Shown here piece after piece: positions 1 through 64,000 of a stretch of 64,000 nt of DNA. The DNA comes from Aureimonas altamirensis (GTDB lineage Bacteria; Pseudomonadota; Alphaproteobacteria; Rhizobiales; Rhizobiaceae), in contig NZ_BBWQ01000010.1 of assembly GCF_001463885.1 (NCBI RefSeq), positions 248,001-312,000 of the forward strand, in the 5' to 3' direction. The position numbers were made by a program, and so were the translations under genes. Position 1 is the first letter of the stretch. Each line of letters starts with the position of its first letter. The notes below the pieces were generated by a model that was not told the origin of the DNA, did not search any database, and saw nothing but the letters and a program-made list of their open reading frames with translations.

Positions 1-668
1 ATGCCCTGGATGCCCAGAACCTCGAAACCATGCGCGGCCCCGAAATAGCCGAACGCGTCATGCGCCGTCACCAGCACGCGGGCCCCCTCGGGCACGCTGG
101 ACAGAACCCTGTCGCCGTAATCGGCCAGCGCATCCACCTCTGCCAGATAGGCATTAGCATTGGCGGCATAGATTTCCGCGCCGGCAGGATCCATCCGGCT
201 CAGCGCATCGGCAGCTTCGATGACCACGCCGCGCCACAGCCGGGGGTCCATCCAGACATGCGGATCGAACTGGTTGGCATAATCGGGATTCTCGTGGAGC
301 CGGTCATGGGGCAGGCCGTCGGCAAGGGCCACGACCGGCACCCGCGCCCCCAGCCGCTCCAAAAATTCGCGTAGCTGCGCTTCCAGATTGAGGCCGTGGT
401 AGAAGACGGCATCGGCACGCGCCATGCGCGCGATGTCCGACGCGGTCGGCCGATAGAGATGCGGGTCGACGCCCGGGCCCATCAAGGCGACCACCTCGAC
501 CCTGTCGCCCCCCACCTGCGTTACGGCATCGGCGATCATGCCCGTCGTGGCAACGATGTGCAGCGGCTCGGCGGCACGCGCCGGGCCGCCGGCAGCGACC
601 AGCAGCGCGACAAGGCCAAGGGCGGGCGCCAGGCGCCTGCCGAACCAAACTCTCAAACCCTGCCTCAT
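1..668 (-). CDS. Metal ABC transporter substrate-binding protein (SitA/ZnuA/TroA family), 3' end cut by window
   Basis: The first 222 codons of a periplasmic cluster A-I metal-binding protein, reading leftwards out of the window. It has a signal peptide ending near ARAAE, then the family opening ATTGMIADAV and VGGDRVEV. Metal-ligand contexts are visible as GVDPHLY and FDPHVW, with HDAFGYF near the cut; an acidic ligand would lie in the missing C-terminus. There is no long His-rich loop of the kind typical of ZnuA, and the opening resembles manganese/iron binders (SitA/MntC/TroA), so Mn is my preferred substrate. The palindrome at 716-732 fits Mur or Fur control. The ATG at 668 is chosen because the signal peptide follows directly. 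ATPase and permease genes would lie to the left, outside the window. Confidence 0.85.
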   Translation of the reverse strand, partial: MRQGLRVWFGRRLAPALGLVALLVAAGGPARAAEPLHIVATTGMIADAVTQVGGDRVEVVALMGPGVDPHLYRPTASDIARMARADAVFYHGLNLEAQLREFLERLGARVPVVALADGLPHDRLHENPDYANQFDPHVWMDPRLWRGVVIEAADALSRMDPAGAEIYAANANAYLAEVDALADYGDRVLSSVPEGARVLVTAHDAFGYFGAAHGFEVLGIQG

Positions 669-715
669 GCGACCTCGACGCCAATGTTGCCTTTGCATTG
701 CAACAATCTACGTTT

Positions 716-732
716 TTGCAAATGATTTGCAA
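716..732. promoter_or_regulatory. Mur/Fur-type operator palindrome
   Basis: TTGCAAAT, one central base, then ATTTGCAA: a perfect 8-bp inverted repeat 48 bases upstream of the metal-binding-protein start. A second, shorter palindrome (TTGCA-T-TGCAA) lies at 693-703. The TGCAA...TTGCA symmetry resembles Mur/Fur boxes described for manganese and iron genes in rhizobia. Assignment to Mur rather than Fur or Zur is inferred from the neighbouring gene. Confidence 0.6.
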
Positions 733-842
733 GTGCATGAATTGCGGTTATTATGAAACGGCCCGGCATTGACGGATATCGGCCGAGACGACACGGACGT
801 CAGCGGTCTATGCTCTCCCCGACAAGGGATCACGGACGGGCC

Positions 843-1517
843 ATGCGGCTGCTGCTAGCTGAAGACAACGAAGATCTGGGAGACGCCGTCTTCCGCCATC
901 TGCGCAATGCCGGCCATTCGGTGGAATGGGTGCGGCGGGGCGAGGCCGCGCTGGATTCCGTCGCCGCCGAGCCCTATGACGCCCTTATCCTCGACCTGAC
1001 GCTGCCCGGACGCGACGGCCTGTCCATCATCGAGGAGCTGCGGCGCGCACGGAATGCGATTCCCATCCTGGTGGTGACCGCCCGGGCAGAGATCGACGAC
1101 AAGGTCAGCCTTCTCGACCGTGGGGCCGACGACTACCTCGTCAAGCCGTTCGACCTGCGCGAGCTGGATGCGCGGCTGCGTGCCGTGCTGCGGCGCCCGG
1201 CCGGCCGCACCACCAGCCTGATGGAATTCGGCGATACGGTCGTGGACCTTGCCGGCCACAGCGTCAGCGTGTCCGGGCAGGCGGTGGAACTGTCGCGCCG
1301 CGAGTTCCGTCTTCTGGAAATCCTTCTGGCGCGCATCGGCGCCGTCGTGCCCAAGGAGCGCCTGATGTCGCAGCTCTTCAGCTTCGACGAAGCGGTATCC
1401 GTCAACGCGCTGGAGCTCTACGTCTCGCGCCTGCGCCGCAAGCTGGAAGGCGCGGCACTGGAGATCGCCACCGTCCGCGGCGTCGGCTATGTGGCACGGA
1501 TCACCGATGGCGGCTGA
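843..1517 (+). CDS. tctD: Two-component response regulator, OmpR/TctD type
   Basis: A 224-residue response regulator. The receiver domain (about 1-115) keeps the acidic pair in AEDNED, the phosphoacceptor Asp51 (LILDLTLPG), Thr79 and Lys101 (LVKPFD). A winged-helix DNA-binding domain follows (about 125-220; LSRREFRLLEILL and the closing TVRGVGYV). The ATG at 843 is used because MRLLLAEDNE is the family start; an upstream in-frame extension to 753 lacks family character. Its stop overlaps the next gene's ATG by 11 bases, so the kinase is translationally coupled. With tctCBA downstream, it most likely activates tricarboxylate uptake in response to citrate-like ligands, as TctD does. Confidence 0.92.
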   Translation: MRLLLAEDNEDLGDAVFRHLRNAGHSVEWVRRGEAALDSVAAEPYDALILDLTLPGRDGLSIIEELRRARNAIPILVVTARAEIDDKVSLLDRGADDYLVKPFDLRELDARLRAVLRRPAGRTTSLMEFGDTVVDLAGHSVSVSGQAVELSRREFRLLEILLARIGAVVPKERLMSQLFSFDEAVSVNALELYVSRLRRKLEGAALEIATVRGVGYVARITDGG

Positions 1518-3939
1518 CGGCTTCTCCATCCGCCGGCGCATTCTATGGCTGGCCATCGCGCTGCTTGTGGCCGCGGCGCTGGCGCTTGTGGTCTTCGTGC
1601 TGGATTATGCCCAGCGCTCGTCCGACACCGCCTATGACAGGCTGCTGTCTGCATCGGCCTTCACCATTGCCGGCGCGGTGCAGGCGGAAGCCGGGCGGGT
1701 GACGGTGGAACTGCCGCTCGCCTCCTTCGCCATGTTCTCCGACGACGACCGCGTCTTCTATTCGGTCGCCGGGCCGGACGGCGGCTTCGTGACCGGCTAT
1801 CCCGAACTCGGTGACAATCTCCCGCCGGCGACGGACTCCGAACCCGGTTACGCCGATATCGATTTTCGCGGCGAACTCGTGCGGGTGGCAACGGTCGGAC
1901 GGCTCGTGTCCACCGCATCGGGCACCGGCTGGGTCACCATCCGCGTCGCCGAAACCAAGGGCGAGCGCGCGGTGCTGGCGCGCGAGATCCTCGGCAATGC
2001 GCTGCTGCCCATCGTCGCCATGACGCTTCTGGCGATTGCCCTCGTGTGGTTTGCCATCGGCCGCGCCTTCCGTCCGCTCACCCTTCTGGAGCGCAACCTC
2101 AACCGCCGCACGCCGGACGATCTGTCCCCCGTGGCCGAAGTCGTTCCGGTGGAGGTGCGCCGCCTCGTCGACGCCCTCAACGATTTCATCGCGCGTCTGC
2201 GTCAGACCACAGAGCGGCTGGGCGCCCTCGTGGCGGAAGCGGCGCACGAGGTGCGCACCCCCCTCGCCTCGTTGCGTGCGCAGGCGGAAGTGGCCTTGTC
2301 GGAAGATGACCCGGCCATGCTGCGCGGGCGCGTCCAGCGCATCCACCAGGGCGCGGTGCAGGCCAGCCATCTGGTGAACCAGCTCCTTATGGACGCAACG
2401 GTGGCTCACCGGCTGGAAGCGCGCCGCATCGACCCGGTGCAGCTTGGCGATATCGTGGGCGAGGTGGTCGGCCGCCTGTCGCCGGACCTCGCAGAGCGGC
2501 TGGATGTCGATGTGCCGCGCGCCGCGCGGGAGCTGGTGATCGACATGGACCGCGTGGTGCTGCGCGAAATGCTGCGCAATCTGATCGACAACGCGCTCAT
2601 CTATGCCCCCGGCCCGGTCCTGGTGGAAGCAGAAGCCGACGATGGCGCGGCGATCCTGTCGGTGATCGACCATGGTCCCGGCATCGCGCCCGAGGAACGG
2701 GAAGCCGTCACGGAGCGCTTCCGGCGCGGCAGCGCCTCCGAGGGCACCAGCGGCTCGGGCCTCGGCCTTGCCATCGTCGCCCGCGTGGCGGCAGCCGCCG
2801 GAGGCCGCTTCCTTCTGGACGACACACCCGGCGGCGGGCTGACCGCGCGCGTGCGCCTGCCGGCGCGCCGCGCCGCGGCGGCGCTCGTCGCCTTGTTTCT
2901 GGCGCTTGGCTTGATGGCGGCGGCGCCCGGGCCCGCTCTGGCGCTGGAAACCTATCCCGCACCATCCGGCCAGACGAGCGAGGTGCTGACGATCCTCGGC
3001 ACCACGGATACGCCCCTGTTCCGACCGCTGGTCGAGGGCTTCCAGCGCCTGTGGCCCGACGTGACCGTGGCCTACGAGGAAGGCGAGACGCTGCCGATCT
3101 ATCTGGAGGTCGCCGAGGCGCGCGCCGACCCGAAACCCGACCTCGTGATGAGCTCGGCGACGGATCTGCAGGTAAAGCTGGCCAATGACGGCTTTGCCCA
3201 GTCGCACGAGCCGCCCAACCTTGCCGCCCTGCCCCGCTGGGCGCAATGGCGGCGCGAAGTCTTCGGCTTCACCTTCGAGCCGGCCGTGATCGTCTACAAC
3301 CCCGATCTCGTCACCGAGGGCGAGGTGCCCCGCACCCGCATCGCGCTGGCCGAGTTGCTGGAGCGGTTTCCCGAACGCTTCTCCGGAAAGGTCGCCACCT
3401 ACGACATCGCGAAAAGCGGCGTCGGCTATCTTCTTGCCGCGCAGGACCAAACGATCTCGTCCTATTTCTGGCGCCTTGCCAGCGCCTTCGGGCACGCCGA
3501 TGCGCAGCTTTCGGGAAGCAGCCCGGACATACTCGACAGGGTGGAGGCAGGCGAGCTTGCGCTCGGCTACAATGTGCTCGGCTCCTACGCGCTGGCGCGC
3601 CAGGCGGCCGGACACCGGATCGGCGTGGTGGTGCCGGACGATTACGTCCTGGTGCTGACGCGCACATTGCTGATCCCCGAAGGCGCGCCCCGCGCCGATC
3701 TTGCAAGAGCCTTCATCGACTTTGCCCTGTCGCCCGACGGGCAGTCCATCCTTGCGGGCCCGACCGCACTGGGCGCCGTCATCCCCGGATCGTCCGGCGC
3801 GTTCAGCGCCGAGCGCATTGCGGCGCTTGGCCGCGGCGCCGTGCAGCCGATCGCACTCGGCCCCGGCCTGCTCGTCGCACTGGACCGCCAAAGGCGCGCC
3901 CGCTTCCTGGAAACATGGCTCGAAATCGTCGGTCCGTGA
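1507..3939 (+). CDS. TctE-like sensor histidine kinase fused to a periplasmic substrate-binding domain
   Basis: One uninterrupted 810-codon frame. Residues 1-453 are a complete TctE-type kinase: TM1 about 12-34, periplasmic sensor about 35-160, TM2 about 165-187, HisKA with phospho-His247 (AAHEVRTPL), N-box RNLIDNA, G1 DHGPGI and G2 GSGLGLAI. A third hydrophobic segment (about 455-478) ends in PALALE and looks like a signal peptide. Residues about 485-810 form an iron/solute ABC-type binding protein (EVLTILGTTD, FGFTFEPAVIVYN, FIDFALSPDGQ). In related loci I would expect kinase and binding protein as separate adjacent genes (recalled family knowledge). There is no stop between them here; an in-frame GTG at 2851 could still start a free binding protein with its own signal peptide. 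The ATG at 1507 overlaps the tctD stop. Role: sensing in the tct operon. Confidence 0.85.
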   Translation: MAADGFSIRRRILWLAIALLVAAALALVVFVLDYAQRSSDTAYDRLLSASAFTIAGAVQAEAGRVTVELPLASFAMFSDDDRVFYSVAGPDGGFVTGYPELGDNLPPATDSEPGYADIDFRGELVRVATVGRLVSTASGTGWVTIRVAETKGERAVLAREILGNALLPIVAMTLLAIALVWFAIGRAFRPLTLLERNLNRRTPDDLSPVAEVVPVEVRRLVDALNDFIARLRQTTERLGALVAEAAHEVRTPLASLRAQAEVALSEDDPAMLRGRVQRIHQGAVQASHLVNQLLMDATVAHRLEARRIDPVQLGDIVGEVVGRLSPDLAERLDVDVPRAARELVIDMDRVVLREMLRNLIDNALIYAPGPVLVEAEADDGAAILSVIDHGPGIAPEEREAVTERFRRGSASEGTSGSGLGLAIVARVAAAAGGRFLLDDTPGGGLTARVRLPARRAAAALVALFLALGLMAAAPGPALALETYPAPSGQTSEVLTILGTTDTPLFRPLVEGFQRLWPDVTVAYEEGETLPIYLEVAEARADPKPDLVMSSATDLQVKLANDGFAQSHEPPNLAALPRWAQWRREVFGFTFEPAVIVYNPDLVTEGEVPRTRIALAELLERFPERFSGKVATYDIAKSGVGYLLAAQDQTISSYFWRLASAFGHADAQLSGSSPDILDRVEAGELALGYNVLGSYALARQAAGHRIGVVVPDDYVLVLTRTLLIPEGAPRADLARAFIDFALSPDGQSILAGPTALGAVIPGSSGAFSAERIAALGRGAVQPIALGPGLLVALDRQRRARFLETWLEIVGP

Positions 3940-4031
3940 CGCATGACAGGATTACGACAGGTCGGCGCGCATAACCTTGAAGCGTTCCATGTTTGGCGCG
4001 GGGAGCGCCGCATGCGTGGTTCACGTGTTTC

Positions 4032-4052
4032 ATGCGCCTTGAATTGGCGCAT
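4032..4052 (+). promoter_or_regulatory. Hairpin immediately upstream of the tctC ribosome-binding site
   Basis: ATGCGCC, a 7-base loop, then GGCGCAT: a perfect 7-bp stem. The Shine-Dalgarno GGGAGG (4055-4060) follows directly, ahead of the tctC ATG. It may protect the 5' end of an abundant tctC message or adjust its translation relative to the regulators upstream. No U-run follows, so it is not a clear terminator. Confidence 0.4.
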
Positions 4053-4065
4053 CCGGGAGGAAATC

Positions 4066-5016
4066 ATGAAGCGATTCTTCGCCGCCGCCATTCTGGCGGC
4101 AGGCCTTTCCACGAGCGCGCTGGCACAGGGTGCATCCTACGAAATCTTGGCGCCCGCCTCGCCCGGCGGCGGCTGGGACCAGACCGCCCGCGCCATGCAG
4201 ACCGTTCTGCAGGACAGCGGCATCGCCAGCGACGTGCAGGTGGTCAACGTGCCGGGTGCCGGCGGAACGATCGGCCTGGCGCAGTTCGTTCGCGGCAAGG
4301 AAGGCGATCCGAGCGCCCTGATCGTCGGCGGCTATGTCATGGTGGGCGCCATCCTGACCAACAATTCGCCCGTAACGCTCGATCAGGTCACCCCCATCGC
4401 CCGCCTGACCGGCGAGGCGGAAGTCGTCGTGGTGCCGGCATCCTCGCCGTTCCAGACGATCGACGACCTGGCCGCCGCCTTGAAGGAAAACCCGGGCGCC
4501 GTCGCCATTGCGGGCGGCTCTGCCGGCGGTACCGACCACATCGCCGCCGGCCTGTTTGCCGAAGCGGCCGGAGTCGATCCGACCAAGATCAACTACATCG
4601 CCTTCTCGGGCGGCGGCGAAGCGCTGGCCGCCATCCTCGGCGCGCAGGTTGCCGCCGGTATCTCCGGCTACGGCGAATTCGAATCGCAGATCCAGGCCGG
4701 CACGCTGCGTCTTCTGGCCGTCTCCACCGAAGAGCGCATCGAGGGCGTCGATGCCCCGACGCTGAAGGAAGCCGGCTACGACGTGGCGCTGGAAAACTGG
4801 CGCATGGTTTCGGCTGCGCCCGGCATCACGCCGGAACAGGCCGCCGAAATCACCGCCAACATCGAAAAGATGGTGCAGAGCCCGGAGTGGAAGGAAACGC
4901 TGGAGCGCAACAACTGGCAGGACACGTTCCTGGCCGGCGATGCCTTCAAGCAGCAATTGGCGGTGGATACCGAGAACACCCGTGAGATCCTCACCAAGAT
5001 CGGTCTGGTCAAGTAA
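4066..5016 (+). CDS. tctC: Tripartite tricarboxylate transporter substrate-binding protein TctC
   Basis: 316 residues with a cleavable signal peptide ([10 protein letters not shown] to SALAQGA), then the Bug-family fold. Typical marks are [16 protein letters not shown] near the N-terminus, NVPGAGG and [13 protein letters not shown]. It captures a carboxylate such as citrate in the periplasm and passes it to TctAB. The ATG at 4066 has GGGAGG six bases upstream; a longer in-frame reading from 3943 would bury the signal peptide. The stop is followed directly by the tctB ATG. The exact ligand cannot be read from sequence, since this family has many carboxylate specificities. Confidence 0.93.
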
Positions 5017-5505
5017 ATGACCGACCTTCGGCACGATGTTGCCGGGCAGCGCCGCCCCGACCGGGCGGCGCTCGCCATCGGCGCGGCGCTCGGCTTTCTC
5101 GGCCTTCTCGTCGGATACGACGCCAGCCGCCTCACCGGCGGCTCCTATGCACAGATCGGCCCGACGGCCTTTCCCTACGCCATCGCAGCGGCGTTGATCG
5201 TCCTGTCGGGCTGGACCTTCGTGGAAGCCTGGCGCGGCCAGTTTCCCGCGCGTGAGCAGGACAGGATCGGCCCCATCGCCTGGATCGTCGGCGGCCTCGC
5301 CGCGCAGGCGCTGCTGCTGCATCCGGCCGGCTTCTCCATCGCCACCGGACTTCTCTTCGCGGCGACGGCCCGTGCCTTCGGCAAGCGCCAGCTCTGGAAG
5401 ACCATACCCTTCGGCATCCTGTTGTCGCTGGCCGTCTGGGGCGTCTTCTTCGGCCTGTTGCGGCTTCGCCTTCCGGCAGGCCCGCTCGAATCCCTTTTCA
5501 TCTGA
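5017..5505 (+). CDS. tctB: Tripartite tricarboxylate transporter small membrane subunit TctB
   Basis: A 162-residue membrane protein with four predicted helices (about 18-36, 50-68, 84-108 and 130-150) and the family feature IGPTAFPYAIA after the first helix. It starts on the base after the tctC stop. TctB is the small permease subunit that pairs with TctA in this secondary, binding-protein-dependent system. Sequence is poorly conserved in this family, so the position between tctC and tctA carries much of the assignment. Confidence 0.88.
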   Translation: MTDLRHDVAGQRRPDRAALAIGAALGFLGLLVGYDASRLTGGSYAQIGPTAFPYAIAAALIVLSGWTFVEAWRGQFPAREQDRIGPIAWIVGGLAAQALLLHPAGFSIATGLLFAATARAFGKRQLWKTIPFGILLSLAVWGVFFGLLRLRLPAGPLESLFI

Positions 5506-5525
5506 CCATGTCGGGCTCGTAAATC

Positions 5526-7043
5526 ATGGACACGCTCGCACTTCTCGGTCAGGGCCTCCTTACCGCCGCCCAACCGATCTACCTTCTCTATGCGCTGATC
5601 GGCGTTACCCTCGGCACAGCGGTCGGCGTGCTGCCGGGCATCGGGCCGGCGCTCACCGTCGCCCTGCTTCTGCCGGTGACCTATCAGCTCGACGCCACCG
5701 GCTCGCTCATCATGTTCGCCGGCATCTATTACGGCGGCATGTATGGCGGCTCGACAACCTCGATCCTGCTCAACACGCCGGGTGAAAGCGCCTCGATCAT
5801 CACCGCGCTCGAGGGCAACAAGATGGCCCGCAAGGGGCGCGGCGGGCCGGCGCTCGCCACGGCCGCCATCGGCTCGTTCGTGGCCGGCCTCATCGCCACG
5901 CTGGGCCTTGCCTTCATCGCCCCCTACATCGTGCGTTTCGCCCTGTCCTTCGGGCCGGCCGAGTACTTCGCGCTGATGATCCTGGCCTTCGTGACCGTCT
6001 CTGCCGCCTTCGGTGATTCCGCCCTGCGCGGTCTGACCGCTCTGGTGCTCGGACTGACGCTGGGCCTCGTCGGCATCGACCTGCAGACCGGCCAGGCGCG
6101 GCTTGCCTTCGGCGTACCGGAGCTTCTCGACGGTATCGAAGTCACGACGCTTGCCGTGGCGCTTTTCGCCATCGGCGAGGCGCTGGTGGTGGCGGGTGGC
6201 TCCTCGCGCGACGATGGGCAGGTCGTGGCGGTCAAGGGCTCGGTCTGGATGAACCGCGAAGACTGGAAACGGTCCTGGAAGCCGTGGCTGCGCGGCACCG
6301 TCATCGGCTTTCCCATCGGCGCCATGCCGGCGGGCGGAGCCGAGATCGGCACCTTCCTGTCCTACACGACGGAAAAGAGCCTTTCCAAGCACAAGGAAGA
6401 GTTCGGCCATGGCGCCATCGAAGGCGTCGCCGGGCCGGAGGCTGCCAACAACGCCTCTGCGGCCGGTACGCTGGTGCCCCTTCTGACGCTCGGCCTGCCG
6501 ACATCGGCGACGGCGGCGATCATGCTGGCGGCGTTCCAGCAGTTCGGCCTGCAGCCCGGCCCGCTCCTGTTCATGACGTCGCCGCAGTTGGTCTGGGGCC
6601 TCATCGCAAGCCTGCTCATCGCCAACCTGATGCTGGTGGTGCTGAACCTGCCGCTCGTCGGCCTCTGGGTGAAGCTTCTGACCATCCCGCGGCCGTGGCT
6701 GTATGCCGGCATCCTTGTGTTCGCGACGCTCGGCTGCATCGGCGCCAACAACTCGTCCACCGAGCTCGGCATGCTGCTGCTGTTCGGCCTCGGTGGCTAC
6801 ATGCTGCGCCGCTTCGGCTATCCGATCGCGCCGGTCGTCGTGGGCCTGATCCTCGGCCCGATGGCAGAGCAGCAACTGCGCCGCGCGCTGGCGATCAGCC
6901 AGGGCGACCCGATGGTGCTTATCCACTCGCCATTGACGATCATCCTGCTCACCCTGGCCCTGCTGGCCCTGGTGGTGCCGATGATCATGCGTGCACGCGG
7001 CCGTGGCGCCGTCCTGTCGCAGATGGCTGCCGACGAAGATTGA
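5526..7043 (+). CDS. tctA: Tripartite tricarboxylate transporter large membrane subunit TctA
   Basis: A 505-residue polytopic inner-membrane protein with about 11-12 helices. The family signature is clear: [19 protein letters not shown] near the start, [20 protein letters not shown], and in the second half [12 protein letters not shown] and [14 protein letters not shown]. It forms the transport path for the carboxylate delivered by TctC. Twenty bases separate it from tctB, and it closes the tctD to tctA gene run. The length matches typical TctA. Confidence 0.95.
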
Positions 7044-7053
7044 TGCGATTGCG

Positions 7054-8076
<1,023 letters not shown>

Positions 8077-8099
8077 TCAGCCGACGATCACATAGCGCC

Positions 8100-8675
8100 T
8101 TACAGCCATTTTGGCACATCCACCCGCTGAAACTCCTTCAGCTTGCGCACCAGTGCGTCGGCATCGGCGTCCACGGCAATGGAATGGCGGTGCGCCGCCG
8201 GCAGAAACCGCTCGGTCACCATGTGGTCGATGAAGCTCAGGAACGGCGCAAAGAAAGCCTTGGTGTCCAGAAGGCCGGCCGGCTTGTCGATCTCGGCCAA
8301 CTGGTTCATCGTCCAGACTTCCATGAACTCTTCCAGGGTGCCGATGCCGCCCGGCAAGGCGATGAAGGCGTCCGCCAACTCGGCCATCCGCTCCTTGCGG
8401 GCCCGCAGGGTGGGCATGATCTCGGCTTCGCTGAGCCCCGAATGGCTGTGTCCCTTTTCGTGCAGGCGGCGGGTGATGACGCCATGCACCTGGCCCCCGC
8501 CCTTCAGCGCCGCGTCGGCCACCTGGCCCATCAAACCCTTGGTCGTGCCGCCATAGACAAGGCGGATGCCGTTGGCCGCAAGGCTGCGCCCCAATTGCCG
8601 CGCCCCTTGCGCATAGGCATCGTCGCCGCCGAAGTTGGAGCCGCAGAATACGGCGATGGATGCGATATGCGGCAT
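8100..8675 (-). CDS. LOG family protein (TIGR00730; putative nucleotide 5'-monophosphate phosphoribohydrolase)
   Basis: 191 residues with a Rossmann-like fold. It carries the FCGSNFGG nucleotide-binding loop, YGGTTKGLMG, and the family signature PGGIGTLEEFMEVW with its catalytic Arg/Glu context. Members release the base from N6-substituted AMP (cytokinin activation) or from AMP and other nucleotides. The ATG at 8675 is preferred because GAAGG lies upstream at good spacing; an ATG at 8705 would add ten residues. It is transcribed away from the broken glutaminase gene, and the two share a short intergenic region. Confidence 0.88.
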   Translation of the reverse strand: MPHIASIAVFCGSNFGGDDAYAQGARQLGRSLAANGIRLVYGGTTKGLMGQVADAALKGGGQVHGVITRRLHEKGHSHSGLSEAEIMPTLRARKERMAELADAFIALPGGIGTLEEFMEVWTMNQLAEIDKPAGLLDTKAFFAPFLSFIDHMVTERFLPAAHRHSIAVDADADALVRKLKEFQRVDVPKWL

Positions 8676-8770
8676 GGGCTGACCTTCGATTGCGGCGGCT
8701 GACATGGAAGGCGCGCCTTGGCGCCCTATGACCCTTTCCAGCATTGCAGCGCTTGAAAGGAAAGACCCTC

Positions 8771-9748
8771 TTGGACATCGCAGGTAACGAAACGAAGCTT
8801 CGCTCCATTGTCGACGAGGTTGCGGATCGCGTGCGCAAGGCCACGCCATCGCTTTACGAGGAAGCCATCGCGGCAGCGCAGGCGAAGGGCAAGCCGAAGC
8901 CGCGCAAGGGCGATTTCGACGCCTTCGGCATCGCCGTCTTCACGCGCGAGGGCGAAACCATCGCCGCCGGCAATGCGGGCATTTCCTTTCCCATCCAGTC
9001 GATCTCCAAGGTCTTCGCCCTGGAGGTTGCGCTGGAGGCATTGAACAACGATGTCTGGAAGCGGCTGGGCCGCGAACCGTCCGGCGATCCTTTCAATTCC
9101 ATCATCGATCTGGAGCGCGACAAGGGTATTCCGCGCAACCCGTTCATCAATGCCGGTGCGCTGGTGGTCTGCGACATGCTGGTGGGCCTGCCGGGCCGTG
9201 CCGGCCCCAACCGGCACGTGGAGAGCTTCGTCCGACACCTGGTCGGCGACGAGACGGTCGAGATCGACGAGGCCGTGGCCGAAAGCGACCGCACGGGCGG
9301 CGACCTGAACCGCTCCCTGATGTTCATGGCCAGCCATTTCGGCAATCTGACCCACCCGGTGGAAAAGGTCATGGATGCCTATGTGCGCCAATGCGCCATC
9401 TCCATGAGCTGCCGTGGGTTGGCGCGCGCCGGCCGCTTTCTGATGCAGGACGACCCGCATGCCAAGGACGAGCGCACCCGCGCCGCCGCACGGCGGGCGC
9501 GGCGCATCCTGTCCATCATGATGCTGTGCGGCTAGTATGACGGCTCCGGCGACTTCGCCTATCGCGTCGGCCTGCCGGCCAAATCCGGCGTCGGCGGCGG
9601 CATCCTCGCCATTGCGCCCCACCGGGCCTCGATCGCGGTGTACTCTCCCGCGCTGGACCCGATGGGCAATAGTTGGCTGGGCACGCTCGGGCTCGAAACC
9701 CTTACGTCGCTGACGGACTGGTCCGTCTTCGGCGCATCGCGCGTGTAA
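8771..9748 (+). pseudogene. glsA: Glutaminase (GlsA/B, serine-type) interrupted by an in-frame TAG
   Basis: The frame encodes a full-length glutaminase (L-glutamine to glutamate plus ammonia): the nucleophile motif SISK, FINAGALV, and MFMASHFGN. At 9533-9535 a TAG replaces the single residue normally found between CG and [10 protein letters not shown]. Reading on in the same frame gives the rest of the family C-terminus, including [11 protein letters not shown], up to the TAA at 9746-9748. The lost 70 residues hold active-site Tyr and Val positions, so the 254-residue truncated product should be inactive. The break is one base substitution with no frameshift, so a sequencing error or a very recent mutation is possible. 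The likely start is TTG 8771, with AAGGAAA upstream; TTG 8744 is an alternative. Confidence 0.85.
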
Positions 9749-11099
9749 GACGCACGACGAGGATATCCATTGCCAGCATGGTCACGAGGGCTGCGCCGAC
9801 CAGCGGAAAGACGATGCCGCCGATGGCCAGAATCACGAGGATGCCGGCAAAGGCACCGCGTTGCCCCGGCAAGGGCGGCACCCCCATGGAGCCCGCCGGC
9901 CGGCGTTTCCACCACATGATGGCGGCCGACACCGCAAGGACCACATTGCCGATACAGACCGCCAGAAGCAGCAACTGGTTCAAAAGGCCGAACTGCTGGC
10001 CCATGTGGACATTGATGCCGAACTCCAGCCAGCGCCCCAGCGGCCCGTAATCCGCATAGGACATGTCCAGCAGCGGTGCGCCTGTATACTGGTCCAGATG
10101 CACGACGCGCTGCTGCGCAAGATCGTTCGGATAGACCGAGCCGGTGTAGACCCCGGTGGGGCCGGACGGAATGTTGACGGCATAGCCGGCGTGCAGGCCC
10201 AGCCTGTCGAATTCGGCGACCGCATCGTCGATGCCGATGGGCACCGGTGCGGCGGTCGCGGGTGGCGCGGACAGCGGCACCCGGGCCTGATCCAGAGACC
10301 AGGTCGTCGTCCCCTCTTCGGACAGTTTCACCTGCGACATGGGTATGTCGACCCGCACGCCCGACGGATAGCCGAAATTCGTGCCGTTGGCCCACGCATT
10401 CACCTGCGCGCCCCACACGCCGGACCATGGCATGCCGGTAATGGCCAGGAACACGATGAAGCCGCCGAGGACGACGCCCAGAACGGCATGCGTATCGCGC
10501 CAGAAGACGCGCTTTGCGGGCGCTCCACGCACGGTTACGACGCCGCCGGCCTGCCCGCGCGGCCACCAGAGGTAGATCCCCGTCAGCACGAGAAGGATCG
10601 ACAATCCACCGGCGATCTCGATGACGCCGCGGGCCACCGGCCCGAAATAGCGCAGGCTGTGCAGATAGCGCACCGTCCACATGACGGTCCCGCGGTCGGC
10701 GAGAGTGCCGAGCACCGTGCCGTCATACGGGTTCACATAGACCGCGACACGATCTCCGAGCGGCGTGACGACCGTCACCTCCGCCGAGGCGTCGGCGGCG
10801 GGCGGCTGGGTAAACTTGATCGCGGTGCCGGGCTGTACCGACAGCGCCGACCAGATCATGGCGGACGGCGCCGCCGCAGCGGCGCCCTCCTGGATTTCTA
10901 CGCGCTTCAGATCCGAATGGATCAGGGCATCCAGCTCGTTCCGGAACAGGTACAGCGCGCCCGTGATCGACAAGGTGATCAGGAACGGCAGGACGAACAG
11001 TCCGGCAAAGAAATGCCAGCGCCAGACGGCGCGGTACAGGTCGGCGGACGGACGGCCGCGCACGGCTCCGCCCACCCCCGGTCGGGGTGAAGACGACAT
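9702..11099 (-). CDS. PepSY-associated TM protein (PiuB/YcnJ-like)
   Basis: 465 residues with the PepSY_TM layout. TM1 near 30-50 includes [15 protein letters not shown] large extracytoplasmic part contains PepSY units, a second helix lies near 140-165 ([18 protein letters not shown]), a third near 190-215 ([13 protein letters not shown]), and a closing pair sits after about 370. Such proteins are linked to metal or siderophore reduction and uptake. It is last in a set with PCuAC and DUF2946 genes, which points to copper or iron handling at the envelope. Its final 47 bases overlap antisense with the end of the broken glutaminase frame. Confidence 0.85.
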
Positions 11100-11124
11100 G
11101 ATCGCTTATCCTGCGTTCAGGGCG

Positions 11125-11610
11125 TCAGTGGCCGCTATGGCCGGATGGGCCGCTGCCGCCGCCGATGGGGCCGACGGCCAGTTCCACCGACACCGTCCCG
11201 GCCTTCTCGAACTGCAGCTCCAGCGGCACCTTCTCGCCTTCGGTCAGCGGCTTTTCCAGGCCGACCAGCATGAAGTGGTAGCCGCCGGGCGCCAGCGCCG
11301 CCTCCCCGCCCGCAGGGATCTCCAGCCCCTCGGGTACGGCGCGCATCTTCATGACGCCGTTGGCCATTTCCATGAAATGGATTTCGACCGTCTGCGCGGC
11401 CGGCGTGGACGCGCCCACCAGACGGTCTGCCTCTGGACCCTTGTTCTGGATGGTCATGTAGCCCGCGCCGACATTGGCGGTCGGCGGGGTGGCACGCGAC
11501 CAGGGATGGTCGATATGCAGGGAACCGGCGGTGTAATCATGGGCCGATGCGGGGGCGATCGCCAGGATCGAAGCCGCGAGCGTCAGCGCGGCGAAGGCGT
11601 GTCTAAGCAT
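11125..11610 (-). CDS. Periplasmic copper chaperone PCu(A)C family
   Basis: 161 residues with a signal peptide (MLRHAFAALT to APASAHD) and a cupredoxin-like domain. The copper-site ligands are visible as His78 (EIHFM), Met89 (MKMR), His112 and Met114 (YHFM), close to the H-x10-M-x21-H-x-M pattern. The C-terminus is Gly/His-rich. PCuAC delivers Cu(I) to the CuA site of cytochrome c oxidase. The gene lies 25 bases upstream of the PepSY gene and 62 bases downstream of the DUF2946 gene, all in one direction. The ATG at 11610 is chosen from the signal peptide; a longer in-frame reading overlaps the upstream gene. Confidence 0.9.
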   Translation of the reverse strand: MLRHAFAALTLAASILAIAPASAHDYTAGSLHIDHPWSRATPPTANVGAGYMTIQNKGPEADRLVGASTPAAQTVEIHFMEMANGVMKMRAVPEGLEIPAGGEAALAPGGYHFMLVGLEKPLTEGEKVPLELQFEKAGTVSVELAVGPIGGGSGPSGHSGH

Positions 11611-11672
11611 GGGATGTCTCTCCGAAACCGAAATCGATAAGGCCGCGCCGCACATTCGCGGACGGCCGACAA

Positions 11673-12092
11673 TCAGGCGGAGGCTTGCGGTGGTCCGCGC
11701 GTATCGCGCGCCAGACCCAACAGATGCGGTGTCGGCAGCGGGTCCGCCACGCGGTGCGGCAACGGCACGGCCATCTCGGCACGCGCGAATGCAGGTCCAA
11801 GGTCGCTCCCCTGTGGAAGTGCCGCCAGAAGCGTCGGGTCTGCCATATGGCAGACTGCGCAAGGGCATCGATGACCCTGGCTGTCCTGCGTTGTTCCATC
11901 GTCGGAAGAGGCTCCGACCACATCGGACGGGTGGCAGATGACGAAGCGGACGCCCGCCTCGGGCTGCAGCGTGACCGTGCTGCCGCAGGCAAAGCCCGTC
12001 ATCAGCACCTGCAAAACCAGCAGATAGCCCGTCAGGGCGGCAAGCACGCCGCCGGACAGCCGATCTCCGATGATTTGCCGAACCCACCTCAT
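11673..12092 (-). CDS. DUF2946-like membrane/periplasmic protein
   Basis: 139 residues. One N-terminal hydrophobic helix (about 15-36) is followed by a Cys/His-bearing stretch (FVICHPSD, CPCAVCHM) and the closing RGPP typical of DUF2946. The family often sits beside copper chaperones and TonB-type metal genes; a biochemical function is not established. The CxCxxCH cluster suggests metal binding, probably copper, given the PCuAC neighbour. It is the first gene of the three-gene set and probably carries the promoter upstream of 12092. Confidence 0.7.
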   Translation of the reverse strand: MRWVRQIIGDRLSGGVLAALTGYLLVLQVLMTGFACGSTVTLQPEAGVRFVICHPSDVVGASSDDGTTQDSQGHRCPCAVCHMADPTLLAALPQGSDLGPAFARAEMAVPLPHRVADPLPTPHLLGLARDTRGPPQASA

Positions 12093-12132
12093 GGCGCGAT
12101 CAATGCCGCATCACGACGGCAAAGTCACGTGC

Positions 12133-12756
12133 TCAAACGCGACGCACGAGCGTCCAGACGGCCGTCGCGGCCAGAATGGCGGCGGCGCTGCGGTTCAGCC
12201 TTTCGAGGCGGCCGGGCCGGGCCATGAAGCCGCGGGCCCTGGCGGCCAATGCGGCATAAGGCGTCATGACGAGCGTCAGCACCAGCACGGTCGCACCGGC
12301 CAGCATGAGGAAGCTGGGCAGCGATACATGCGACAGGTCCATCAGCGTGGGAAGCAAGGCGAGATAGAAGACGATCGTCTTGGGATTGCCGAGCGTGATC
12401 AGATACCCGGCCGCGAAGCTTCCCCGCAGGCTGCCGCCGGCCGCACCCTCGACGGTGCGGGGCTGTGCGGCGCTACGCCAGAGCTTGTAGGCCAGCCATG
12501 CGAGATAGAGGGACGCCGCAATCCGCACCACCACGAAGAACTCGCCGAAAGCCTCGGCGATGATCGCCAGGCCAAAGCAGGCGGCCGCAAGATAGGTAAG
12601 GTCGCCGAGGATCAGGCCGCCGGCAAAGGCCAGGCCATGGCCGAAGCCGGAGCCGAGCGCGCGTGCAATCAGCGCGACGACGCCGGGACCGGGCACGGCG
12701 GCGGCAATGGCAAGCGCGATGCAGAAGGGCAGAAGCTGCGCGACGCTCAGCATCAC
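12133..12756 (-). CDS. LysE/RhtB family amino-acid exporter
   Basis: 207 residues with six predicted membrane helices and the LysE-family N-terminal motif AAAVPGPGVVALIARAL. It also has LYLAWLAYKLWRS and a central GNPKTIVFYLALLP. Members export amino acids or related metabolites with proton antiport; the substrate is unknown here. It begins at adjacent GTG/ATG codons (12756/12753) directly after the stop of the PhnA-domain gene, so the two are almost certainly co-translated. Confidence 0.88.
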   Translation of the reverse strand: MMLSVAQLLPFCIALAIAAAVPGPGVVALIARALGSGFGHGLAFAGGLILGDLTYLAAACFGLAIIAEAFGEFFVVVRIAASLYLAWLAYKLWRSAAQPRTVEGAAGGSLRGSFAAGYLITLGNPKTIVFYLALLPTLMDLSHVSLPSFLMLAGATVLVLTLVMTPYAALAARARGFMARPGRLERLNRSAAAILAATAVWTLVRRV

Positions 12757-13056
12757 CTACCTCTTGCGCACGAATTCGGCGCGCAGGACGAGGCCCTTGA
12801 TGCCATCGAACTTGCAGTCGATCTCCTGAGCGTCGCCCGTCAGCCGGATGGAGCGGATCAGCGTGCCGCGCTTCAGCGTCTGGCCCGCGCCCTTTACGTC
12901 GAGATCCTTGATGAGCACGACCTGGTCGCCGTCCGCCAGCACATTGCCGGCAGAATCACGCACCGTCGCGGCGTCGGCCTTGCGTGCCGCGATGTCGGAA
13001 GCCGGGAGCCACTCACCGGTTTCCTCGTCGTAGATATAGTCGTCGTCGCTGGTCAT
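12757..13056 (-). CDS. PhnA-domain protein (YjdM-like) lacking the zinc ribbon
   Basis: 99 residues. The C-terminal PhnA beta-domain is recognisable (VRDSAGNVLADGDQV, KRGTLIRSIRL, EIDCKFDGIKGLVL). The usual N-terminal zinc ribbon with paired Cys is replaced by an acidic stretch (DDDYIYDEETGEWLP). Despite the historic name, these proteins are not proven phosphonate enzymes. The gene abuts the LysE exporter with no spacer. The same N-terminal DEETGEW context occurs in other alphaproteobacterial members as far as I recall, so this may be a normal subfamily and not a truncation. Confidence 0.8.
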   Translation of the reverse strand: MTSDDDYIYDEETGEWLPASDIAARKADAATVRDSAGNVLADGDQVVLIKDLDVKGAGQTLKRGTLIRSIRLTGDAQEIDCKFDGIKGLVLRAEFVRKR

Positions 13057-13136
13057 GCCGGCCGTCCTGTCGAAGAATCGGCGAACCTTACGTCGGCGTC
13101 ACAGCGCAAACAATCGACCCATGATTGCGGACACGC

Positions 13137-13169
13137 AAAAGGCCGCCGCCCGTTGCCGGGCGCGGCCTC
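13137..13169 (-). terminator. Rho-independent terminator after the small basic protein gene
   Basis: Read on the minus strand, GGCCGCGCCCG, a GCAA-type loop and CGGGCGGCGGCC (one bulged G) are followed by TTTT. It sits 31 bases after the stop at 13200. Confidence 0.7.
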
Positions 13170-13199
13170 TCGAAACGATCCAAGCTATGCCGTATCGGC

Positions 13200-13361
13200 T
13201 TAGCGGCTGATGCCGTAATACTGGTCAGCGTCGATGCCGGCGGCCTTGAGGGCGGCACGGCTGGGACGACGGCCGGCTTCGGCGGCAGCGGCGCAAGCGG
13301 CGACGCCACCAACAAAATCAGTCAGGCTGCGCAGGCGGCTGGTGAAGCTACGTTCGGTCAT
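13200..13361 (-). CDS. Small conserved protein, DUF1127-like
   Basis: A 53-residue protein. It begins MTERSFTSRLRSLTDFVGG, has an Ala-rich middle, then EAGRRPSRAALKAAGI and ends YYGISR. The ATG at 13361 has a strong AAGGAG six to seven bases upstream, and a good terminator follows, so it is a real monocistronic gene. The layout (short, Arg-rich, helical, ending in an L-x-x-x-GI-D motif) resembles the DUF1127/YjiS group of small RNA- or stress-linked proteins in alphaproteobacteria. That assignment is tentative. No function is claimed. Confidence 0.7.
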   Translation of the reverse strand: MTERSFTSRLRSLTDFVGGVAACAAAAEAGRRPSRAALKAAGIDADQYYGISR

Positions 13362-13432
13362 GATCCATCTCCTTCATCTCTTGAGACGGAATATGGACCC
13401 TGCGATGTGCAACAAGAAGAGGCATGAACAAG

Positions 13433-13463
13433 AGGCAGCCATGCACGATCTGCATGGCTGCCT
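13433..13463 (-). terminator. Terminator hairpin after glgX
   Basis: AGGCAGCCATGCA, a 5-base loop, then its perfect 13-bp complement. It lies 9 bases beyond the glgX stop at 13473, with a T-rich tract (CTTGTTC) following on the minus strand. The opposite side carries GATTTTG, so it could also act on plus-strand transcripts. Confidence 0.7.
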
Positions 13464-13472
13464 GATTTTGCT

Positions 13473-15860
13473 CTACTGCTGCTGGCGCTCGTCCACCCGC
13501 GTGAAGCGAACCCTGTCGGCCGCAGCCCTGATGAAGGCTTCGGACACGTAGGTAAACGAGCGTTCCCAATCCCGTGTCGTCTCTCCACCTTCTTCCGGCT
13601 CCAGCAGGAACACCATGAAGGATCGGCCCGTGACCATGTATTCCGACCCGAAATCGAAGGCGGGAAGATCGTCCATTTCGGGCTGGTTGGTGTCGATGAC
13701 GGCATGCCAGCACACCCCGCCGGCCGCTTCCGGCAGCTTGAAGTTCACCACATCCTCATAGGAGTTCATGACGATGAGCATGGTGGCGTCGGTTCCGATA
13801 CGGCGGATGCCTTCGGATTGCGCCCGGCCGTCCACCAGGACACCGAAGCAGCGCGTGCTGTCGTCGGCCCAGTTTTCGTCTTCGAACTCCACGCCGGCCG
13901 GTGTCAGCCACGTAACGTCCTTGACACCCAGCTCCTCGTCATACTCGCCGTGCAGGAACCGGCCGCGCCGCAGCATGGGCAAGGCCTGGCGCACGCGAAT
14001 GAGCTTCTGAACGAATTGGGCAAGGTCGCGCCCCTCGTCCGTCACGTCCCAGTCGATCCAGCCGATCTCGTTATCCTGCGCATAGGCGTTGTTGTTGCCG
14101 CCCTGCGTGCGGGCGAACTCGTCGCCGGCAAGGATCATCGGCGTTCCGCGTGAGAACAGCAGCGTCGCGAAGAAGTTGCGCAACTGGCGGAAGCGCAGGT
14201 CCGTCAGCTCCTTGTCGTCGCTTGGCCCCTCATGCCCATAATTGTACGAGAGATTGTGCGAGTGACCGTCGCGATTGTCTTCGCCATTCGCGTCATTGTG
14301 CTTGTCGTTATAGCAGACAAGATCATGCAGCGTGAAACCGTCATGCGCCGTCACGAAGTTCACCGACGCCCATGGCTTGCGGCCCCGGTTGTCGAACAGA
14401 TCGGCGGAAGCGCTGATCTTGTTGGCAACCTTCGGCACCATGCCTTCGTCGCCCTTCCAGTAGGCGCGGATCGTATCGCGGTAGCCGTCGTTCCACTCGG
14501 CCCAGCCTGGGGGGAAGCGCCCCACCTGATAACCGCCGGGACCGCAATCCCACGGCTCTGCGATCAGCTTGACCTGGCTGAGAAGCGGATCCTGCTGGCA
14601 GGCATGAAGGAAGGACGACTCTTCCGAAAAGCCGGTCGGTTCGCGCGCGAGGATCGTCGCAAGATCGAAGCGGAACCCATCGACGCGCATCTCCCCTGCC
14701 CAGTAGCGCAGGCTGTCCATCACCATCTGCATGACGCGCGGATGGCTTGTGTTCACCGTGTTACCGGTGCCGGTGTCGTTGATGTAATAGCGCTTCTCGT
14801 CCGGCATGAGCCGGTAGTAGCTGGCGTTGTCGATCCCCTTGAAGGAGAGCGTGGGTCCAAGTTCGTTGCCCTCTGCCGTGTGGTTGTAGACCACGTCGAG
14901 GATCACCTCGAGGCCGGCATGGTGGAAGGTGGAGACGAATTCCTTGAACTCGTTGATGAAGGGGCTGGTCAGATAGCGCGGCGCCGGCGCGAAGAAGCCG
15001 AGCGTGTTGTAGCCCCAATAGTTATGCAGCCCCTTGTCGACGAGATAGCTGTCGTCGACGAAGGCGTGGATCGGCATCAATTCCACCGAGGTGACGCCCA
15101 GGCTGCGGATGTACCGGATGACGTCGGCATTCATCATGGCGGCGAACTTGCCACGGTCATGGTCGCTGACGGATGGGTGCCGCTGCGTGAAGCCCTTGAC
15201 GTGGGCCTCGTAGAAGATCGTGGATTCCCACGGAATGTTCGGTCGCCGCTCGTCACCCCAGGTGAAGGCCGGGTCCACCACACGGGCCTTGGGCACGAAG
15301 GCGGCGCTGTCCCGCTCGTCGTAGGACAGGTCGGCATCGTCGGACCCGATCGTATAACCGAAGATCGAATGGTCCCAGATCAGGTCGCCGACATGCGCCT
15401 TGGCGTAAGGATCGAGCAACAGCTTGTTCGGGTTGAAGCGGTGTCCGGCATCCGGCTCGTACGGCCCGTGGACGCGGAAGCCGTAGATCCAGCCCGGCCG
15501 CGCATCGGGCAGGTAACCATGATAGATTTCGTTGGTGTATTCGGGCAGCTCGATGCGCTCGATCTCCCGTTCGCCCTGCGCATCGAAGATGCACAATTCC
15601 ACCTTGGTGGCGGCGGACGAGAAGATGGCGAAGTTGACGCCAAGGCCATCCCATGTGGCGCCCAGGGGGTAAGGCCGCCCGGATTGTATCCGGGTACGGC
15701 TGACGGCCGGCTTGGCCGGCTTCTGCTGCAATGCAATCTTGGGCGGGGTCTGAACGTTCACGGACGCGCTCGCTTCTGTTCGAGGAGGACGGGCCAGTAA
15801 GCGATGAGGCGCGGATTTGTTCCCGCATCGGCGAAGAGGGGGCAACGCTTTCGCAATCAT
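13473..15860 (-). CDS. glgX: Glycogen debranching enzyme GlgX (isoamylase type)
   Basis: 795 codons from the first ATG. A GH13 glycogen debranching protein with an N-terminal CBM48 domain (GRPYPLGATWDGLGVNFA) and the catalytic barrel. Motifs seen are DVVYNHTAEG, RFDLA (nucleophile Asp), LIAEPWD (acid/base Glu) and TAHDGF. It hydrolyses alpha-1,6 branches of glycogen limit dextrins; in rhizobia, homologues also serve trehalose formation from glycogen (TreX). Family similarity begins only near residue 45, so the GTG at 15761 is another possible start, though neither has a strong ribosome site. No other glycogen gene is adjacent. Confidence 0.93.
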   Translation of the reverse strand: MIAKALPPLRRCGNKSAPHRLLARPPRTEASASVNVQTPPKIALQQKPAKPAVSRTRIQSGRPYPLGATWDGLGVNFAIFSSAATKVELCIFDAQGEREIERIELPEYTNEIYHGYLPDARPGWIYGFRVHGPYEPDAGHRFNPNKLLLDPYAKAHVGDLIWDHSIFGYTIGSDDADLSYDERDSAAFVPKARVVDPAFTWGDERRPNIPWESTIFYEAHVKGFTQRHPSVSDHDRGKFAAMMNADVIRYIRSLGVTSVELMPIHAFVDDSYLVDKGLHNYWGYNTLGFFAPAPRYLTSPFINEFKEFVSTFHHAGLEVILDVVYNHTAEGNELGPTLSFKGIDNASYYRLMPDEKRYYINDTGTGNTVNTSHPRVMQMVMDSLRYWAGEMRVDGFRFDLATILAREPTGFSEESSFLHACQQDPLLSQVKLIAEPWDCGPGGYQVGRFPPGWAEWNDGYRDTIRAYWKGDEGMVPKVANKISASADLFDNRGRKPWASVNFVTAHDGFTLHDLVCYNDKHNDANGEDNRDGHSHNLSYNYGHEGPSDDKELTDLRFRQLRNFFATLLFSRGTPMILAGDEFARTQGGNNNAYAQDNEIGWIDWDVTDEGRDLAQFVQKLIRVRQALPMLRRGRFLHGEYDEELGVKDVTWLTPAGVEFEDENWADDSTRCFGVLVDGRAQSEGIRRIGTDATMLIVMNSYEDVVNFKLPEAAGGVCWHAVIDTNQPEMDDLPAFDFGSEYMVTGRSFMVFLLEPEEGGETTRDWERSFTYVSEAFIRAAADRVRFTRVDERQQQ

Positions 15861-15939
15861 CCACCTAATTAGTATATTTGGCTTTCCGTCGCGCCGGCCC
15901 GGTCTTTACTTTCCAATGCAACGGAAAGGATGACCGGAG

Positions 15940-16587
15940 ATGGATCACATGGTCAGAACGCTCGTCATACCTGGCTACCGCGGCTCCGGCCCGGGCCACT
16001 GGCAAGACCATTTCCTGCGCGCGGAGGCCGGCGCGCTGCTGGTGGAGCAAGACGACTGGGACCGTCCGGTCCTGGCCGACTGGCTGCACCGGCTGGAAGC
16101 GGCCCTTATGGAGCATCCGCACAACGTGCTTGTGGGGCATAGCCTGGGGGCGCTGCTGATCGCGCATCTGGCCGACCGGCCGGCCGCAGCGCATGTCGTC
16201 GGCGCGCTGATGGTGGCGCCGGCCGATGGCGCGCGCATGGCGCGGGCCGATGCGGCCTTTGCCAGCTTCGCCGACATGCCGACGGCCCGCCTGCCCTTCC
16301 CCTCCATCCTGGTGGCGTCGCGCGACGATCCTTACATGAGCTTTGCGGCATCCAGATCCTTCGCGGCCAGTTGGGGGGCGGCGCTGGTAGACGCCGGCAA
16401 GGCAGGGCACATCAATATCGACAGCGGCCATGGACACTGGCCCGAAGCGCATGTGCTTGCGGCCTCTCTGGCCGGGCGCGCCGGTGATCCGAGGCGCGAA
16501 GCCATTCCCATCGGCGGCCCATTCCCGTATCAGACGGTCCCGTACGGCGCCCAGTTCCCCGCGCGCCGACAGGCACAAGGAGTCTGA
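15940..16587 (+). CDS. RBBP9/YdeN-type alpha/beta hydrolase
   Basis: 215 residues with a serine-hydrolase fold: strand-loop VIPGYRGSGPGHWQ, nucleophile elbow GHSLGALL, acid in ASRDDPYM and His in GHINIDSGHGHW. This matches the small RBBP9/YdeN family, whose natural substrates are mostly unknown. The last 40 residues run on past the domain and look poorly ordered. An ATG at 15949 is equally placed for translation (CGGAG upstream). It is followed after three bases by the RidA gene, so the two form a unit. Confidence 0.85.
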   Translation: MDHMVRTLVIPGYRGSGPGHWQDHFLRAEAGALLVEQDDWDRPVLADWLHRLEAALMEHPHNVLVGHSLGALLIAHLADRPAAAHVVGALMVAPADGARMARADAAFASFADMPTARLPFPSILVASRDDPYMSFAASRSFAASWGAALVDAGKAGHINIDSGHGHWPEAHVLAASLAGRAGDPRREAIPIGGPFPYQTVPYGAQFPARRQAQGV

Positions 16588-16590
16588 AAG

Positions 16591-16935
16591 ATGAGCATTC
16601 GCAGGATCGAGCCCGGCAAGCGCATGAGCATGGGCGTCGTGCATGGCGGCACCGTGTACCTTGCCGGCCAGGTCGGCGAGCCGGGTGAGGATGTCAGCGC
16701 CCAGACACGGACCATCCTGGCGGAAATCGATCGGCTTCTGGCCGAGGCCGGCACCGACAAGTCGAAGCTGCTCTACGTGCAGATCTGGCTGGCCGACATG
16801 GGCGACTTCGCTGCGATGAACGCCGTGTGGGACGCATGGGTGGACCCGGCCAACCCGCCGGCCCGCGCCACGGGAGAAGCCCGCCTTGCCGCGCCGGAAT
16901 ACAAGGTCGAGATCATCGTGACGGCCGCCGCCTGA
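16591..16935 (+). CDS. RidA family (YjgF/YER057c/UK114) protein
   Basis: 114 residues spanning one RidA domain: VYLAGQVGEPGEDVSAQTR, then KSKLLYVQIWLADM and the C-terminal PPARATGEARLA. The Arg in this last segment is the substrate-binding Arg of the imine deaminases. The protein probably hydrolyses reactive enamine/imine intermediates from PLP enzymes, or belongs to a substrate-specific subgroup. GGAG precedes the ATG at 16591. It is the second gene of a pair with the alpha/beta hydrolase. Confidence 0.9.
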   Translation: MSIRRIEPGKRMSMGVVHGGTVYLAGQVGEPGEDVSAQTRTILAEIDRLLAEAGTDKSKLLYVQIWLADMGDFAAMNAVWDAWVDPANPPARATGEARLAAPEYKVEIIVTAAA

Positions 16936-16944
16936 ACGATGCGG

Positions 16945-16970
16945 CGGGGCAGCGCGCAGGCGCTGCCCCG
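16945..16970. terminator. Bidirectional hairpin between the RidA gene and the RTX toxin gene
   Basis: CGGGGCAGCG, a 6-base loop, then CGCTGCCCCG: a perfect 10-bp stem centred between two convergent stop codons (16935 and 16975). No U-run is present on either side. Confidence 0.55.
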
Positions 16971-16974
16971 AACC

Positions 16975-19900
16975 TTATGCTGCCGACTGCACGGACCAGA
17001 GGGCTTCCTGCGCGGGCAGCACCTTCTGCCGCCAGGCCGGGTCGATGCTGTTGTTCCAGTCGAGGGCGAGGTTGCCCTCCGCGCCGAGGAAGGTGTTCAT
17101 CTCGCCGATCAGCACCTGCAGCGCCGCACCCGTCAGCACTGCCCACCCGCTGCCGGCCCGTGCGACAAGCGAGATGTCGGCATAGCCGTCGACCTCGTTT
17201 CCGAAGGCCGAGACAAGCACGGAGTCATCACGCGTGCCGGTAAAGAACTCCTGGCCGTAGGACCCGTCGGACAGCGTCATGACGCGCTTGATCTCCAGCG
17301 CATTGCCCGTCATCGGCCGTAGCAGAAGATCGCGATAATCGACATCCATGAACAACAGGATGTCGCCGTTCTGGTCGGACTGCCTGCCGCCCGTACCGAT
17401 GTCCAGATTGTCGTTGTCGAAAGCACCCTCGAATACGAATGTGTCGCCTCCTGCTCCGCCGATCAGCACATCGTCGCCGCCGTCGCCGAACAGGATGTCG
17501 TGGCCTTCGCCGCCGAACATCACATCCATTCCACGGCCACCGTAAAGGATGTCGTCGCCGCCGAGCCCCGCGATCGAGTCGCTCCCCTCGCGGCCGATGA
17601 GTACGTTGGAGCCGCCATCGCCCGTCAGTGCGTCGTCGCCTGCCGAGCCTTCGAGGTTCTCGATACCGATCAGGCTGACGCCCCGTGCCGCGTCGACGGC
17701 GGTCGGCGCGCCACTTTGGGCAAACCGCATGCTGGATGTCGTGAACGCGTTGCCGAACAGATCCGTGCCGGCGCTCAAGGAAGCGACCACGCCCAGCAGC
17801 ATCTGGTTGGCACCGACGGTGGAGGCCAGCCGGGCGCTGACGATGTCTCCGCCGGCGCCGCCATCCACCACGCTGCCGCGGGAGATGGTGCTGGACGCCA
17901 GAGAGCCGGCCCCCAGAACGATCACGTCGTCGCCGGCGCCGCCGTAGAGCAGCGACTTGCCCGTATCGTCGAACAGGCAGTCATCGCCGTCTTCGCCGTA
18001 AAGGGCATCATTGCCGGAACTGCCGATCAGCGTATCGTTTCCGCCGCCGCCATAGATGAGATCGTCGCCATCGCCGCCATTGATGACATCGTTGTCGGCA
18101 CCGCCGACAAGAGAGTCGTTGCCCTCCTCGCCATAGAGCTTGCCGGGGCCTGCGCCACCCAGCACGGTGTCGTTTCCGGCGCCCGCATAGGCATAATCGG
18201 CGCCGGCGCCAAGGTCGATCAGGTCGTTCCCCTCACCACCCCAGACCGTATCGGCACCCTCACCGCCATAGAGACGGTCGTTGCCGGCATCGCCGGATAT
18301 GCGGTCGTCGCCGGCATCGCCGTAGATCAGGTCGTCGTCGAGGCCCCCGAAAAGAAGGTCGCCGCCGCCACCGCCGGATAGCGTGTCCGCGCCGACCCCG
18401 CCCATGATGGTGTCGGCACCGGCCTCGCCGGAGAGGCTGTCGGCATATTGCGAGGCGATATAGCCAGCCGGGATGAGCTTTTCGTCGGCAAGGTCGCCGA
18501 TGATGATGTCGTCGCCGTCGCCGCCGAGGATCGTGTCGAGGCCCAGCCCGCCTATGATCGAATCGTTTCCGGTCCGCATGTCGATGCGGTCGTTGCCGTC
18601 GCCCCCGTCGACGTAGCTGCCCTTTGCGAGCGCGGCGCCGATGCTGGACGTCATGCCCCCGGAGACAGAGTCGTTACCGTCTCCGGCGAGCACCGTATCG
18701 TTGAAGATCCAGGCGAATTGGTCCGCCCCGCCGAGGCCCACGAGAATGCTGCCGATGCCACCACGGAAGTCATCGGCATTCTGCGTTCCGACGATGCCCT
18801 CGACATTCTTCAGAATATCCGTGTTGCCCTTCAGGTCGTAGGTCCGCAATTCGGTGACGGCCGTATACTTGATCGGCTTGTTCTTGCCCTGCGCTTCTTC
18901 CTTGACGTAGCGATAGCCGATCTCGACGACACCCTTCTTGAAGACTTCGAAGCCGCCTCTTTTCCCGGGCGTGACGCTGATGCGGCCGTTCGACTTGTAG
19001 TAGCCCGAGTAGTCGACGATATCCTGCTCGACATATCCGGTTTTCTTGCTGGCGGCGGCGCCGGCATCCTGGCCGCCATCCACGCTCATCGCCCGTGCAG
19101 CGGCGATCACGCGGTCGCTTCCGGCGCCCATGGACAGCACGATGCCGCCTTCTTCGCCGACGACGTCGTCGACGTTTTCGATCCCATAAGTCGAGGTGAC
19201 GAGCTTCTTGTCGACCCACTCGGTCTTGCTGCGGGTAACCATTGCCACAGCCGGCGTAAGCATTCTGGCGTCGAAGGTCGTGCTGGCCGCTCCGTCGCTG
19301 AACTTCAGTACCGTCGGCAGGACCGGGCGGTTCGAGCTCTTCTTGCCGCTGCCGACATTCTCGCGCACTTCCTGCTCGACGCCGGTAAACGGGGTGGCAA
19401 AGGTTACATATTGCGTCACATCGACGGTGTCGCCGGCTTTGCCGACATTGTAATCCTTGGTGCCGACGGCAAACGGATCCCAGCCCTCGCTGGCCTGGTC
19501 GCTATTCGAGAACTGGTAGCTCCGCCCGCTCCGCATACCGTTGCGGACGTCGCCGCCGATCTCCCATCCCATCATTTCCGCGTCGGCATCCAGTTGCCGC
19601 GTGACGTAGACGGTTACCCGGTCGACCTTGGCCTCGTCCTTCAACTGGGCGGCCTGCGCCCGGTAGGCCTTGCGCTCGGATTCGGAGAAGCGGCTTTCGA
19701 AGCCGTCATCCCAGAACGCCAGCACCGCTGCCACCTTCTTTTCGTCAGCATTGCTGTACGCATAGCGCGGGTTGTTGCGGTAGGCCGGGTCGGTATCCAG
19801 CTTCGTGCCGTAGGAGGCCAGGATCTCGCCCTGCATGAAGGACATGTCCGTCAGCCCCTTGCCGGCCATGGTCATCAGGCTGGTAACGATGTTGATGACC

Positions 19901-21318
19901 GGCAGGCCGTTGAAGACCGCCTCGTTTCCCCGCTGCCTGTAATATGTCGTAATCGCCCGATCGCCGAGCCAGCCCGTCTTCTTGTAGCGGGCATCGGCTG
20001 CGTCGGCCATGTCGTAGTACATGTCGGCAACCGCGAACGACGAGAAGTTGGCGGTGGCCAGCAACGCTGCCGGCAGCACGCCGACGCCGGACGCCGCCAT
20101 GGCCATGATCGCGACGGTCATGCCCGTCTGGAATGCGATGTCCACGCTTGCGGCGGCGATCAGCCGGTTGTCCGCGTCGTTGAACTTCATATTGGTCAAC
20201 GTCATGATCGACGCGGTGGTGTTGAGTACCTGCGCGGCGCCGGCAAGGAACGTCGCCGACCCCTTGAACAGAGGGGTGGCCCCCATCACCGGATCGATGA
20301 TGCCCGCCGCGCCGAAAGCCGGGCGCGACAAATTTATGGCGCTGGCGGCATATTTTAGGGCGTTGATGTCTTTCTCAAGACCCGTCTTCTCGGTGTTGTC
20401 CAGCGCACGCGCCACGATAGCCGCAACGTAGAGGGCGGCAAGCGTAACATGGCCGGCAAGGCCGACCCATCCGGCGGCCGTGATACCGGAACTTTCGCCC
20501 GTCTGGCCGCCGCTTGTGGGGGCGTTGGCGGCGGAAGCGTTCATTCCCAGCATCACCGCGAAACCCAGTTCCGCGGCAAGCTGCGTCCACATCACGATCA
20601 GCGTCGCAATGTTGCTGCCGCCCTTTTCAGGGTCGTTCAAGTCCAGATCGAGGGTGGTGCCGATTGCACCCACCAGCGCCACGGGAACGGTAGCGGCCTG
20701 CAGTATAAGGGCCTGCCGGGATTCGAACGCCGTTGGTTTCACGGCGACCGGCGTGATGACCTTGCCCTTGGCGGTGAACGCGTACGTGAAATATTTCGAT
20801 GAATCCGAAATTCTTGCAATCGCGGCATCGGAGCCGCTATTGAGCGCCTGTTGAAGAGAGAGATAATCGAGTGCCTGATCGGCGATACCGGCAAGCCGCA
20901 GCATACGCCCGGTCTGCCAGACGGTCAGGTTCCAGCTATCCAGGTAATCGTCCGGATACGCGCGCTGTTCGGGTGTCAGGCCGCTCCAGAACGCCTTGAA
21001 GTCGCCGAACTTTCCCGTGGTCTCGAATTGCTGGGTCTGCCAAAGCTTCTCCAGCGCCGCCATCCGGGCGGCTTCACTGGCCGCAGCCTCCAGGAGATCT
21101 CCCACCCCCTGCGTCTGCGATTGCGATGACGTCGAACCAGTGCCGCTGCCAAGCCCCAGCTCCGTTGCCAGCCCGTCGATGGCGGACGACACGCGTGCGA
21201 GATAGCTCCTGCCGGCAGCGATCCGCTGCAAATCAGACTGCAAGCCAAGTTGTTTTTCAAGAACGTCGTAGGCGGTCTTCTGGACGGTCGACGCCTGCAC
21301 GCTGGCTTTTGCTGGCAT
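16975..21318 (-). CDS. RTX pore-forming-type toxin (HlyA-like)
   Basis: 1447 residues. The N-terminal half has amphipathic and hydrophobic segments (about 205-225, 240-260, 285-310, 375-430) as in membrane-inserting RTX toxins. Residues about 760-850 resemble the acylated region of E. coli HlyA, including DIVDYSGYYKSNGRI and YRYVKEE; Lys806 lines up by recall with HlyA Lys690. Glycine/Asp nonapeptide repeats occupy about 876-1139 and 1224-1297. A 150-residue C-terminus without repeats would hold the type I secretion signal. GGGAG precedes the ATG. A dedicated acyltransferase, exporter ATPase and adaptor lie directly upstream, so a secreted, Ca2+-folded, fatty-acylated cytolysin is the best reading. 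Target cells are unknown. Confidence 0.88.
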   Translation of the reverse strand: MPAKASVQASTVQKTAYDVLEKQLGLQSDLQRIAAGRSYLARVSSAIDGLATELGLGSGTGSTSSQSQTQGVGDLLEAAASEAARMAALEKLWQTQQFETTGKFGDFKAFWSGLTPEQRAYPDDYLDSWNLTVWQTGRMLRLAGIADQALDYLSLQQALNSGSDAAIARISDSSKYFTYAFTAKGKVITPVAVKPTAFESRQALILQAATVPVALVGAIGTTLDLDLNDPEKGGSNIATLIVMWTQLAAELGFAVMLGMNASAANAPTSGGQTGESSGITAAGWVGLAGHVTLAALYVAAIVARALDNTEKTGLEKDINALKYAASAINLSRPAFGAAGIIDPVMGATPLFKGSATFLAGAAQVLNTTASIMTLTNMKFNDADNRLIAAASVDIAFQTGMTVAIMAMAASGVGVLPAALLATANFSSFAVADMYYDMADAADARYKKTGWLGDRAITTYYRQRGNEAVFNGLPVINIVTSLMTMAGKGLTDMSFMQGEILASYGTKLDTDPAYRNNPRYAYSNADEKKVAAVLAFWDDGFESRFSESERKAYRAQAAQLKDEAKVDRVTVYVTRQLDADAEMMGWEIGGDVRNGMRSGRSYQFSNSDQASEGWDPFAVGTKDYNVGKAGDTVDVTQYVTFATPFTGVEQEVRENVGSGKKSSNRPVLPTVLKFSDGAASTTFDARMLTPAVAMVTRSKTEWVDKKLVTSTYGIENVDDVVGEEGGIVLSMGAGSDRVIAAARAMSVDGGQDAGAAASKKTGYVEQDIVDYSGYYKSNGRISVTPGKRGGFEVFKKGVVEIGYRYVKEEAQGKNKPIKYTAVTELRTYDLKGNTDILKNVEGIVGTQNADDFRGGIGSILVGLGGADQFAWIFNDTVLAGDGNDSVSGGMTSSIGAALAKGSYVDGGDGNDRIDMRTGNDSIIGGLGLDTILGGDGDDIIIGDLADEKLIPAGYIASQYADSLSGEAGADTIMGGVGADTLSGGGGGDLLFGGLDDDLIYGDAGDDRISGDAGNDRLYGGEGADTVWGGEGNDLIDLGAGADYAYAGAGNDTVLGGAGPGKLYGEEGNDSLVGGADNDVINGGDGDDLIYGGGGNDTLIGSSGNDALYGEDGDDCLFDDTGKSLLYGGAGDDVIVLGAGSLASSTISRGSVVDGGAGGDIVSARLASTVGANQMLLGVVASLSAGTDLFGNAFTTSSMRFAQSGAPTAVDAARGVSLIGIENLEGSAGDDALTGDGGSNVLIGREGSDSIAGLGGDDILYGGRGMDVMFGGEGHDILFGDGGDDVLIGGAGGDTFVFEGAFDNDNLDIGTGGRQSDQNGDILLFMDVDYRDLLLRPMTGNALEIKRVMTLSDGSYGQEFFTGTRDDSVLVSAFGNEVDGYADISLVARAGSGWAVLTGAALQVLIGEMNTFLGAEGNLALDWNNSIDPAWRQKVLPAQEALWSVQSAA
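17430..17650 (-). repeat. RTX nonapeptide repeat block 2 (within the toxin gene)
   Basis: Tandem GGxGxDxLx-type units, for example GLGGDDILYGG, GGEGHDILFG and DGGDDVLIGGAGGD. They form the second parallel beta-roll, about residues 1224-1297, just before the secretion region. Confidence 0.9.
17903..18693 (-). repeat. RTX nonapeptide repeat block 1 (within the toxin gene)
   Basis: A long run of GGxGxDxUx units (such as GGDGDDIIIG, GGEGADTVWG and GGDGDDLIYG), about residues 876-1139, which bind Ca2+ after secretion. At the DNA level this gives a degenerate 27-base periodicity. Confidence 0.92.
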
Positions 21319-21344
21319 AGCTCTACTCCCAATTTAAAAATATC

Positions 21345-21926
21345 TTATGAGAAACGCAGCATTCCTGATTCAACGAGGTGATCCCGCGGGCCGAAAGCGG
21401 CCTCGTAATTCTGCAGGAAATCCTTTCTGTTATGTCGGCGAAGAACTTCAGGACTATCGGGATTGAAGTATTCCACCACCTTCGCCGTCTCCTCCCCGGC
21501 ATGAAGGCGTAGCGCCCGCACCACGATATGCGTCTGCCTGAAATGGCTCCTGATGTACCGGTACATCGACGGGAAATGGCCGAATGGCGCGACGCAATCG
21601 ACGATCCAGACCCTGTCCCCGGAACTCCAATCCTCCTGCGACAGGGAATTGGGGTTCTTCAGGTAGCGGCGCTCGGCCTCCGGGCTCAGACTTGCCCAGG
21701 ACAGGAAGCCGAGAGGCCGGTGCTCGTCTTCGAACAGGGCAAAGGAACCGGCCCTGATCCCCGGCAGCACATGCTCGTTCAGCAGCCAGACCGGCCATTT
21801 GCAGTGGAGCGGGCACCGCAGCCAGAGCCAGGTGACATATCCGAATATCGAAGCGGCCTCCGCTTCGGACATATCCTTACCCGGAGCACGGACCCTGCAC
21901 TGACCCTCACCGGCGGACGGGCTCAT
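21345..21926 (-). CDS. hlyC: RTX toxin-activating lysine acyltransferase (HlyC-like)
   Basis: 193 residues. It matches the HlyC family throughout: FGYVTWLWL, PLHCKWPVW, LSWASLS, DWSSGDRVWIVD and VAPFG. The catalytic His41 and Asp110 are both present and separated by 69 residues, as His23 and Asp92 are in HlyC. The Ser that precedes the His in HlyC (position 20) is Cys38 here. The enzyme would transfer a fatty acyl group from acyl-ACP to toxin lysines in the cytoplasm. The ATG at 21926 is used because GGGAGG stands upstream; family similarity starts at about residue 19. It lies 26 bases upstream of the toxin gene. Confidence 0.9.
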   Translation of the reverse strand: MSPSAGEGQCRVRAPGKDMSEAEAASIFGYVTWLWLRCPLHCKWPVWLLNEHVLPGIRAGSFALFEDEHRPLGFLSWASLSPEAERRYLKNPNSLSQEDWSSGDRVWIVDCVAPFGHFPSMYRYIRSHFRQTHIVVRALRLHAGEETAKVVEYFNPDSPEVLRRHNRKDFLQNYEAAFGPRDHLVESGMLRFS

Positions 21927-22175
21927 AATCGCCCCTCCCGAACAACGGGGCGCAGTGCCCATAGAGTGAAGGCTGCGACGCGCTGGAAATACCCGGCAAT
22001 GCAAGACGGCATAACGCCGTTCGTATTTGAAGAAACGACATTTCTACACTCTTTGATAAATAAAAACTTCAACCAATATCGATACGCTATTCCCGCTCAG
22101 TCTTCTTTTCAATGCTTTCTAAGATTGAAAATATTATTGTTTTTCAACTTCTAATTTAGTTCCCCACCGCTCCTG
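21927..22175 (-). promoter_or_regulatory. AT-rich spacer between hlyD and hlyC, candidate internal promoter region
   Basis: A 249-base spacer whose part 22017-22160 is strikingly AT-rich against its GC-rich surroundings. On the minus strand a possible -35 TTGAAG and -10 TGTAGA stand 18 bases apart. No credible coding frame runs through it. It would let hlyC and the toxin be expressed apart from the exporter genes. The promoter elements are guesses from sequence. Confidence 0.35.
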
Positions 22176-23582
22176 TCAGCGCTCCCTCAGGCTGTCATGG
22201 AGATAGACGTTCAAGGGAGACAGGAAGTATTCGATGATGCGCCGGCTGCCGATCTTGACCTCGGCCGAAACGCTCATGCCCGGCGACAGGGTAATCGAGG
22301 GCGGCGTCTCGTCGACGACGATGCGCATGGCATAGACGGGCCCGCTGTTTTCCGTATCGATGGAGTCCGTCGACAGGGTACGGATCGTTCCCTTGACGAG
22401 GCCGTATCGCGTGAACTCGAACGCATCGACCTTGATCTCGACTTCCATGCCGGGCCGAACGAAGCCGACATCCTTGTTGGGAAGCATCGCCTCCACCTCG
22501 ATCGGGTCGGATTTCGGAACGACGATCATCAGGCTCTGCGCCTCTTGCACAACGCCGCCTTCCGTCTTGACGACGACCTGCTGGACGGTGCCGTCCACCG
22601 GTGCCGCAAGATGCATCATCTGATTGCGCCTCACCGCCTTTTCGAGATCCTTTTCTAGAGAGCGCCGCTCTTCCCGGGCGCGATGTAGCGTATCGAGCGT
22701 CGTCAGGCGCCAGCGGGCCAGGACAGTGCCCTTCTGCCGCAACAGCAACTCCCGCGAGGCAGAGGCCTTGCGCGCATCGAACTGCTGGGCGACCAGCTCC
22801 CGCTCCTGCGACAGACGAAACTGCTCCTTGTCGAGATACTGGCTGCGCGCCACGAATTCCTTGGACGACAGGGAGCGCAGGTTTGCCGAAATTTCCCGCG
22901 ACAGCGGCACCATGCGCTCCAGCGCCCGCACCGACGCCTTCGCGGCGGCCAACTGCGTATCGAGCTGGCTCATCTCGCTGTTCTTCTCGTCGATCTCGCT
23001 GCGCATGGACCGGTAGCTGCCCATCAGGCGGACATTGGCCGCCTCGATGGTTTCCGCCGGAAGGTCCGCCAGCGTGGCGTCCAGAGGTTCGGGCCGGATG
23101 TTGCGCTGCATGCAGTCCAGCATCGCGGCGGCGATGGCCTCGTCGATACGCCGGGCCTCGATATCGCCGGAGATCCGCGCCACATCGGCTTCCGTCAGGC
23201 TGCTGTCGAAATCGATCAGCGGATCGCCTCTGCTCACCGCCTGCCCATCCTTCACGTGGATCGTCTTGACGACCGCCAGTTCGGCGGCCTGGATGGTTTT
23301 GCTGCCGCTGCCCGGAACGACCTTGCCGCGACCGATGGCGACAACGTCGATGCGGCCGATGATGGACCAGCCGAGCGCCAGCACCAGCATGATCAGAAGG
23401 CCCCACAACAGCCGCCTGGGCAGGGGATGCACCGGCGTATCGCGCAGCGACAAGGCCGCCGGCAGAAACTCGAGCTCCTCTGCGGTGCGGCGCTCGGCGT
23501 CCATGCCGCGGCGCGCCGACCATGCCTCGGAAAATGCCTCGCGGTAACGCGTCAGAAGAGAGCGCAGCGCATGAACGATCAT
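22176..23582 (-). CDS. hlyD: Type I secretion periplasmic adaptor (HlyD-like)
   Basis: 468 residues: a cytoplasmic N-terminus, one TM helix (about 61-80, RLLWGLLIMLVLALGW), a lipoyl half-motif (GRGKVVPGSGSKTIQ), a long coiled-coil alpha-hairpin (about 130-310) and a C-terminal beta-barrel (TRYGLVKGTIRTLS, PGMSVSAEVKIG, closing with NVYLHDSLRER). It links the inner-membrane ABC exporter to an outer-membrane TolC channel. The ATG at 23582 follows the hlyB stop by four bases. No TolC gene is in the window, so a remote one must be used, as is usual for such systems. Confidence 0.92.
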   Translation of the reverse strand: MIVHALRSLLTRYREAFSEAWSARRGMDAERRTAEELEFLPAALSLRDTPVHPLPRRLLWGLLIMLVLALGWSIIGRIDVVAIGRGKVVPGSGSKTIQAAELAVVKTIHVKDGQAVSRGDPLIDFDSSLTEADVARISGDIEARRIDEAIAAAMLDCMQRNIRPEPLDATLADLPAETIEAANVRLMGSYRSMRSEIDEKNSEMSQLDTQLAAAKASVRALERMVPLSREISANLRSLSSKEFVARSQYLDKEQFRLSQERELVAQQFDARKASASRELLLRQKGTVLARWRLTTLDTLHRAREERRSLEKDLEKAVRRNQMMHLAAPVDGTVQQVVVKTEGGVVQEAQSLMIVVPKSDPIEVEAMLPNKDVGFVRPGMEVEIKVDAFEFTRYGLVKGTIRTLSTDSIDTENSGPVYAMRIVVDETPPSITLSPGMSVSAEVKIGSRRIIEYFLSPLNVYLHDSLRER

Positions 23583-23586
23583 CGCG

Positions 23587-25728
23587 TCAGTCCCTTCCCG
23601 TTGCCTGCAGGGCGCACAAATGGGCATAGATGCCGTCGGGCCGCGCCACGAGTTCGTCGTGGCTGCCCGTCTCGCGGACCTCGCCCCGGTCCATCACGAT
23701 GATCGTGTCGGCGTGGCGTACCGCCGACAGGCGATGCGCGATGATGACCACGGTCCGCCCCCGGCAGATCGCCGCCATGTTCTGCCGGATAATATGCTCG
23801 GATTCGTAGTCGAGAGCGCTTGTCGCTTCGTCGAGGATAAGAATGCGCGGATCGCCGATGAGCGCCCGGGCGATGGCCACCCGTTGCCGCTGCCCCCCGG
23901 ACAGGGAAGCGCCGCGCTCGCCGACGATGGTGTCGTAGCCTTCCGGCAGTTCCAGGATGAAATCATGTGCGCCCGCCGCGCGTGCGGCCGCGATGACCTG
24001 CTCCATCGACGCGCCGGGCTCGGTCAAGGCGATGTTGTCGCGCAGCGAGCGATGGAACAGAAGGTTTTCCTGCTGCACGACGCCGATCTGCCGTCGCAGC
24101 GACGCGGCTTCTGCCAGAGCGATGTCGTGGCCATCGACCAGGATTCGTCCGCGTTCGGGAACATGCATGCGCTGGATCAGATGTGCCGTCGTGCTTTTGC
24201 CAGAGCCCGACCGTCCCGCGATGCCCACCACCTGCCCCGCCCGGATCGACAGGTTGATATCCCGCAGCACCTCGGGCCCATCGAGGCGATATCGAAACGA
24301 CACCCGCTCGAAAAGGATGTCGCCCCGCAGGCGCGGCATGACGGACCGCGAGACACCGGCCGTTTCGGCCGGTGCGTTCAACACGTCGGCCAGCCGCTGC
24401 ATGGAGATGCCCGTCTGCTGGAAGTTGATCCATAGTTGGGCGAGCCGCAGGATCGGCTGCGCGACGCGCCCCGCCAGCATGTTGAAGGCGATCAACTGCC
24501 CGACCGAAAGCTCGCCGGAAATGACATAGCGGGCGCCGAACCACAGGGTCAGGACATTGACCACCTTGCCGACGAGGCCGACGGATTCATTGGCCGCGAT
24601 GGACAATTGCTGCGTGCGGAAGTTGGCGTGGACGTAGCCGGCCGTCTGCTCTTCCCAGCGGCGGGCGACATGCGGCTCCACCGCCATCGCCTTCACCGTT
24701 TCGATGCCGGTTACCGACTCGACCAGGAAGGATTGGTTCTCGGCGCCGCGCCGGAAGGTTTCGTCCAGCCGCGCCTTGAGCGGCGGCGTGACGACGAACG
24801 ATATCAACGCATAGACCGGAAGCGACAGAACGACGATCAGCGTCAGGACCTTGCTGTAAAACAGCATCACGACCACGAACACGACCGAGAACAGGCAATC
24901 CAGCATGACGGTGATGACATTACCCGTCAGGAAGGCGCGGATGTTTTCCAGTTCGCGGACGCGGGCGACCGAATCTCCCACGCGCCGGCTTTGGAAATAG
25001 GCCATGGGCAGCGCGATCAGATGCCGGAACAGCCGTGCGCTGAGCTCGACGTCGATGCGCGACGTCGTATGGGTGAAGACGTAGCCACGGATGAAGCTGA
25101 GGAACGTTTCGAAGATGCCGATGCACAGCAGCCCGATCGCCAGCGTATCCAGCGTGGTCAGGCTGCCGTGGATGACAACCTTGTCCATGACGACCTGGAA
25201 GAAGATGGGCGTCAGCAGCGCAACGATCTGCATCGCAAAGGACGCTGCGAACACTTCGCCCAGAAGGCGGCGATACTTCACCATGGCCGGGATGAACCAG
25301 GTGAAGTCGAACCGCGTCATCTCGCCGCCGCGGCCCAGCATCGCCTGCGCCAGCACCACGCGGCCGGACCAGCGGGCGAAAAGTGCGTCGACCGGCACCC
25401 AGGCCGGGTGGCCGACGGCCGGATCCTGGATCAGGGCGCGGCCGCGGGCCGTGTCCACACGGGCCAGCACGAAGAACCGGCCGTCCGTATCGATTGCGAT
25501 GGCCGGCAGCGGCAATTGCGCCAGCCGATCGGGCGCCGACATCGTGCCGCGCGCCCGCAGGCCGGCTGCGCGCGCGGCCAGAAGCAGTTCCGTTTCACCG
25601 AAAGCGCCATCGGAGGCGCGAAAGCGATGCGCCAGGTTTTCGGCCGAAACCGGGATGCTGTGAAGCGCAGCAAGAATGACGAGGCATTCCAGCGCGCCAT
25701 TGGACGAAATGGCGACGTCGGGGGACAT
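23587..25728 (-). CDS. hlyB: Type I secretion ABC exporter (HlyB-like)
   Basis: 713 residues, against 707 in HlyB. Domains are an N-terminal C39 peptidase-like domain (1-130), a six-helix ABC membrane domain (about 150-430) and a nucleotide-binding domain (about 470-713) with Walker A GRSGSGKST, signature LSGGQRQR and Walker B ILILDEATSALD. In the peptidase-like domain the position aligned to the catalytic Cys is Gly (SSNGALE), so it should be non-cleaving, as in RTX exporters. The ATG at 25728 aligns with HlyB; a longer frame to 25881 has no family match. First gene of the B-D-C-A set. Confidence 0.93.
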   Translation of the reverse strand: MSPDVAISSNGALECLVILAALHSIPVSAENLAHRFRASDGAFGETELLLAARAAGLRARGTMSAPDRLAQLPLPAIAIDTDGRFFVLARVDTARGRALIQDPAVGHPAWVPVDALFARWSGRVVLAQAMLGRGGEMTRFDFTWFIPAMVKYRRLLGEVFAASFAMQIVALLTPIFFQVVMDKVVIHGSLTTLDTLAIGLLCIGIFETFLSFIRGYVFTHTTSRIDVELSARLFRHLIALPMAYFQSRRVGDSVARVRELENIRAFLTGNVITVMLDCLFSVVFVVVMLFYSKVLTLIVVLSLPVYALISFVVTPPLKARLDETFRRGAENQSFLVESVTGIETVKAMAVEPHVARRWEEQTAGYVHANFRTQQLSIAANESVGLVGKVVNVLTLWFGARYVISGELSVGQLIAFNMLAGRVAQPILRLAQLWINFQQTGISMQRLADVLNAPAETAGVSRSVMPRLRGDILFERVSFRYRLDGPEVLRDINLSIRAGQVVGIAGRSGSGKSTTAHLIQRMHVPERGRILVDGHDIALAEAASLRRQIGVVQQENLLFHRSLRDNIALTEPGASMEQVIAAARAAGAHDFILELPEGYDTIVGERGASLSGGQRQRVAIARALIGDPRILILDEATSALDYESEHIIRQNMAAICRGRTVVIIAHRLSAVRHADTIIVMDRGEVRETGSHDELVARPDGIYAHLCALQATGRD

Positions 25729-25856
25729 GAGGGTAAAAGCCCGAACTAGACTTAAAACTATCCAGTTACGGTATCGGCTTTCAGACCTTGCGCAATGAAC
25801 CCTCGGTTTCGCCAAGTATTTATTTATGCAAACGCCAATAGCTATCGGCGCAAAAA

Positions 25857-26888
25857 TCAGGCTGCCGGATACAGCACCCAACGCTTCGGCTGCACATGGA
25901 TGACGTCTCCGGGACGTGCCTCCAGCTCCGGCGAAAGCTCCACTTCGATGCGCTGGCCGGTGGCCTCTATGTCGAACTCCGCAAAGCGCGAGCGGCCCGC
26001 GCGGCGCGATACGGCGACGCGGCCGGACAACGCCGTCTCATCGTTCACCACCTGCAGATCGTGCGGCCGCATGAACATCTGCCATCGGCCGTTTTCCTGC
26101 GGCGTCTGGCCCAGGCTGCGCCCCTGCCACGAGATGACGCCGTTCTCGACCTCGACCGGCAGCATGTTGGACTGGCCGATGAAAGAGTAGACGAACGGCG
26201 TTGCCGGGCGGTCGTAGATGTCGTCGCCCGACCCCACCTGCTCGATGCGGCCTTGGCTCATCACCACCACGCGGTCGGCCAGTTCCACGGCCTCTTCCTG
26301 GTCATGCGTGACGAACACCGTGGTATGGCCGATCTTGTCGTGCAGCTCGCGCAGCCAGCGGCGGAGATCCTTGCGCACGCGGGCATCCAGCGCGCCGAAC
26401 GGCTCGTCCAGAAGCAGCATGCGCGGCTCGATCGCCAAAGCCCGGGCCAGCGCCACGCGCTGGCGCTGCCCACCGGAAAGCTGTTGCGGATACCTGTTTT
26501 CCAGGCCCGAAAGCTGCACGAGGTCCAGAAGCTCCAGCGCACGGCGGCGGATATCGGCGGCGGACGGCCGCGCCGAACCTTTCCGCACGCGCAGGCCGAA
26601 GCCGATATTGTCGGCAACCGTCATGTGGCGGAACAGGGCGTAATGCTGGAAGACGAAGCCGACATTGCGCTCCTGGACGCTCTTGTGCGAGGCGTCCTCG
26701 CTGCCGAAAAGCACCCTGCCGGACGACGGCATTTCAAGACCGGCGATCAACCGCAGAAGCGTCGTCTTGCCGCTTCCCGAGGGGCCGAGCAGCGCGATCA
26801 GTTCGCCGGAGCGGATATCCAGCGACACATCGTGCAGCGCGCGAAAGCCGTCGAATTCCTTGGCGATGTTCTTCAGATGGATGTCCAT
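25857..26888 (-). CDS. cysA: Sulfate/thiosulfate ABC transporter ATP-binding protein CysA
   Basis: 343 residues. The ABC domain has Walker [10 protein letters not shown], signature [15 protein letters not shown] and Walker [13 protein letters not shown], followed by a C-terminal TOBE-like domain starting near 240. The order CysP-T-W-A identifies the substrate as sulfate/thiosulfate. CysA energises uptake at the inner membrane. It starts 12 bases after the cysW stop and ends the operon; 128 bases of AT-richer sequence separate it from hlyB. Confidence 0.95.
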
Positions 26889-26900
26889 GTTGCGCGATCC

Positions 26901-27767
26901 TCAATGACCGTTGCGTGAGGCGGCGGCGAGATCGCCCGCATAGCGCCATTCCAGGAGGGTTTTCACGCCGAGCGTGACGAGAGCCAGCAGCGCAAGAAGC
27001 GTCGCCACCGCGAAGGCGGCCGAGAAGGCATATTCGTTGTACAGGATCTCGACATGCAGCGGCATCGTGTTGGTGTAGCCCCGGATGCGTCCGGATATGA
27101 CGGAAACGGCGCCGAATTCGCCCATGGCGCGCGCGTTGCACAAGAGCACGCCGTACAGGAGCGCCCAGCGCACATTGGGCAGCGTGACCAGCAGGAAGGT
27201 TTTCCAGCCGCCGGCGCCAAGCGAGATCGCCGCTTCTTCGTCGCCCGTTCCCTGCTCCTGCATCAGCGGGATCAGTTCCCGCGCCACGAAGGGTAGCGTC
27301 ACGAAGATCGTGGCCAGCACGATGCCCGGCAGCGCGAAGACGATCTGCAATCCGAGCGACTGCGTCACCGGCAGGAAATAGCCTTGCGCGCCGAACAGCA
27401 GGATGAAGACGAAGCCGGCGATCACCGGTGACACCGAAAACGGCAGGTCGATGAAGGTGATGAGCAGGCTCTTGCCGCGAAACTCGAACTTGGCGATCGC
27501 CCAGGCCGCGGCCACGCCGAACACGAGGTTGAGCGGCACGGCGATGGCCGCCACCATCAAGGTCAGCTTCATGGCCGCGACGGCATCCGGCTCCGTGATC
27601 GCCGACCAGTACATGGCAAGGCCGTTGCGCAGCGCCTCCACGAAGACGGCGACCAGCGGCAGGAACAGGAAGAAGCCGAGAAAGGCGAGCGCGATACCGA
27701 TCAGAAGCCACTTTACGGGCCGGCTTTCGGTGGTGACGCCGCGCTGATGGACGAGCTCAGACGGCAT
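26901..27767 (-). CDS. cysW: Sulfate ABC transporter permease CysW
   Basis: 288 residues with six helices and the BPD permease EAA loop ([21 protein letters not shown]). The N-terminal [18 protein letters not shown] and the pairing with CysT/CysA match CysW. Its start overlaps the cysT stop by 11 bases, so translation is coupled. It forms the membrane pore together with CysT. Confidence 0.94.
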
Positions 27768-28632
27768 GACCGTACCTCCGGCGGCTCCAGGCCTGGATGA
27801 GATTGATGAGAAGAAGCATGGCGAAGGACACCATCAGCATCAGAGCCGCCACAACGGTGGCGCCGCCATAGTTGAACTCTTCCAGGCGGATGACGATCAA
27901 CAGCGGAGCGATTTCCGAGACGTAAGGGATGTTGCCCGCAATGAAGATGACGGAGCCGTATTCGCCGATGGACCGGGCGAGCGCCAGCGCAAATCCGGTC
28001 AAGAGAGCCGGCAGGATCGACGGCAGGATGATGCGGCGCACGATCTGCCAGCGGCCCGCCCCCAGCGTAGCGGCGGCCTGCTCCAGCTCGGCGTCGAACT
28101 CTTCCAGCACGGGCTGCACGGTGCGCACGACGAAGGGCAGCGAAACGAAGGTCAGCGCCACCACGATGCCAAGGGGCGTGTAGGCGATCCGCAGCCCGCC
28201 GTCACCGAACAGCGAGCCAAGGACAGAGCCGGGCGCGAAGAACTGCCCGACCCATCCGTTGGGGGCATAAAGGGACGTCAGCGCGATGCCGGCGACCGCC
28301 GTCGGCAGGGCGAAGGGCAGGTCGATGATCGCGTCCACGAAGCGCCGCCCGGGAAAGCGATAGCGCACCAGCACCCAGGCCACGAGCAGGCCGAAGACGG
28401 CGTTGATGCCGGCTGCGGCCAGCGAGGCCCCGAACGACAGGCGCATCGCCCCCATGACGCGCGGGTCCAGCGCCAGCGCCCAGAACTCTGCCCAGCCGAT
28501 ACTGGCGCTGCGAAATACCAGCGCGGCCAGTGGAACGATGACGATCAGGCCCAGATAGGCGAGCGTGAACCCCATGGCGATCCCGAAGCCGGGGATGACA
28601 CTGGGTTGCTTGACGGTAAAGCGCCTTGCCAT
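27757..28632 (-). CDS. cysT: Sulfate ABC transporter permease CysT (CysU)
   Basis: 291 residues with six helices. Family features are [19 protein letters not shown] near the start, [16 protein letters not shown] and the EAA loop [21 protein letters not shown]. The ATG at 28632 is chosen because MARRFTVKQ is a normal CysT start; a longer frame would run into the hairpin after cysP. Partner of CysW. Confidence 0.94.
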
Positions 28633-28733
28633 GAACGACCTTGTTCCGGTGCGGCCACCGGCCGCCTCGTGCTTGGGCCGGCCGGATTGCGAATTAAGTG
28701 CTGTCAAAAGTGTGGCCCAACTTCTGGCGATGG

Positions 28734-28762
28734 AAAAGGGGGCGGTGCGAAAGCACCACCCC
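28734..28762 (-). terminator. Attenuator-type terminator between cysP and cysT
   Basis: On the minus strand GGGGTGGTGC, loop TTTC and GCACCGCCCC are followed by CTTTT. It is a strong stem with a short U-run inside the operon, downstream of the binding-protein gene. It would make cysP message more abundant than the permease and ATPase messages, a common arrangement in ABC operons. Confidence 0.65.
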
Positions 28763-28789
28763 GCGAGCATGCATCAGCCGTGAAACCGT

Positions 28790-29806
28790 TCAGTTGCCGG
28801 GCCGGTAGATCTGGTCGAAGATGCCGCCATCGCCGAAATGTTCGGGCTGCGCCTTGACCCACCCGCCGAACTGGGCGTCGTCGATGGACACCAGTTCCAC
28901 ATCGGGGAAGCGCTCCAGCTCGGCCTTGTCGGTGACCTTTTCCGGTTCTGCCGGCCGGTAGAAGTGGCGCGCCGCGATGGTCTGCCCCTCGGCCGAGTAG
29001 AGATAGTCGAGATAGGCGGTCGCAACCTCGCGCGTTCCCTTGGCATCGACATTGGCGTCCACCAGCGTCACCGGCGGTTCTGCCAGGATGGAAATGGAGG
29101 GCACCACGATGTCGAACTGGTCGGGCCCCAGTTCCTCGATGGCCAGGAAGGCTTCGTTTTCCCAGGCCAGCAACACATCACCGATGCCACGCTGCACGAA
29201 TGTCGTGGTGGAACCGCGCGCTCCAGTGTCCAGTACCGGCACGTGGCGATAGACCTCGCCGACGAACTCCTTCGTCTTTTCCGGATCGTTGCCGAACTCC
29301 TTGTTGGCATAGGCCCAGGCCGCCAGATAATTCCAGCGCGCGCCGCCCGACGTCTTCGGGTTGGGCGTGATCACCTGCACGCCTTCTTTCACGAGGTCGC
29401 CCCAATCGGTGATGCCCTTCGGGTTGCCCTTGCGGACCAGGAAGACGATCGTCGACGTATAGGGAGCCGAGTTGTGCGGCAGCCGTCCGCGCCAATCGGC
29501 CGGAATCTTCTGCGTCGCCGACACGATGGCGTCGATATCGGCTTCCAGCGCCAGCGTGACCACGTCCGCATCGAGACCGTCGATCACCGTGCGGGCCTGC
29601 GCCCCGGACCCGCCATGCGATTGCCGGATCGCAACGGGTGCGTTCCCTTCCCCCGTCCAGTGCTTGAGGAACGCGTCGTTGAAGTCGCGGTACAATTCCC
29701 GTGTCGGATCGTAGGAGACATTCAGCAGGACCGTCTGCGCCATGGCGGGGGCAGCAACCGACAGGACAAGTCCGAGAGCGAGCAATCGTGGCAGAAGGCG
29801 GATCAT
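28790..29806 (-). CDS. cysP: Sulfate/thiosulfate-binding periplasmic protein
   Basis: 338 residues with a signal peptide (LLALGLVLSVAAPAMAQ). Mature protein features are LLNVSYDPTRELYRDFN, IRQSHGGSGAQARTVIDGL, TPNPKTSGGARWN and, later, FVQRGIGDVLLAWENEA. These are the sulfate-binding signatures of the Sbp/CysP family. CysP and Sbp cannot be separated with certainty from sequence alone. The ATG at 29806 gives the proper signal peptide. First gene of the operon. Confidence 0.94.
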   Translation of the reverse strand: MIRLLPRLLALGLVLSVAAPAMAQTVLLNVSYDPTRELYRDFNDAFLKHWTGEGNAPVAIRQSHGGSGAQARTVIDGLDADVVTLALEADIDAIVSATQKIPADWRGRLPHNSAPYTSTIVFLVRKGNPKGITDWGDLVKEGVQVITPNPKTSGGARWNYLAAWAYANKEFGNDPEKTKEFVGEVYRHVPVLDTGARGSTTTFVQRGIGDVLLAWENEAFLAIEELGPDQFDIVVPSISILAEPPVTLVDANVDAKGTREVATAYLDYLYSAEGQTIAARHFYRPAEPEKVTDKAELERFPDVELVSIDDAQFGGWVKAQPEHFGDGGIFDQIYRPGN

Positions 29807-29828
29807 GAAATCTCCGTGGAATTGTCTA

Positions 29829-29877
29829 TCAATCTTGTAGTTCAAGCTCCCGCGCTTCTGCCCGCCTGTCAATCTTG
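29829..29877 (-). promoter_or_regulatory. Direct repeats upstream of cysP
   Basis: TCAATCTTG occurs at 29829-29837 and again at 29869-29877, 40 bases apart (close to four helical turns), within 75 bases of the cysP start. It could be a paired binding site for a sulfur regulator such as a LysR-type protein. No regulator gene is adjacent. Confidence 0.3.
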
Positions 29878-29991
29878 CACAAGTAGAATGCAATATTCGC
29901 GTCGGTTGAAGGCGAGCGCATGGAACGCCCTTTCACCCGCAAGCCGCCCCGTTGAAAAACGAGACCAAAAATCAGGGCGCGGGAAGCATCG

Positions 29992-31416
29992 CTACAAGGC
30001 CAGCGCGGGGGTGCGGCCGGTTTCTTCGAGCTCCCATTCGGCACTCCACCGGCCGTCGCGCCGCGTAATGACCAGATAGTTGCGATCCGCGATGTAGGGC
30101 ATGCGCCGGCCCGGCAGCGGAAAAACCTTGATGGGTCGTCCACGGAGCGGCGATTCGCCCAGCCGCGACAGCAGGCTGAGCGCCAGCGGAAAGGCCACCG
30201 GGGGCTTGGGATGCGTAATGCCCGACGCCACGAGCTGGTGCATGGTCGAGCCATCTTCCAACCGCATCTCGGCCCGCGTCGCCAAGTGGATTTCGCCGGA
30301 GATCACCGTCAGCGGACGATTGCCCTTAACGGCCTTGGCTTCCAGCAGCGTCAGCAGGCGGCGCCATTCCGTGCGGTGGCTGCGGCTTTGCCACTGGTCG
30401 CGCAGGTCGTCTTCGTATTTCTGCGCGCGCGGCATGCGGTCCAGTACGGACTCCACCAGGCTGAGACGAGGGCCGAGCGCCGGCACGCTCGACACCAGCA
30501 GGATCGCATCGCCGTCCGGACAATCCGCCAGCGCGCGCTCGAAGGCGGCCCATCCGGCCGGCCCCATCACCCGATCGGGGGTTCGCTCGCTGCGCAGGTC
30601 GGGCAGGCATACGGAGAAGCCGGGAAAATGCGCCGATTGCGTCATCGTGGCGCCGGACGGGTCGAGGCAGGTGCGCGGCAGGCCGCCTTCCACCGCGCCG
30701 ACCTGGAACAGGATGAACATCTCCCGCGCCACCTTGAAGATGCCTTGGGCAATGGGGCTCTGTTGCAGGGCATCCGGGTGGCTGCCCCACCCGTCGAAGA
30801 TATCGTGATCGTCCCAGATCATCAGGGATGGCACGGTTGCGTAAAGCGGCGCGGCGGCGGCCTGTGTCAGCGTGTCGAGGTACCGGCGGAAGAAATAGCC
30901 CCGCAGCGCAGCTTCCATGTCGGGCGTGAAGGGTTCCTGTGCCCGGCGGGCTGGCTCGTCCTTCGCCCATGCCGAAATGGCGGGGTGGCTTTCCACCGCT
31001 TCGTCGGCGTAGAGCTGGTCCCCGCCGTGCAGAAGAAGGGCGAACGGCCGCTCCTGGTGCTCGGTCAGAAGCCGCCGCCACATCACGTCGCGATGCTCGT
31101 GCTCTCGGTCCTCGTCGCCGTTTTCCTGCCCGTTGCAGGACACGAAGCCGATACGGAGCCCACCGCCGAGATCGGTTCGAACGCGATAGGATGTCCCGTC
31201 GACGGCGTAGTCCGCCGCGTCGCCGACCGGAAGCGCGATGTCGCGCATCCACACGACGTGCCCTTCCAGCCGCGCTGCCACGGCCATCGCGTCTTCCTGC
31301 CCGGCGGCCGCAACACGGGGGGCGGTATCGCCCTCCCGCGTCACGACAAGCACGGTGACATGCGCGGCGGTCCTGTCGGCGCCTCTGGCATAGAGGACGG
31401 GCCCGGCAACGATCAT
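29992..31416 (-). CDS. PhoD-like metallophosphatase/phosphodiesterase
   Basis: 474 residues. The metal-binding core of the PhoD-like phosphatase family is visible: GFVSCNGQ, LLLHGGDQLYADE, MIWDDHDIFDGWG and later ISGEIHLATR. There is no signal peptide or Tat motif, unlike secreted PhoD, so it may be cytoplasmic. Such enzymes use Ca/Fe or Mn to cleave phosphate esters or diesters. It follows a PotD/Fbp-type ABC transporter on the same strand with a 66-base gap, which suggests that it processes an imported phosphorylated compound. That link is inference. Confidence 0.82.
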   Translation of the reverse strand: MIVAGPVLYARGADRTAAHVTVLVVTREGDTAPRVAAAGQEDAMAVAARLEGHVVWMRDIALPVGDAADYAVDGTSYRVRTDLGGGLRIGFVSCNGQENGDEDREHEHRDVMWRRLLTEHQERPFALLLHGGDQLYADEAVESHPAISAWAKDEPARRAQEPFTPDMEAALRGYFFRRYLDTLTQAAAAPLYATVPSLMIWDDHDIFDGWGSHPDALQQSPIAQGIFKVAREMFILFQVGAVEGGLPRTCLDPSGATMTQSAHFPGFSVCLPDLRSERTPDRVMGPAGWAAFERALADCPDGDAILLVSSVPALGPRLSLVESVLDRMPRAQKYEDDLRDQWQSRSHRTEWRRLLTLLEAKAVKGNRPLTVISGEIHLATRAEMRLEDGSTMHQLVASGITHPKPPVAFPLALSLLSRLGESPLRGRPIKVFPLPGRRMPYIADRNYLVITRRDGRWSAEWELEETGRTPALAL

Positions 31417-31482
31417 CCGACTACCTTCATCTTATGTTTCGGTGACGGGCATGTCGGTTGCGGTGCGCAAATATCAAGGGCG

Positions 31483-32529
31483 TCAGCGGATTACCTGTCC
31501 ATCCTCCGGCGCGAAGAATATGCGCACCGGCTGGCCCTGTCCGGGCGGCGGACGCGTCGGGTCGTTGAACGTATCGACGAGGGCCGAGCCGCCTGCGGTG
31601 GCCACGCGCAGACGGACGACAGAGCCAAGAAAGGCAACCTGCTGCACCGTGCCGGATATGCCGTTGCTGCGCCGCTCGGTGGCGTCCAGCGACAGGGCTT
31701 CCGGCCGCAATGCCAGGGTGACGGCTTCGCCATCCCTACCCTGTTCGCCGTCGATGGCGACGGCCTCCTCGCCCAGCAATATCCGCCCGCCGGGCGCGGA
31801 TCGCCCTTCCAGAAGGCTGAGATTGCCGACGAAGGACGCCACGAAGCGGCTGGCCGGCCGGTTATAGATCTCGAAGGGTGTCCCGACCTGCTCGATCCGC
31901 CCCTCGCTCATCACGACGATCCGGTCGGACATGGACAGGGCCTCTTCCTGGTCATGCGTCACGTAGATCGTAGTGATGCCCAACTCCTGCTGCAGGGCGC
32001 GGATCTCCTCGCGCAGGGATACCCGGATCTTGGCATCGAGCGCCGAAAGCGGCTCGTCCAGCAGCAGCACGCGCGGCCGCACCGCGATGGCCCGCGCCAG
32101 CGCCACGCGCTGCTGCTGGCCGCCGGACAACTGGTATGGATAGCGCCCCGCGACATGCGGCAGCTTGATCATCTCCAGCATTTCCTTCACGCGCGCATCG
32201 ATCTCGGCGCGCGGGCGGCCGGCCACCTTGAGGCCGAAGGCCACATTGTCGGCGATGGAGAGGTTCGGAAACAGCGCATAGGACTGGAACACCATGCCGA
32301 TCCGCCGCTGGTTGGGCGACAGGGGGCCGACATCCTGGCCATCGATATGGATCGTGCCGGCGGTCGGCGTTTCGAACCCGGCGACCATGCGCAGCGTCGT
32401 CGTCTTGCCGCAGCCGGAAGGCCCCAGAAACGAGATGAACTCGCCGCGCTGCACCGACAGATTGAAGTTCTCCACCACGGCGTGGTGCTGGTAGGTCTTG
32501 CGCAATCCGGAAAGTTCCAGAAACCCCAT
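31483..32529 (-). CDS. ABC transporter ATP-binding protein, PotA/FbpC type
   Basis: 348 residues: Walker [10 protein letters not shown], signature [15 protein letters not shown], Walker [13 protein letters not shown], and a C-terminal TOBE domain (about 275-345). This layout belongs to the spermidine/Fe3+/phosphonate importer group. It lies three bases after the permease stop. The substrate is not fixed by sequence; polyamine, ferric iron and 2-aminoethylphosphonate are all possible. Confidence 0.9.
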
Positions 32530-32532
32530 GTC

Positions 32533-33354
32533 TTACCCTTCCTGGCGGCGGCGGAACCAGCGGCGCGGCGGCGCCTTGGCCTGCCCCGGCGATGCGCCGC
32601 CCACGAATTGCAGCATGACCATGCAGCCCCATGTCACCGCGAAGGCAATCATGGCCAGCGCGGCCGGCTCATAGGCGCGGTTGGCGCCGATCAGTTGCAG
32701 GTACGGTCCGAAGGCCGGACGATTGAGAAGACTGGCGATGACGAATTCGCCGATCACGATGGCGAAGGTCAGGAAGGCGCCCGACAGGACGGCCGCCCGC
32801 ACATTCGGCAGGATGACGCGCCACAGCACGGTACGCCGCTTTGCGCCGAGGCTTTCGGCGGCCTCCGTCAGCGTCCGGATGTCGATGGCCGTCAGCCCCG
32901 TATCCACCGCACGGTACATGTAGGGCAGCGAAAGGACGACGTAGCCGAACACCATGAGCACGTTGGTGCCGGCGACCGTGCCCGTGAACGGCAGCCAGGA
33001 CGACGAATTGTACAGGCGCAGATATCCGAACACGATCACGATGGGCGGGATCACCAGCGGCAGCAGCGTGACGAACTCCACCCAGGGCCGCAAACGCGGC
33101 AGCCGCAGGCGGACCCAGTAGGCCGTGGGCACCACCAGAAGGGCGCCGATGGCGATGGTCGTCAGCGCCGCCACCACCGAGAACAGGAACGTCTGGTGGA
33201 AACGGGGATCGGCGAAGACGACGCGATAGGCCTCGAAGCTCCACTGCCCGCGCAGCATCGACAGCGAGAACTGGAACGTCGCCACCAGCGGCAGCAGGAA
33301 GTAGAGCGCCCCGATGAAGACCGCGATCCAGGGGCCGATACGGCGGGCGTTCAT
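32533..33354 (-). CDS. ABC transporter permease 2 (PotC/FbpB-like)
   Basis: 273 residues with six helices and a BPD permease EAA loop (TEAAESLGAKRRTVLWRVILP). The ATG at 33354 overlaps the stop of permease 1 by four bases (ATGA), so the two are coupled. It forms the inner-membrane pore as a heterodimer with permease 1. The C-terminus is short and basic. Confidence 0.9.
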   Translation of the reverse strand: MNARRIGPWIAVFIGALYFLLPLVATFQFSLSMLRGQWSFEAYRVVFADPRFHQTFLFSVVAALTTIAIGALLVVPTAYWVRLRLPRLRPWVEFVTLLPLVIPPIVIVFGYLRLYNSSSWLPFTGTVAGTNVLMVFGYVVLSLPYMYRAVDTGLTAIDIRTLTEAAESLGAKRRTVLWRVILPNVRAAVLSGAFLTFAIVIGEFVIASLLNRPAFGPYLQLIGANRAYEPAALAMIAFAVTWGCMVMLQFVGGASPGQAKAPPRRWFRRRQEG

Positions 33355-34256
33355 TTGAGCCACCGTTCGGCGCGGCTGCGCAGCCAGATGTAGAGCACGT
33401 TGGAACAGCCGGTGATCAGGATCATGCCGACGGCCAGGGCATAGCCGAGATGCGGGTTGTAGAGCACGTCGCCGCGGATCTGCGCATAGAGCAGGATGGG
33501 CACGATGTTCAGCGACGAGCCCGTCAGCGCATAGGCCGTCGCGACCGCCCCGAAAGCATTGGCGAAGAGCAGCAGGAAGCAGCCCAGAAGGCTGGGAAAC
33601 AGCACAGGCAGGGCCACCATGCGCCAGTACTGCCAGCGCGATGCGCCGAGGATGGAAGCGGCCTCGCGCCACTCCTTCTTCAGGCCGTCGAGCGCCGGCG
33701 CGATGATCAGCACCATCAGCGGGATCTGGAAGTACAGATAGGTGATCGTCAGGCCCCAGAACGACAGCAGGTTGAAGCCCAGGCGATAGATGTTGACGCC
33801 GAACGCCTCGTTCAGAAACACCGTCACCAGCCCCAGCCGGCCGAGCGTCGCCAGAAAGGCGAAGGCGAGCGGAATTCCGGCGAAGTTGGAGGCGACGCCC
33901 GAAAAGGTGGAGACGGCGGGCCGCACCCAGCGCGGCAGGTTGCCGTGCACGATGGCGTAGGCCAGGAAAAAGCCGATCAGCGCGCCCAGGGCGGCGGAGG
34001 CCAGGCTGACGCGGATGGATATCCAGTAGGCGGCCATGATCTGCGGCTGAAACAGGCCGATCATGTTGGCGAAGGTGAAATTGCCGGCCGGGTCCTGGAA
34101 GGCCCCGATGACGAGGTACAGTGTCGGCGCCACCAGGAACAGGATGGCGAACAGGAAGAAGGGGACGACCCCAAGCCAGGAAAGGGACAGTTTGCGCGCC
34201 GCCGGAGGCCCGGCGGACGTCCCTGCCGGCATGCCGGCCTGTGCCACTGTGGCCAT
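33351..34256 (-). CDS. ABC transporter permease 1 (PotB-like)
   Basis: 301 residues with six helices after a 25-residue polar N-terminus. The EAA loop is REAASILGASRWQYWRMVALP. The N-terminal LVAPTLYLVIGAFQD and FNLLSFWGLTITYLYFQIP resemble spermidine/putrescine-type permeases. It overlaps permease 2 by four bases and lies 72 bases downstream of the binding-protein gene. Confidence 0.9.
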   Translation of the reverse strand: MATVAQAGMPAGTSAGPPAARKLSLSWLGVVPFFLFAILFLVAPTLYLVIGAFQDPAGNFTFANMIGLFQPQIMAAYWISIRVSLASAALGALIGFFLAYAIVHGNLPRWVRPAVSTFSGVASNFAGIPLAFAFLATLGRLGLVTVFLNEAFGVNIYRLGFNLLSFWGLTITYLYFQIPLMVLIIAPALDGLKKEWREAASILGASRWQYWRMVALPVLFPSLLGCFLLLFANAFGAVATAYALTGSSLNIVPILLYAQIRGDVLYNPHLGYALAVGMILITGCSNVLYIWLRSRAERWLK

Positions 34257-34328
34257 GAAACCCCGCTTGTCGGAAATTGCCGGAAGGATGGGAAAGGGCG
34301 CGCGTCAGCCCGCGCGCCCCCGAAGGCC

Positions 34329-35429
34329 TTACTGGACGTTGGCGCCCACGACCTCGTCCCACTTGGCGGTGATGACGGCCTTGGCTTCGTCCTGCTCGGC
34401 GACGCTGGGGAACTTGGCCGCGTTATAGGCCTCGACGGGCGGCAGGCGGTCCAGCAGATCCTGCGGGATCTTGCCGGCCTCGGCCATGGCGTTGAAGCGG
34501 ATCGGGTGGCAGTAGCCCTTCAGCCACGCAAGCTGGCCCTCGTCGGAATAGAGATACTCCATCCACAGCTTCGCGGCGTTGGGGTGCGGCGCGTAAGCGC
34601 TGATCGCCTGCACGTAGACGCCGGCGAGCACGCCCGTCTTCGGCACCACGACCTCGACTTCGGGGTTGCCGGCCAGCGTGTCGCGGCCCGACAGGGCGTT
34701 ATAATCCCAGCGGATCATGATGGGCGTGGTGCCCTGCGCCAGCGAGGCCGGCTTGCCGATCACCGGAACGAAATTGCCCGCGGCGTTCAATTCCTTGAAG
34801 AACTGCAGCCCGGCCTCGGCGATCTCGGTGGGCGAGCCGTCCGGCTTGCGCGACAGGCCCGCCGCATAGACGGCCTGGATCGCCTGGGAGGACGCACGGG
34901 GATCGCCGGCCAGCGCGACGGAGTTCGCGTAGTCCGGCTTCAGAAGGTCTTCCCAGTCGGTCGGAGCGGTTTCGACGATGTCCTTGTTGATCTCGAAGGA
35001 AAGCACGCCGTAGTAATCGCCGTACCAGTGGCCATCGGCATCCTTGGCATCGTCCGGGATCTCGTCCCAGGTTGCGACCTTGTAGGGCTGCACCAGCCCT
35101 TCGGCCTGCGCCGCCGGCCCGAAGGAAAGGCCGACATCCAGCACATCGGGCGCCTGCGGGCCGGTATTGCCCTTGTTGGCCTTGACGGCCTCGATCTCGT
35201 CGGCAGAGCCGGCATCCGGGTTGAGTTCGTTGACGGTCAGGCCGTACTTCGCCTTGAAGCCGGCGATGACCTCACCGTAGTTGCACCAGTCGTGCGGCAG
35301 CGCGATCGTGGTGAGCTGGCCCTCTTCCTTCGCGGCGGCCACCAGGGCATCCAACGATGCCTCCTGCGCGAAGGCCGCGCTCGTAGACATGGCCACCAGC
35401 GCAATGAGCGAGATTGAACGTTTGAGCAT
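34329..35429 (-). CDS. ABC transporter periplasmic substrate-binding protein (PotD/Fbp group)
   Basis: 366 residues with a signal peptide (LKRSISLIAL to TSAAFAQEA), then LDALVAAAKEEGQLTTIALPHDWCNY, the DVLDVGLSF segment and LWMEYLYSDEGQLAWLKGYCHPI. The fold belongs to the type II binding proteins for polyamines, ferric iron or phosphonates. The two Cys (in DWCNY and GYCHP) could form a disulfide. It is the first gene of the four-gene transporter set, and its ribosome site is directly flanked by a strong hairpin. Confidence 0.88.
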   Translation of the reverse strand: MLKRSISLIALVAMSTSAAFAQEASLDALVAAAKEEGQLTTIALPHDWCNYGEVIAGFKAKYGLTVNELNPDAGSADEIEAVKANKGNTGPQAPDVLDVGLSFGPAAQAEGLVQPYKVATWDEIPDDAKDADGHWYGDYYGVLSFEINKDIVETAPTDWEDLLKPDYANSVALAGDPRASSQAIQAVYAAGLSRKPDGSPTEIAEAGLQFFKELNAAGNFVPVIGKPASLAQGTTPIMIRWDYNALSGRDTLAGNPEVEVVVPKTGVLAGVYVQAISAYAPHPNAAKLWMEYLYSDEGQLAWLKGYCHPIRFNAMAEAGKIPQDLLDRLPPVEAYNAAKFPSVAEQDEAKAVITAKWDEVVGANVQ

Positions 35430-35438
35430 AAGTATCCC

Positions 35439-35465
35439 CTGCTTCCCTCAAGCGGTGGGAAGCAG
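35439..35465 (-). promoter_or_regulatory. 5'-UTR hairpin abutting the ribosome-binding site of the ABC binding-protein gene
   Basis: CTGCTTCCC, a 9-base loop and GGGAAGCAG: a perfect 9-bp stem. Its 3' arm ends directly at the AGGGG Shine-Dalgarno that lies about six bases before the ATG at 35429. It could be a translational control element or a 5'-end stabiliser. I do not recognise a known riboswitch class. Confidence 0.5.
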
Positions 35466-35634
35466 GATCACCTACCTGCCACCCGGTGTTGACGCATCGC
35501 CTCATATGCGGCCCGGATGACAGGCGGGTGACGATTGAACACCCGATCAACGCGGCGCTGCCGATGCACAAGAGAAGCGTCTTCCTAAAACTTGTGCAAG
35601 CAAAAATGACAGGCAGCGACGCGCTTTGGCGGGG

Positions 35635-36663
35635 CTACTCCTTTCGTGCCGTCGAGCGGCTCTTGAGGAGGCTTGCGACGGTGGTGACGATCAGGATGCC
35701 GATGATGACCGACAGCGAGAAGCTGGTCTCGATATGCGGCAGGCCCTGGATCGGCTGACCATCGTTGAGGAAGGGCAGCGTGTTGGCTTCCATGGCATGG
35801 ATGATCAGCTTGACGCCGATGAAGCCGAGGATGAGCGCCAGCCCGAAGCCCAGATAGACCAGCCGGTCCAGCAGTCCGCCCAGCAGGAAGTATAGCTGCA
35901 GCAGTCCAAGCAGCGCGAAGGCGTTGGCGGTGAACACGATATAGGGCGCGTTCGTCAGACCGTAGATCGCCGGGATGGAGTCCAGGGCGAAGAGAAGGTC
36001 CGTCATGCCCAGCGCCAGGATCACGATGAACATCGGGGTAAAGTAGCGCTTGCCGTTCTCGATGACGGTGAGCGCGTTGCCGCGATAATCGTCGGTGGTG
36101 CGCAGATGCTTCTGGAACCACTTCACCAGGACGTTCGGCTCGTATTCCTCGTCGGTGCTCTTGGCCCCGTGCGAGAAGCTTTCCACCGCCAGCTTGTACG
36201 CCGTCCACAGCAGGAATGCACCGAACAGGTAGAACACCCAGGAATAGCGCTCGATGGCCGCTGCGCCCAGCGCGATGAAGATGCCGCGCATGATCAGCGC
36301 AATGACGATGCCGATCAGCAGCGCCTTCTGCTGGTAGGCGGCCGGAACACGGAAGCTCTTCATGATGATCACGAAGACGAACAGATTGTCGACCGACAGG
36401 CTCTTTTCGGTGATGAAACCGGCAAAATACTCAACGCCGTGCTGCCGGTCCCAGAAATGCAGGACGCCCCAGCCGAACAGCAGCGCCAGGGCGACATAGA
36501 AGGTCGACCAGATCGCGGCTTCGCGGAATGTGGGTTCGTGCGGCTTGCGCACATGCGTGAAGAAATCGAATATGAATAGAGCCGCGATGCCGCCAATGGT
36601 GGCAAGCCACACCCAGGTTGGCACCACATCGGGCGCAAGCCCGTCAATCGCCGTCTGTTCCAA
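35635..36663 (-). CDS. TerC family integral membrane protein (Alx-like)
   Basis: 342 residues with about nine helices and TerC family marks: TEKSLSVDNLFVFVIIMKSF and, in the second half, MTDLLFALDSIPAIYGLTNAPYI. The acidic Asp residues in both repeats are the likely ion ligands. TerC/Alx proteins are linked to manganese efflux and metal loading of exported proteins, and historically to tellurite resistance. There are no other ter genes nearby. I found no yybP-ykoY-like leader upstream. Confidence 0.92.
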   Translation of the reverse strand: MEQTAIDGLAPDVVPTWVWLATIGGIAALFIFDFFTHVRKPHEPTFREAAIWSTFYVALALLFGWGVLHFWDRQHGVEYFAGFITEKSLSVDNLFVFVIIMKSFRVPAAYQQKALLIGIVIALIMRGIFIALGAAAIERYSWVFYLFGAFLLWTAYKLAVESFSHGAKSTDEEYEPNVLVKWFQKHLRTTDDYRGNALTVIENGKRYFTPMFIVILALGMTDLLFALDSIPAIYGLTNAPYIVFTANAFALLGLLQLYFLLGGLLDRLVYLGFGLALILGFIGVKLIIHAMEANTLPFLNDGQPIQGLPHIETSFSLSVIIGILIVTTVASLLKSRSTARKE

Positions 36664-36769
36664 GGGAATCTCCGTTCAGGACGCGCCGAAATACACCGTC
36701 AGGAATTGTTCGTCACCGGCGTTCAAACGGATATAGCGAAGTTGTGATCTGCCGGTTCTGCAAAGCAAC

Positions 36770-36799
36770 GGCCGGCCCGGCAGCGATGCCGGGCCGGCC
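36770..36799 (-). terminator. Strong hairpin terminator after tkt
   Basis: GGCCGGCCCGGCA, loop GCGA, then a perfect 13-bp complement, 12 bases beyond the tkt stop. The tail on the minus strand (GTTGCTTTG) is moderately T-rich. It separates tkt from terC. Confidence 0.7.
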
Positions 36800-36811
36800 T
36801 GACGCATGGAC

Positions 36812-38821
36812 TTAGATAAGCTCGCGTGCGGCCTTTGCCACGGCGTCGGCGGTGATGCCGAACTTTTCATAGAGCTTCGGCGCGGGGCCCGATGCGCCAA
36901 AGCCGTGCATTCCGATGAAGCGGCCATTGTCGCCGATCCAGCGCTCCCAGCCGAAGCCGATTGCCGCTTCCACGGCCACGCGCGGCGCAGTTCCCAGAAC
37001 TTCCGCCCGGTAGCCGGCATCCTGCTCGGCGAACAGGTCCAGGCACGGAGCCGACACGACGGCCGCCGCGATCCCCTCGCCCTTCAGCTTGTCGGCTGCG
37101 GCCAGCGCGATCTCGATCTCCGAGCCGGTCGCGATCAACGTCACCTGCCGTGCACCGCCTTCGGCCTCGCGCAGCACATAGGCCCCGCGCTTCGAGCGGT
37201 TCTCAGCAACGTCGCCGGCACGAACCGTAGGCAGGTTCTGGCGCGACAGCGACAGAACCGTCGGGCGGTCGGTGCTCGTCAACGCGATTTCCCAGGCTTC
37301 CGCCGTTTCGATGGCATCCGCCGGGCGGAAGACATTGATGTTCGGCGTCACGCGCAGCATGGCGAGATGCTCGACCGGCTGGTGGGTCGGGCCATCTTCG
37401 CCAAGGCCGATGGAATCATGCGTCAGCACGTAGATGACGCGCTGCCCCATCAGGGCAGACAGGCGCATCGCCCCGCGCATGTAGTCGGAGAAGACCAGGA
37501 AGGTGCCGCCATAGGGGATGAACCCGCCATGCAGCGCCAGCCCGTTCATCACCGCGGCCATGGCATGCTCGCGGATGCCGTAGTGGATGTAACGGCCGCC
37601 GTAATCGTCGGCCTGAACCGAAGCCATGCCCTTGGTGAGGGTAAACACCGAATGGGTCAGGTCCGCGGAGCCGCCGATGGTCAGCGGCGTCATCGCATTG
37701 ATGACCTCCAGCGTCGCCTCGGAAGACTTGCGCGTGGCGAGCTTGGGCGACTCGTCCGACAGCTTCTGGCGGTAGGCGGCCATGGCCTCGGCAAAGTCGG
37801 CCGGCAGTTCGCAGGCGACCGTGGCATCGAACTCGGCCTTGCGGGCGTGGGCGGCATGCCGCTTTTCCCACTCGGCGCGGCGCTCCTTGTTCTTTTCGGC
37901 GATGGCGCGCCAGCCCTTCATGACGGCATCGGGGATGACGAACGGCTCGCTCTCCCACAGAAGCGCCTTGCGCGTCGCGGCGATCTCTTCGTCGCCAAGC
38001 GGTGCGCCATGGCTCTTCTCGGAGCCGGCAAGCTTGGGCGAGCCGTAGCCGATCACCGTCTTGCAGGCGATCATGACGGGCTTGTCGGACGTCTTGGCTT
38101 TCTCGATGGCGGCGCGTATGGCGTCCACGTCGTGGCCGTCGACATGCCAGGAATCCCAGCCGGCCGCCTTGAACCGCGCAACCTGATCGGTCGAGGTGGA
38201 CAGGTTGGTCTTGCCGTCGATGGAGATGCCGTTATCGTCGAACAGGACGATCAGCTTGTTCAGCTTGAGATGCCCGGCAAGGTCGATGGCCTCGTGGCTG
38301 ATGCCTTCCATCAGGCAGCCGTCGCCGCAGATGACATAAGTATAGTGATCTACCAGATCGTCGCCGAAGCGGGCATTCATCATGCGTTCGGCCAGTGCGA
38401 AGCCGACCGCGTTGGTGATTCCCTGGCCGAGAGGACCGGTGGTCGTCTCGATGCCCAGCGCATGGCCGTATTCCGGGTGGCCCGCCGTGCGCGCGCCGAT
38501 CTGGCGGAAGTTCTTCAGCTCGTCGAGGGTCATGTCCTCGTAGCCGAGCAGGTAGTGCAGCGCATAGAGCAGCATCGATCCATGGCCGTTCGACAGCACG
38601 AACCTGTCGCGGTCGGGCCAGTGCGGATCGGACGGGTCCACATGCACGAAGTTCTGGAACAACACGGCCGCCACGTCGGCCATGCCCATCGGCATGCCGG
38701 GATGGCCTGAATTGGCCTTCTGCACGGCATCCATCGCCAGCGCGCGGATTGCATTCGCCATGTCGCGAGGGTGGTGATCGGTGCCGCTCGAGGCAACTGC
38801 GGGCGTCGGTTCTGCGCTCAT
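36812..38821 (-). CDS. tkt: Transketolase
   Basis: 669 residues, normal length. The thiamine-diphosphate motif [20 protein letters not shown], the N-terminal [17 protein letters not shown] and the Pyr-domain [10 protein letters not shown] and [15 protein letters not shown] are all present. It transfers two-carbon units between sugar phosphates in the pentose phosphate pathway. fbp lies 48 bases upstream on the same strand, so the two are probably co-transcribed. That pairing fits gluconeogenic or pentose supply; no Rubisco or phosphoribulokinase gene is in the window, so a Calvin cycle is not indicated. Confidence 0.97.
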
Positions 38822-38869
38822 GTCACTCTTTCCTTTCCGTATTGCCGGCGACCACCAGGCCGCAAACTC

Positions 38870-39889
38870 TCAAAGATTGATCGCGCCGCGATCTCCGAAG
38901 ACCGGCGAGACCCGGCCGCTGGATTCCGGGTCGCTGAGGTAGCGCGCCACGGTCATCACCTCGTCGCGCGATCCGAAGACGATCGGCACACGCTGGTGCA
39001 GTTTCTCGGGCACGATGTCCAGCAGGGGCCGGATGCCGTCGGTGCCGGCGCCACCCGCCTGCTCCGCCAGGAAGGCGATCGGGTTGGCCTCGTAGACGAG
39101 CCGGATGCGCCCGTCCGCATAACCCTCGCGCGTGTCGCCAGGATAGAGGTAGATGCCCCCGCGCAGGAAGATGCGATAGGCATCCGCCACGGCCGACGCC
39201 ACCCAGCGCATGTTGAAATTGCGCGTCCGGGGGCCGTCGGCTCCGGCCAGGCAGTCATCGATATAGTGCCGGATCGGGGCATCCCAATGACGCTGGTTGG
39301 ACGCGTTGATGGAGAATTCCTTCGCCTTTTCCGGAATCGCCATCCCGGAATTGACCTCGACGAAATCGGCGGCGCCGGGCGCATGCAGGAAGACCTGCGT
39401 TCCCTGGCCGAGCGATATGACGAGCATCAATTGCGGCCCGTAGATGAAGAAGCCTGCCGCGAGCTGGTCGCGGCCCCTCTGCCGGAACACGGTGGCCGGG
39501 TCGGCCCGGTGCGCATCGGTGACGGGCAGGACGGAGAAGATCGTGCCGATGGACACGTTGGTCTCGATGTTGGACGATCCGTCCAGCGGATCGATGGCCA
39601 GCGCCAGCGTACCGTCTGCGGCCATGGGCTGGGCGTCGTCCTGCTCTTCCGAACCGTAGAAGGCCACCGGGGCCCGCCGGGCCGCAGCCACGAACAGGCG
39701 GTCGGCCGCAACGTCCAGTGCCTTCTGCACGTCGCCGCCGCCATTGTGCACGTCGCTCACCGCCTCGCCGCCGACCGCGCCGTTGGCGATCAGCCCTGCA
39801 AGCTCGAGAGACGCGTCGGCCAGTTGCCGGACCAGCGCCGCGACATCCCTGCTGCCGGTTTCCAGATAGGTGGTCAGCGTTCTCGCCAT
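38870..39889 (-). CDS. fbp: Fructose-1,6-bisphosphatase class I
   Basis: 339 residues. The class I signature is clear: DPLDGSSNIETNVSIGTIFSV (metal and phosphate site), YGSEEQD, and GGIYLYPGD later. It hydrolyses fructose 1,6-bisphosphate to fructose 6-phosphate in gluconeogenesis. It leads the fbp-tkt unit. A promoter region of 73 bases separates it from fni, which is on the same strand. Confidence 0.96.
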   Translation of the reverse strand: MARTLTTYLETGSRDVAALVRQLADASLELAGLIANGAVGGEAVSDVHNGGGDVQKALDVAADRLFVAAARRAPVAFYGSEEQDDAQPMAADGTLALAIDPLDGSSNIETNVSIGTIFSVLPVTDAHRADPATVFRQRGRDQLAAGFFIYGPQLMLVISLGQGTQVFLHAPGAADFVEVNSGMAIPEKAKEFSINASNQRHWDAPIRHYIDDCLAGADGPRTRNFNMRWVASAVADAYRIFLRGGIYLYPGDTREGYADGRIRLVYEANPIAFLAEQAGGAGTDGIRPLLDIVPEKLHQRVPIVFGSRDEVMTVARYLSDPESSGRVSPVFGDRGAINL

Positions 39890-39962
39890 GTCGCGTCCTT
39901 GCGCAATTCAGATTCGTGACTGGAAGTCTCGTAGAGCCGAAAGGCCCCGGATGGAAGGCATT

Positions 39963-41006
39963 TTACAGTGGCGGCAGCAGCCGCGCCTGCGCAAGAGCGG
40001 CGATATCCACCGACCCCGTGCAGAAGCAGGCCACCCGCAACTGCCAGATGATGGCCGAGAAATGTGAAATCACCGCGTCGGTCGAATGGTCGGCCGGGCC
40101 GAGGCCGGCAGCCGCCTGCCCGGCCATGTCTGCGCCAAGGCGCAGGACGCGGGCAACGTCGACACCCGTGCGCACCCCGCCCGAGCCGATCAGCGTCGTT
40201 CCGGGGCAGGCCGCCCGCACGTCGGCGATGGCCTGGGCCGTCGGCACACCCCAGTCTGCAAAGGCCGCCGCTGCCGCCCGCATCGTCGGATCGGCCTGGC
40301 GCTGCGCCTCGATGGCGGCAAAGGACGTGCCGCCCGTGCCCGCGACATCGATTGCGGCAACACCCACATCCACCAGCCGCCGCGCCACGGGGGCGGACAA
40401 TCCCGCGCCCACTTCCTTGGCGATGACAGGCACGCCCAGAACCGGCGTCAAAGCCTCTATGGCCGCGAGGATGCCGCGAAAATCATGGTTGCCGCCCGGC
40501 TGGATCGCCTCCTGCAACGGGTTGAGATGCAGAATCAGCGCGTCGGCTTCCAGCATGTCGACGGCGCGGCGCGCACCGTCCGCGCCAAGGCCCGCAACCA
40601 ACTGCACCGCGCCGATATTGGCAAGCAGCGGAATATCCGGGGCACGGCGCCTGAGGTCCGCCGTCAGGCCGTCGCTGGCGCGGCCCTCCAGGGCAATGCG
40701 CTGCGAGCCGACCGCCAGGGCGATTTTCAGATGTTGAGCCGCCTCGGCCAACCGATCATTGATGAGCCCGGCCCGCTCGGGCCCTCCCGTCATGGAGCTG
40801 ATCAGCAGCGGGGCCGCCAGATCCCGGCCCAGGAAACGCGTTGTGAGATCGATCGATTCCATGTCGATCTCCGGCAGGGCCACATGCTCGAACCTGATGG
40901 ACGACAAGCCGCCGGCGCGCTCCGCCACCGTGCCCGCCCCCGACAGGACAAGGTCTATATGATCGTTCTTGCGGTCACCGATGTCGCCCCGGTGCATATC
41001 CATCAC
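39963..41006 (-). CDS. fni: Isopentenyl-diphosphate delta-isomerase, type 2 (FMN/NADPH)
   Basis: 347 residues with a TIM-barrel flavoprotein fold. Family marks are [11 protein letters not shown] at the start, [42 protein letters not shown] and, near the end, [20 protein letters not shown]. It interconverts IPP and DMAPP, supplying both for GGPP synthesis. It diverges from crtE across 131 bases that should hold both promoters. In many carotenoid bacteria the isomerase sits in the crt cluster, as here. Confidence 0.96.
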
Positions 41007-41137
41007 GCCATCGTTTCCTTGCCCTTCGCGCCGCCACTTCCGATCCTGCCGGAAGGTGCTTACAATTCTGCCTTACGCACTAGATAGACTGCTGGGATGC
41101 GGGCGCAACCGCCCCATGGTCCGGGAGCTTAGAAGCC

Positions 41138-42064
41138 TTGCCAACGCCTTCGCATGCCGACCACCTCGAAGAGCTTCGCCACAGGGTGAACAATCGGCTT
41201 TCCGAGCTTGCAGTACAGGTTGCCGGTCATGACGCGGGCCTGAGCGAGGCCATATCGTCGTCGCTGACGGCTGGCGGCAAGCGCCTGCGCCCCTTGCTGA
41301 CAGCGCTGGTCTGCGAAGATCTCGGCGGGCCGCTGGCGCCGGCGATCGACGCGGGATGCGCCGCCGAGATGGTGCACACGGCATCGCTGATTCTCGACGA
41401 TCTCCCCTGCATGGACGATGCGCAGATGCGGCGCGGCCAACCGACGACGCATCGCGCCTACGGCGAGGATGCCGCCATACTGGCCGCGATCGCGCTGCTG
41501 TCGGGTGCCTTTTCCACAGTTTCCACCTTGCGCGGCACGGATGCCGTAACCCGCAACGAATTGACGAAGATCCTGTCCGGGGCCGTGGGCACCCGCGGTC
41601 TCGTCGCCGGCCAGTTCCGCGATCTGCGCAGCGCGGCCGGCGCCAAGGGCGCCGACCCGGAAGCCGTGAACGCCTTGAAGACGGGCGCGCTTATCGGCGC
41701 CTCCGTGGCCATGGGGGCGGCCATCGCCCGGGCCGACACGATGCGCAAGCGCGCGCTTGCCGATTTTGCCGAGCATCTCGGCCATGCTTTCCAGCTTTAC
41801 GACGACCTGCTCGATACCTCGGGAGACCCCCTCGTCATCGGCAAGGATATCGGCAAGGACGGCGCCAAGGCCACGCTCCTGCGGCAGGAGGGGGCAGCGG
41901 GAGCGCAGGTTCGCCTGAACCAGCACCTCGATGCGGCGCACGCCACGCTGGAAAGCGTCTTCGGCCGGGATTGCCGCATGTCGAGCGCACTCGACGGCGT
42001 ATTCCAGGGCCAGGCTGCCCTGATCGTCCGGGCGCGCCGCACGGAAGGAGTGTCCCTGTCATGA
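41138..42064 (+). CDS. crtE: Geranylgeranyl diphosphate synthase
   Basis: 308 residues of the trans-prenyltransferase family. The first Asp-rich motif is LILDDLPCMDD with the inserted residues seen in bacterial GGPP/FPP synthases; the second is YDDLLD. GGKRLRPLL and a basic GKDGAKATLL segment follow family order. It starts at TTG 41138 with GGGAGC about ten bases upstream; no in-frame ATG lies near. It condenses IPP onto allylic diphosphates to give C20 GGPP. FPP synthase (IspA) is the main alternative; the crt context decides for GGPP. Confidence 0.88.
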   Translation: MPTPSHADHLEELRHRVNNRLSELAVQVAGHDAGLSEAISSSLTAGGKRLRPLLTALVCEDLGGPLAPAIDAGCAAEMVHTASLILDDLPCMDDAQMRRGQPTTHRAYGEDAAILAAIALLSGAFSTVSTLRGTDAVTRNELTKILSGAVGTRGLVAGQFRDLRSAAGAKGADPEAVNALKTGALIGASVAMGAAIARADTMRKRALADFAEHLGHAFQLYDDLLDTSGDPLVIGKDIGKDGAKATLLRQEGAAGAQVRLNQHLDAAHATLESVFGRDCRMSSALDGVFQGQAALIVRARRTEGVSLS

Positions 42065-42585
42065 CAAGCTGGACGGGTCTCGTCGTCATTGCCCTCCTGG
42101 TCTTTGCGACGATGGAGCTGGTTGCCTGGGCGGCACACAAATACATCATGCACGGCTTTGGCTGGGGCTGGCACAAAAGCCATCACGAGCCGCATGAGGG
42201 CCTCTTCGAGAAGAACGACCTTTATGCCGTCGTGTTTTCGATCCTCGCCATCGGGCTGTTCATCCTCGGCAATGCCGGCTACCCCATCGCCGGGGCTGTC
42301 GCCGCCGGCATGACGCTCTATGGCTTCTTCTATTTCGTCGTGCATGACGGGCTCGTCCATCAGCGCTGGCCGTTCCGGCATATTCCGCACAAGGGCTATG
42401 TGAAGCGCCTTGTGCAGGCGCACCGCATGCACCATGCCGTGGAAGGGCGCGAAGGCTGCGTTTCCTTCGGCTTCCTCTACGCCCCGCCCGTCGACAAGCT
42501 CAGCGAAGAGCTGCGCGCTGCCGGAACGGTGAAGGCGGAACAGGCGGCTCGCCGCGCCGCAGGCGGGGCGAGGCCGCGATCGTAG
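42061..42585 (+). CDS. crtZ: Beta-carotene hydroxylase CrtZ
   Basis: 174 residues of the membrane fatty-acid-hydroxylase type. The di-iron His motifs are all present: HKYIMHG, HKSHHE, HDGLVHQ and HRMHHA, with three or four helices. It adds 3- and 3'-hydroxyls to beta-carotene, giving zeaxanthin. The ATG overlaps the crtE stop by four bases. The last 86 bases overlap antisense with the 3' end of crtB. Confidence 0.95.
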   Translation: MTSWTGLVVIALLVFATMELVAWAAHKYIMHGFGWGWHKSHHEPHEGLFEKNDLYAVVFSILAIGLFILGNAGYPIAGAVAAGMTLYGFFYFVVHDGLVHQRWPFRHIPHKGYVKRLVQAHRMHHAVEGREGCVSFGFLYAPPVDKLSEELRAAGTVKAEQAARRAAGGARPRS

Positions 42586-43435
42586 CGGCCCGGCCAAACT
42601 CGACCAGCTTTTCCCCCCGCGTGGTGGAAACGCGGTGGTTGTAGGGCATCGCAGCGTCTGCCACGAGTTTCAGCCCGATGCGGCGGTAGATGCCATGCGC
42701 CGCGGCGATGGCCAGGGCCGAGCGGCGCGGCAGCCTGTCTATGCCGGCGCGCGCCGACGCGTAGTAGGGCTCTGCCGCAAGCACCAGGCGCCGGCGCAAC
42801 CGGGCCACCGCTTCGGCATGGGCGGGATCGCCGAGATCGTCGGGCGATAGCCCTTCCTCCACGATCCAGTCCAGCGGCACATAGACCCGTCCGGCCTTCG
42901 CATCGTCGACGATGTCGCGCGCAATGTTGGTCAACTGGAACGCCAGCCCCAGATCCGCCGCCCGCGCCAGTGTCGGCGTATCGGTGATACCCATGATACG
43001 CGCCATCATCAGGCCGACGACGCCGGCCACGCGGTGGCAATAGACGAGAAGCTGGGCGAGCGTCTCGTAGCGCTCTCCCCGCACGTCCATCCCGAAGCCC
43101 TCCAGATGCTCGTAGAGGTCTTCCCGGGCAAGCTCGTGCCGACTCGCAACCAGCGCCAGCCCGGCAAAGGCCGGCCCATCGGGCGCGCCGTCCAGTGCCG
43201 CCGCAGTCTCGCGCATCAGCCCGGCCAGCCGCTCGAGCCCCTCGCCGTCGGTCTGCAATGTCCGGCTGCCGAGGCTTTGCCCGTCGATGACATCATCGCA
43301 GTGCCGACACCAGGCATACAACAAGACGACGCTCAACCGGGTCTGCCTGTCGAACATGCGCGCGGCGGCGGCAAAGCTGGCCGAACCCTTGTCGATCGCT
43401 GCCTGCGCATGGGCTTCGATCTCCTCGGGGCTCAT
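42500..43435 (-). CDS. crtB: Phytoene synthase
   Basis: 311 residues. The squalene/phytoene synthase signatures are present: RHCDDVIDG (first Asp-rich motif), CHRVAGVVGLMM and LGLAFQLTNIARDIVDDAKAGRVYVP (second motif). It joins two GGPP molecules to phytoene. The ATG at 43435 overlaps the crtI stop by four bases. The C-terminal tail (GEPPVPPSPFRQ) lies in the region shared antisense with crtZ and is probably not conserved. Confidence 0.95.
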   Translation of the reverse strand: MSPEEIEAHAQAAIDKGSASFAAAARMFDRQTRLSVVLLYAWCRHCDDVIDGQSLGSRTLQTDGEGLERLAGLMRETAAALDGAPDGPAFAGLALVASRHELAREDLYEHLEGFGMDVRGERYETLAQLLVYCHRVAGVVGLMMARIMGITDTPTLARAADLGLAFQLTNIARDIVDDAKAGRVYVPLDWIVEEGLSPDDLGDPAHAEAVARLRRRLVLAAEPYYASARAGIDRLPRRSALAIAAAHGIYRRIGLKLVADAAMPYNHRVSTTRGEKLVEFGRAATIAASPRLRRGEPPVPPSPFRQRAALR

Positions 43436-44928
43436 CGCGCGGCGTCCTCCAGAACGAGGCCGGCCGTTGCCTTGGCCGATGCGACGACGCCCGGAACGCC
43501 GGCTCCGGGGTGGGTGCCGGCTCCCACGAAGTAGAGGTTCTGTATCTCGCTGTCCCGGTTGTGAACCCGGAAGAAGGCCGACTGCGTCAGGATCGGCTCC
43601 AGCGAGAAGGCGCTTCCCAGATGGGCGTTGAGCGTGTCGCGGAAATCGTCCGGGGTGAACATCCGGCAGGTGACGAGCTGCTGCCGAAGGCCCGGCATGT
43701 GCCGTGCCTCGAGATAATCGAGGATGCGGTCGCGGTAGGCGGGCCCGGCCACCTGCCAGTCGATATCGGCATTGCCGAGATGCGGCACGGGGGACAGCAC
43801 GTAGTAGCTGCCCATGCCCGGCGGCGCCAAAGAAGGATCGGTGATGCACGGGCTGTGCAGGTATAGCGAGAAATCGTCCGCCACCTCCGGCCCCTTGAAT
43901 ATCTCCTGGATTAGCGCCCGATAGCGCGGCCCGAACAGCACCGTGTGATGCGCAAGCTGGTCGTGCAGCTTGTCCAGCCCGAAATAGATGACGAACAGCG
44001 ACATGGAGTGGCGCCGCGCCGCCAGCTTCCGGCCGGCACGGCGCCCCCTGTCCGTACCGCCGAGGAGCCCGCCGTAAGTATGCACGACATCGGCATTGGA
44101 AACCACGATGTCGGCCGGCAGCGTGTGCCCGTCGGCCAGCCTGACGCCGGTTGCACGTCCGTCTGCCATGGTGATCTCGGCGACATCGGCGTTCAGCTCC
44201 AGACGGCCGCCGATATCGGTGAACAGGCGCACCATGCCGTCGATCAGCGCGCCGGTGCCGCCCTTGGGAAACCAGACGCCCCATTCCCGCTCCAGCGCAT
44301 GGATCAGCGCATAGATCGACGAGGTGGCGAAGGGGTTGCCGCCGACGAGCAGCGAATGGAAGGAAAATGCCTGGCGCAGGCGCTCGTCCTCGATAAAGCT
44401 CGCAACCTTGGCATAGACGCTCCGCCACGCCTGCAGGCGGGCCAGTTGCGGCCCGGCGCGCACCATGTCGCGGAAATGCAGGAACGGCACTGCGCCGAGC
44501 TTCTGATACCCTTCGGCAAAGACGGCGCGCGAATAGTCCAGGAAGCGCCGGTATCCGGCGACATCGGCAGGGTTCATCGCCTGTATCTGGCGGTCGATCT
44601 GGCATTGGTCGTTGGCGTAGTCGAAGACCGAGCCATCTTCCCACATCAGCCGGTAGAACGGCGACACCGGCAGCATGGTGACGTAGTCCGATAGTTTCGC
44701 TCCGGCCGCCTCGAACACCTCTTCCAGGGCGGTCGGGTCGGTTATGACGGTCGGCCCGCCATCGAAGGTAAAGCCGCTGTCGCGGTAGACATAGGCCCGG
44801 CCGCCCGGCGCGTCGCGGCGCTCCACAACGGTCGTTTCGATCCCGCCTGCCTGGAGCCGGATGGCCGCCGCGAGGCCGCCGAAGCCGGAGCCGATCACGA
44901 TGGCGCGTCGCGCCTGGTGCGAATTCAT
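43432..44928 (-). CDS. crtI: Phytoene desaturase (lycopene-forming)
   Basis: 498 residues. The N-terminal FAD Rossmann motif is VIGSGFGGLAAAIRLQAGG, followed by GGRAYVYRDSGFTFDGGPTV; the C-terminal carotenoid oxidoreductase signature is GTHPGAGVPGVVASAKATAGLV. It carries out the desaturation steps from phytoene to lycopene. It starts just inside the end of crtY (four-base overlap) and overlaps crtB, so crtX-Y-I-B is a coupled operon. Confidence 0.96.
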   Translation of the reverse strand: MNSHQARRAIVIGSGFGGLAAAIRLQAGGIETTVVERRDAPGGRAYVYRDSGFTFDGGPTVITDPTALEEVFEAAGAKLSDYVTMLPVSPFYRLMWEDGSVFDYANDQCQIDRQIQAMNPADVAGYRRFLDYSRAVFAEGYQKLGAVPFLHFRDMVRAGPQLARLQAWRSVYAKVASFIEDERLRQAFSFHSLLVGGNPFATSSIYALIHALEREWGVWFPKGGTGALIDGMVRLFTDIGGRLELNADVAEITMADGRATGVRLADGHTLPADIVVSNADVVHTYGGLLGGTDRGRRAGRKLAARRHSMSLFVIYFGLDKLHDQLAHHTVLFGPRYRALIQEIFKGPEVADDFSLYLHSPCITDPSLAPPGMGSYYVLSPVPHLGNADIDWQVAGPAYRDRILDYLEARHMPGLRQQLVTCRMFTPDDFRDTLNAHLGSAFSLEPILTQSAFFRVHNRDSEIQNLYFVGAGTHPGAGVPGVVASAKATAGLVLEDAAR

Positions 44929-46085
44929 GAGGCCTCCCTTGCCGCCCGCCCATCCATCAGGATGGACAAGGCACGTCGCACCGGCATCGGCGGCTTGCCG
45001 GCGAAAATGCGTATGATGTCCGCGGAAGACAGCCGCGCCGCGTAGAACCGCGCGATCGTCGTATCCGGCAAACGGTGAAAATGCTCCAGTATGTCGCGGC
45101 GCTCGCTATCTCCTGCCCCCAGGAACAACAGGCGATTGAGCAGCCGGAATATCCGACGCGCCCGCCATTCGGCCAATGAATGTCGCGTGACCGCAGCGGC
45201 CAGCGGCGCCGTCGCGATGTCCGGCTGCGTCGCGATAAGGTCTGCCGTCCGGACCGCGTCGGGCAGGCTGTATCCCGTCGTCGGATGGAACAGCCCGGCC
45301 CGCAGGCCCAGCGGCACGACGCCGCCCGCTTGTGCAAGATAGGCCTTCAGGTCACCGCCCAGCGCGATCGGCAGCACGCCGGCCTCGCGCCGCAAGATCT
45401 CGGCCGGGCTCCAGCCTTTGGACTGTGCATAGGCGCGGATGCCGTCCGCCAGTGCCTGTTCCGGCGTTTCGGGCCCATCCGAATAATAGGTATCCTCCAC
45501 CAGGATGCGGTCTTCTGCGAAGGGCAGCGTGTAGACGAAGCGGTAGCCGTCTTTCTGCGGCACCGTCGCGTCCATCACGATCGGCATCTTCGGCCCCGGC
45601 GCACCGATGGACAGTTCCAGCCCGACGAATTTCTGGAAGCGGACATCCAGCGCCGCGTCCGGCCGATATCCGCGTGCGTCCACCACCGCGCTCGCGGCGA
45701 TGGAGCGCCCGTCCGCAAGGTCCACCCCATCGGCGCGCAGGGCGCGGACGGGCACGCCGCAGACCAGCCGGTCGCCCAGCGCCTCACGCAGCACCGCGCT
45801 GAAGCGCAGCGAGGAAATGGACGCATAGCCCGTCTCGATCACGCGGGCCCGGCGGGGAAACCTGACCTCGTAACGCGGCCAGCGATGGTCCACGAACGGG
45901 CTGAGCCAGCGATGCTGTGCAGGGGACAGGTCGCCCGCATGAAACGACCATGTATGATTGCCGCCCGCAGCCTGCCCGCTTTCGAGCAGCAACACCTCGA
46001 TCTCGGGCCGCAGGGTAGCCAGGCGGTAGGCGGCAAGGCCACCGGCCAGTCCACCCCCCACGATGATGCATCGGACCGCCCTCAC
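44925..46085 (-). CDS. crtY: Lycopene beta-cyclase CrtY
   Basis: 386 residues. The dinucleotide motif IIVGGGLAGGLAAYRL opens the protein, followed by GGNHTWSFHAGDLS, YVYTLPF-like FVYTLPFAEDRILVEDTYYSD and GLFHPTTGYSLPDAV, all typical of the bacterial CrtY family. It closes both ends of lycopene to beta-rings, giving beta-carotene. The GTG at 46085 overlaps the crtX stop by four bases (GTGA). Confidence 0.94.
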   Translation of the reverse strand: MRAVRCIIVGGGLAGGLAAYRLATLRPEIEVLLLESGQAAGGNHTWSFHAGDLSPAQHRWLSPFVDHRWPRYEVRFPRRARVIETGYASISSLRFSAVLREALGDRLVCGVPVRALRADGVDLADGRSIAASAVVDARGYRPDAALDVRFQKFVGLELSIGAPGPKMPIVMDATVPQKDGYRFVYTLPFAEDRILVEDTYYSDGPETPEQALADGIRAYAQSKGWSPAEILRREAGVLPIALGGDLKAYLAQAGGVVPLGLRAGLFHPTTGYSLPDAVRTADLIATQPDIATAPLAAAVTRHSLAEWRARRIFRLLNRLLFLGAGDSERRDILEHFHRLPDTTIARFYAARLSSADIIRIFAGKPPMPVRRALSILMDGRAAREAS

Positions 46086-47341
46086 CCGGCGCGGTCCATC
46101 CGCAAGGGTTGACCACCGCACAGCACTTCCGCAAGGCGGGCAGCCTCCGCTGCGCCGCCGGATGTCTCTATGCCGCGACCGACACGCGCCGCACTGCGCG
46201 CAAATCCGGGATCTGCCATGAGCTGCAACAGGGCAGCCTCGACGCGCTGGCGGTTGACCTTGCGCGGCGGCAAAGCAAGGCCGATGCCGTGATGCACGAC
46301 ACGGGCGGCGACACCGGGCTGGTCGAAGGCCATGGGCAGAACCAGCATCGGCACGCCGGCCTCGACGGCATCGAGCGCCGTGTTCAGCCCGCCATGGGTT
46401 ACGCAGATCGTCGCCTGCCGCAGCATTGCGCGCTGATCGACGTAATCGGTCACGATCTCGGCGTCGATGCTGGCGGCCTGTGCCGCGTCGAGCCCGCCGC
46501 AATGCGCCACCACAAGGCGCAATCCCAGCGTTTTACAGGCTGCGGCAACGGGCCTGAACAGATCCAGCCTATGCCCCTGCATCGTACCGAAGGACGCATA
46601 GACCAGGGGGCGCCGTTCCCTGGGCGCGAAAAGCGACACCGGCCGGACACGGCGGAACGGGCCCAGCGGCCGGACGCGCGTATCGTCCGCACGTGGGAAA
46701 TCGAACTCGGCGCTGGTCTGCGACAGGGTTGCCAGCGGCGACAGGCAATCTTCGAGCCGCTCGGCGCCCTGGACCCCCAACTGCGCGGCGGCCCGCCTGA
46801 TCGCCAGCCGTTGCGGCGCAAGGACGAAGTCGGCGACGCGCCTGCCGCCGCGATTGCGCTTCAAGCCCTGTCGGGAGGGGTCGTATGGCCAGCCGATATA
46901 GGGCGGCGGCAGGGCCGGATCGCCTTCGACAGGCAGGGAGCAGGCAACGGACAGGAACGGCAGGCCCAGGCTGCGGGCCACGAGGCCACCACCCGGCTCC
47001 ATCTCGTCGACCAGCAGCGCCTCGATGCCCTCGCGGCGCAGCAATGCGGGCGCATGGCGGGCGATATCCGCAGTCGCGCGCGCACCGCTTTGCAATATCT
47101 TCCACAGCCGGACCGCGCCGTTCCGGCCACCCGCATCGTTCCACAGGGTTTCAAGGTCGGCGCGGTGGCCGGGCAGCGCCAGGAGGCTGGCGCCTTCCAG
47201 CGTCAGATCCGGCTCCACCCCGCCATGCGCCATGATCGCCACATCGTGGCCGCGCGCCAGCAATGCCTCGCCGATCGCCTCGAAGGCGGCGATGTGGCTG
47301 GCATAGGGTGGGCAGACAAGAGCGAAACGCATGGAGGCCAT
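46082..47341 (-). CDS. crtX: Zeaxanthin glucosyltransferase CrtX
   Basis: 419 residues with the GT1/UGT fold. N-terminal marks are RFALVCPPYASHIAAFEAIG. The C-terminal donor-binding signature is CVTHGGLNTALDAVEAGVP followed by MLVLPMAFDQP. It transfers glucose from UDP-glucose to the hydroxyls of zeaxanthin, making the polar zeaxanthin glucosides known from Pantoea-type clusters. Two starts (47341 and 47332) are close together and neither has a clear ribosome site. First gene of the crtXYIB operon. Confidence 0.9.
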   Translation of the reverse strand: MASMRFALVCPPYASHIAAFEAIGEALLARGHDVAIMAHGGVEPDLTLEGASLLALPGHRADLETLWNDAGGRNGAVRLWKILQSGARATADIARHAPALLRREGIEALLVDEMEPGGGLVARSLGLPFLSVACSLPVEGDPALPPPYIGWPYDPSRQGLKRNRGGRRVADFVLAPQRLAIRRAAAQLGVQGAERLEDCLSPLATLSQTSAEFDFPRADDTRVRPLGPFRRVRPVSLFAPRERRPLVYASFGTMQGHRLDLFRPVAAACKTLGLRLVVAHCGGLDAAQAASIDAEIVTDYVDQRAMLRQATICVTHGGLNTALDAVEAGVPMLVLPMAFDQPGVAARVVHHGIGLALPPRKVNRQRVEAALLQLMADPGFARSAARVGRGIETSGGAAEAARLAEVLCGGQPLRMDRAG

Positions 47342-47412
47342 CAACGGTGCATGATGGCCGGATAGTTGCTCCCCCTGGAACCGCTTTAAAGGGCCATGCC
47401 TGAAAAAAGGCG

Positions 47413-48924
47413 TCAGGCGCGGCGAGCGCGGCGTGGCGCGGCCGGCGCACCCGGCTTTGCAACGCCCGCCGACGTACGCCAGCCGCTGCCGGCGATCGTC
47501 ACCACGCGCTGGCCGCGGAAGTCCGTTTCGCAGCGGATGAAGGAGCGGTCGGCCATGTAGGTCAGCAGAAAGCGCCCGCGCGAGGGCGAATGGCTGCCAT
47601 AGGCGCGGGCAAGCGCTTCGTCGCTGGGGCACGGCTCGTTCTCGCGCGCGGCGCGCGCCAGCATCATGTAGACGCCCTGCATGTCTTCGGGGAGCTGCTC
47701 TGAACGGTCGATGACCTGCCGCCACTCGTCGTCCTCGGTCTCTTCGTTGACGCCGGCGCGCGCCAGAGCCAGCCGCCTGCGGAAGCTGGACATGTCGGTG
47801 TCCGCGCCGCCGATGCGCTTGAGGCGGCAATGCATCAGGAAATCCTGATACAGAACCGCCGCCGGCCGGAAGGCCGCGTCCGGATCGTCCAGCAGGGCCG
47901 CGAAGATGGCGTCCAGCGTTTCCTGCCTGTCGGCCAGCTCTTCGGGCGTCGGCTCCTCTTCCGGCAGCGGCGCGGAAATGGTCGGGCGTGCGGTGCTGAC
48001 CCGCTCCAGCAGCTCGCGCGTCGCCACCTGCGGTTCGCGCGGGATCGGCTCCGGAAGGTCGTCCGGTTCGTCGGCGCCGGCGGTGAAGATCAGGTCGGCC
48101 ATCGCCTCGCGCGGGGTTTCGGGAAGGGCCATCAAAGTCGGGCGGCCCGACCGGCCCGCCGTCTCCACGGGCCCGATGCGCACCGGGATGGGGCGTCGCG
48201 ACAGAGCCGGCCCCAGCGCGACGAACTGGCCGGGCTCCAGGTCGCGGAAGCGTTCCGCCTGCCGCCTGTCCATGCCCAGAAGGTCGGCCGCGCGCGCCAT
48301 GTCGATATCGAGGAAGGTGCGCCCCATCAGAAAATTGGATGCCTCGGCGGCGACGTTCTTGGCCAGCTTGGCCAGCCGTTGCGTGGCGATCATGCCGGCC
48401 AGGCCGCGCTTGCGGCCACGGCACATGAGATTGGTCATCGCGCCCAGGGAAACGCGGCGGGCCTCGTCGCCCACCTCGCCGGCGACGGCCGGCGCAAAGA
48501 TCTGCGCTTCGTCGACCGCGATGAGCATCGGATACCAATAGTGGCGGTCGGCGTCGAAAAGCCCGTTCAGGAAGGCGCTGGCACAGCTCATCTGCACCTC
48601 GGCATCCAGCCCTTCGAGGTTCAGCACAACGGATGCCCGATGCTGGCGAATGCGATTCGCGATGCGGGCCAGTTCGCTGGGCGTGCGGTTGGCATCCACG
48701 ACGATGTGGCCGAACCGCTCCGAGAATGAGACGAAGTCGCCTTCCGGGTCGATGATCGCCTGCTGCACCACGTTTGCGCTCTGCTCCAGGATGCGGCGGA
48801 ACAGATGCGACTTGCCCGACCCCGAATTGCCCTGCACCAGCAATCGCGTGGACAGGAGCTCTTCCAGGTCCATCTCCGCCGGGTCACCCGTGGCGGTAGA
48901 GCCGAGATCGACGGCAACCTTCAT
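47413..48924 (-). CDS. HerA/FtsK-like ATP-binding protein (DUF87 type)
   Basis: 503 residues. The P-loop GNSGSGKSHLFRRIL, Walker B MLIAVDEAQIFAP and an Arg-rich CRGRKRGLAGMIATQRLAKL segment place it in the HerA/VirB4/FtsK ATPase superfamily. The C-terminal 250 residues include a Glu/Pro-rich linker (EEEPTPEEL) and a winged-helix-like end. No NurA nuclease partner is adjacent, so a HerA-NurA pair is not supported. The ATG at 48924 is favoured by the family start (MKVAVDLGS). Function beyond ATP-driven DNA or protein work is unknown. It lies 71 bases upstream of crtX on the same strand. Confidence 0.8.
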   Translation of the reverse strand: MKVAVDLGSTATGDPAEMDLEELLSTRLLVQGNSGSGKSHLFRRILEQSANVVQQAIIDPEGDFVSFSERFGHIVVDANRTPSELARIANRIRQHRASVVLNLEGLDAEVQMSCASAFLNGLFDADRHYWYPMLIAVDEAQIFAPAVAGEVGDEARRVSLGAMTNLMCRGRKRGLAGMIATQRLAKLAKNVAAEASNFLMGRTFLDIDMARAADLLGMDRRQAERFRDLEPGQFVALGPALSRRPIPVRIGPVETAGRSGRPTLMALPETPREAMADLIFTAGADEPDDLPEPIPREPQVATRELLERVSTARPTISAPLPEEEPTPEELADRQETLDAIFAALLDDPDAAFRPAAVLYQDFLMHCRLKRIGGADTDMSSFRRRLALARAGVNEETEDDEWRQVIDRSEQLPEDMQGVYMMLARAARENEPCPSDEALARAYGSHSPSRGRFLLTYMADRSFIRCETDFRGQRVVTIAGSGWRTSAGVAKPGAPAAPRRARRA

Positions 48925-49159
48925 GGTTGAGGACATCCGGCCATGGCGGAAACGCGTGCACCTTTTTCGAGGACAGAGAGCCTTCTTAACCACCGGGCCC
49001 ACGGCTTTGAACCCCGTGGCACGCTTGATCCACAGACAATCTGTCCAATCTCCGGTTTGGATTTTTCGCCCTATCGTCTTTCTCGATCATCCATCGCGTC
49101 TAGATGGATTTTAGAAAAGCGATGCCGGCGCGCACCGGATGTCGGTTGGGGGATACGGC

Positions 49160-50584
49160 ATGTTCGATACGTTCGACCCTGTTTTGCTGGCGCGGTTCCA
49201 GTTTGCCTTCACCGTTGCGTTCCACATCATCTTCCCCTCCTTCACCATCGGGCTGGCATCCTACCTGGCGGTGCTGAACGGGCTTTGGCTGGGCACGGGC
49301 AAGCAGGTGTACCTGACGATCTTCCAGTACTGGCTGAAGATCTTCGCCGTCTCCTTCGCCATGGGCGTCGTCTCCGGCATCGTCCTGTCGTACCAGTTCG
49401 GCACCAACTGGTCCGTCTTCTCCGACAGGACCGGGCCCATCCTGGGGCCGATGATGGCCTACGAAGTGCTGTCCGCATTCTTTCTGGAGGCCGGCTTCCT
49501 GGGGGTGATGCTGTTCGGCCTCAACCGCGTCGGCAAGGGCCTGCACTTCTTTGCCACGCTGATGGTGGCCATCGGCACGCTCGGATCGGCCTTCTGGATC
49601 CTGTCGGTCAATTCCTGGATGCAGACGCCGGCCGGATTCGCCATCGCCGAAAACGGCCAGTTCGTACCGGTGGACTGGTGGGCCATCGTCTTCAACCCAT
49701 CCTTCCCCTACCGCCTCGCCCATATGGTGCTGGCCGCCTATCTGACCACGGCGCTGGTCGTCGGCGCCGTCGGCGCCTTCCACCTTCTGCGCGACAGGGG
49801 CAACGCAGCGGCGCGCACCATGTTTTCCATGGCGCTCTGGATGGCGACCATCGTTGCGCCGATCCAGATCTTCGCCGGGGATCAGCACGGCTTGAACACG
49901 CTGGAGCATCAGCCCGCCAAGGTTGCCGCGATGGAGGGCCATTTCACCACCAACCGGGACGGCGGCATGCCCCTCACCCTCTTTGGACTTCCCGACATGG
50001 AAGCCGGCGAGACGCGCTATGCGGTGGAGATTCCCAATCTCGGCTCGGTCATCCTGACGCATTCGCTTGACGGCGAAGTGCAAGGCCTCGACGCCTTCCC
50101 GAGGGAAGACTGGCCCTATGTGCCCATCGTCTTCTTCTCGTTCCGCATCATGGTGGCCATCGGCTTCGCCATACTGGGCCTTGGGCTGTGGGCGCTCTAC
50201 AGGCGCTTCAGGGGCTCCATCACCACCGATACATGGCTGCAGCGGGCAAGCGTCGTGATGGGGCCGATGGGCTTCGTCGCCGTATTGGCCGGCTGGATCA
50301 CGACGGAGGTCGGCCGCCAGCCCTATACGGTCTACGGGCTGCTGCGGACGGCGGAAAGCCATTCGCCCATCGCCGCCGCAGCCGTCGGCGCCAGCCTCAT
50401 CGCCTTCATCGTCGTCTACTTCATCGTGTTCGGCACGGGCACGTTCTACATCCTGCGGTCGATGGCCAAGGCACCGTCCGTCTTCGAAGAGGGGCCCGAC
50501 CCCAGGGAGCCGATCCGCACGGCCGGCATCACGCCCGGCCAGCAGATGCAGGAAAGCGGCGGCACGACCGCGCCATCGCGTTGA
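49160..50584 (+). CDS. cydA: Cytochrome bd-type ubiquinol oxidase subunit I (CIO type)
   Basis: 474 residues with about nine helices. The haem b595 ligand region is RFQFAFTVAFHIIFPSFTIG, with later haem contexts YRLAHMVLAAYL and NSWMQTP. The Q-loop is short and the GRQPY segment is present (GRQPW in many), marking the cyanide-insensitive CioA subgroup. It oxidises ubiquinol and reduces oxygen in the inner membrane. The ATG at 49160 has GGGGGA six bases upstream. The subunit II gene follows 12 bases on. Confidence 0.95.
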   Translation: MFDTFDPVLLARFQFAFTVAFHIIFPSFTIGLASYLAVLNGLWLGTGKQVYLTIFQYWLKIFAVSFAMGVVSGIVLSYQFGTNWSVFSDRTGPILGPMMAYEVLSAFFLEAGFLGVMLFGLNRVGKGLHFFATLMVAIGTLGSAFWILSVNSWMQTPAGFAIAENGQFVPVDWWAIVFNPSFPYRLAHMVLAAYLTTALVVGAVGAFHLLRDRGNAAARTMFSMALWMATIVAPIQIFAGDQHGLNTLEHQPAKVAAMEGHFTTNRDGGMPLTLFGLPDMEAGETRYAVEIPNLGSVILTHSLDGEVQGLDAFPREDWPYVPIVFFSFRIMVAIGFAILGLGLWALYRRFRGSITTDTWLQRASVVMGPMGFVAVLAGWITTEVGRQPYTVYGLLRTAESHSPIAAAAVGASLIAFIVVYFIVFGTGTFYILRSMAKAPSVFEEGPDPREPIRTAGITPGQQMQESGGTTAPSR

Positions 50585-50596
50585 GGAGACAGAGCC

Positions 50597-51610
50597 ATGG
50601 ACCTTCCCCTCATCTGGGCCTTCATCATCGCCTTCGCCGTGCTGGCCTATGTCGTGCTCGACGGGTTCGACCTCGGCATCGGCATCCTGTTCCCGTTTCT
50701 GAAACGGCATGAGAACCGCGATACGGCGATCAACACCGTCGCGCCCTTCTGGGATGGCAACGAGACGTGGCTGGTCATGGGCGGCGGCGGCCTGTTCGCG
50801 GTCTTCCCGCTGGCCTACGCCATCGTCATGCCGGCGCTCTATGCGCCGATCATCGTCATGCTGCTGGCGCTGATCTTCCGTGGGGTCTCCTTCGAGTTTC
50901 GCTTCAAGACGGTGCGGTGGCGCGGCGTCTGGGACATGGCCTTCTTTCTGGGCTCCCTCATCGCCGCCTTCTCGCAGGGCGTTGCGCTGGGCACCATCGT
51001 GCAAGGCATCGAAATCGAAAACCGCGCCTATGCCGGCGGCTGGTACGACTGGCTGACACCCTTTTCCATCATGACGGGCGTGGCCGTCGTGGTCGGCTAT
51101 GCGCTTCTCGGCTCGACATGGCTGGTCATGAAGACGGAAGGCCCGCTGAACCGCCTTGCAGCCCGCTATGCCGAGTTGACGGGCATCGGCACCCTGGCGC
51201 TGATCGGCGCGGTCAGCCTTTGGATGCCGTTTCTGCAGCAGGCTTTCTATTCGCGCTGGTTCAGTTTTCCGCAGCTCCTGTTCGTCGCGCCAATCCCCGT
51301 CCTGCTGCTGGTCTGCGCGCTAAACCTGTTCAAAAGCCTGCGCGACCCGATCTCCGCCTACCGCCCATTCCTGTCGGCGCTCGGCCTCTTCGTCCTGTCC
51401 TATATCGGCATCGGCATCAGCTTCTATCCCAACATGCTGCCGCCCGAACTGACGATCTGGCAGGCCGCCGCCCCGGACGAAAGCCTGGCCTTCGTGCTGG
51501 TCGGCGCGGCGGTGCTGGTGCCGATGATCCTGGCCTATACCGCATATTCCTACTGGACCTTCAGGGGCAAGGTGCGGGAAGGCGAAGGCTATCATCAGCA
51601 TGGGCACTGA
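50597..51610 (+). CDS. cydB: Cytochrome bd-type ubiquinol oxidase subunit II (CIO type)
   Basis: 337 residues with about eight helices and the subunit II opening LIWAFIIAFAVLAYVVLDGFDLGIGIL, then APFWDGNETWLVMGGGGLFAVFPLAYA. It pairs with subunit I in the oxidase. A ribosome site (GAGGAGA) precedes the ATG. It is followed after six bases by a 34-residue gene. Confidence 0.96.
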   Translation: MDLPLIWAFIIAFAVLAYVVLDGFDLGIGILFPFLKRHENRDTAINTVAPFWDGNETWLVMGGGGLFAVFPLAYAIVMPALYAPIIVMLLALIFRGVSFEFRFKTVRWRGVWDMAFFLGSLIAAFSQGVALGTIVQGIEIENRAYAGGWYDWLTPFSIMTGVAVVVGYALLGSTWLVMKTEGPLNRLAARYAELTGIGTLALIGAVSLWMPFLQQAFYSRWFSFPQLLFVAPIPVLLLVCALNLFKSLRDPISAYRPFLSALGLFVLSYIGIGISFYPNMLPPELTIWQAAAPDESLAFVLVGAAVLVPMILAYTAYSYWTFRGKVREGEGYHQHGH

Positions 51611-51616
51611 CCGACA

Positions 51617-51721
51617 ATGAACCGCCGCCTGTCGCAGATCCTCTGGTTCATCGGGCTGTGGACGGCCAGCATCGTGGCCCTCAGCATCGTCGCCTACGGC
51701 ATCAGGGCCATGATCCTGTAG
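51617..51721 (+). CDS. DUF2474-like small subunit of CIO-type bd oxidase
   Basis: A 34-residue single-helix protein beginning MNRRLSQILWFIGLWTA and ending YGIRAMIL. It lies six bases after subunit II. The hydrophobic helix with a W-x-x-G-x-W motif and an Arg near the end matches the DUF2474 family, the accessory peptide found after CioAB genes and analogous to CydX. It probably stabilises the oxidase complex. Its length is normal for the family and is easy to miss in annotation. Confidence 0.85.
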   Translation: MNRRLSQILWFIGLWTASIVALSIVAYGIRAMIL

Positions 51722-51730
51722 CCGAAGGCC

Positions 51731-51758
51731 ATCCGCGTGCCTTTGGCGCAACGCGGAT
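51731..51758. terminator. Possible bidirectional hairpin after the cyd operon
   Basis: ATCCGCGT, a 12-base interior that can pair partly (GCC/GGC), then ACGCGGAT. It lies between the convergent stops at 51721 and 51765. No U-run. Confidence 0.4.
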
Positions 51759-51764
51759 CGACGG

Positions 51765-53237
51765 TCAGGCGGCGATGGAGGGTACCGTGTCGCGCACCAG
51801 CGCCATATCGGCGTGGAAGGCCCGTTGCTCGGCTTCCTGGGCAGCCCGGTCGGGCAGCCGCAGGATGTAGGCGGGGTGCACCGTCACCAGAAGCCGCGTA
51901 TCGGCATCCAGGTCGATCAGCCGCGAGCGCGTATCGCGGATGGTCACAGCCTTCCCCAGCACCGCCGTTGCCGCCGTCGCGCCCAGCGCCACGATCAGTT
52001 TCGGACGGATCAGCTCGCGCTCGATATCCAGCCACCACCGGCACATCTTCACTTCGCCCGCATTTGGCTTCTGGTGGATGCGCCGCTTGCCGCGCGGCGT
52101 AAACTTGAAATGCTTGACCGCATTGGTGACGTAGACCTGCGACCGGTCCAGCCCCGCTTCCGCCAGCGCCCTGTCGAACACCTTGCCGGCCGGGCCGACG
52201 AAGGGCTCGCCGGCAAGATCCTCCTGGTCGCCGGGTTGCTCGCCGACGAAAAGGACGGGCGCGTCGGCCGGCCCGCTGCCGAACACGGTCTGCGTCGCAG
52301 GCTCCCACAGCGGGCAGGCGCGGCACCGCGATGCCTGCTCGCGTGCTTCCTCGATATCCTCCGGACGCCGGTTGAAGCCTGCGAAGGCTTCTTCCACAGG
52401 CTGCGCGGCTTTCGTCATGGCTGCCTTCTCCGCATGGCGCTCATGGCGCAGACCCGGCATCGTGGGTGCGGTTTCCAGCATGCGGCGCGCCGCCTCTTCC
52501 GCGCCCTGCACCAGCGGGCGTATCAACTGTGCCTCGGGCAGATTATGCCAGTACTTGCGCGGCATCTCCGATTGCATCGCCTTCACCTTCAACCGGGCCG
52601 GATTGAAGATCGAGACATAATAGGTCAGCCACAATGCCTCGACGGCATCCTCGTCCGGCTTGTCGCTGGCCAGCGCCGGCGGGCCGAACTGCAGTTCAGT
52701 TCCATTCCAGTGGGCAGAGCGAAGCGGCGTCAGAAGCGTCCACTCCATGCCGGTAAAGCGCCGCGTAAAAAACGGCGCGGTCAGTTCCACCGTGTGATGG
52801 AACGGCTCGAACCAGGCTATGTAATGCGCCGCGCCATTGTCGCCCGGCACCTCGCGGAAGCGCACGAAGGCCTTCATCTTGTGGCTGTCCCGCAGAACCG
52901 ATTTCTGCATGTCCTGCGCACGCCGCACTTCCGGGTCGGACGCAACCTCCAGCAGGCGGCGATCCGTCTGCAACCGCCAGAGCAGGCTATACAGCAGCAG
53001 AAACCGTTGCGGATCGCGGTTGCAGGCGGCGTTTCGGGCAAGGTCGATGAAACCGCGCGGCACCTTGGGCGGCGGCGCGCCACCCGGCTTCTGCGGCAGC
53101 GGCTCGCCGAACAGGGCGCCCTCGCCCTCCACCACGAAGCTCATCGCCTCCGGCGTCAGCTCATGCGACAGCGCAATCCGGGCCGCTTCGCGCCAGCCAT
53201 CGAAATCGGCCGGATGGGACAGGGTGGCGGCGAACAT
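51765..53237 (-). CDS. udgX: DUF4130 - UdgX-type uracil-DNA glycosylase fusion
   Basis: 490 residues. Residues about 1-250 are the DUF4130 domain regularly coupled to a partner radical-SAM protein. Residues about 300-490 are a family 4-like uracil-DNA glycosylase: Fe-S cluster Cys in CRACPL, VGEQPGDQED, TNAVKHFKF and VHPAYILR. The insert KRRIHQKP, with His388, is the hallmark of UdgX, which forms a covalent link to the DNA after uracil excision. The ATG begins one base after the radical-SAM stop, so the two are co-translated. It probably acts in SOS-linked handling of deaminated bases. Confidence 0.92.
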   Translation of the reverse strand: MFAATLSHPADFDGWREAARIALSHELTPEAMSFVVEGEGALFGEPLPQKPGGAPPPKVPRGFIDLARNAACNRDPQRFLLLYSLLWRLQTDRRLLEVASDPEVRRAQDMQKSVLRDSHKMKAFVRFREVPGDNGAAHYIAWFEPFHHTVELTAPFFTRRFTGMEWTLLTPLRSAHWNGTELQFGPPALASDKPDEDAVEALWLTYYVSIFNPARLKVKAMQSEMPRKYWHNLPEAQLIRPLVQGAEEAARRMLETAPTMPGLRHERHAEKAAMTKAAQPVEEAFAGFNRRPEDIEEAREQASRCRACPLWEPATQTVFGSGPADAPVLFVGEQPGDQEDLAGEPFVGPAGKVFDRALAEAGLDRSQVYVTNAVKHFKFTPRGKRRIHQKPNAGEVKMCRWWLDIERELIRPKLIVALGATAATAVLGKAVTIRDTRSRLIDLDADTRLLVTVHPAYILRLPDRAAQEAEQRAFHADMALVRDTVPSIAA

Positions 53238-53238
53238 C

Positions 53239-54474
53239 TCAGAACAGGCTCAATTGCTGCGCCGGCGGCACCAGCGCATCGCGTAGATGCGCGCTGTCCG
53301 TCAGTCCGCCGGGTGTCCAGTCGAGCGCGGATATGAAGGGGCGCACCTTCGAAACGGATTGGCAAAGCCGGCCGATATCGTCCAGCCGCAGGGTACGATG
53401 GCGGCGCGTGGACAGGATGCGATTGACGGACTTCGTGCCAAAGCCTGGAACCCGCAACAGCATCTCCCGGTCGGCCCGGTTGACGTCGACGGGGAAACGC
53501 TCCCTGTTCTTCAGTGCCCAGGCCAGCTTCGGGTCGATGGCAAGATCCAGCATGCCATCCGTTCCGCCGGCGACGATTTCCGACCGTTCGAAGCCATAGA
53601 AGCGCAACAGCCAGTCTGCCTGGTATAGCCTATGCTCGCGCATCAAAGGCGGGCGGGCCAGCGGCAGCCGGCTGGACGCATCCGGAATGGGCGAAAACGC
53701 CGAGTAATACACGCGCTTCAACCGGAACGAGCCGTAGAGATTTTCCGACCGCGCCAATATGGCGTCGTCGTCCGCCCCGTCGGCGCCGACGATCATCTGC
53801 GTCGACTGCCCCGCCGGTGCAAAGCGCCGCGGCTTCGCCTTCGCTTTCTTTTCCGGCTCACCCTCTTCGATCTTCAATCGCAGATGGCCCATGGACCGGC
53901 GGATATCGCGCGGGTTCTTTTCAGGAGCGAACTGCGACAGGGCGATATCGGTCGGCAACTCGATGTTGACGGACAGGCGATCGGCATAAAGCCCCGCCTC
54001 TTCCATCAGTTGCGGTGACGCTTCCGGAATGGCTTTCAGGTGGATATAGCCTGCGAAATTATGGTCGAGCCGCAGGGACTTCGCCACGCGCACCATCTCT
54101 TCCATCGTATAATCGGAATTGCGGATGATGCCGGACGACAGGAACAGGCCTTCGATGTAATTGCGACGATAGAAGTTGAGCGTCAGATCGACGACCTCTT
54201 CCACGGAAAACCGCGCCCGGGCCACATTCGACGAATGGCGGTTTACGCAGTAGACGCAATCGTAGATGCAGAAATTCGTCAGCAGGATCTTCAGCAACGA
54301 AATGCATCGTCCATCCGGCGCATAGGCGTGGCAGATGCCGGACCCCTCGGTAGAGCCGATGCCTCCGCTTTTCAGCGAATTGCGTTTGACCGTCCCGCTC
54401 GACGCGCAGGAAGCATCGTATTTCGCGGCGTCGCTCAAAATTGCGAGTTTGTCGAGAAGTGTCGTTCGGGCCAT
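53239..54474 (-). CDS. Putative DNA modification/repair radical SAM protein (TIGR03916 type)
   Basis: 411 residues. The radical-SAM cluster CIYDCVYC (Cys69, Cys73, Cys76) is followed by a family-specific core (EGLFLSSGIIRNSDYTMEEM, AGYIHLKAIPEAS). A helix-hairpin-helix segment near 340-365 (MLLRVPGFGTKSVNRIL) suggests DNA binding. The protein ends QQLSLF, a match to the beta-clamp-binding consensus QL[SD]LF. It opens MARTTLLDKLAILSDAAKYD, a normal family start. No ribosome site precedes the ATG, in keeping with a near-leaderless mRNA. The reaction is unknown; it regularly pairs with the DUF4130/UdgX gene. Confidence 0.9.
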   Translation of the reverse strand: MARTTLLDKLAILSDAAKYDASCASSGTVKRNSLKSGGIGSTEGSGICHAYAPDGRCISLLKILLTNFCIYDCVYCVNRHSSNVARARFSVEEVVDLTLNFYRRNYIEGLFLSSGIIRNSDYTMEEMVRVAKSLRLDHNFAGYIHLKAIPEASPQLMEEAGLYADRLSVNIELPTDIALSQFAPEKNPRDIRRSMGHLRLKIEEGEPEKKAKAKPRRFAPAGQSTQMIVGADGADDDAILARSENLYGSFRLKRVYYSAFSPIPDASSRLPLARPPLMREHRLYQADWLLRFYGFERSEIVAGGTDGMLDLAIDPKLAWALKNRERFPVDVNRADREMLLRVPGFGTKSVNRILSTRRHRTLRLDDIGRLCQSVSKVRPFISALDWTPGGLTDSAHLRDALVPPAQQLSLF

Positions 54475-54482
54475 GGACAGAG

Positions 54483-54512
54483 CATATACCGTTCGCTCTT
54501 TGTTCTATCCAG
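54483..54512 (-). promoter_or_regulatory. LexA-type SOS promoter of the radical-SAM/udgX operon
   Basis: GTTC-N7-GTTC occurs exactly at 54491-54505, the LexA box described for Rhizobiales and other alphaproteobacteria. On the minus strand it fills the 17-base spacer between a weak -35 (TGGATA) and a -10 (TATATG, 54483-54488). Transcription would then start close to 54476, next to the ATG at 54474. This gives direct LexA repression of a near-leaderless operon. Confidence 0.75.
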
Positions 54513-54730
54513 TGACTCATTGTCGCGCAACACCCGCCATTGCGGTTAATGCTTGGTAAATGGGGCGCGGAGGCCCTGTGGGCACGGCTTTCGCCGCTGG
54601 TGGACAGATGCGCGCAGTGTGGCGCAAGTCCCACAAAAGCTTCATGGAATGCCCCCGGGGGTGCGCATCGTAGGTTGTCATTTACCGCATGCCCGGCATT
54701 TTACCGGATGCGCTCGGGGGAGCGTGACGT

Positions 54731-56731
54731 ATGAAGGGGGAATGTCTCCAGCATTCCAAACGGCGGAAAGTGATTGCGAACGTGCCTTTGCGTAGAACGG
54801 GCATCGTCCTGACCTTGATGGCTTCGACCATGTGTTCCGCCCTTCTGGCCGGAACGCCATCGGCGCACGCCTTCGAGCTGTTCGGATTCAAGTTCTTCGA
54901 AGGCGAGGATGATTCCGATCCGATCCTCGATCCGGTCAACTACTCTGTCACACTAACGCTGACACAGCCTGTCGACGGGCTTGAAGATGCGTTGGAAGCC
55001 GCCTCCACGCTGATCTCCGACGAAGACGAGCCGGTGTCCGGCTCGCTCGGCCTGCTGGCCAAGGCGCGCAACGACCGCAAGCGGCTGGTTGCCGCCTTGT
55101 ACGAAAATTCCCGCTATGACGGCATCGTCACCATCCGCATCGAGGGGCAGGATATCGCCACCCTGCCGCCGGACACGGCCTTCAATACGGCAGGCACGGT
55201 GCCCGTAACCATCACCGTGGAACCGGGGCAGCTTTACAAGGTCGGCCGCGTGGCGATCACCACGGACGGCCCTCCCGTGGTGGACCCGGCGGAGTACGAG
55301 CTGACCCGTGGCTCTGCGGCGGATTCGACACGGATCCTTTCGACGCAGAACCGCATCTACCGCGATATCGAGGATACGGGACGCCCCTTCGCGGCCGTCA
55401 CCCACCGCGACGTCATCGCCGATTCGGCGCGCGGCGAACTGGACTACGAACTGTCGCTCTCTCCCGGGCAGCGCGTGCCCTTCGGCGTAACGAGCGTCAA
55501 GGGAACGGAGGCCGTACGCCCCGGTTTCGTCGCCTACATGGCCGGCATTCGCCCCGGCACGGTCTACTCGCGCCAGGAGCTGGCCGACGCGCGCGAGCGC
55601 CTGTCCAAACTGAACGTCTTTTCCAGCGTCAATGTGCGGCCCGACAACGGCCAGGTGGCCGATGGGACGCTGCCCGTGATGATCGAGGTGGCGGAACGCC
55701 CCTTCCGCCTGTTCGGTGCGGGCGCCACCTTCTCCAATACCGACGGCGCCGGCGTGAACGCCTACTGGCAGCACCGCAACCTGTTCGGCGGGGCCGAGAG
55801 CCTGCGCATCGAAGGCGCGGTGACGCGCATCGGCGCAAACGAGATTTCCGATACCGGCCGCGAGACCGACGGGTTCGACTATCGCGGGTCCGCCGTCTTC
55901 CGCAAGCCGGGCGTGCTCGGCCCGGATTCGGTCTATATCGGCTCGCTGACCGCGCTGCGCGAGCAGCCGCTTGCCTATGACCGCGCGTCGGTGGCGGGCT
56001 ACAGCGGCGTCGAATATCGCATCGACAAGCAACAATCCGTCACGGCCGGCATCCTCATCGAATATGAGGAGATCGAGGACTATCTCGGCAAGGAAGACTT
56101 CCTGATCGGGTCGGTGCCGCTCAGCTATACCTACGACGCGCGCGACAACGAGTTGAACCCCACCGGCGGCTACCTGCTGAAGGCGACGGCGGAACCCTCC
56201 TACGATGCGTTGAACTCCGTGCCCTTCTTCAAGGCCCGTGGCGATGCCTCGGCCTACCTGTCCTTCGACGAGGGCGGCAGGTTCGTGGCGGCCGGGCGGG
56301 TGGCATACGGCACCATCCTCGGCGCCGACCTCGAGGACGTGCCGAACGACCGGCGGTTCTATGCCGGCGGCGGCGGCTCGGTCCGCGGCTATGTCTACCA
56401 GTCGATCGGGCCATACTTCCCGAGCTTCGCCCTGCCCGGCACCAACCCCAATTTCGTCGATACGCCGACCGGCGGTCTGTCGCTGTTCGAGGCCTCGCTG
56501 GAGCTGCGTATCGGCATCACGGAAACCATACAGATCGTACCCTTTGTGGACGGCGGAACGGTTTCCGACGATCTTTTCCCCGATTTCGGCGAGTTCAAGA
56601 TCGGCGCTGGCGTCGGCGCCCGCTACCTCACAAGCTTTGGCCCGATCCGCGTCGATGTCGGCATTCCGCTCGATCCCGGTCCGCGCGACGGCGATTTCCA
56701 GATTTACGCAGGCATAGGGCAGTCGTTCTGA
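54731..56731 (+). CDS. tamA: Translocation and assembly module outer-membrane protein TamA (BamA/Omp85 family)
   Basis: 666 residues: a signal peptide (about 20-45, ending PSAHAFE), POTRA domains (about 70-320; the last contains RERLSKLNVFSSVNVRPDNG) and a 16-strand Omp85 barrel (about 325-666) with the FYAGGGGSVRGY lid-loop motif and a C-terminal strand ending in Phe (IYAGIGQSF). GGGGGAG precedes the ATG at 54731. With TamB it helps insert certain outer-membrane proteins and may carry lipids. tamB starts at the last base of the stop codon. Confidence 0.94.
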   Translation: MKGECLQHSKRRKVIANVPLRRTGIVLTLMASTMCSALLAGTPSAHAFELFGFKFFEGEDDSDPILDPVNYSVTLTLTQPVDGLEDALEAASTLISDEDEPVSGSLGLLAKARNDRKRLVAALYENSRYDGIVTIRIEGQDIATLPPDTAFNTAGTVPVTITVEPGQLYKVGRVAITTDGPPVVDPAEYELTRGSAADSTRILSTQNRIYRDIEDTGRPFAAVTHRDVIADSARGELDYELSLSPGQRVPFGVTSVKGTEAVRPGFVAYMAGIRPGTVYSRQELADARERLSKLNVFSSVNVRPDNGQVADGTLPVMIEVAERPFRLFGAGATFSNTDGAGVNAYWQHRNLFGGAESLRIEGAVTRIGANEISDTGRETDGFDYRGSAVFRKPGVLGPDSVYIGSLTALREQPLAYDRASVAGYSGVEYRIDKQQSVTAGILIEYEEIEDYLGKEDFLIGSVPLSYTYDARDNELNPTGGYLLKATAEPSYDALNSVPFFKARGDASAYLSFDEGGRFVAAGRVAYGTILGADLEDVPNDRRFYAGGGGSVRGYVYQSIGPYFPSFALPGTNPNFVDTPTGGLSLFEASLELRIGITETIQIVPFVDGGTVSDDLFPDFGEFKIGAGVGARYLTSFGPIRVDVGIPLDPGPRDGDFQIYAGIGQSF

Positions 56732-59700
56732 TGCTGCAGCTCCGCACCGTCCGCACCCGCATCGCCGCCCTCGCCGCCCTTGGCGGCGCCTTCCTGCTGC
56801 CGGCCCCGGCGGCCCATGCGCAAGGGTTCATTGCCAATCAGATCGAAAACCTGATCTCGACCGAGAACGCGCAGGTAGAGATCGAGGGTCTGTCGGGCGC
56901 GCTGTCCGGCAATATCCGCATCGAAAGCCTGACCGTATCGGACCCGGACGGCGTCTATCTGACGGCGCGCGATCTGGCGCTCGACTGGTCGCCGACGGCC
57001 TTGATCCGTCGCACGGTGGAAATCCAGCGGCTGACGGCCGGCTCCATCGACTTTACGCGGCTGCCCCAGGGCAAGGCCGCAAGCGCCGAGGACGACACCG
57101 GCGGTGGCGGCTTCTCTCTGCCCAACATCACGGCCAATGTCGGCGAAATCTCCATCGGGCGCTTTACGCTGGGCGAGGCCGTGGCCGGCGTCGCGGCGGA
57201 GCTGTCGGCCAATGGCGGGCTGACGCTGACGCGCGATCCCGCCGCGCTGGACGTGCGCTTTGCGGTGGAGCGGCTGGACCGGCCGGGCACCGTCAAGGCC
57301 ACATTGGGCTTTGCCCCCGACCAGAACCGCCTTGTCCTCAATGTCGACGCGAACGAGCCGGAGGGCGGCATCATCGCCGGCCTCCTGAAGCTGCCCGGCG
57401 CGCCGCCTGTCACCGTCAACGTCACGGGCAACGGTCCGCTCAGCGATTTCACGGCCAATGGCGCGCTCGACATCGCGTCCGAGCGCGCCATCACCATCGA
57501 GGCCGCCGTGCAGGATGGCGCCGACGGCCGCCGCCTGACCGCCAATATCTCCACCATCACCGGCCCCTTCGTGCCGGCGCAATACGCCGATATGGTCGGC
57601 GAAACGGCCACGGTCGCCGCGGATATCCTGCTGCGCAACGAAGGCGGCATCGTCACCATCAACCGTGGCCAGCTCGTATCGGGTGCATTGCAGCTCGATG
57701 CGTCCGGCACCTACGACCCGAACGGCTCCACCAACGATCTGCGCGTCATGCTGGCGACGGAGGAAGGCAACCCCGTGCCGCTGTCCTTCGGCCAGCTCGG
57801 CGCCCGCAGTTTCCTGGAAGTGTCCTCGCTGGACGCCACCCTGTCCGGCGCTTTGGAATCGGCCGCACTGACCGTTGAAGCGGCCGCGCGCACCGCCGGC
57901 TACGAGGATTACCTTGCACGCGACGTCACCCTGCGCGCGACGAGCCCGGGCTTCAACCTGAATGCGATTTCGGGCCCGTTCCAGCTTGCGCTGGACGCCG
58001 CCAGCGCCAGCGCGCCCGAGGGCATCGCGGCAAACGTCCTGACCGGTCCCATCGCCCTGGCTGTCGAAGGACAGCTCACCGAGGGCGAGATCGTCATAGA
58101 CTCCAACAGCCTGACCACGGGCGCGGCCAGCGCTGCCGTTACCGGAAGGGCGGCGCGCGATTTTTCCACCTTCGACTTCGCCCTGCGCTCCGACGTGGAG
58201 AGCGCCGCTTTGGCGCAGCAACTGACGCAATATGCCGGCGAGCGCATCGCCCTCAGCGGTTCGGTTGCGCGCACGGCCGAGGGCTATGAGGGACGCGATC
58301 TGTCCATCGAAGGCACGGGACTGTCGGTCGAGGCATCCGGCAGCCTGTCCGGCGAAACCATTTCGGCCAATGCGTCGGGCACGCTCGACCAGGCACAGAT
58401 ACCGGACGCCGGCCTGACCGGCACCGCCGACTTCACCCTTGATGCCGCCGGCACGCTCGGTGCACCGCAGGTCGACCTGACGGTGAACGGCGCGAACCTC
58501 GATATTGCGGGGCGCACGCTGCAGGAAGTCACCGCGCGCATAAACGGCACCTTCGCACCGGAGGCACCCAACGGCACGGTCGCGGTCAACGGGCGGTTCA
58601 ACGATCAGCCGCTGGAAGTAACCGCCGACTTCGATACCGCAGGGGACGTCCGGAACCTGCGCAACCTTGCCATCGTGCAGGGCGACAACCGCGTGACCGG
58701 GGCGGTGGCGCTGGGCGCCGACAACGTGCCGACCGGCAATCTCGACATTGCGGCGCCCGACCTGTCGACGCTGGCGGGCCTTGTCGGCCTCGAGGCCAGC
58801 GGCGACGTCGAGGGCACGGTTGCCCTGACCGTTCCGGATGGCGCGCCGCAGGCCGTCGTCGACATCCGGTCCGGCTCGATCTCCTTCGGCGAAACCGAGC
58901 TGGCCAACGCCACGGTGGACGTCACCCTGTTCGATTACATCAACAGGCCGCAGGCCGAAGGAACGGTCGAGGCCGCCTCGCTTGCCCTGCCCTCCTTGAC
59001 GGTCGCAGCCCTCGATATCGACCTGTCGCGCCTCAACGATGCGACGGTGATCGATGGCAGCACCACCATCAACAACGTCGCCACCGCATTGAACGGCAGC
59101 GTTTCCTCGATACAGGGCGAGACCGCGATCGATCTGCGCCGCCTGACCGCCGACATCGACGGCGCCGCCGTGGCGCTGCGCGAACCGACCCGCGTCACCA
59201 TCGGGCAGAATGGCGTCAACCTCGGCCGCATCCTTCTGGCCGTCGGCCAGGGCGGACTAGAGCTGACCGGCGCGATCTCGGACGAGGTGCAGCTCGACCT
59301 GTCGCTCAATGCCTTCCCCCTTGCCGTCGCCAACCCGTTCGTCGCCGGTCTCGATGCCGCGGGCACACTGTCGGGCGATGTCTCCACTGCCGGGCCGGCC
59401 GACAACATCCGGGCCGATTTCGATGTGGCGCTGGCCGGGCTGCAAAGCGCCCAGACACGGCAGGCCGACCTGCCGGCCGTGGACGGCGCCCTGACCGGGC
59501 GTTACCGCGGCGGCATCGCAAGCCTTGATACGGCGCGTCTGAATCTCGGCGGGGGCACGGTGAACGTGACGGGCGATGTCGGCCAGACACTAGATGCCGT
59601 CCTGACCCTCACCGACATTCCGGTATCCATCGCCAATGGCTTCGTGGCCAATCTCGGCGCATCCGGCACGCTCAGCGGCCGGGCCGAGGCAACGGGCGAA

Positions 59701-62094
59701 CTCGACAACCCCATTATCGTCTTCGACCTCGACGGGCGCGACATCTCGGCCGAACGGGTGGCTGCCGCCGGCACAGGGTCCATGACGATCGACCTTTCGG
59801 GCCGGCTGGCCAACTACACCGTCCGGCTGTCACAGGCCGTCGCCAACATCGGGTCCGGCTCCGTCCGCGCCACCGGCAGCGTCGGGCGGGATCTCGACCT
59901 GGATCTCGACATCGAAAGACTGCCCGTTGCGCTGGCCAATGCCTTCGTGCCGGGGCTGAATGCCACGGGCGACGTGTCGGGCACGGCGCGGGCCACCGGC
60001 ACCCTGGCGCGTCCGCAGGCCACGTTCCAGCTTGCGGGCGGCAATCTTGCGGCCGCGCCCCTGCGCCAATCGGGCGTGGATACGGTGGCGCTCGACATCG
60101 CCGGAGCCTACCGCGACGACACGCTGACGCTCGAGCGCGGCGACATCCGCGCCGGTGGCGGCACCTTGAACGTCTCCGGAACGGTCGGCGACACACTGGA
60201 TCTGCAACTGGCCATGCAGCAGCTTCCGCTGGCGCTGGCCAATGCGGCCTCCCCCACCCTCGGGGCGCAGGGGACGCTGTCCGGAACGGCGCGCGCCACG
60301 GGCTCGCTGTCGGCGCCGGCCGCCACCTTCGATATCAATGGCACCAACATCTCGGTTGCGGCCTCGCGCGCCGCAGGTGCGCCTTCGGCAAGCCTTGCCG
60401 CGGCAGGCGATTTCCGCGACGAAACGGTCGCCCTGCGCACCGCGCGCATCGACCTGTCCGGCGGCGGCAGCATCGTAGCCACCGGCAGCGCCGGACGGCG
60501 GCTCAACCTCGACGTGACCTTGTCCGACGTTCCGGCCTCCATCGCGGCGGCGGCCGCGCCGGATGTGGCGCCGCAGGGCACGATCGGCGGCAACATCCAG
60601 GCGCGCGGCACCATCGCCAATCCGGATGTCACCTACGACATGCGCGTCGGCGGCCTTTCCCTGGCACAGACGCGAGAGGCGGGTGTCGGTCCGCTGGATG
60701 TCGCCGCTCGCGGCACCTATGCACAGAACCGGGTGACCCTGGATGGCAGCCTCTCGGGATCGGGCATCGCCTTCAACGCCGATGGGTCGGTCAACCTGGC
60801 GGGCACGCCGGCCTTCGACCTGGCGCTGAACGGCAACGCGCCGCTGTCGCTGGCCAACCGTATCCTGGCCGAGGGCGGCCGCTCCATCCAGGGCGATGTC
60901 AGCGTCAATGCGCGCGTGTCCGGCACGGCGGCCAACCCCAATGTCACGGGAACCGTGTCCACCAGCGGCGCCCGCTTCGTCGATACCGGAATCAACCTCG
61001 CGGTCGAGAACATCAACACGACGATCGCCCTGTCCGGCGACCGCGCGACGATCAACGCCTTCTCGGCCAATCTCGGCAGTGGCGGCTCGATCAACGTCGC
61101 AGGTGGCGTCGGCCTCGGCGCCGGCTTCCCCGCCGACATCAGCGTCACCATCCGCGATGGTCGCTATGCCGACGGCGAACTGTTTTCCACCCGGCTCAAC
61201 GCAGACCTGACGCTGACGGGCCCGATCACCGGCGCCGCTGTCCTTGGCGGCACGGTGAACGCGCAGGAAATCGCCATCGTCGTACCCGACAAGCTGCCCA
61301 GTTCGCTTGCCGATCTGGACGTGCGGCACGTCAATGCGCCGGCGGCCGTGTACCGCCAGCAGCGCGAGATCAATCCGGACTCCGGCGCCAGCGGCGCCAG
61401 CGGCGGCGGCATCACCCTGGATCTGACGTTGAATGCACCAAACCGCGTCTTCGTGCGCGGCCGTGGCCTGGACCTTGAGCTGGGCGGCACCATCCGCATC
61501 ACCGGGCCGGCGTCCAATGTCGGCATCGTCGGCGGCTTCGACCTGCAGCGCGGCCGGTTGCAGATCCTCAGCCGGCGGCTGGATTTCGAACGCGCCTCCC
61601 TGTCCTTCACCGGCAATCTCGTCCCGACGCTGGATTTCCTGGCACAGTCGGACACGGGCGAGGCCACCGTCTACGTCGCGGTTACCGGCCCGGCCGAAAA
61701 CCCGGCCTTCACCTTCAGCTCCAGCCCGGCGCTGCCGCAGGACGAGGTGCTGGCCCGGCTGATCTTCGGACAGGCCACCAGCGACCTGTCGCCCCTGCAG
61801 ATCGCGCAGCTCGCTTCGGCGGCCGCATCGCTGGCCGGCGTCGGCGGCTCTACTGGGCTTCTGGACAGTCTTCGCTCGCAGCTCGGTGTCGACGACATCG
61901 ACATCCGCACCACGGCCGACGGACAGGCGGCGGTGGGTGTCGGCCAGTATCTGAACGAGAACACCTATATCGGCGTCGACACCACCGGGCGGGTCTCCAT
62001 CGATCTGGAGCTCGGGCGCGACATCAAGGCGCGCGCGGCCGTCACGGCCGGAGGCGGCGGCGAAGTCGGCGTATTCTACGAGAAGGAATACTGA
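56731..62094 (+). CDS. tamB: Translocation and assembly module inner-membrane protein TamB
   Basis: 1787 residues, longer than E. coli TamB (1259). An N-terminal signal-anchor (about 8-28) is followed by a very long repetitive beta-taco region rich in D/N/G/T, with recurring units of the type LDLxLxxLPLALANAFVPGLxAxGTxSGxARATG. The conserved C-terminal DUF490 domain begins near 1430 and closes with GREVGVFYEKEY-like GEVGVFYEKEY. It spans the periplasm as a hydrophobic groove and partners with TamA. The start overlaps the tamA stop (TGATG). The extra length lies in the internal repeats. Confidence 0.94.
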   Translation: MLQLRTVRTRIAALAALGGAFLLPAPAAHAQGFIANQIENLISTENAQVEIEGLSGALSGNIRIESLTVSDPDGVYLTARDLALDWSPTALIRRTVEIQRLTAGSIDFTRLPQGKAASAEDDTGGGGFSLPNITANVGEISIGRFTLGEAVAGVAAELSANGGLTLTRDPAALDVRFAVERLDRPGTVKATLGFAPDQNRLVLNVDANEPEGGIIAGLLKLPGAPPVTVNVTGNGPLSDFTANGALDIASERAITIEAAVQDGADGRRLTANISTITGPFVPAQYADMVGETATVAADILLRNEGGIVTINRGQLVSGALQLDASGTYDPNGSTNDLRVMLATEEGNPVPLSFGQLGARSFLEVSSLDATLSGALESAALTVEAAARTAGYEDYLARDVTLRATSPGFNLNAISGPFQLALDAASASAPEGIAANVLTGPIALAVEGQLTEGEIVIDSNSLTTGAASAAVTGRAARDFSTFDFALRSDVESAALAQQLTQYAGERIALSGSVARTAEGYEGRDLSIEGTGLSVEASGSLSGETISANASGTLDQAQIPDAGLTGTADFTLDAAGTLGAPQVDLTVNGANLDIAGRTLQEVTARINGTFAPEAPNGTVAVNGRFNDQPLEVTADFDTAGDVRNLRNLAIVQGDNRVTGAVALGADNVPTGNLDIAAPDLSTLAGLVGLEASGDVEGTVALTVPDGAPQAVVDIRSGSISFGETELANATVDVTLFDYINRPQAEGTVEAASLALPSLTVAALDIDLSRLNDATVIDGSTTINNVATALNGSVSSIQGETAIDLRRLTADIDGAAVALREPTRVTIGQNGVNLGRILLAVGQGGLELTGAISDEVQLDLSLNAFPLAVANPFVAGLDAAGTLSGDVSTAGPADNIRADFDVALAGLQSAQTRQADLPAVDGALTGRYRGGIASLDTARLNLGGGTVNVTGDVGQTLDAVLTLTDIPVSIANGFVANLGASGTLSGRAEATGELDNPIIVFDLDGRDISAERVAAAGTGSMTIDLSGRLANYTVRLSQAVANIGSGSVRATGSVGRDLDLDLDIERLPVALANAFVPGLNATGDVSGTARATGTLARPQATFQLAGGNLAAAPLRQSGVDTVALDIAGAYRDDTLTLERGDIRAGGGTLNVSGTVGDTLDLQLAMQQLPLALANAASPTLGAQGTLSGTARATGSLSAPAATFDINGTNISVAASRAAGAPSASLAAAGDFRDETVALRTARIDLSGGGSIVATGSAGRRLNLDVTLSDVPASIAAAAAPDVAPQGTIGGNIQARGTIANPDVTYDMRVGGLSLAQTREAGVGPLDVAARGTYAQNRVTLDGSLSGSGIAFNADGSVNLAGTPAFDLALNGNAPLSLANRILAEGGRSIQGDVSVNARVSGTAANPNVTGTVSTSGARFVDTGINLAVENINTTIALSGDRATINAFSANLGSGGSINVAGGVGLGAGFPADISVTIRDGRYADGELFSTRLNADLTLTGPITGAAVLGGTVNAQEIAIVVPDKLPSSLADLDVRHVNAPAAVYRQQREINPDSGASGASGGGITLDLTLNAPNRVFVRGRGLDLELGGTIRITGPASNVGIVGGFDLQRGRLQILSRRLDFERASLSFTGNLVPTLDFLAQSDTGEATVYVAVTGPAENPAFTFSSSPALPQDEVLARLIFGQATSDLSPLQIAQLASAAASLAGVGGSTGLLDSLRSQLGVDDIDIRTTADGQAAVGVGQYLNENTYIGVDTTGRVSIDLELGRDIKARAAVTAGGGGEVGVFYEKEY

Positions 62095-62110
62095 GGGCGG
62101 CAGCGCCCTC
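62093..62110 (+). terminator. Hairpin at the tamB stop
   Basis: GAGGGCG, loop GCAG, CGCCCTC: a perfect 7-bp stem beginning in the tamB stop codon. It has no following U-run, so a terminator role is only possible. Confidence 0.4.
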
Positions 62111-62235
62111 GCCGTGCGGCGCACATTAAAATTTGGTCATAGATGGAACGATTGGTCGCCATGCCTCATTTCAGGCCGATGGGGCGTATCCAATCCTGTC
62201 ATGTCAAATTCACCTATGACCATGGAGTGTGAACC

Positions 62236-62472
62236 ATGAGCGAAGCACGCGAACCGTCCGAAATCGATTATCGCGTCGGCAGCCACTTTTCCGACCCGGC
62301 CGAAGTGGTCGATGACAGAAACCTGTCGCACGGCGAAAAGCAGGCCCTTCTGGAAGACTGGCGCTTCCGCCTGGATGCGCGTGTCGCGCGGGCCGGCACC
62401 AGCGATGTCGTCCGGCGGCGTCACGCCTCTCTCGACAAGGCGCTGGACAGGCTGGACGCCACCCGGCACTGA
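62236..62472 (+). CDS. Small conserved alphaproteobacterial protein
   Basis: 78 residues, soluble and charged. The pattern SHFSDPAEVVDDRNLSHGEK followed by ALLEDWRFRLDARV matches a small family seen widely in Rhizobiales (F-x-x-P-x-E-V-x-x-D-x-x-L-S-x-x-E-K-x-x-x-L-x-x-W). No function is known to me. It has its own start region and a hairpin downstream at 62526-62545, so it looks monocistronic. An inverted repeat (GGTCATAG/CTATGACC) lies upstream. Confidence 0.8.
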   Translation: MSEAREPSEIDYRVGSHFSDPAEVVDDRNLSHGEKQALLEDWRFRLDARVARAGTSDVVRRRHASLDKALDRLDATRH

Positions 62473-62525
62473 CGCCTCCAGCGGCGCCATTGCGCAGCTT
62501 ATTTCTGCCCTCCCCGCGATCTGCC

Positions 62526-62545
62526 CCTTTCCGAATGCGGAAAGG
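62526..62545 (+). terminator. Hairpin downstream of the small conserved gene
   Basis: CCTTTCCG, loop AATG, CGGAAAGG: a perfect 8-bp stem, 53 bases after the stop at 62472 and ahead of pgi. The tail GCGTTAGATAG is not U-rich. Confidence 0.5.
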
Positions 62546-62623
62546 CGTTAGATAGTGACCGGGACAACGCGCCGCAGCACCTCTATTGTGCGGCGCAACA
62601 CAACAGCAGGGCAGGCAGTTAAC

Positions 62624-64000
62624 GTGGCTGATACTCATGGATATGGCGCAGCGGTCCGCACTCTGGCGGAGCGCGGCGAGGCAGCACGCCAACGCGGCAT
62701 CAAGGCGCTCTTCGAAGGCGCGCCGCAGCGCTTCGACGCATTCAGTGCCGCACTGGACGACCTGACCCTCGATTATTCCAAGACAGCGCTGAGCGCCGAC
62801 GACCGCGAGGCGCTGTTTGCCTTTGCGCGCGAGTGCGGGCTGGAAGAGCGGCGCGACGCCATGTTTGCCGGCGCCCGCATCAACGCCACGGAAGGGCGCT
62901 CGGTGCTTCATGTCGCCCTGCGCGGCCGGCCGGAAGACAATTACGAGGCAGCCGGCGTGTATGTCGGCGACGATGTCGAAGACGTCCTCGCCGCCATGAC
63001 GCGCTTTTCGGACGGCATCCGCAGCGGCGAGATCGCGCCGGCGCGCGGCGGCCGCTTCACCGATGTCGTCAATATCGGCATCGGCGGCTCGGACCTCGGG
63101 CCGGTCATGGCGACGCTGGCTCTTGCGCCCTACCATGACGGGCCCCGCCTGCATTTCGTATCGAATGTCGATGGCGCCCATATCGCCGATATCGTGCGCG
63201 GGCTGGACCCGGCGACGACGCTGTTCATCATCGCATCGAAAACCTTCACCACCATCGAGACGATGACCAACGCCGCGACGGCAAGGCGCTTCATCGCCGA
63301 CGCGCTCGGCGAGGGTGCGGTCGGCGCCCATTTTTGCGCGGTCTCGACGGCGCTCGACAAGGTTGCCGCATTCGGTATCGACGAGGCGCGCGCCTTCGGC
63401 TTCTGGGATTGGGTCGGCGGTCGCTATTCGCTCTGGTCGGCCATCGGCCTGCCGATCATGATTGCGATCGGTCCCGACCGGTTCCGCGAGTTCCTGGCGG
63501 GCGCCCGCGCGATGGACCAGCATTTCAAGTCGGCGCCGATGGATGGCAACCTGCCCATCCTGCTCGGCCTCGTCGGCTGGTGGCATCGCGTTGCGCAAGA
63601 TTGCCCTTCGCGCGCCGTAATCCCCTACGATCAGCGGCTGGCGCGCCTGCCGGCCTACATGCAGCAACTGGACATGGAGTCCAACGGCAAGCATGTCGGG
63701 CTCGACGGCGAGCGCGTGAAGACGCCGACCGGACCCGTCGTATGGGGCGAGCCCGGCACCAACGGCCAGCACGCCTTTTTCCAGCTTCTGCACCAGGGCA
63801 CCGACGTCGTCCCGGTGGAGTTCCTGCTGGGTGCGATCTCGCACGAGCCCGAGTTGCAGGATCACCAGGATCTGCTGATCGCCAACTGCCTTGCGCAGAG
63901 CGAAGCCTTGATGAAGGGCCGCACCCTGGAAGAGGCGCGCCAGCAATTGCTGGCTGCGGGCCGGTCCGCCGACGAAGCGGAGCGCATCGCCCCGCACCGC
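62624..64000 (+). CDS. pgi: Glucose-6-phosphate isomerase, 3' end cut by window
   Basis: 459 codons, about 85% of the usual 540-550. Sugar-phosphate and catalytic motifs are visible: [56 protein letters not shown] and [20 protein letters not shown]. The enzyme interconverts glucose 6-phosphate and fructose 6-phosphate. It starts at GTG 62624 with GGCAGG upstream; family similarity starts soon after. The frame is open to the last base of the window. A bulged hairpin (62569-62596) lies in the probable leader. Confidence 0.94.

Follow-up and report, generated by a model that had tools for sequence, protein, structure and literature searches.

SOS control of an operon of this kind, as COG1573-COG4277, is already in print. 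Passages of PMC8565304 describe a two-gene COG1573-COG4277 operon that is SOS regulated in Bacteroidetes and cite the same regulation for Verrucomicrobia and Alphaproteobacteria (Caulobacter 2008). According to these passages, a UDG-type protein and a COG4277 protein are under LexA there, as in the operon studied here. However, the system of that paper is one of UDG-based base excision, and its main text mentions no clamp, cysteine, DUF4130, UdgX, or iron-sulfur. Passages of PMC1839093 report four COG1573 genes in Caulobacter and draw no link to SOS. For UdgX, the cross-linking residue is H109, as stated in a part of PMC10359453. In open-licence PMC, no paper was found that joins UdgX with radical SAM or with LexA, or a clamp-binding motif with radical SAM, or a sliding clamp with both radical SAM and LexA.

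The SplB-like radical-SAM photolyases of the SOS response (COG1533) also combine radical SAM with a LexA box, as does our protein. In the same genome, the Radical_SAM gene (by Pfam) that we take to be SplB-like has a box 44 bp upstream. It is a separate gene, however, whereas our protein scores 572.2 bits in its own family, TIGR03916 (residues 7 to 404; NCBI cut-off, 343.5). The SplB-like protein gave no HhH match at E 0.001. Other likenesses come from structure models of both full-length proteins. The folds of lipoyl synthase, HydE, and biotin synthase resemble the radical-SAM protein at 10 to 18% identity, but the match does not extend to its HhH region or tail, and the cysteine spacing of these enzymes differs from that of our protein. 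Other radical-SAM folds made up the best 50 matches; spore photoproduct lyase was absent among these, which excludes nothing. For the DUF4130-UdgX model, the matches listed were to the UDG domain. Neither protein had a match in PADLOC or PHROGs at E 0.001. Nothing clearly pointed to a phage system in viral contigs, where 2 of 30 pattern matches encode a relative, or in two inspected records out of the 10 (among 50,697 in a phage collection) that contain relatives; one of the two is bacterial-looking, with glyS and glyQ nearby, and the other is unannotated.

The operon lies in a 64,000-nucleotide stretch of Aureimonas altamirensis DNA, referred to here as the window, and a single base separates the stop of its first gene from the start of its second (Table 1). 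The earlier note had read the products as a radical-SAM protein with an HhH domain and a DUF4130-UdgX protein. Most of this reading stands: the first protein exceeds the cut-off of TIGR03916, a family we assume to be equivalent to COG4277, and the second exceeds those of TIGR03915 (206.8 bits; cut-off, 112.25) and TIGR03914 (337 bits; cut-off, 189.95). The HhH part is less firm, with a match of 18.7 bits that falls below the Pfam cut-off of 27; the LLRVPGxG core of this region is conserved. The Pfam Radical_SAM match of the first protein is also just under its cut-off (29 versus 29.5 bits), and the three cysteines of its CxxxCxxC motif are invariant in the aligned family sequences. Unlike M. 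smegmatis UdgX, the UdgX of the window is fused to DUF4130 and encoded behind a radical-SAM gene. Its motif A, GEQPG, is present at residues 332 to 336, and its motif B at residue 454 is HPAY, not HPS, with Ser there in at least 90% of 45 aligned sequences.

Table 1. Features of the operon and its upstream box, by position in the window
Feature	Position	Strand	Basis or remark
LexA-type box GTTCGCTCTTTGTTC, exact GTTC-N7-GTTC	54491..54505	.	Reads GAAC-N7-GAAC towards operon
Radical-SAM/HhH protein, 411 aa	53239..54474	-	TIGR03916 (rSAM_link_UDG)
N-terminal segment with extra cysteines C23, C48, C57, possible auxiliary Fe-S site	54304..54408	-	Invariance
Radical-SAM cluster motif C69-x3-C73-x2-C76	54247..54270	-	Alignment
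Helix-hairpin-helix region, residues 313-358, putative DNA binding	53401..53538	-	Sub-threshold HHH_5 and HHH_3
QLSLF, residues 407-411, sliding-clamp-binding-like peptide on flexible tail	53242..53256	-	Family conservation, low pLDDT
DUF4130-UdgX fusion protein, 490 aa	51765..53237	-	TIGR03915 and TIGR03914
TIGR03915/DUF4130 domain, residues 8-236	52530..53216	-	Profile match; invariant residues in alignment
UdgX domain, residues 238-481	51795..52526	-	Closest solved relative M. smegmatis UdgX
UdgX R-loop KRRIH, residues 384-388	52074..52088	-	H388 aligns with cross-linking H109

The exact GTTC-N7-GTTC box reported earlier in front of the two genes is indeed there, 16 bp from the ATG of the minus-strand radical-SAM gene. 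In the window, the number of such boxes is by itself not significant (2 found compared to 1.34 expected, with 2 or more in 38 of 100 shuffles), and one box of this kind is unremarkable. Across the whole genome, the pattern occurred 115 times compared to 65 times for its reversed form, and the sub-pattern GTTCN5WTGTTC, which the operon box fits, occurred 15 times compared to 2. With a LexA matrix made from nine boxes at eight other SOS-type loci of this genome, the operon box scored 19.07 and ranked 8 among the 102 sites scored (of the 115); six of the seven sites ranking above it were boxes used to build the matrix. Boxes are also found upstream of lexA, dinB, dnaE, ssb, a topoisomerase A-subunit gene, SRAP, and a zincin gene. 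Judged by its sequence, the operon box fits the predicted LexA regulon of its own genome. It had further been placed in the core promoter. Its position next to the start agrees with this, as does a TATAT-like stretch seen by eye after the box in many relatives, but a sigma-70 consensus scan gave no promoter match. An Rfam search gave no match.

Analysis of related loci showed that the box is conserved at this place, and some trends were apparent. First, among 61 related genomes, all 28 carriers (our genome included) have the exact box upstream of the radical-SAM start, which excludes the absence of a box from relatives that would have spoken against the earlier proposal. Second, the exact box was found in 34 of 35 wider loci, 18 of which are shared with the relatives set, and within 150 bp upstream in 75 of 80 named loci, two of which overlap with the wider set; three of the five named loci missing it have one mismatch. 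Third, the box is concentrated upstream of the gene, with 78 occurrences in 12,000 bp there compared to 15 in 549,814 bp elsewhere (1 and 10, respectively, for the reversed pattern). Finally, in other classes of the phylum, the E. coli-type box CTGT-N8-ACAG was at the same spot in 17 of 21 loci, the exact box being missing in four, whereas the alpha-type box was in none of the 21 and CTGT-N8-ACAG was in none of the 80 named loci. The six loci L312 to L317 (Bacteroidota, Bacillota, Gemmatimonadota, an Acinetobacter record, and one unassigned contig) contained none of eight LexA patterns scanned, except for the short GGA-N5-TCC once. The match to the regulon and this conservation strongly support the proposed LexA control and damage-response role of the operon. 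The box itself is conserved; repression by LexA and its release by damage are what we infer from it.

The radical-SAM gene also has a regular companion. Of 289 Alphaproteobacteria genomes, 18 have TIGR03916 over the cut-off, 18 have DUF4130, and 17 have both, with the two genes less than 1 kb apart in all 17; a Caulobacter control genome also has matches to both families. As predicted from these genomes, the core of the system is the radical-SAM protein plus DUF4130, the latter being a near-obligate genetic partner. UdgX is less constant. In 8 of the 17 class-sample loci (a remnant counted), the DUF4130 gene lacks a UDG domain; the box is kept in seven of these eight, and six of the eight genomes have no UdgX over the cut-off anywhere. 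DUF4130 without UDG is also seen in the Spirosoma, Bacteroides, and Acetoanaerobium copies; beside the Gemmatirosa and unassigned-contig radical-SAM copies, no DUF4130 was found with the window's DUF4130 as the only query. In five same-genus genomes, DUF4130-UdgX has moved elsewhere while the radical-SAM gene retains its own box. The relocated gene has no exact box within 400 bp (best matrix scores, 4.3 to 10.2), so the two genes need not strictly be induced together. The five genomes appear not to form one clade on the radical-SAM tree. The stretch before the relocated gene looks similar among them by eye.

These patterns bear on the suggestion that the two proteins act together. Shared action agrees with the co-occurrence of radical SAM and DUF4130, but joint action centered on uracil adducts of UdgX is not favored, because UdgX is absent from many boxed operons and is relocated without an exact box in the five genomes. 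UdgX was rejected as the system core since loci that lack it still keep the box and the radical-SAM/DUF4130 pair, and the focus moves to that pair. The loci without UDG, both in the class sample and in the more distant copies, count against uracil-centered base excision repair, in which the operon would mainly remove uracil or misincorporated nucleotides left behind by SOS polymerases, UdgX being the key enzyme and the radical-SAM protein its helper. A role of such kind is proposed in PMC8565304, but it seems quite unlikely for this operon. In another scheme, UdgX would trap abasic sites covalently, and the radical-SAM protein and DUF4130 would resolve these adducts or similar crosslinks. The adjoining genes behind one box and the UdgX cross-linking described in PMC10359453 fit this scheme, but conservation of the pair without UdgX does not, and passages of the same paper propose RecA-dependent or protease routes for adduct resolution; we regard it as very improbable.

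Two features of the radical-SAM protein go beyond the earlier note. One is its clamp-like tail, which gives a concrete idea of where the protein works. Clamp-binding peptides generally follow a QL[SD]LF-like consensus at an exposed, flexible end. Of the 80 named loci, 75 have the pattern Q[LM]xLA?[FLI] in the final 12 residues of the protein, compared to none of 1,200 other ORF ends. All 27 more distant loci have Q-x-x-[LIF] near the end (24 within the last 11 residues), but this loose pattern by itself is not rare, and conservation of so short a motif may have another cause. The peptide is set back about 16 to 25 residues from the end in three distant loci; the Gemmatirosa copy has QLSLW 21 residues before the end. 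Q407 is invariant in all 36 aligned radical-SAM sequences, an alignment without Gemmatirosa, and the terminal QLSLF is unstructured in the model (pLDDT below 50). In the genome's own Pol IV, a QLDLL peptide lies five residues short of the end. Given this peptide, the radical-SAM protein is most likely loaded on the beta clamp at replication forks or gaps. The other feature is C23, C48, and C57, which are invariant in all 36 sequences and suggest a second Fe-S site beside the radical-SAM cluster; residues 23 to 58 are modeled with pLDDT below 50, which speaks neither for nor against a cluster.

The clamp tail is equally compatible with a replisome substrate, which leads to the reading that the protein modifies a non-DNA target (a replisome protein, nucleotide, or RNA) during SOS. 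The nearest folds (lipoyl synthase, HydE, biotin synthase, and others) are those of enzymes not known to act on DNA. The HhH region, the partner domain fused to a DNA glycosylase, and the company in the LexA regulon point the other way, and we consider this reading unlikely.

We favor, with a probability of roughly 0.6, a LexA-controlled, clamp-tethered, probably two-cluster radical-SAM enzyme that acts with DUF4130 on damaged DNA at forks, with UdgX being optional. LexA would repress the operon, and DNA damage would relieve the repression. The radical-SAM/HhH enzyme would then dock on the beta clamp by its end peptide, as the genome's Pol IV seems to do, and, together with DUF4130, may use radical chemistry to repair or convert a damaged nucleotide in DNA. 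UdgX, as an optional add-on, would capture uracil or abasic sites during the same emergency. The regulation is well supported; clamp binding, the second cluster, and the DNA chemistry are proposals.

A broader and more tentative idea, which we hold at somewhat below even odds, is that in many bacteria the SOS radical-SAM enzymes (the TIGR03916 family and, convergently, the SplB-like enzymes) are anchored to the clamp through a C-terminal QLSLF and act at stalled forks, where they mend or convert bases. TIGR03916 would do so with a second cluster (C23, C48, and C57) and with DUF4130 as a dedicated partner. They would form a direct-repair branch that works on the clamp alongside the translesion polymerases. 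Should the tail prove to bind DnaN, the replication-coupled damage response would include radical-SAM chemistry, probably that of the SplB-like enzymes as well. In the class sample, 25 of 30 SplB-like genes have the box, and 20 of 30 SplB-like proteins have a clamp-like C-terminus by the strict pattern.

A single base separates the radical-SAM stop from the DUF4130-UdgX start (see the table). The earlier note's two-gene operon is confirmed, and its exact GTTC-N7-GTTC box was found 16 bp upstream of the ATG. On the radical-SAM protein, the Pfam family Radical_SAM fell slightly under the cut-off and the HhH matches were weak. The nearest named proteins are from Aureimonas, at 97% identity.

Coordinates of the operon, its box, and its flanks in the window
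Feature	Position	Strand	Basis
LexA-type box GTTCGCTCTTTGTTC	54491-54505		Pattern match, GTTC-N7-GTTC
Radical-SAM protein, 411 residues	53239-54474	minus	TIGR03916, 572 bits
DUF4130-UdgX fusion, 490 residues	51765-53237	minus	TIGR03915, then TIGR03914
Flank, presumably a cytochrome bd-type gene pair	49139-51610		By eye
Other flank, presumably a TamA/TamB-like pair	54731-62094		By eye

At the scale of the window, the box pattern is ordinary (2 matches versus 1.34 expected). Across the A. altamirensis genome it is enriched: the reversed pattern has 65 sites and the box pattern 115. Enrichment is much stronger for the T-rich form GTTCN5WTGTTC (15 versus 2). Eight of the 15 T-rich sites precede genes of repair or replication, namely, dinB, dnaE, a topoisomerase A-subunit gene, ssb, genes for SRAP, SplB-like radical-SAM, and zincin proteins, and the radical-SAM gene of the window. 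Three others lie within genes, two are beside genes without a repair link, and the remaining two had no gene called nearby by a simple gene caller. For neighbors of some of these sites, the names UvrA, ImuA, and ImuB are our own labels. Upstream of lexA itself, two boxes of the general pattern overlap (L041:1488-1513). With a scoring matrix made from nine boxes of SOS-type loci, the window box left out, the latter scored 19.07 and ranked 8th among the 102 of 115 genome sites covered (13 were unlisted and hence unscored); six of the seven sites ranked above it are members of the matrix itself.

Homologous operons, where the earlier note had suggested looking, carry the box as well. In the 61-genome relatives set, TIGR03916 is present in 28 genomes, and in every one of these, counting A. 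altamirensis, the radical-SAM start is preceded by an exact box. A wider set of 35 loci with longer flanks, which shares 18 with the relatives set, gave the box in 34, DUF4130 nearby in 32, and a UDG domain in 24. From at least 592 relatives, 80 named loci were selected; nearly all of the 80 are alphaproteobacterial, and two also belong to the wider set. Of these 80, 75 carry the box no more than 150 bp upstream of the radical-SAM gene, 79 have DUF4130 (the sole exception is at a contig end), and 73 have the UDG domain. The density of boxes in these loci was 78 in 12,000 bp upstream versus 15 in 549,814 bp elsewhere, compared to 1 and 10, respectively, for the reversed pattern. Three of the five box-less loci (L200, L222, and L252) are one mismatch from the box; L247 and the Xanthomonas locus L227 lack even a one-mismatch box. 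The alphaproteobacterial L247 carries GAACAAACGTTC near its radical-SAM start, which resembles the Gram-positive LexA pattern. A second GAAC-N7-GAAC, absent from the window, occurs 92 to 107 bp upstream of the radical-SAM start in 14 same-genus relatives (L066, L068, L069, L071, L073 to L075, L078 to L082, L084, and L087).

The E. coli-type LexA box is CTGT-N8-ACAG. This motif was present upstream in 17 of 21 loci from other classes of Pseudomonadota (20 of 29 over-cut-off places plus one named Betaproteobacterium), with 2 occurrences in 151,148 bp outside their upstream regions, and in none of the 80 named loci; the alpha-type box was upstream in none of the 21. Therefore, the radical-SAM gene bears whichever LexA motif its lineage uses, which is strong evidence for selected SOS control within Pseudomonadota. 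The LexA control proposed earlier is confirmed, at the level of motifs, as general within the phylum. The pattern could not be extended further: counted as evidence against the overall reading are six loci outside Pseudomonadota (L312 to L317, from Spirosoma, Bacteroides, Acetoanaerobium, Gemmatirosa [L315], an Acinetobacter record [L316], and an unassigned contig), where a scan with eight LexA patterns found none except the short GGA-N5-TCC, once. L316 (CAKLQH020000003.1) is titled Acinetobacter phage; its gene pair stands beside glyS and glyQ, and it looks like a bacterial chromosome.

SOS regulation of the operon is already known. For Bacteroidetes it is published in PMC8565304, where COG1573-COG4277, a two-gene operon that includes a UDG, is listed as SOS regulated and earlier work on a system of this type is cited for Verrucomicrobia (Erill 2016) and for Caulobacter (Paes da Rocha 2008); the terms clamp, cysteine, DUF4130, and UdgX are absent from its main text. 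LexA regulons described in PMC7739468 contain a radical-SAM protein, with the TIGR03916 family not named there. What the analysis usefully adds, as inferences from sequence, is a clamp-like tail, a second cysteine set (C23, C48, and C57), and an optional role for UdgX, all of which open the mechanism to direct tests.

DUF4130 is a near-obligate genetic partner of the radical-SAM gene. In 289 Alphaproteobacteria genomes, TIGR03916 and DUF4130 were each over the cut-off in 18, and both were in 17, less than 1 kb apart; the odd cases are G105, where a draft assembly holds a fragment, and G242, where DUF4130 adjoins a radical-SAM remnant. The UDG domain is less constant. Of 17 loci retrieved from the class sample, 8 (one of them the radical-SAM remnant) have a DUF4130 gene that lacks it; 7 of these 8 keep the box, and no UdgX was over the cut-off anywhere in 6 of the 8 genomes. 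The Spirosoma, Bacteroides, and Acetoanaerobium copies also have DUF4130 and no UDG. Across the 21 same-genus genomes, counting A. altamirensis, DUF4130 is next to the radical-SAM gene in 15, was not found in one draft (G002), and is relocated, fused to UdgX, in five (L175 to L179), where the relocated gene has no exact box and the radical-SAM gene retains its own. Because the box stays with the radical-SAM gene when DUF4130-UdgX is relocated or UDG is missing, LexA control follows the radical-SAM gene. Judged from gene content, UdgX is an optional part of the system.

The C-terminal part of the radical-SAM protein varies in sequence up to a sharply conserved final peptide (QLSLF, QLELF, QMSLF, QLALF, etc.), and the tail is predicted to be unstructured. 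The strict pattern Q[LM]xLA?[FLI], the consensus of bacterial beta-clamp-binding peptides, falls within the final 12 residues at 75 of the 80 named loci and matches none of 1200 distinct other open reading frame ends (non-genes included) from those loci; the remaining five loci read QASLF, QPRLL, QFELF, QLDMF, and QIELPF. A Q-x-x-[LIF] peptide stands close to the C terminus in each of 27 more distant loci (for example, QMALW, QASLF, QLSIF, QLSFF, QLLLDF, QLSLGF, and QLSLW). It is within the final 11 residues in 24 and 16 to 25 residues short of the C terminus in L314, L315, and L317. This loose pattern alone is weak evidence for a clamp tail. The Gemmatirosa tail slightly favors the overall reading. 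All 36 sequences of an alignment that left Gemmatirosa out have Q407. No paper on a clamp tail in the TIGR03916 protein was found in open-licence PMC. Pol IV of A. altamirensis has QLDLL five residues before its end. Finally, another radical-SAM gene of this genome (L054:1559-2713, C10:33209-34360), which we label SplB-like and Pfam labels Radical_SAM, is preceded at 44 bp by a LexA-type box and encodes a protein ending in QLSLL; in a class sample, a box accompanies 25 of 30 such genes, and the strict tail pattern is present in 20 of 30.
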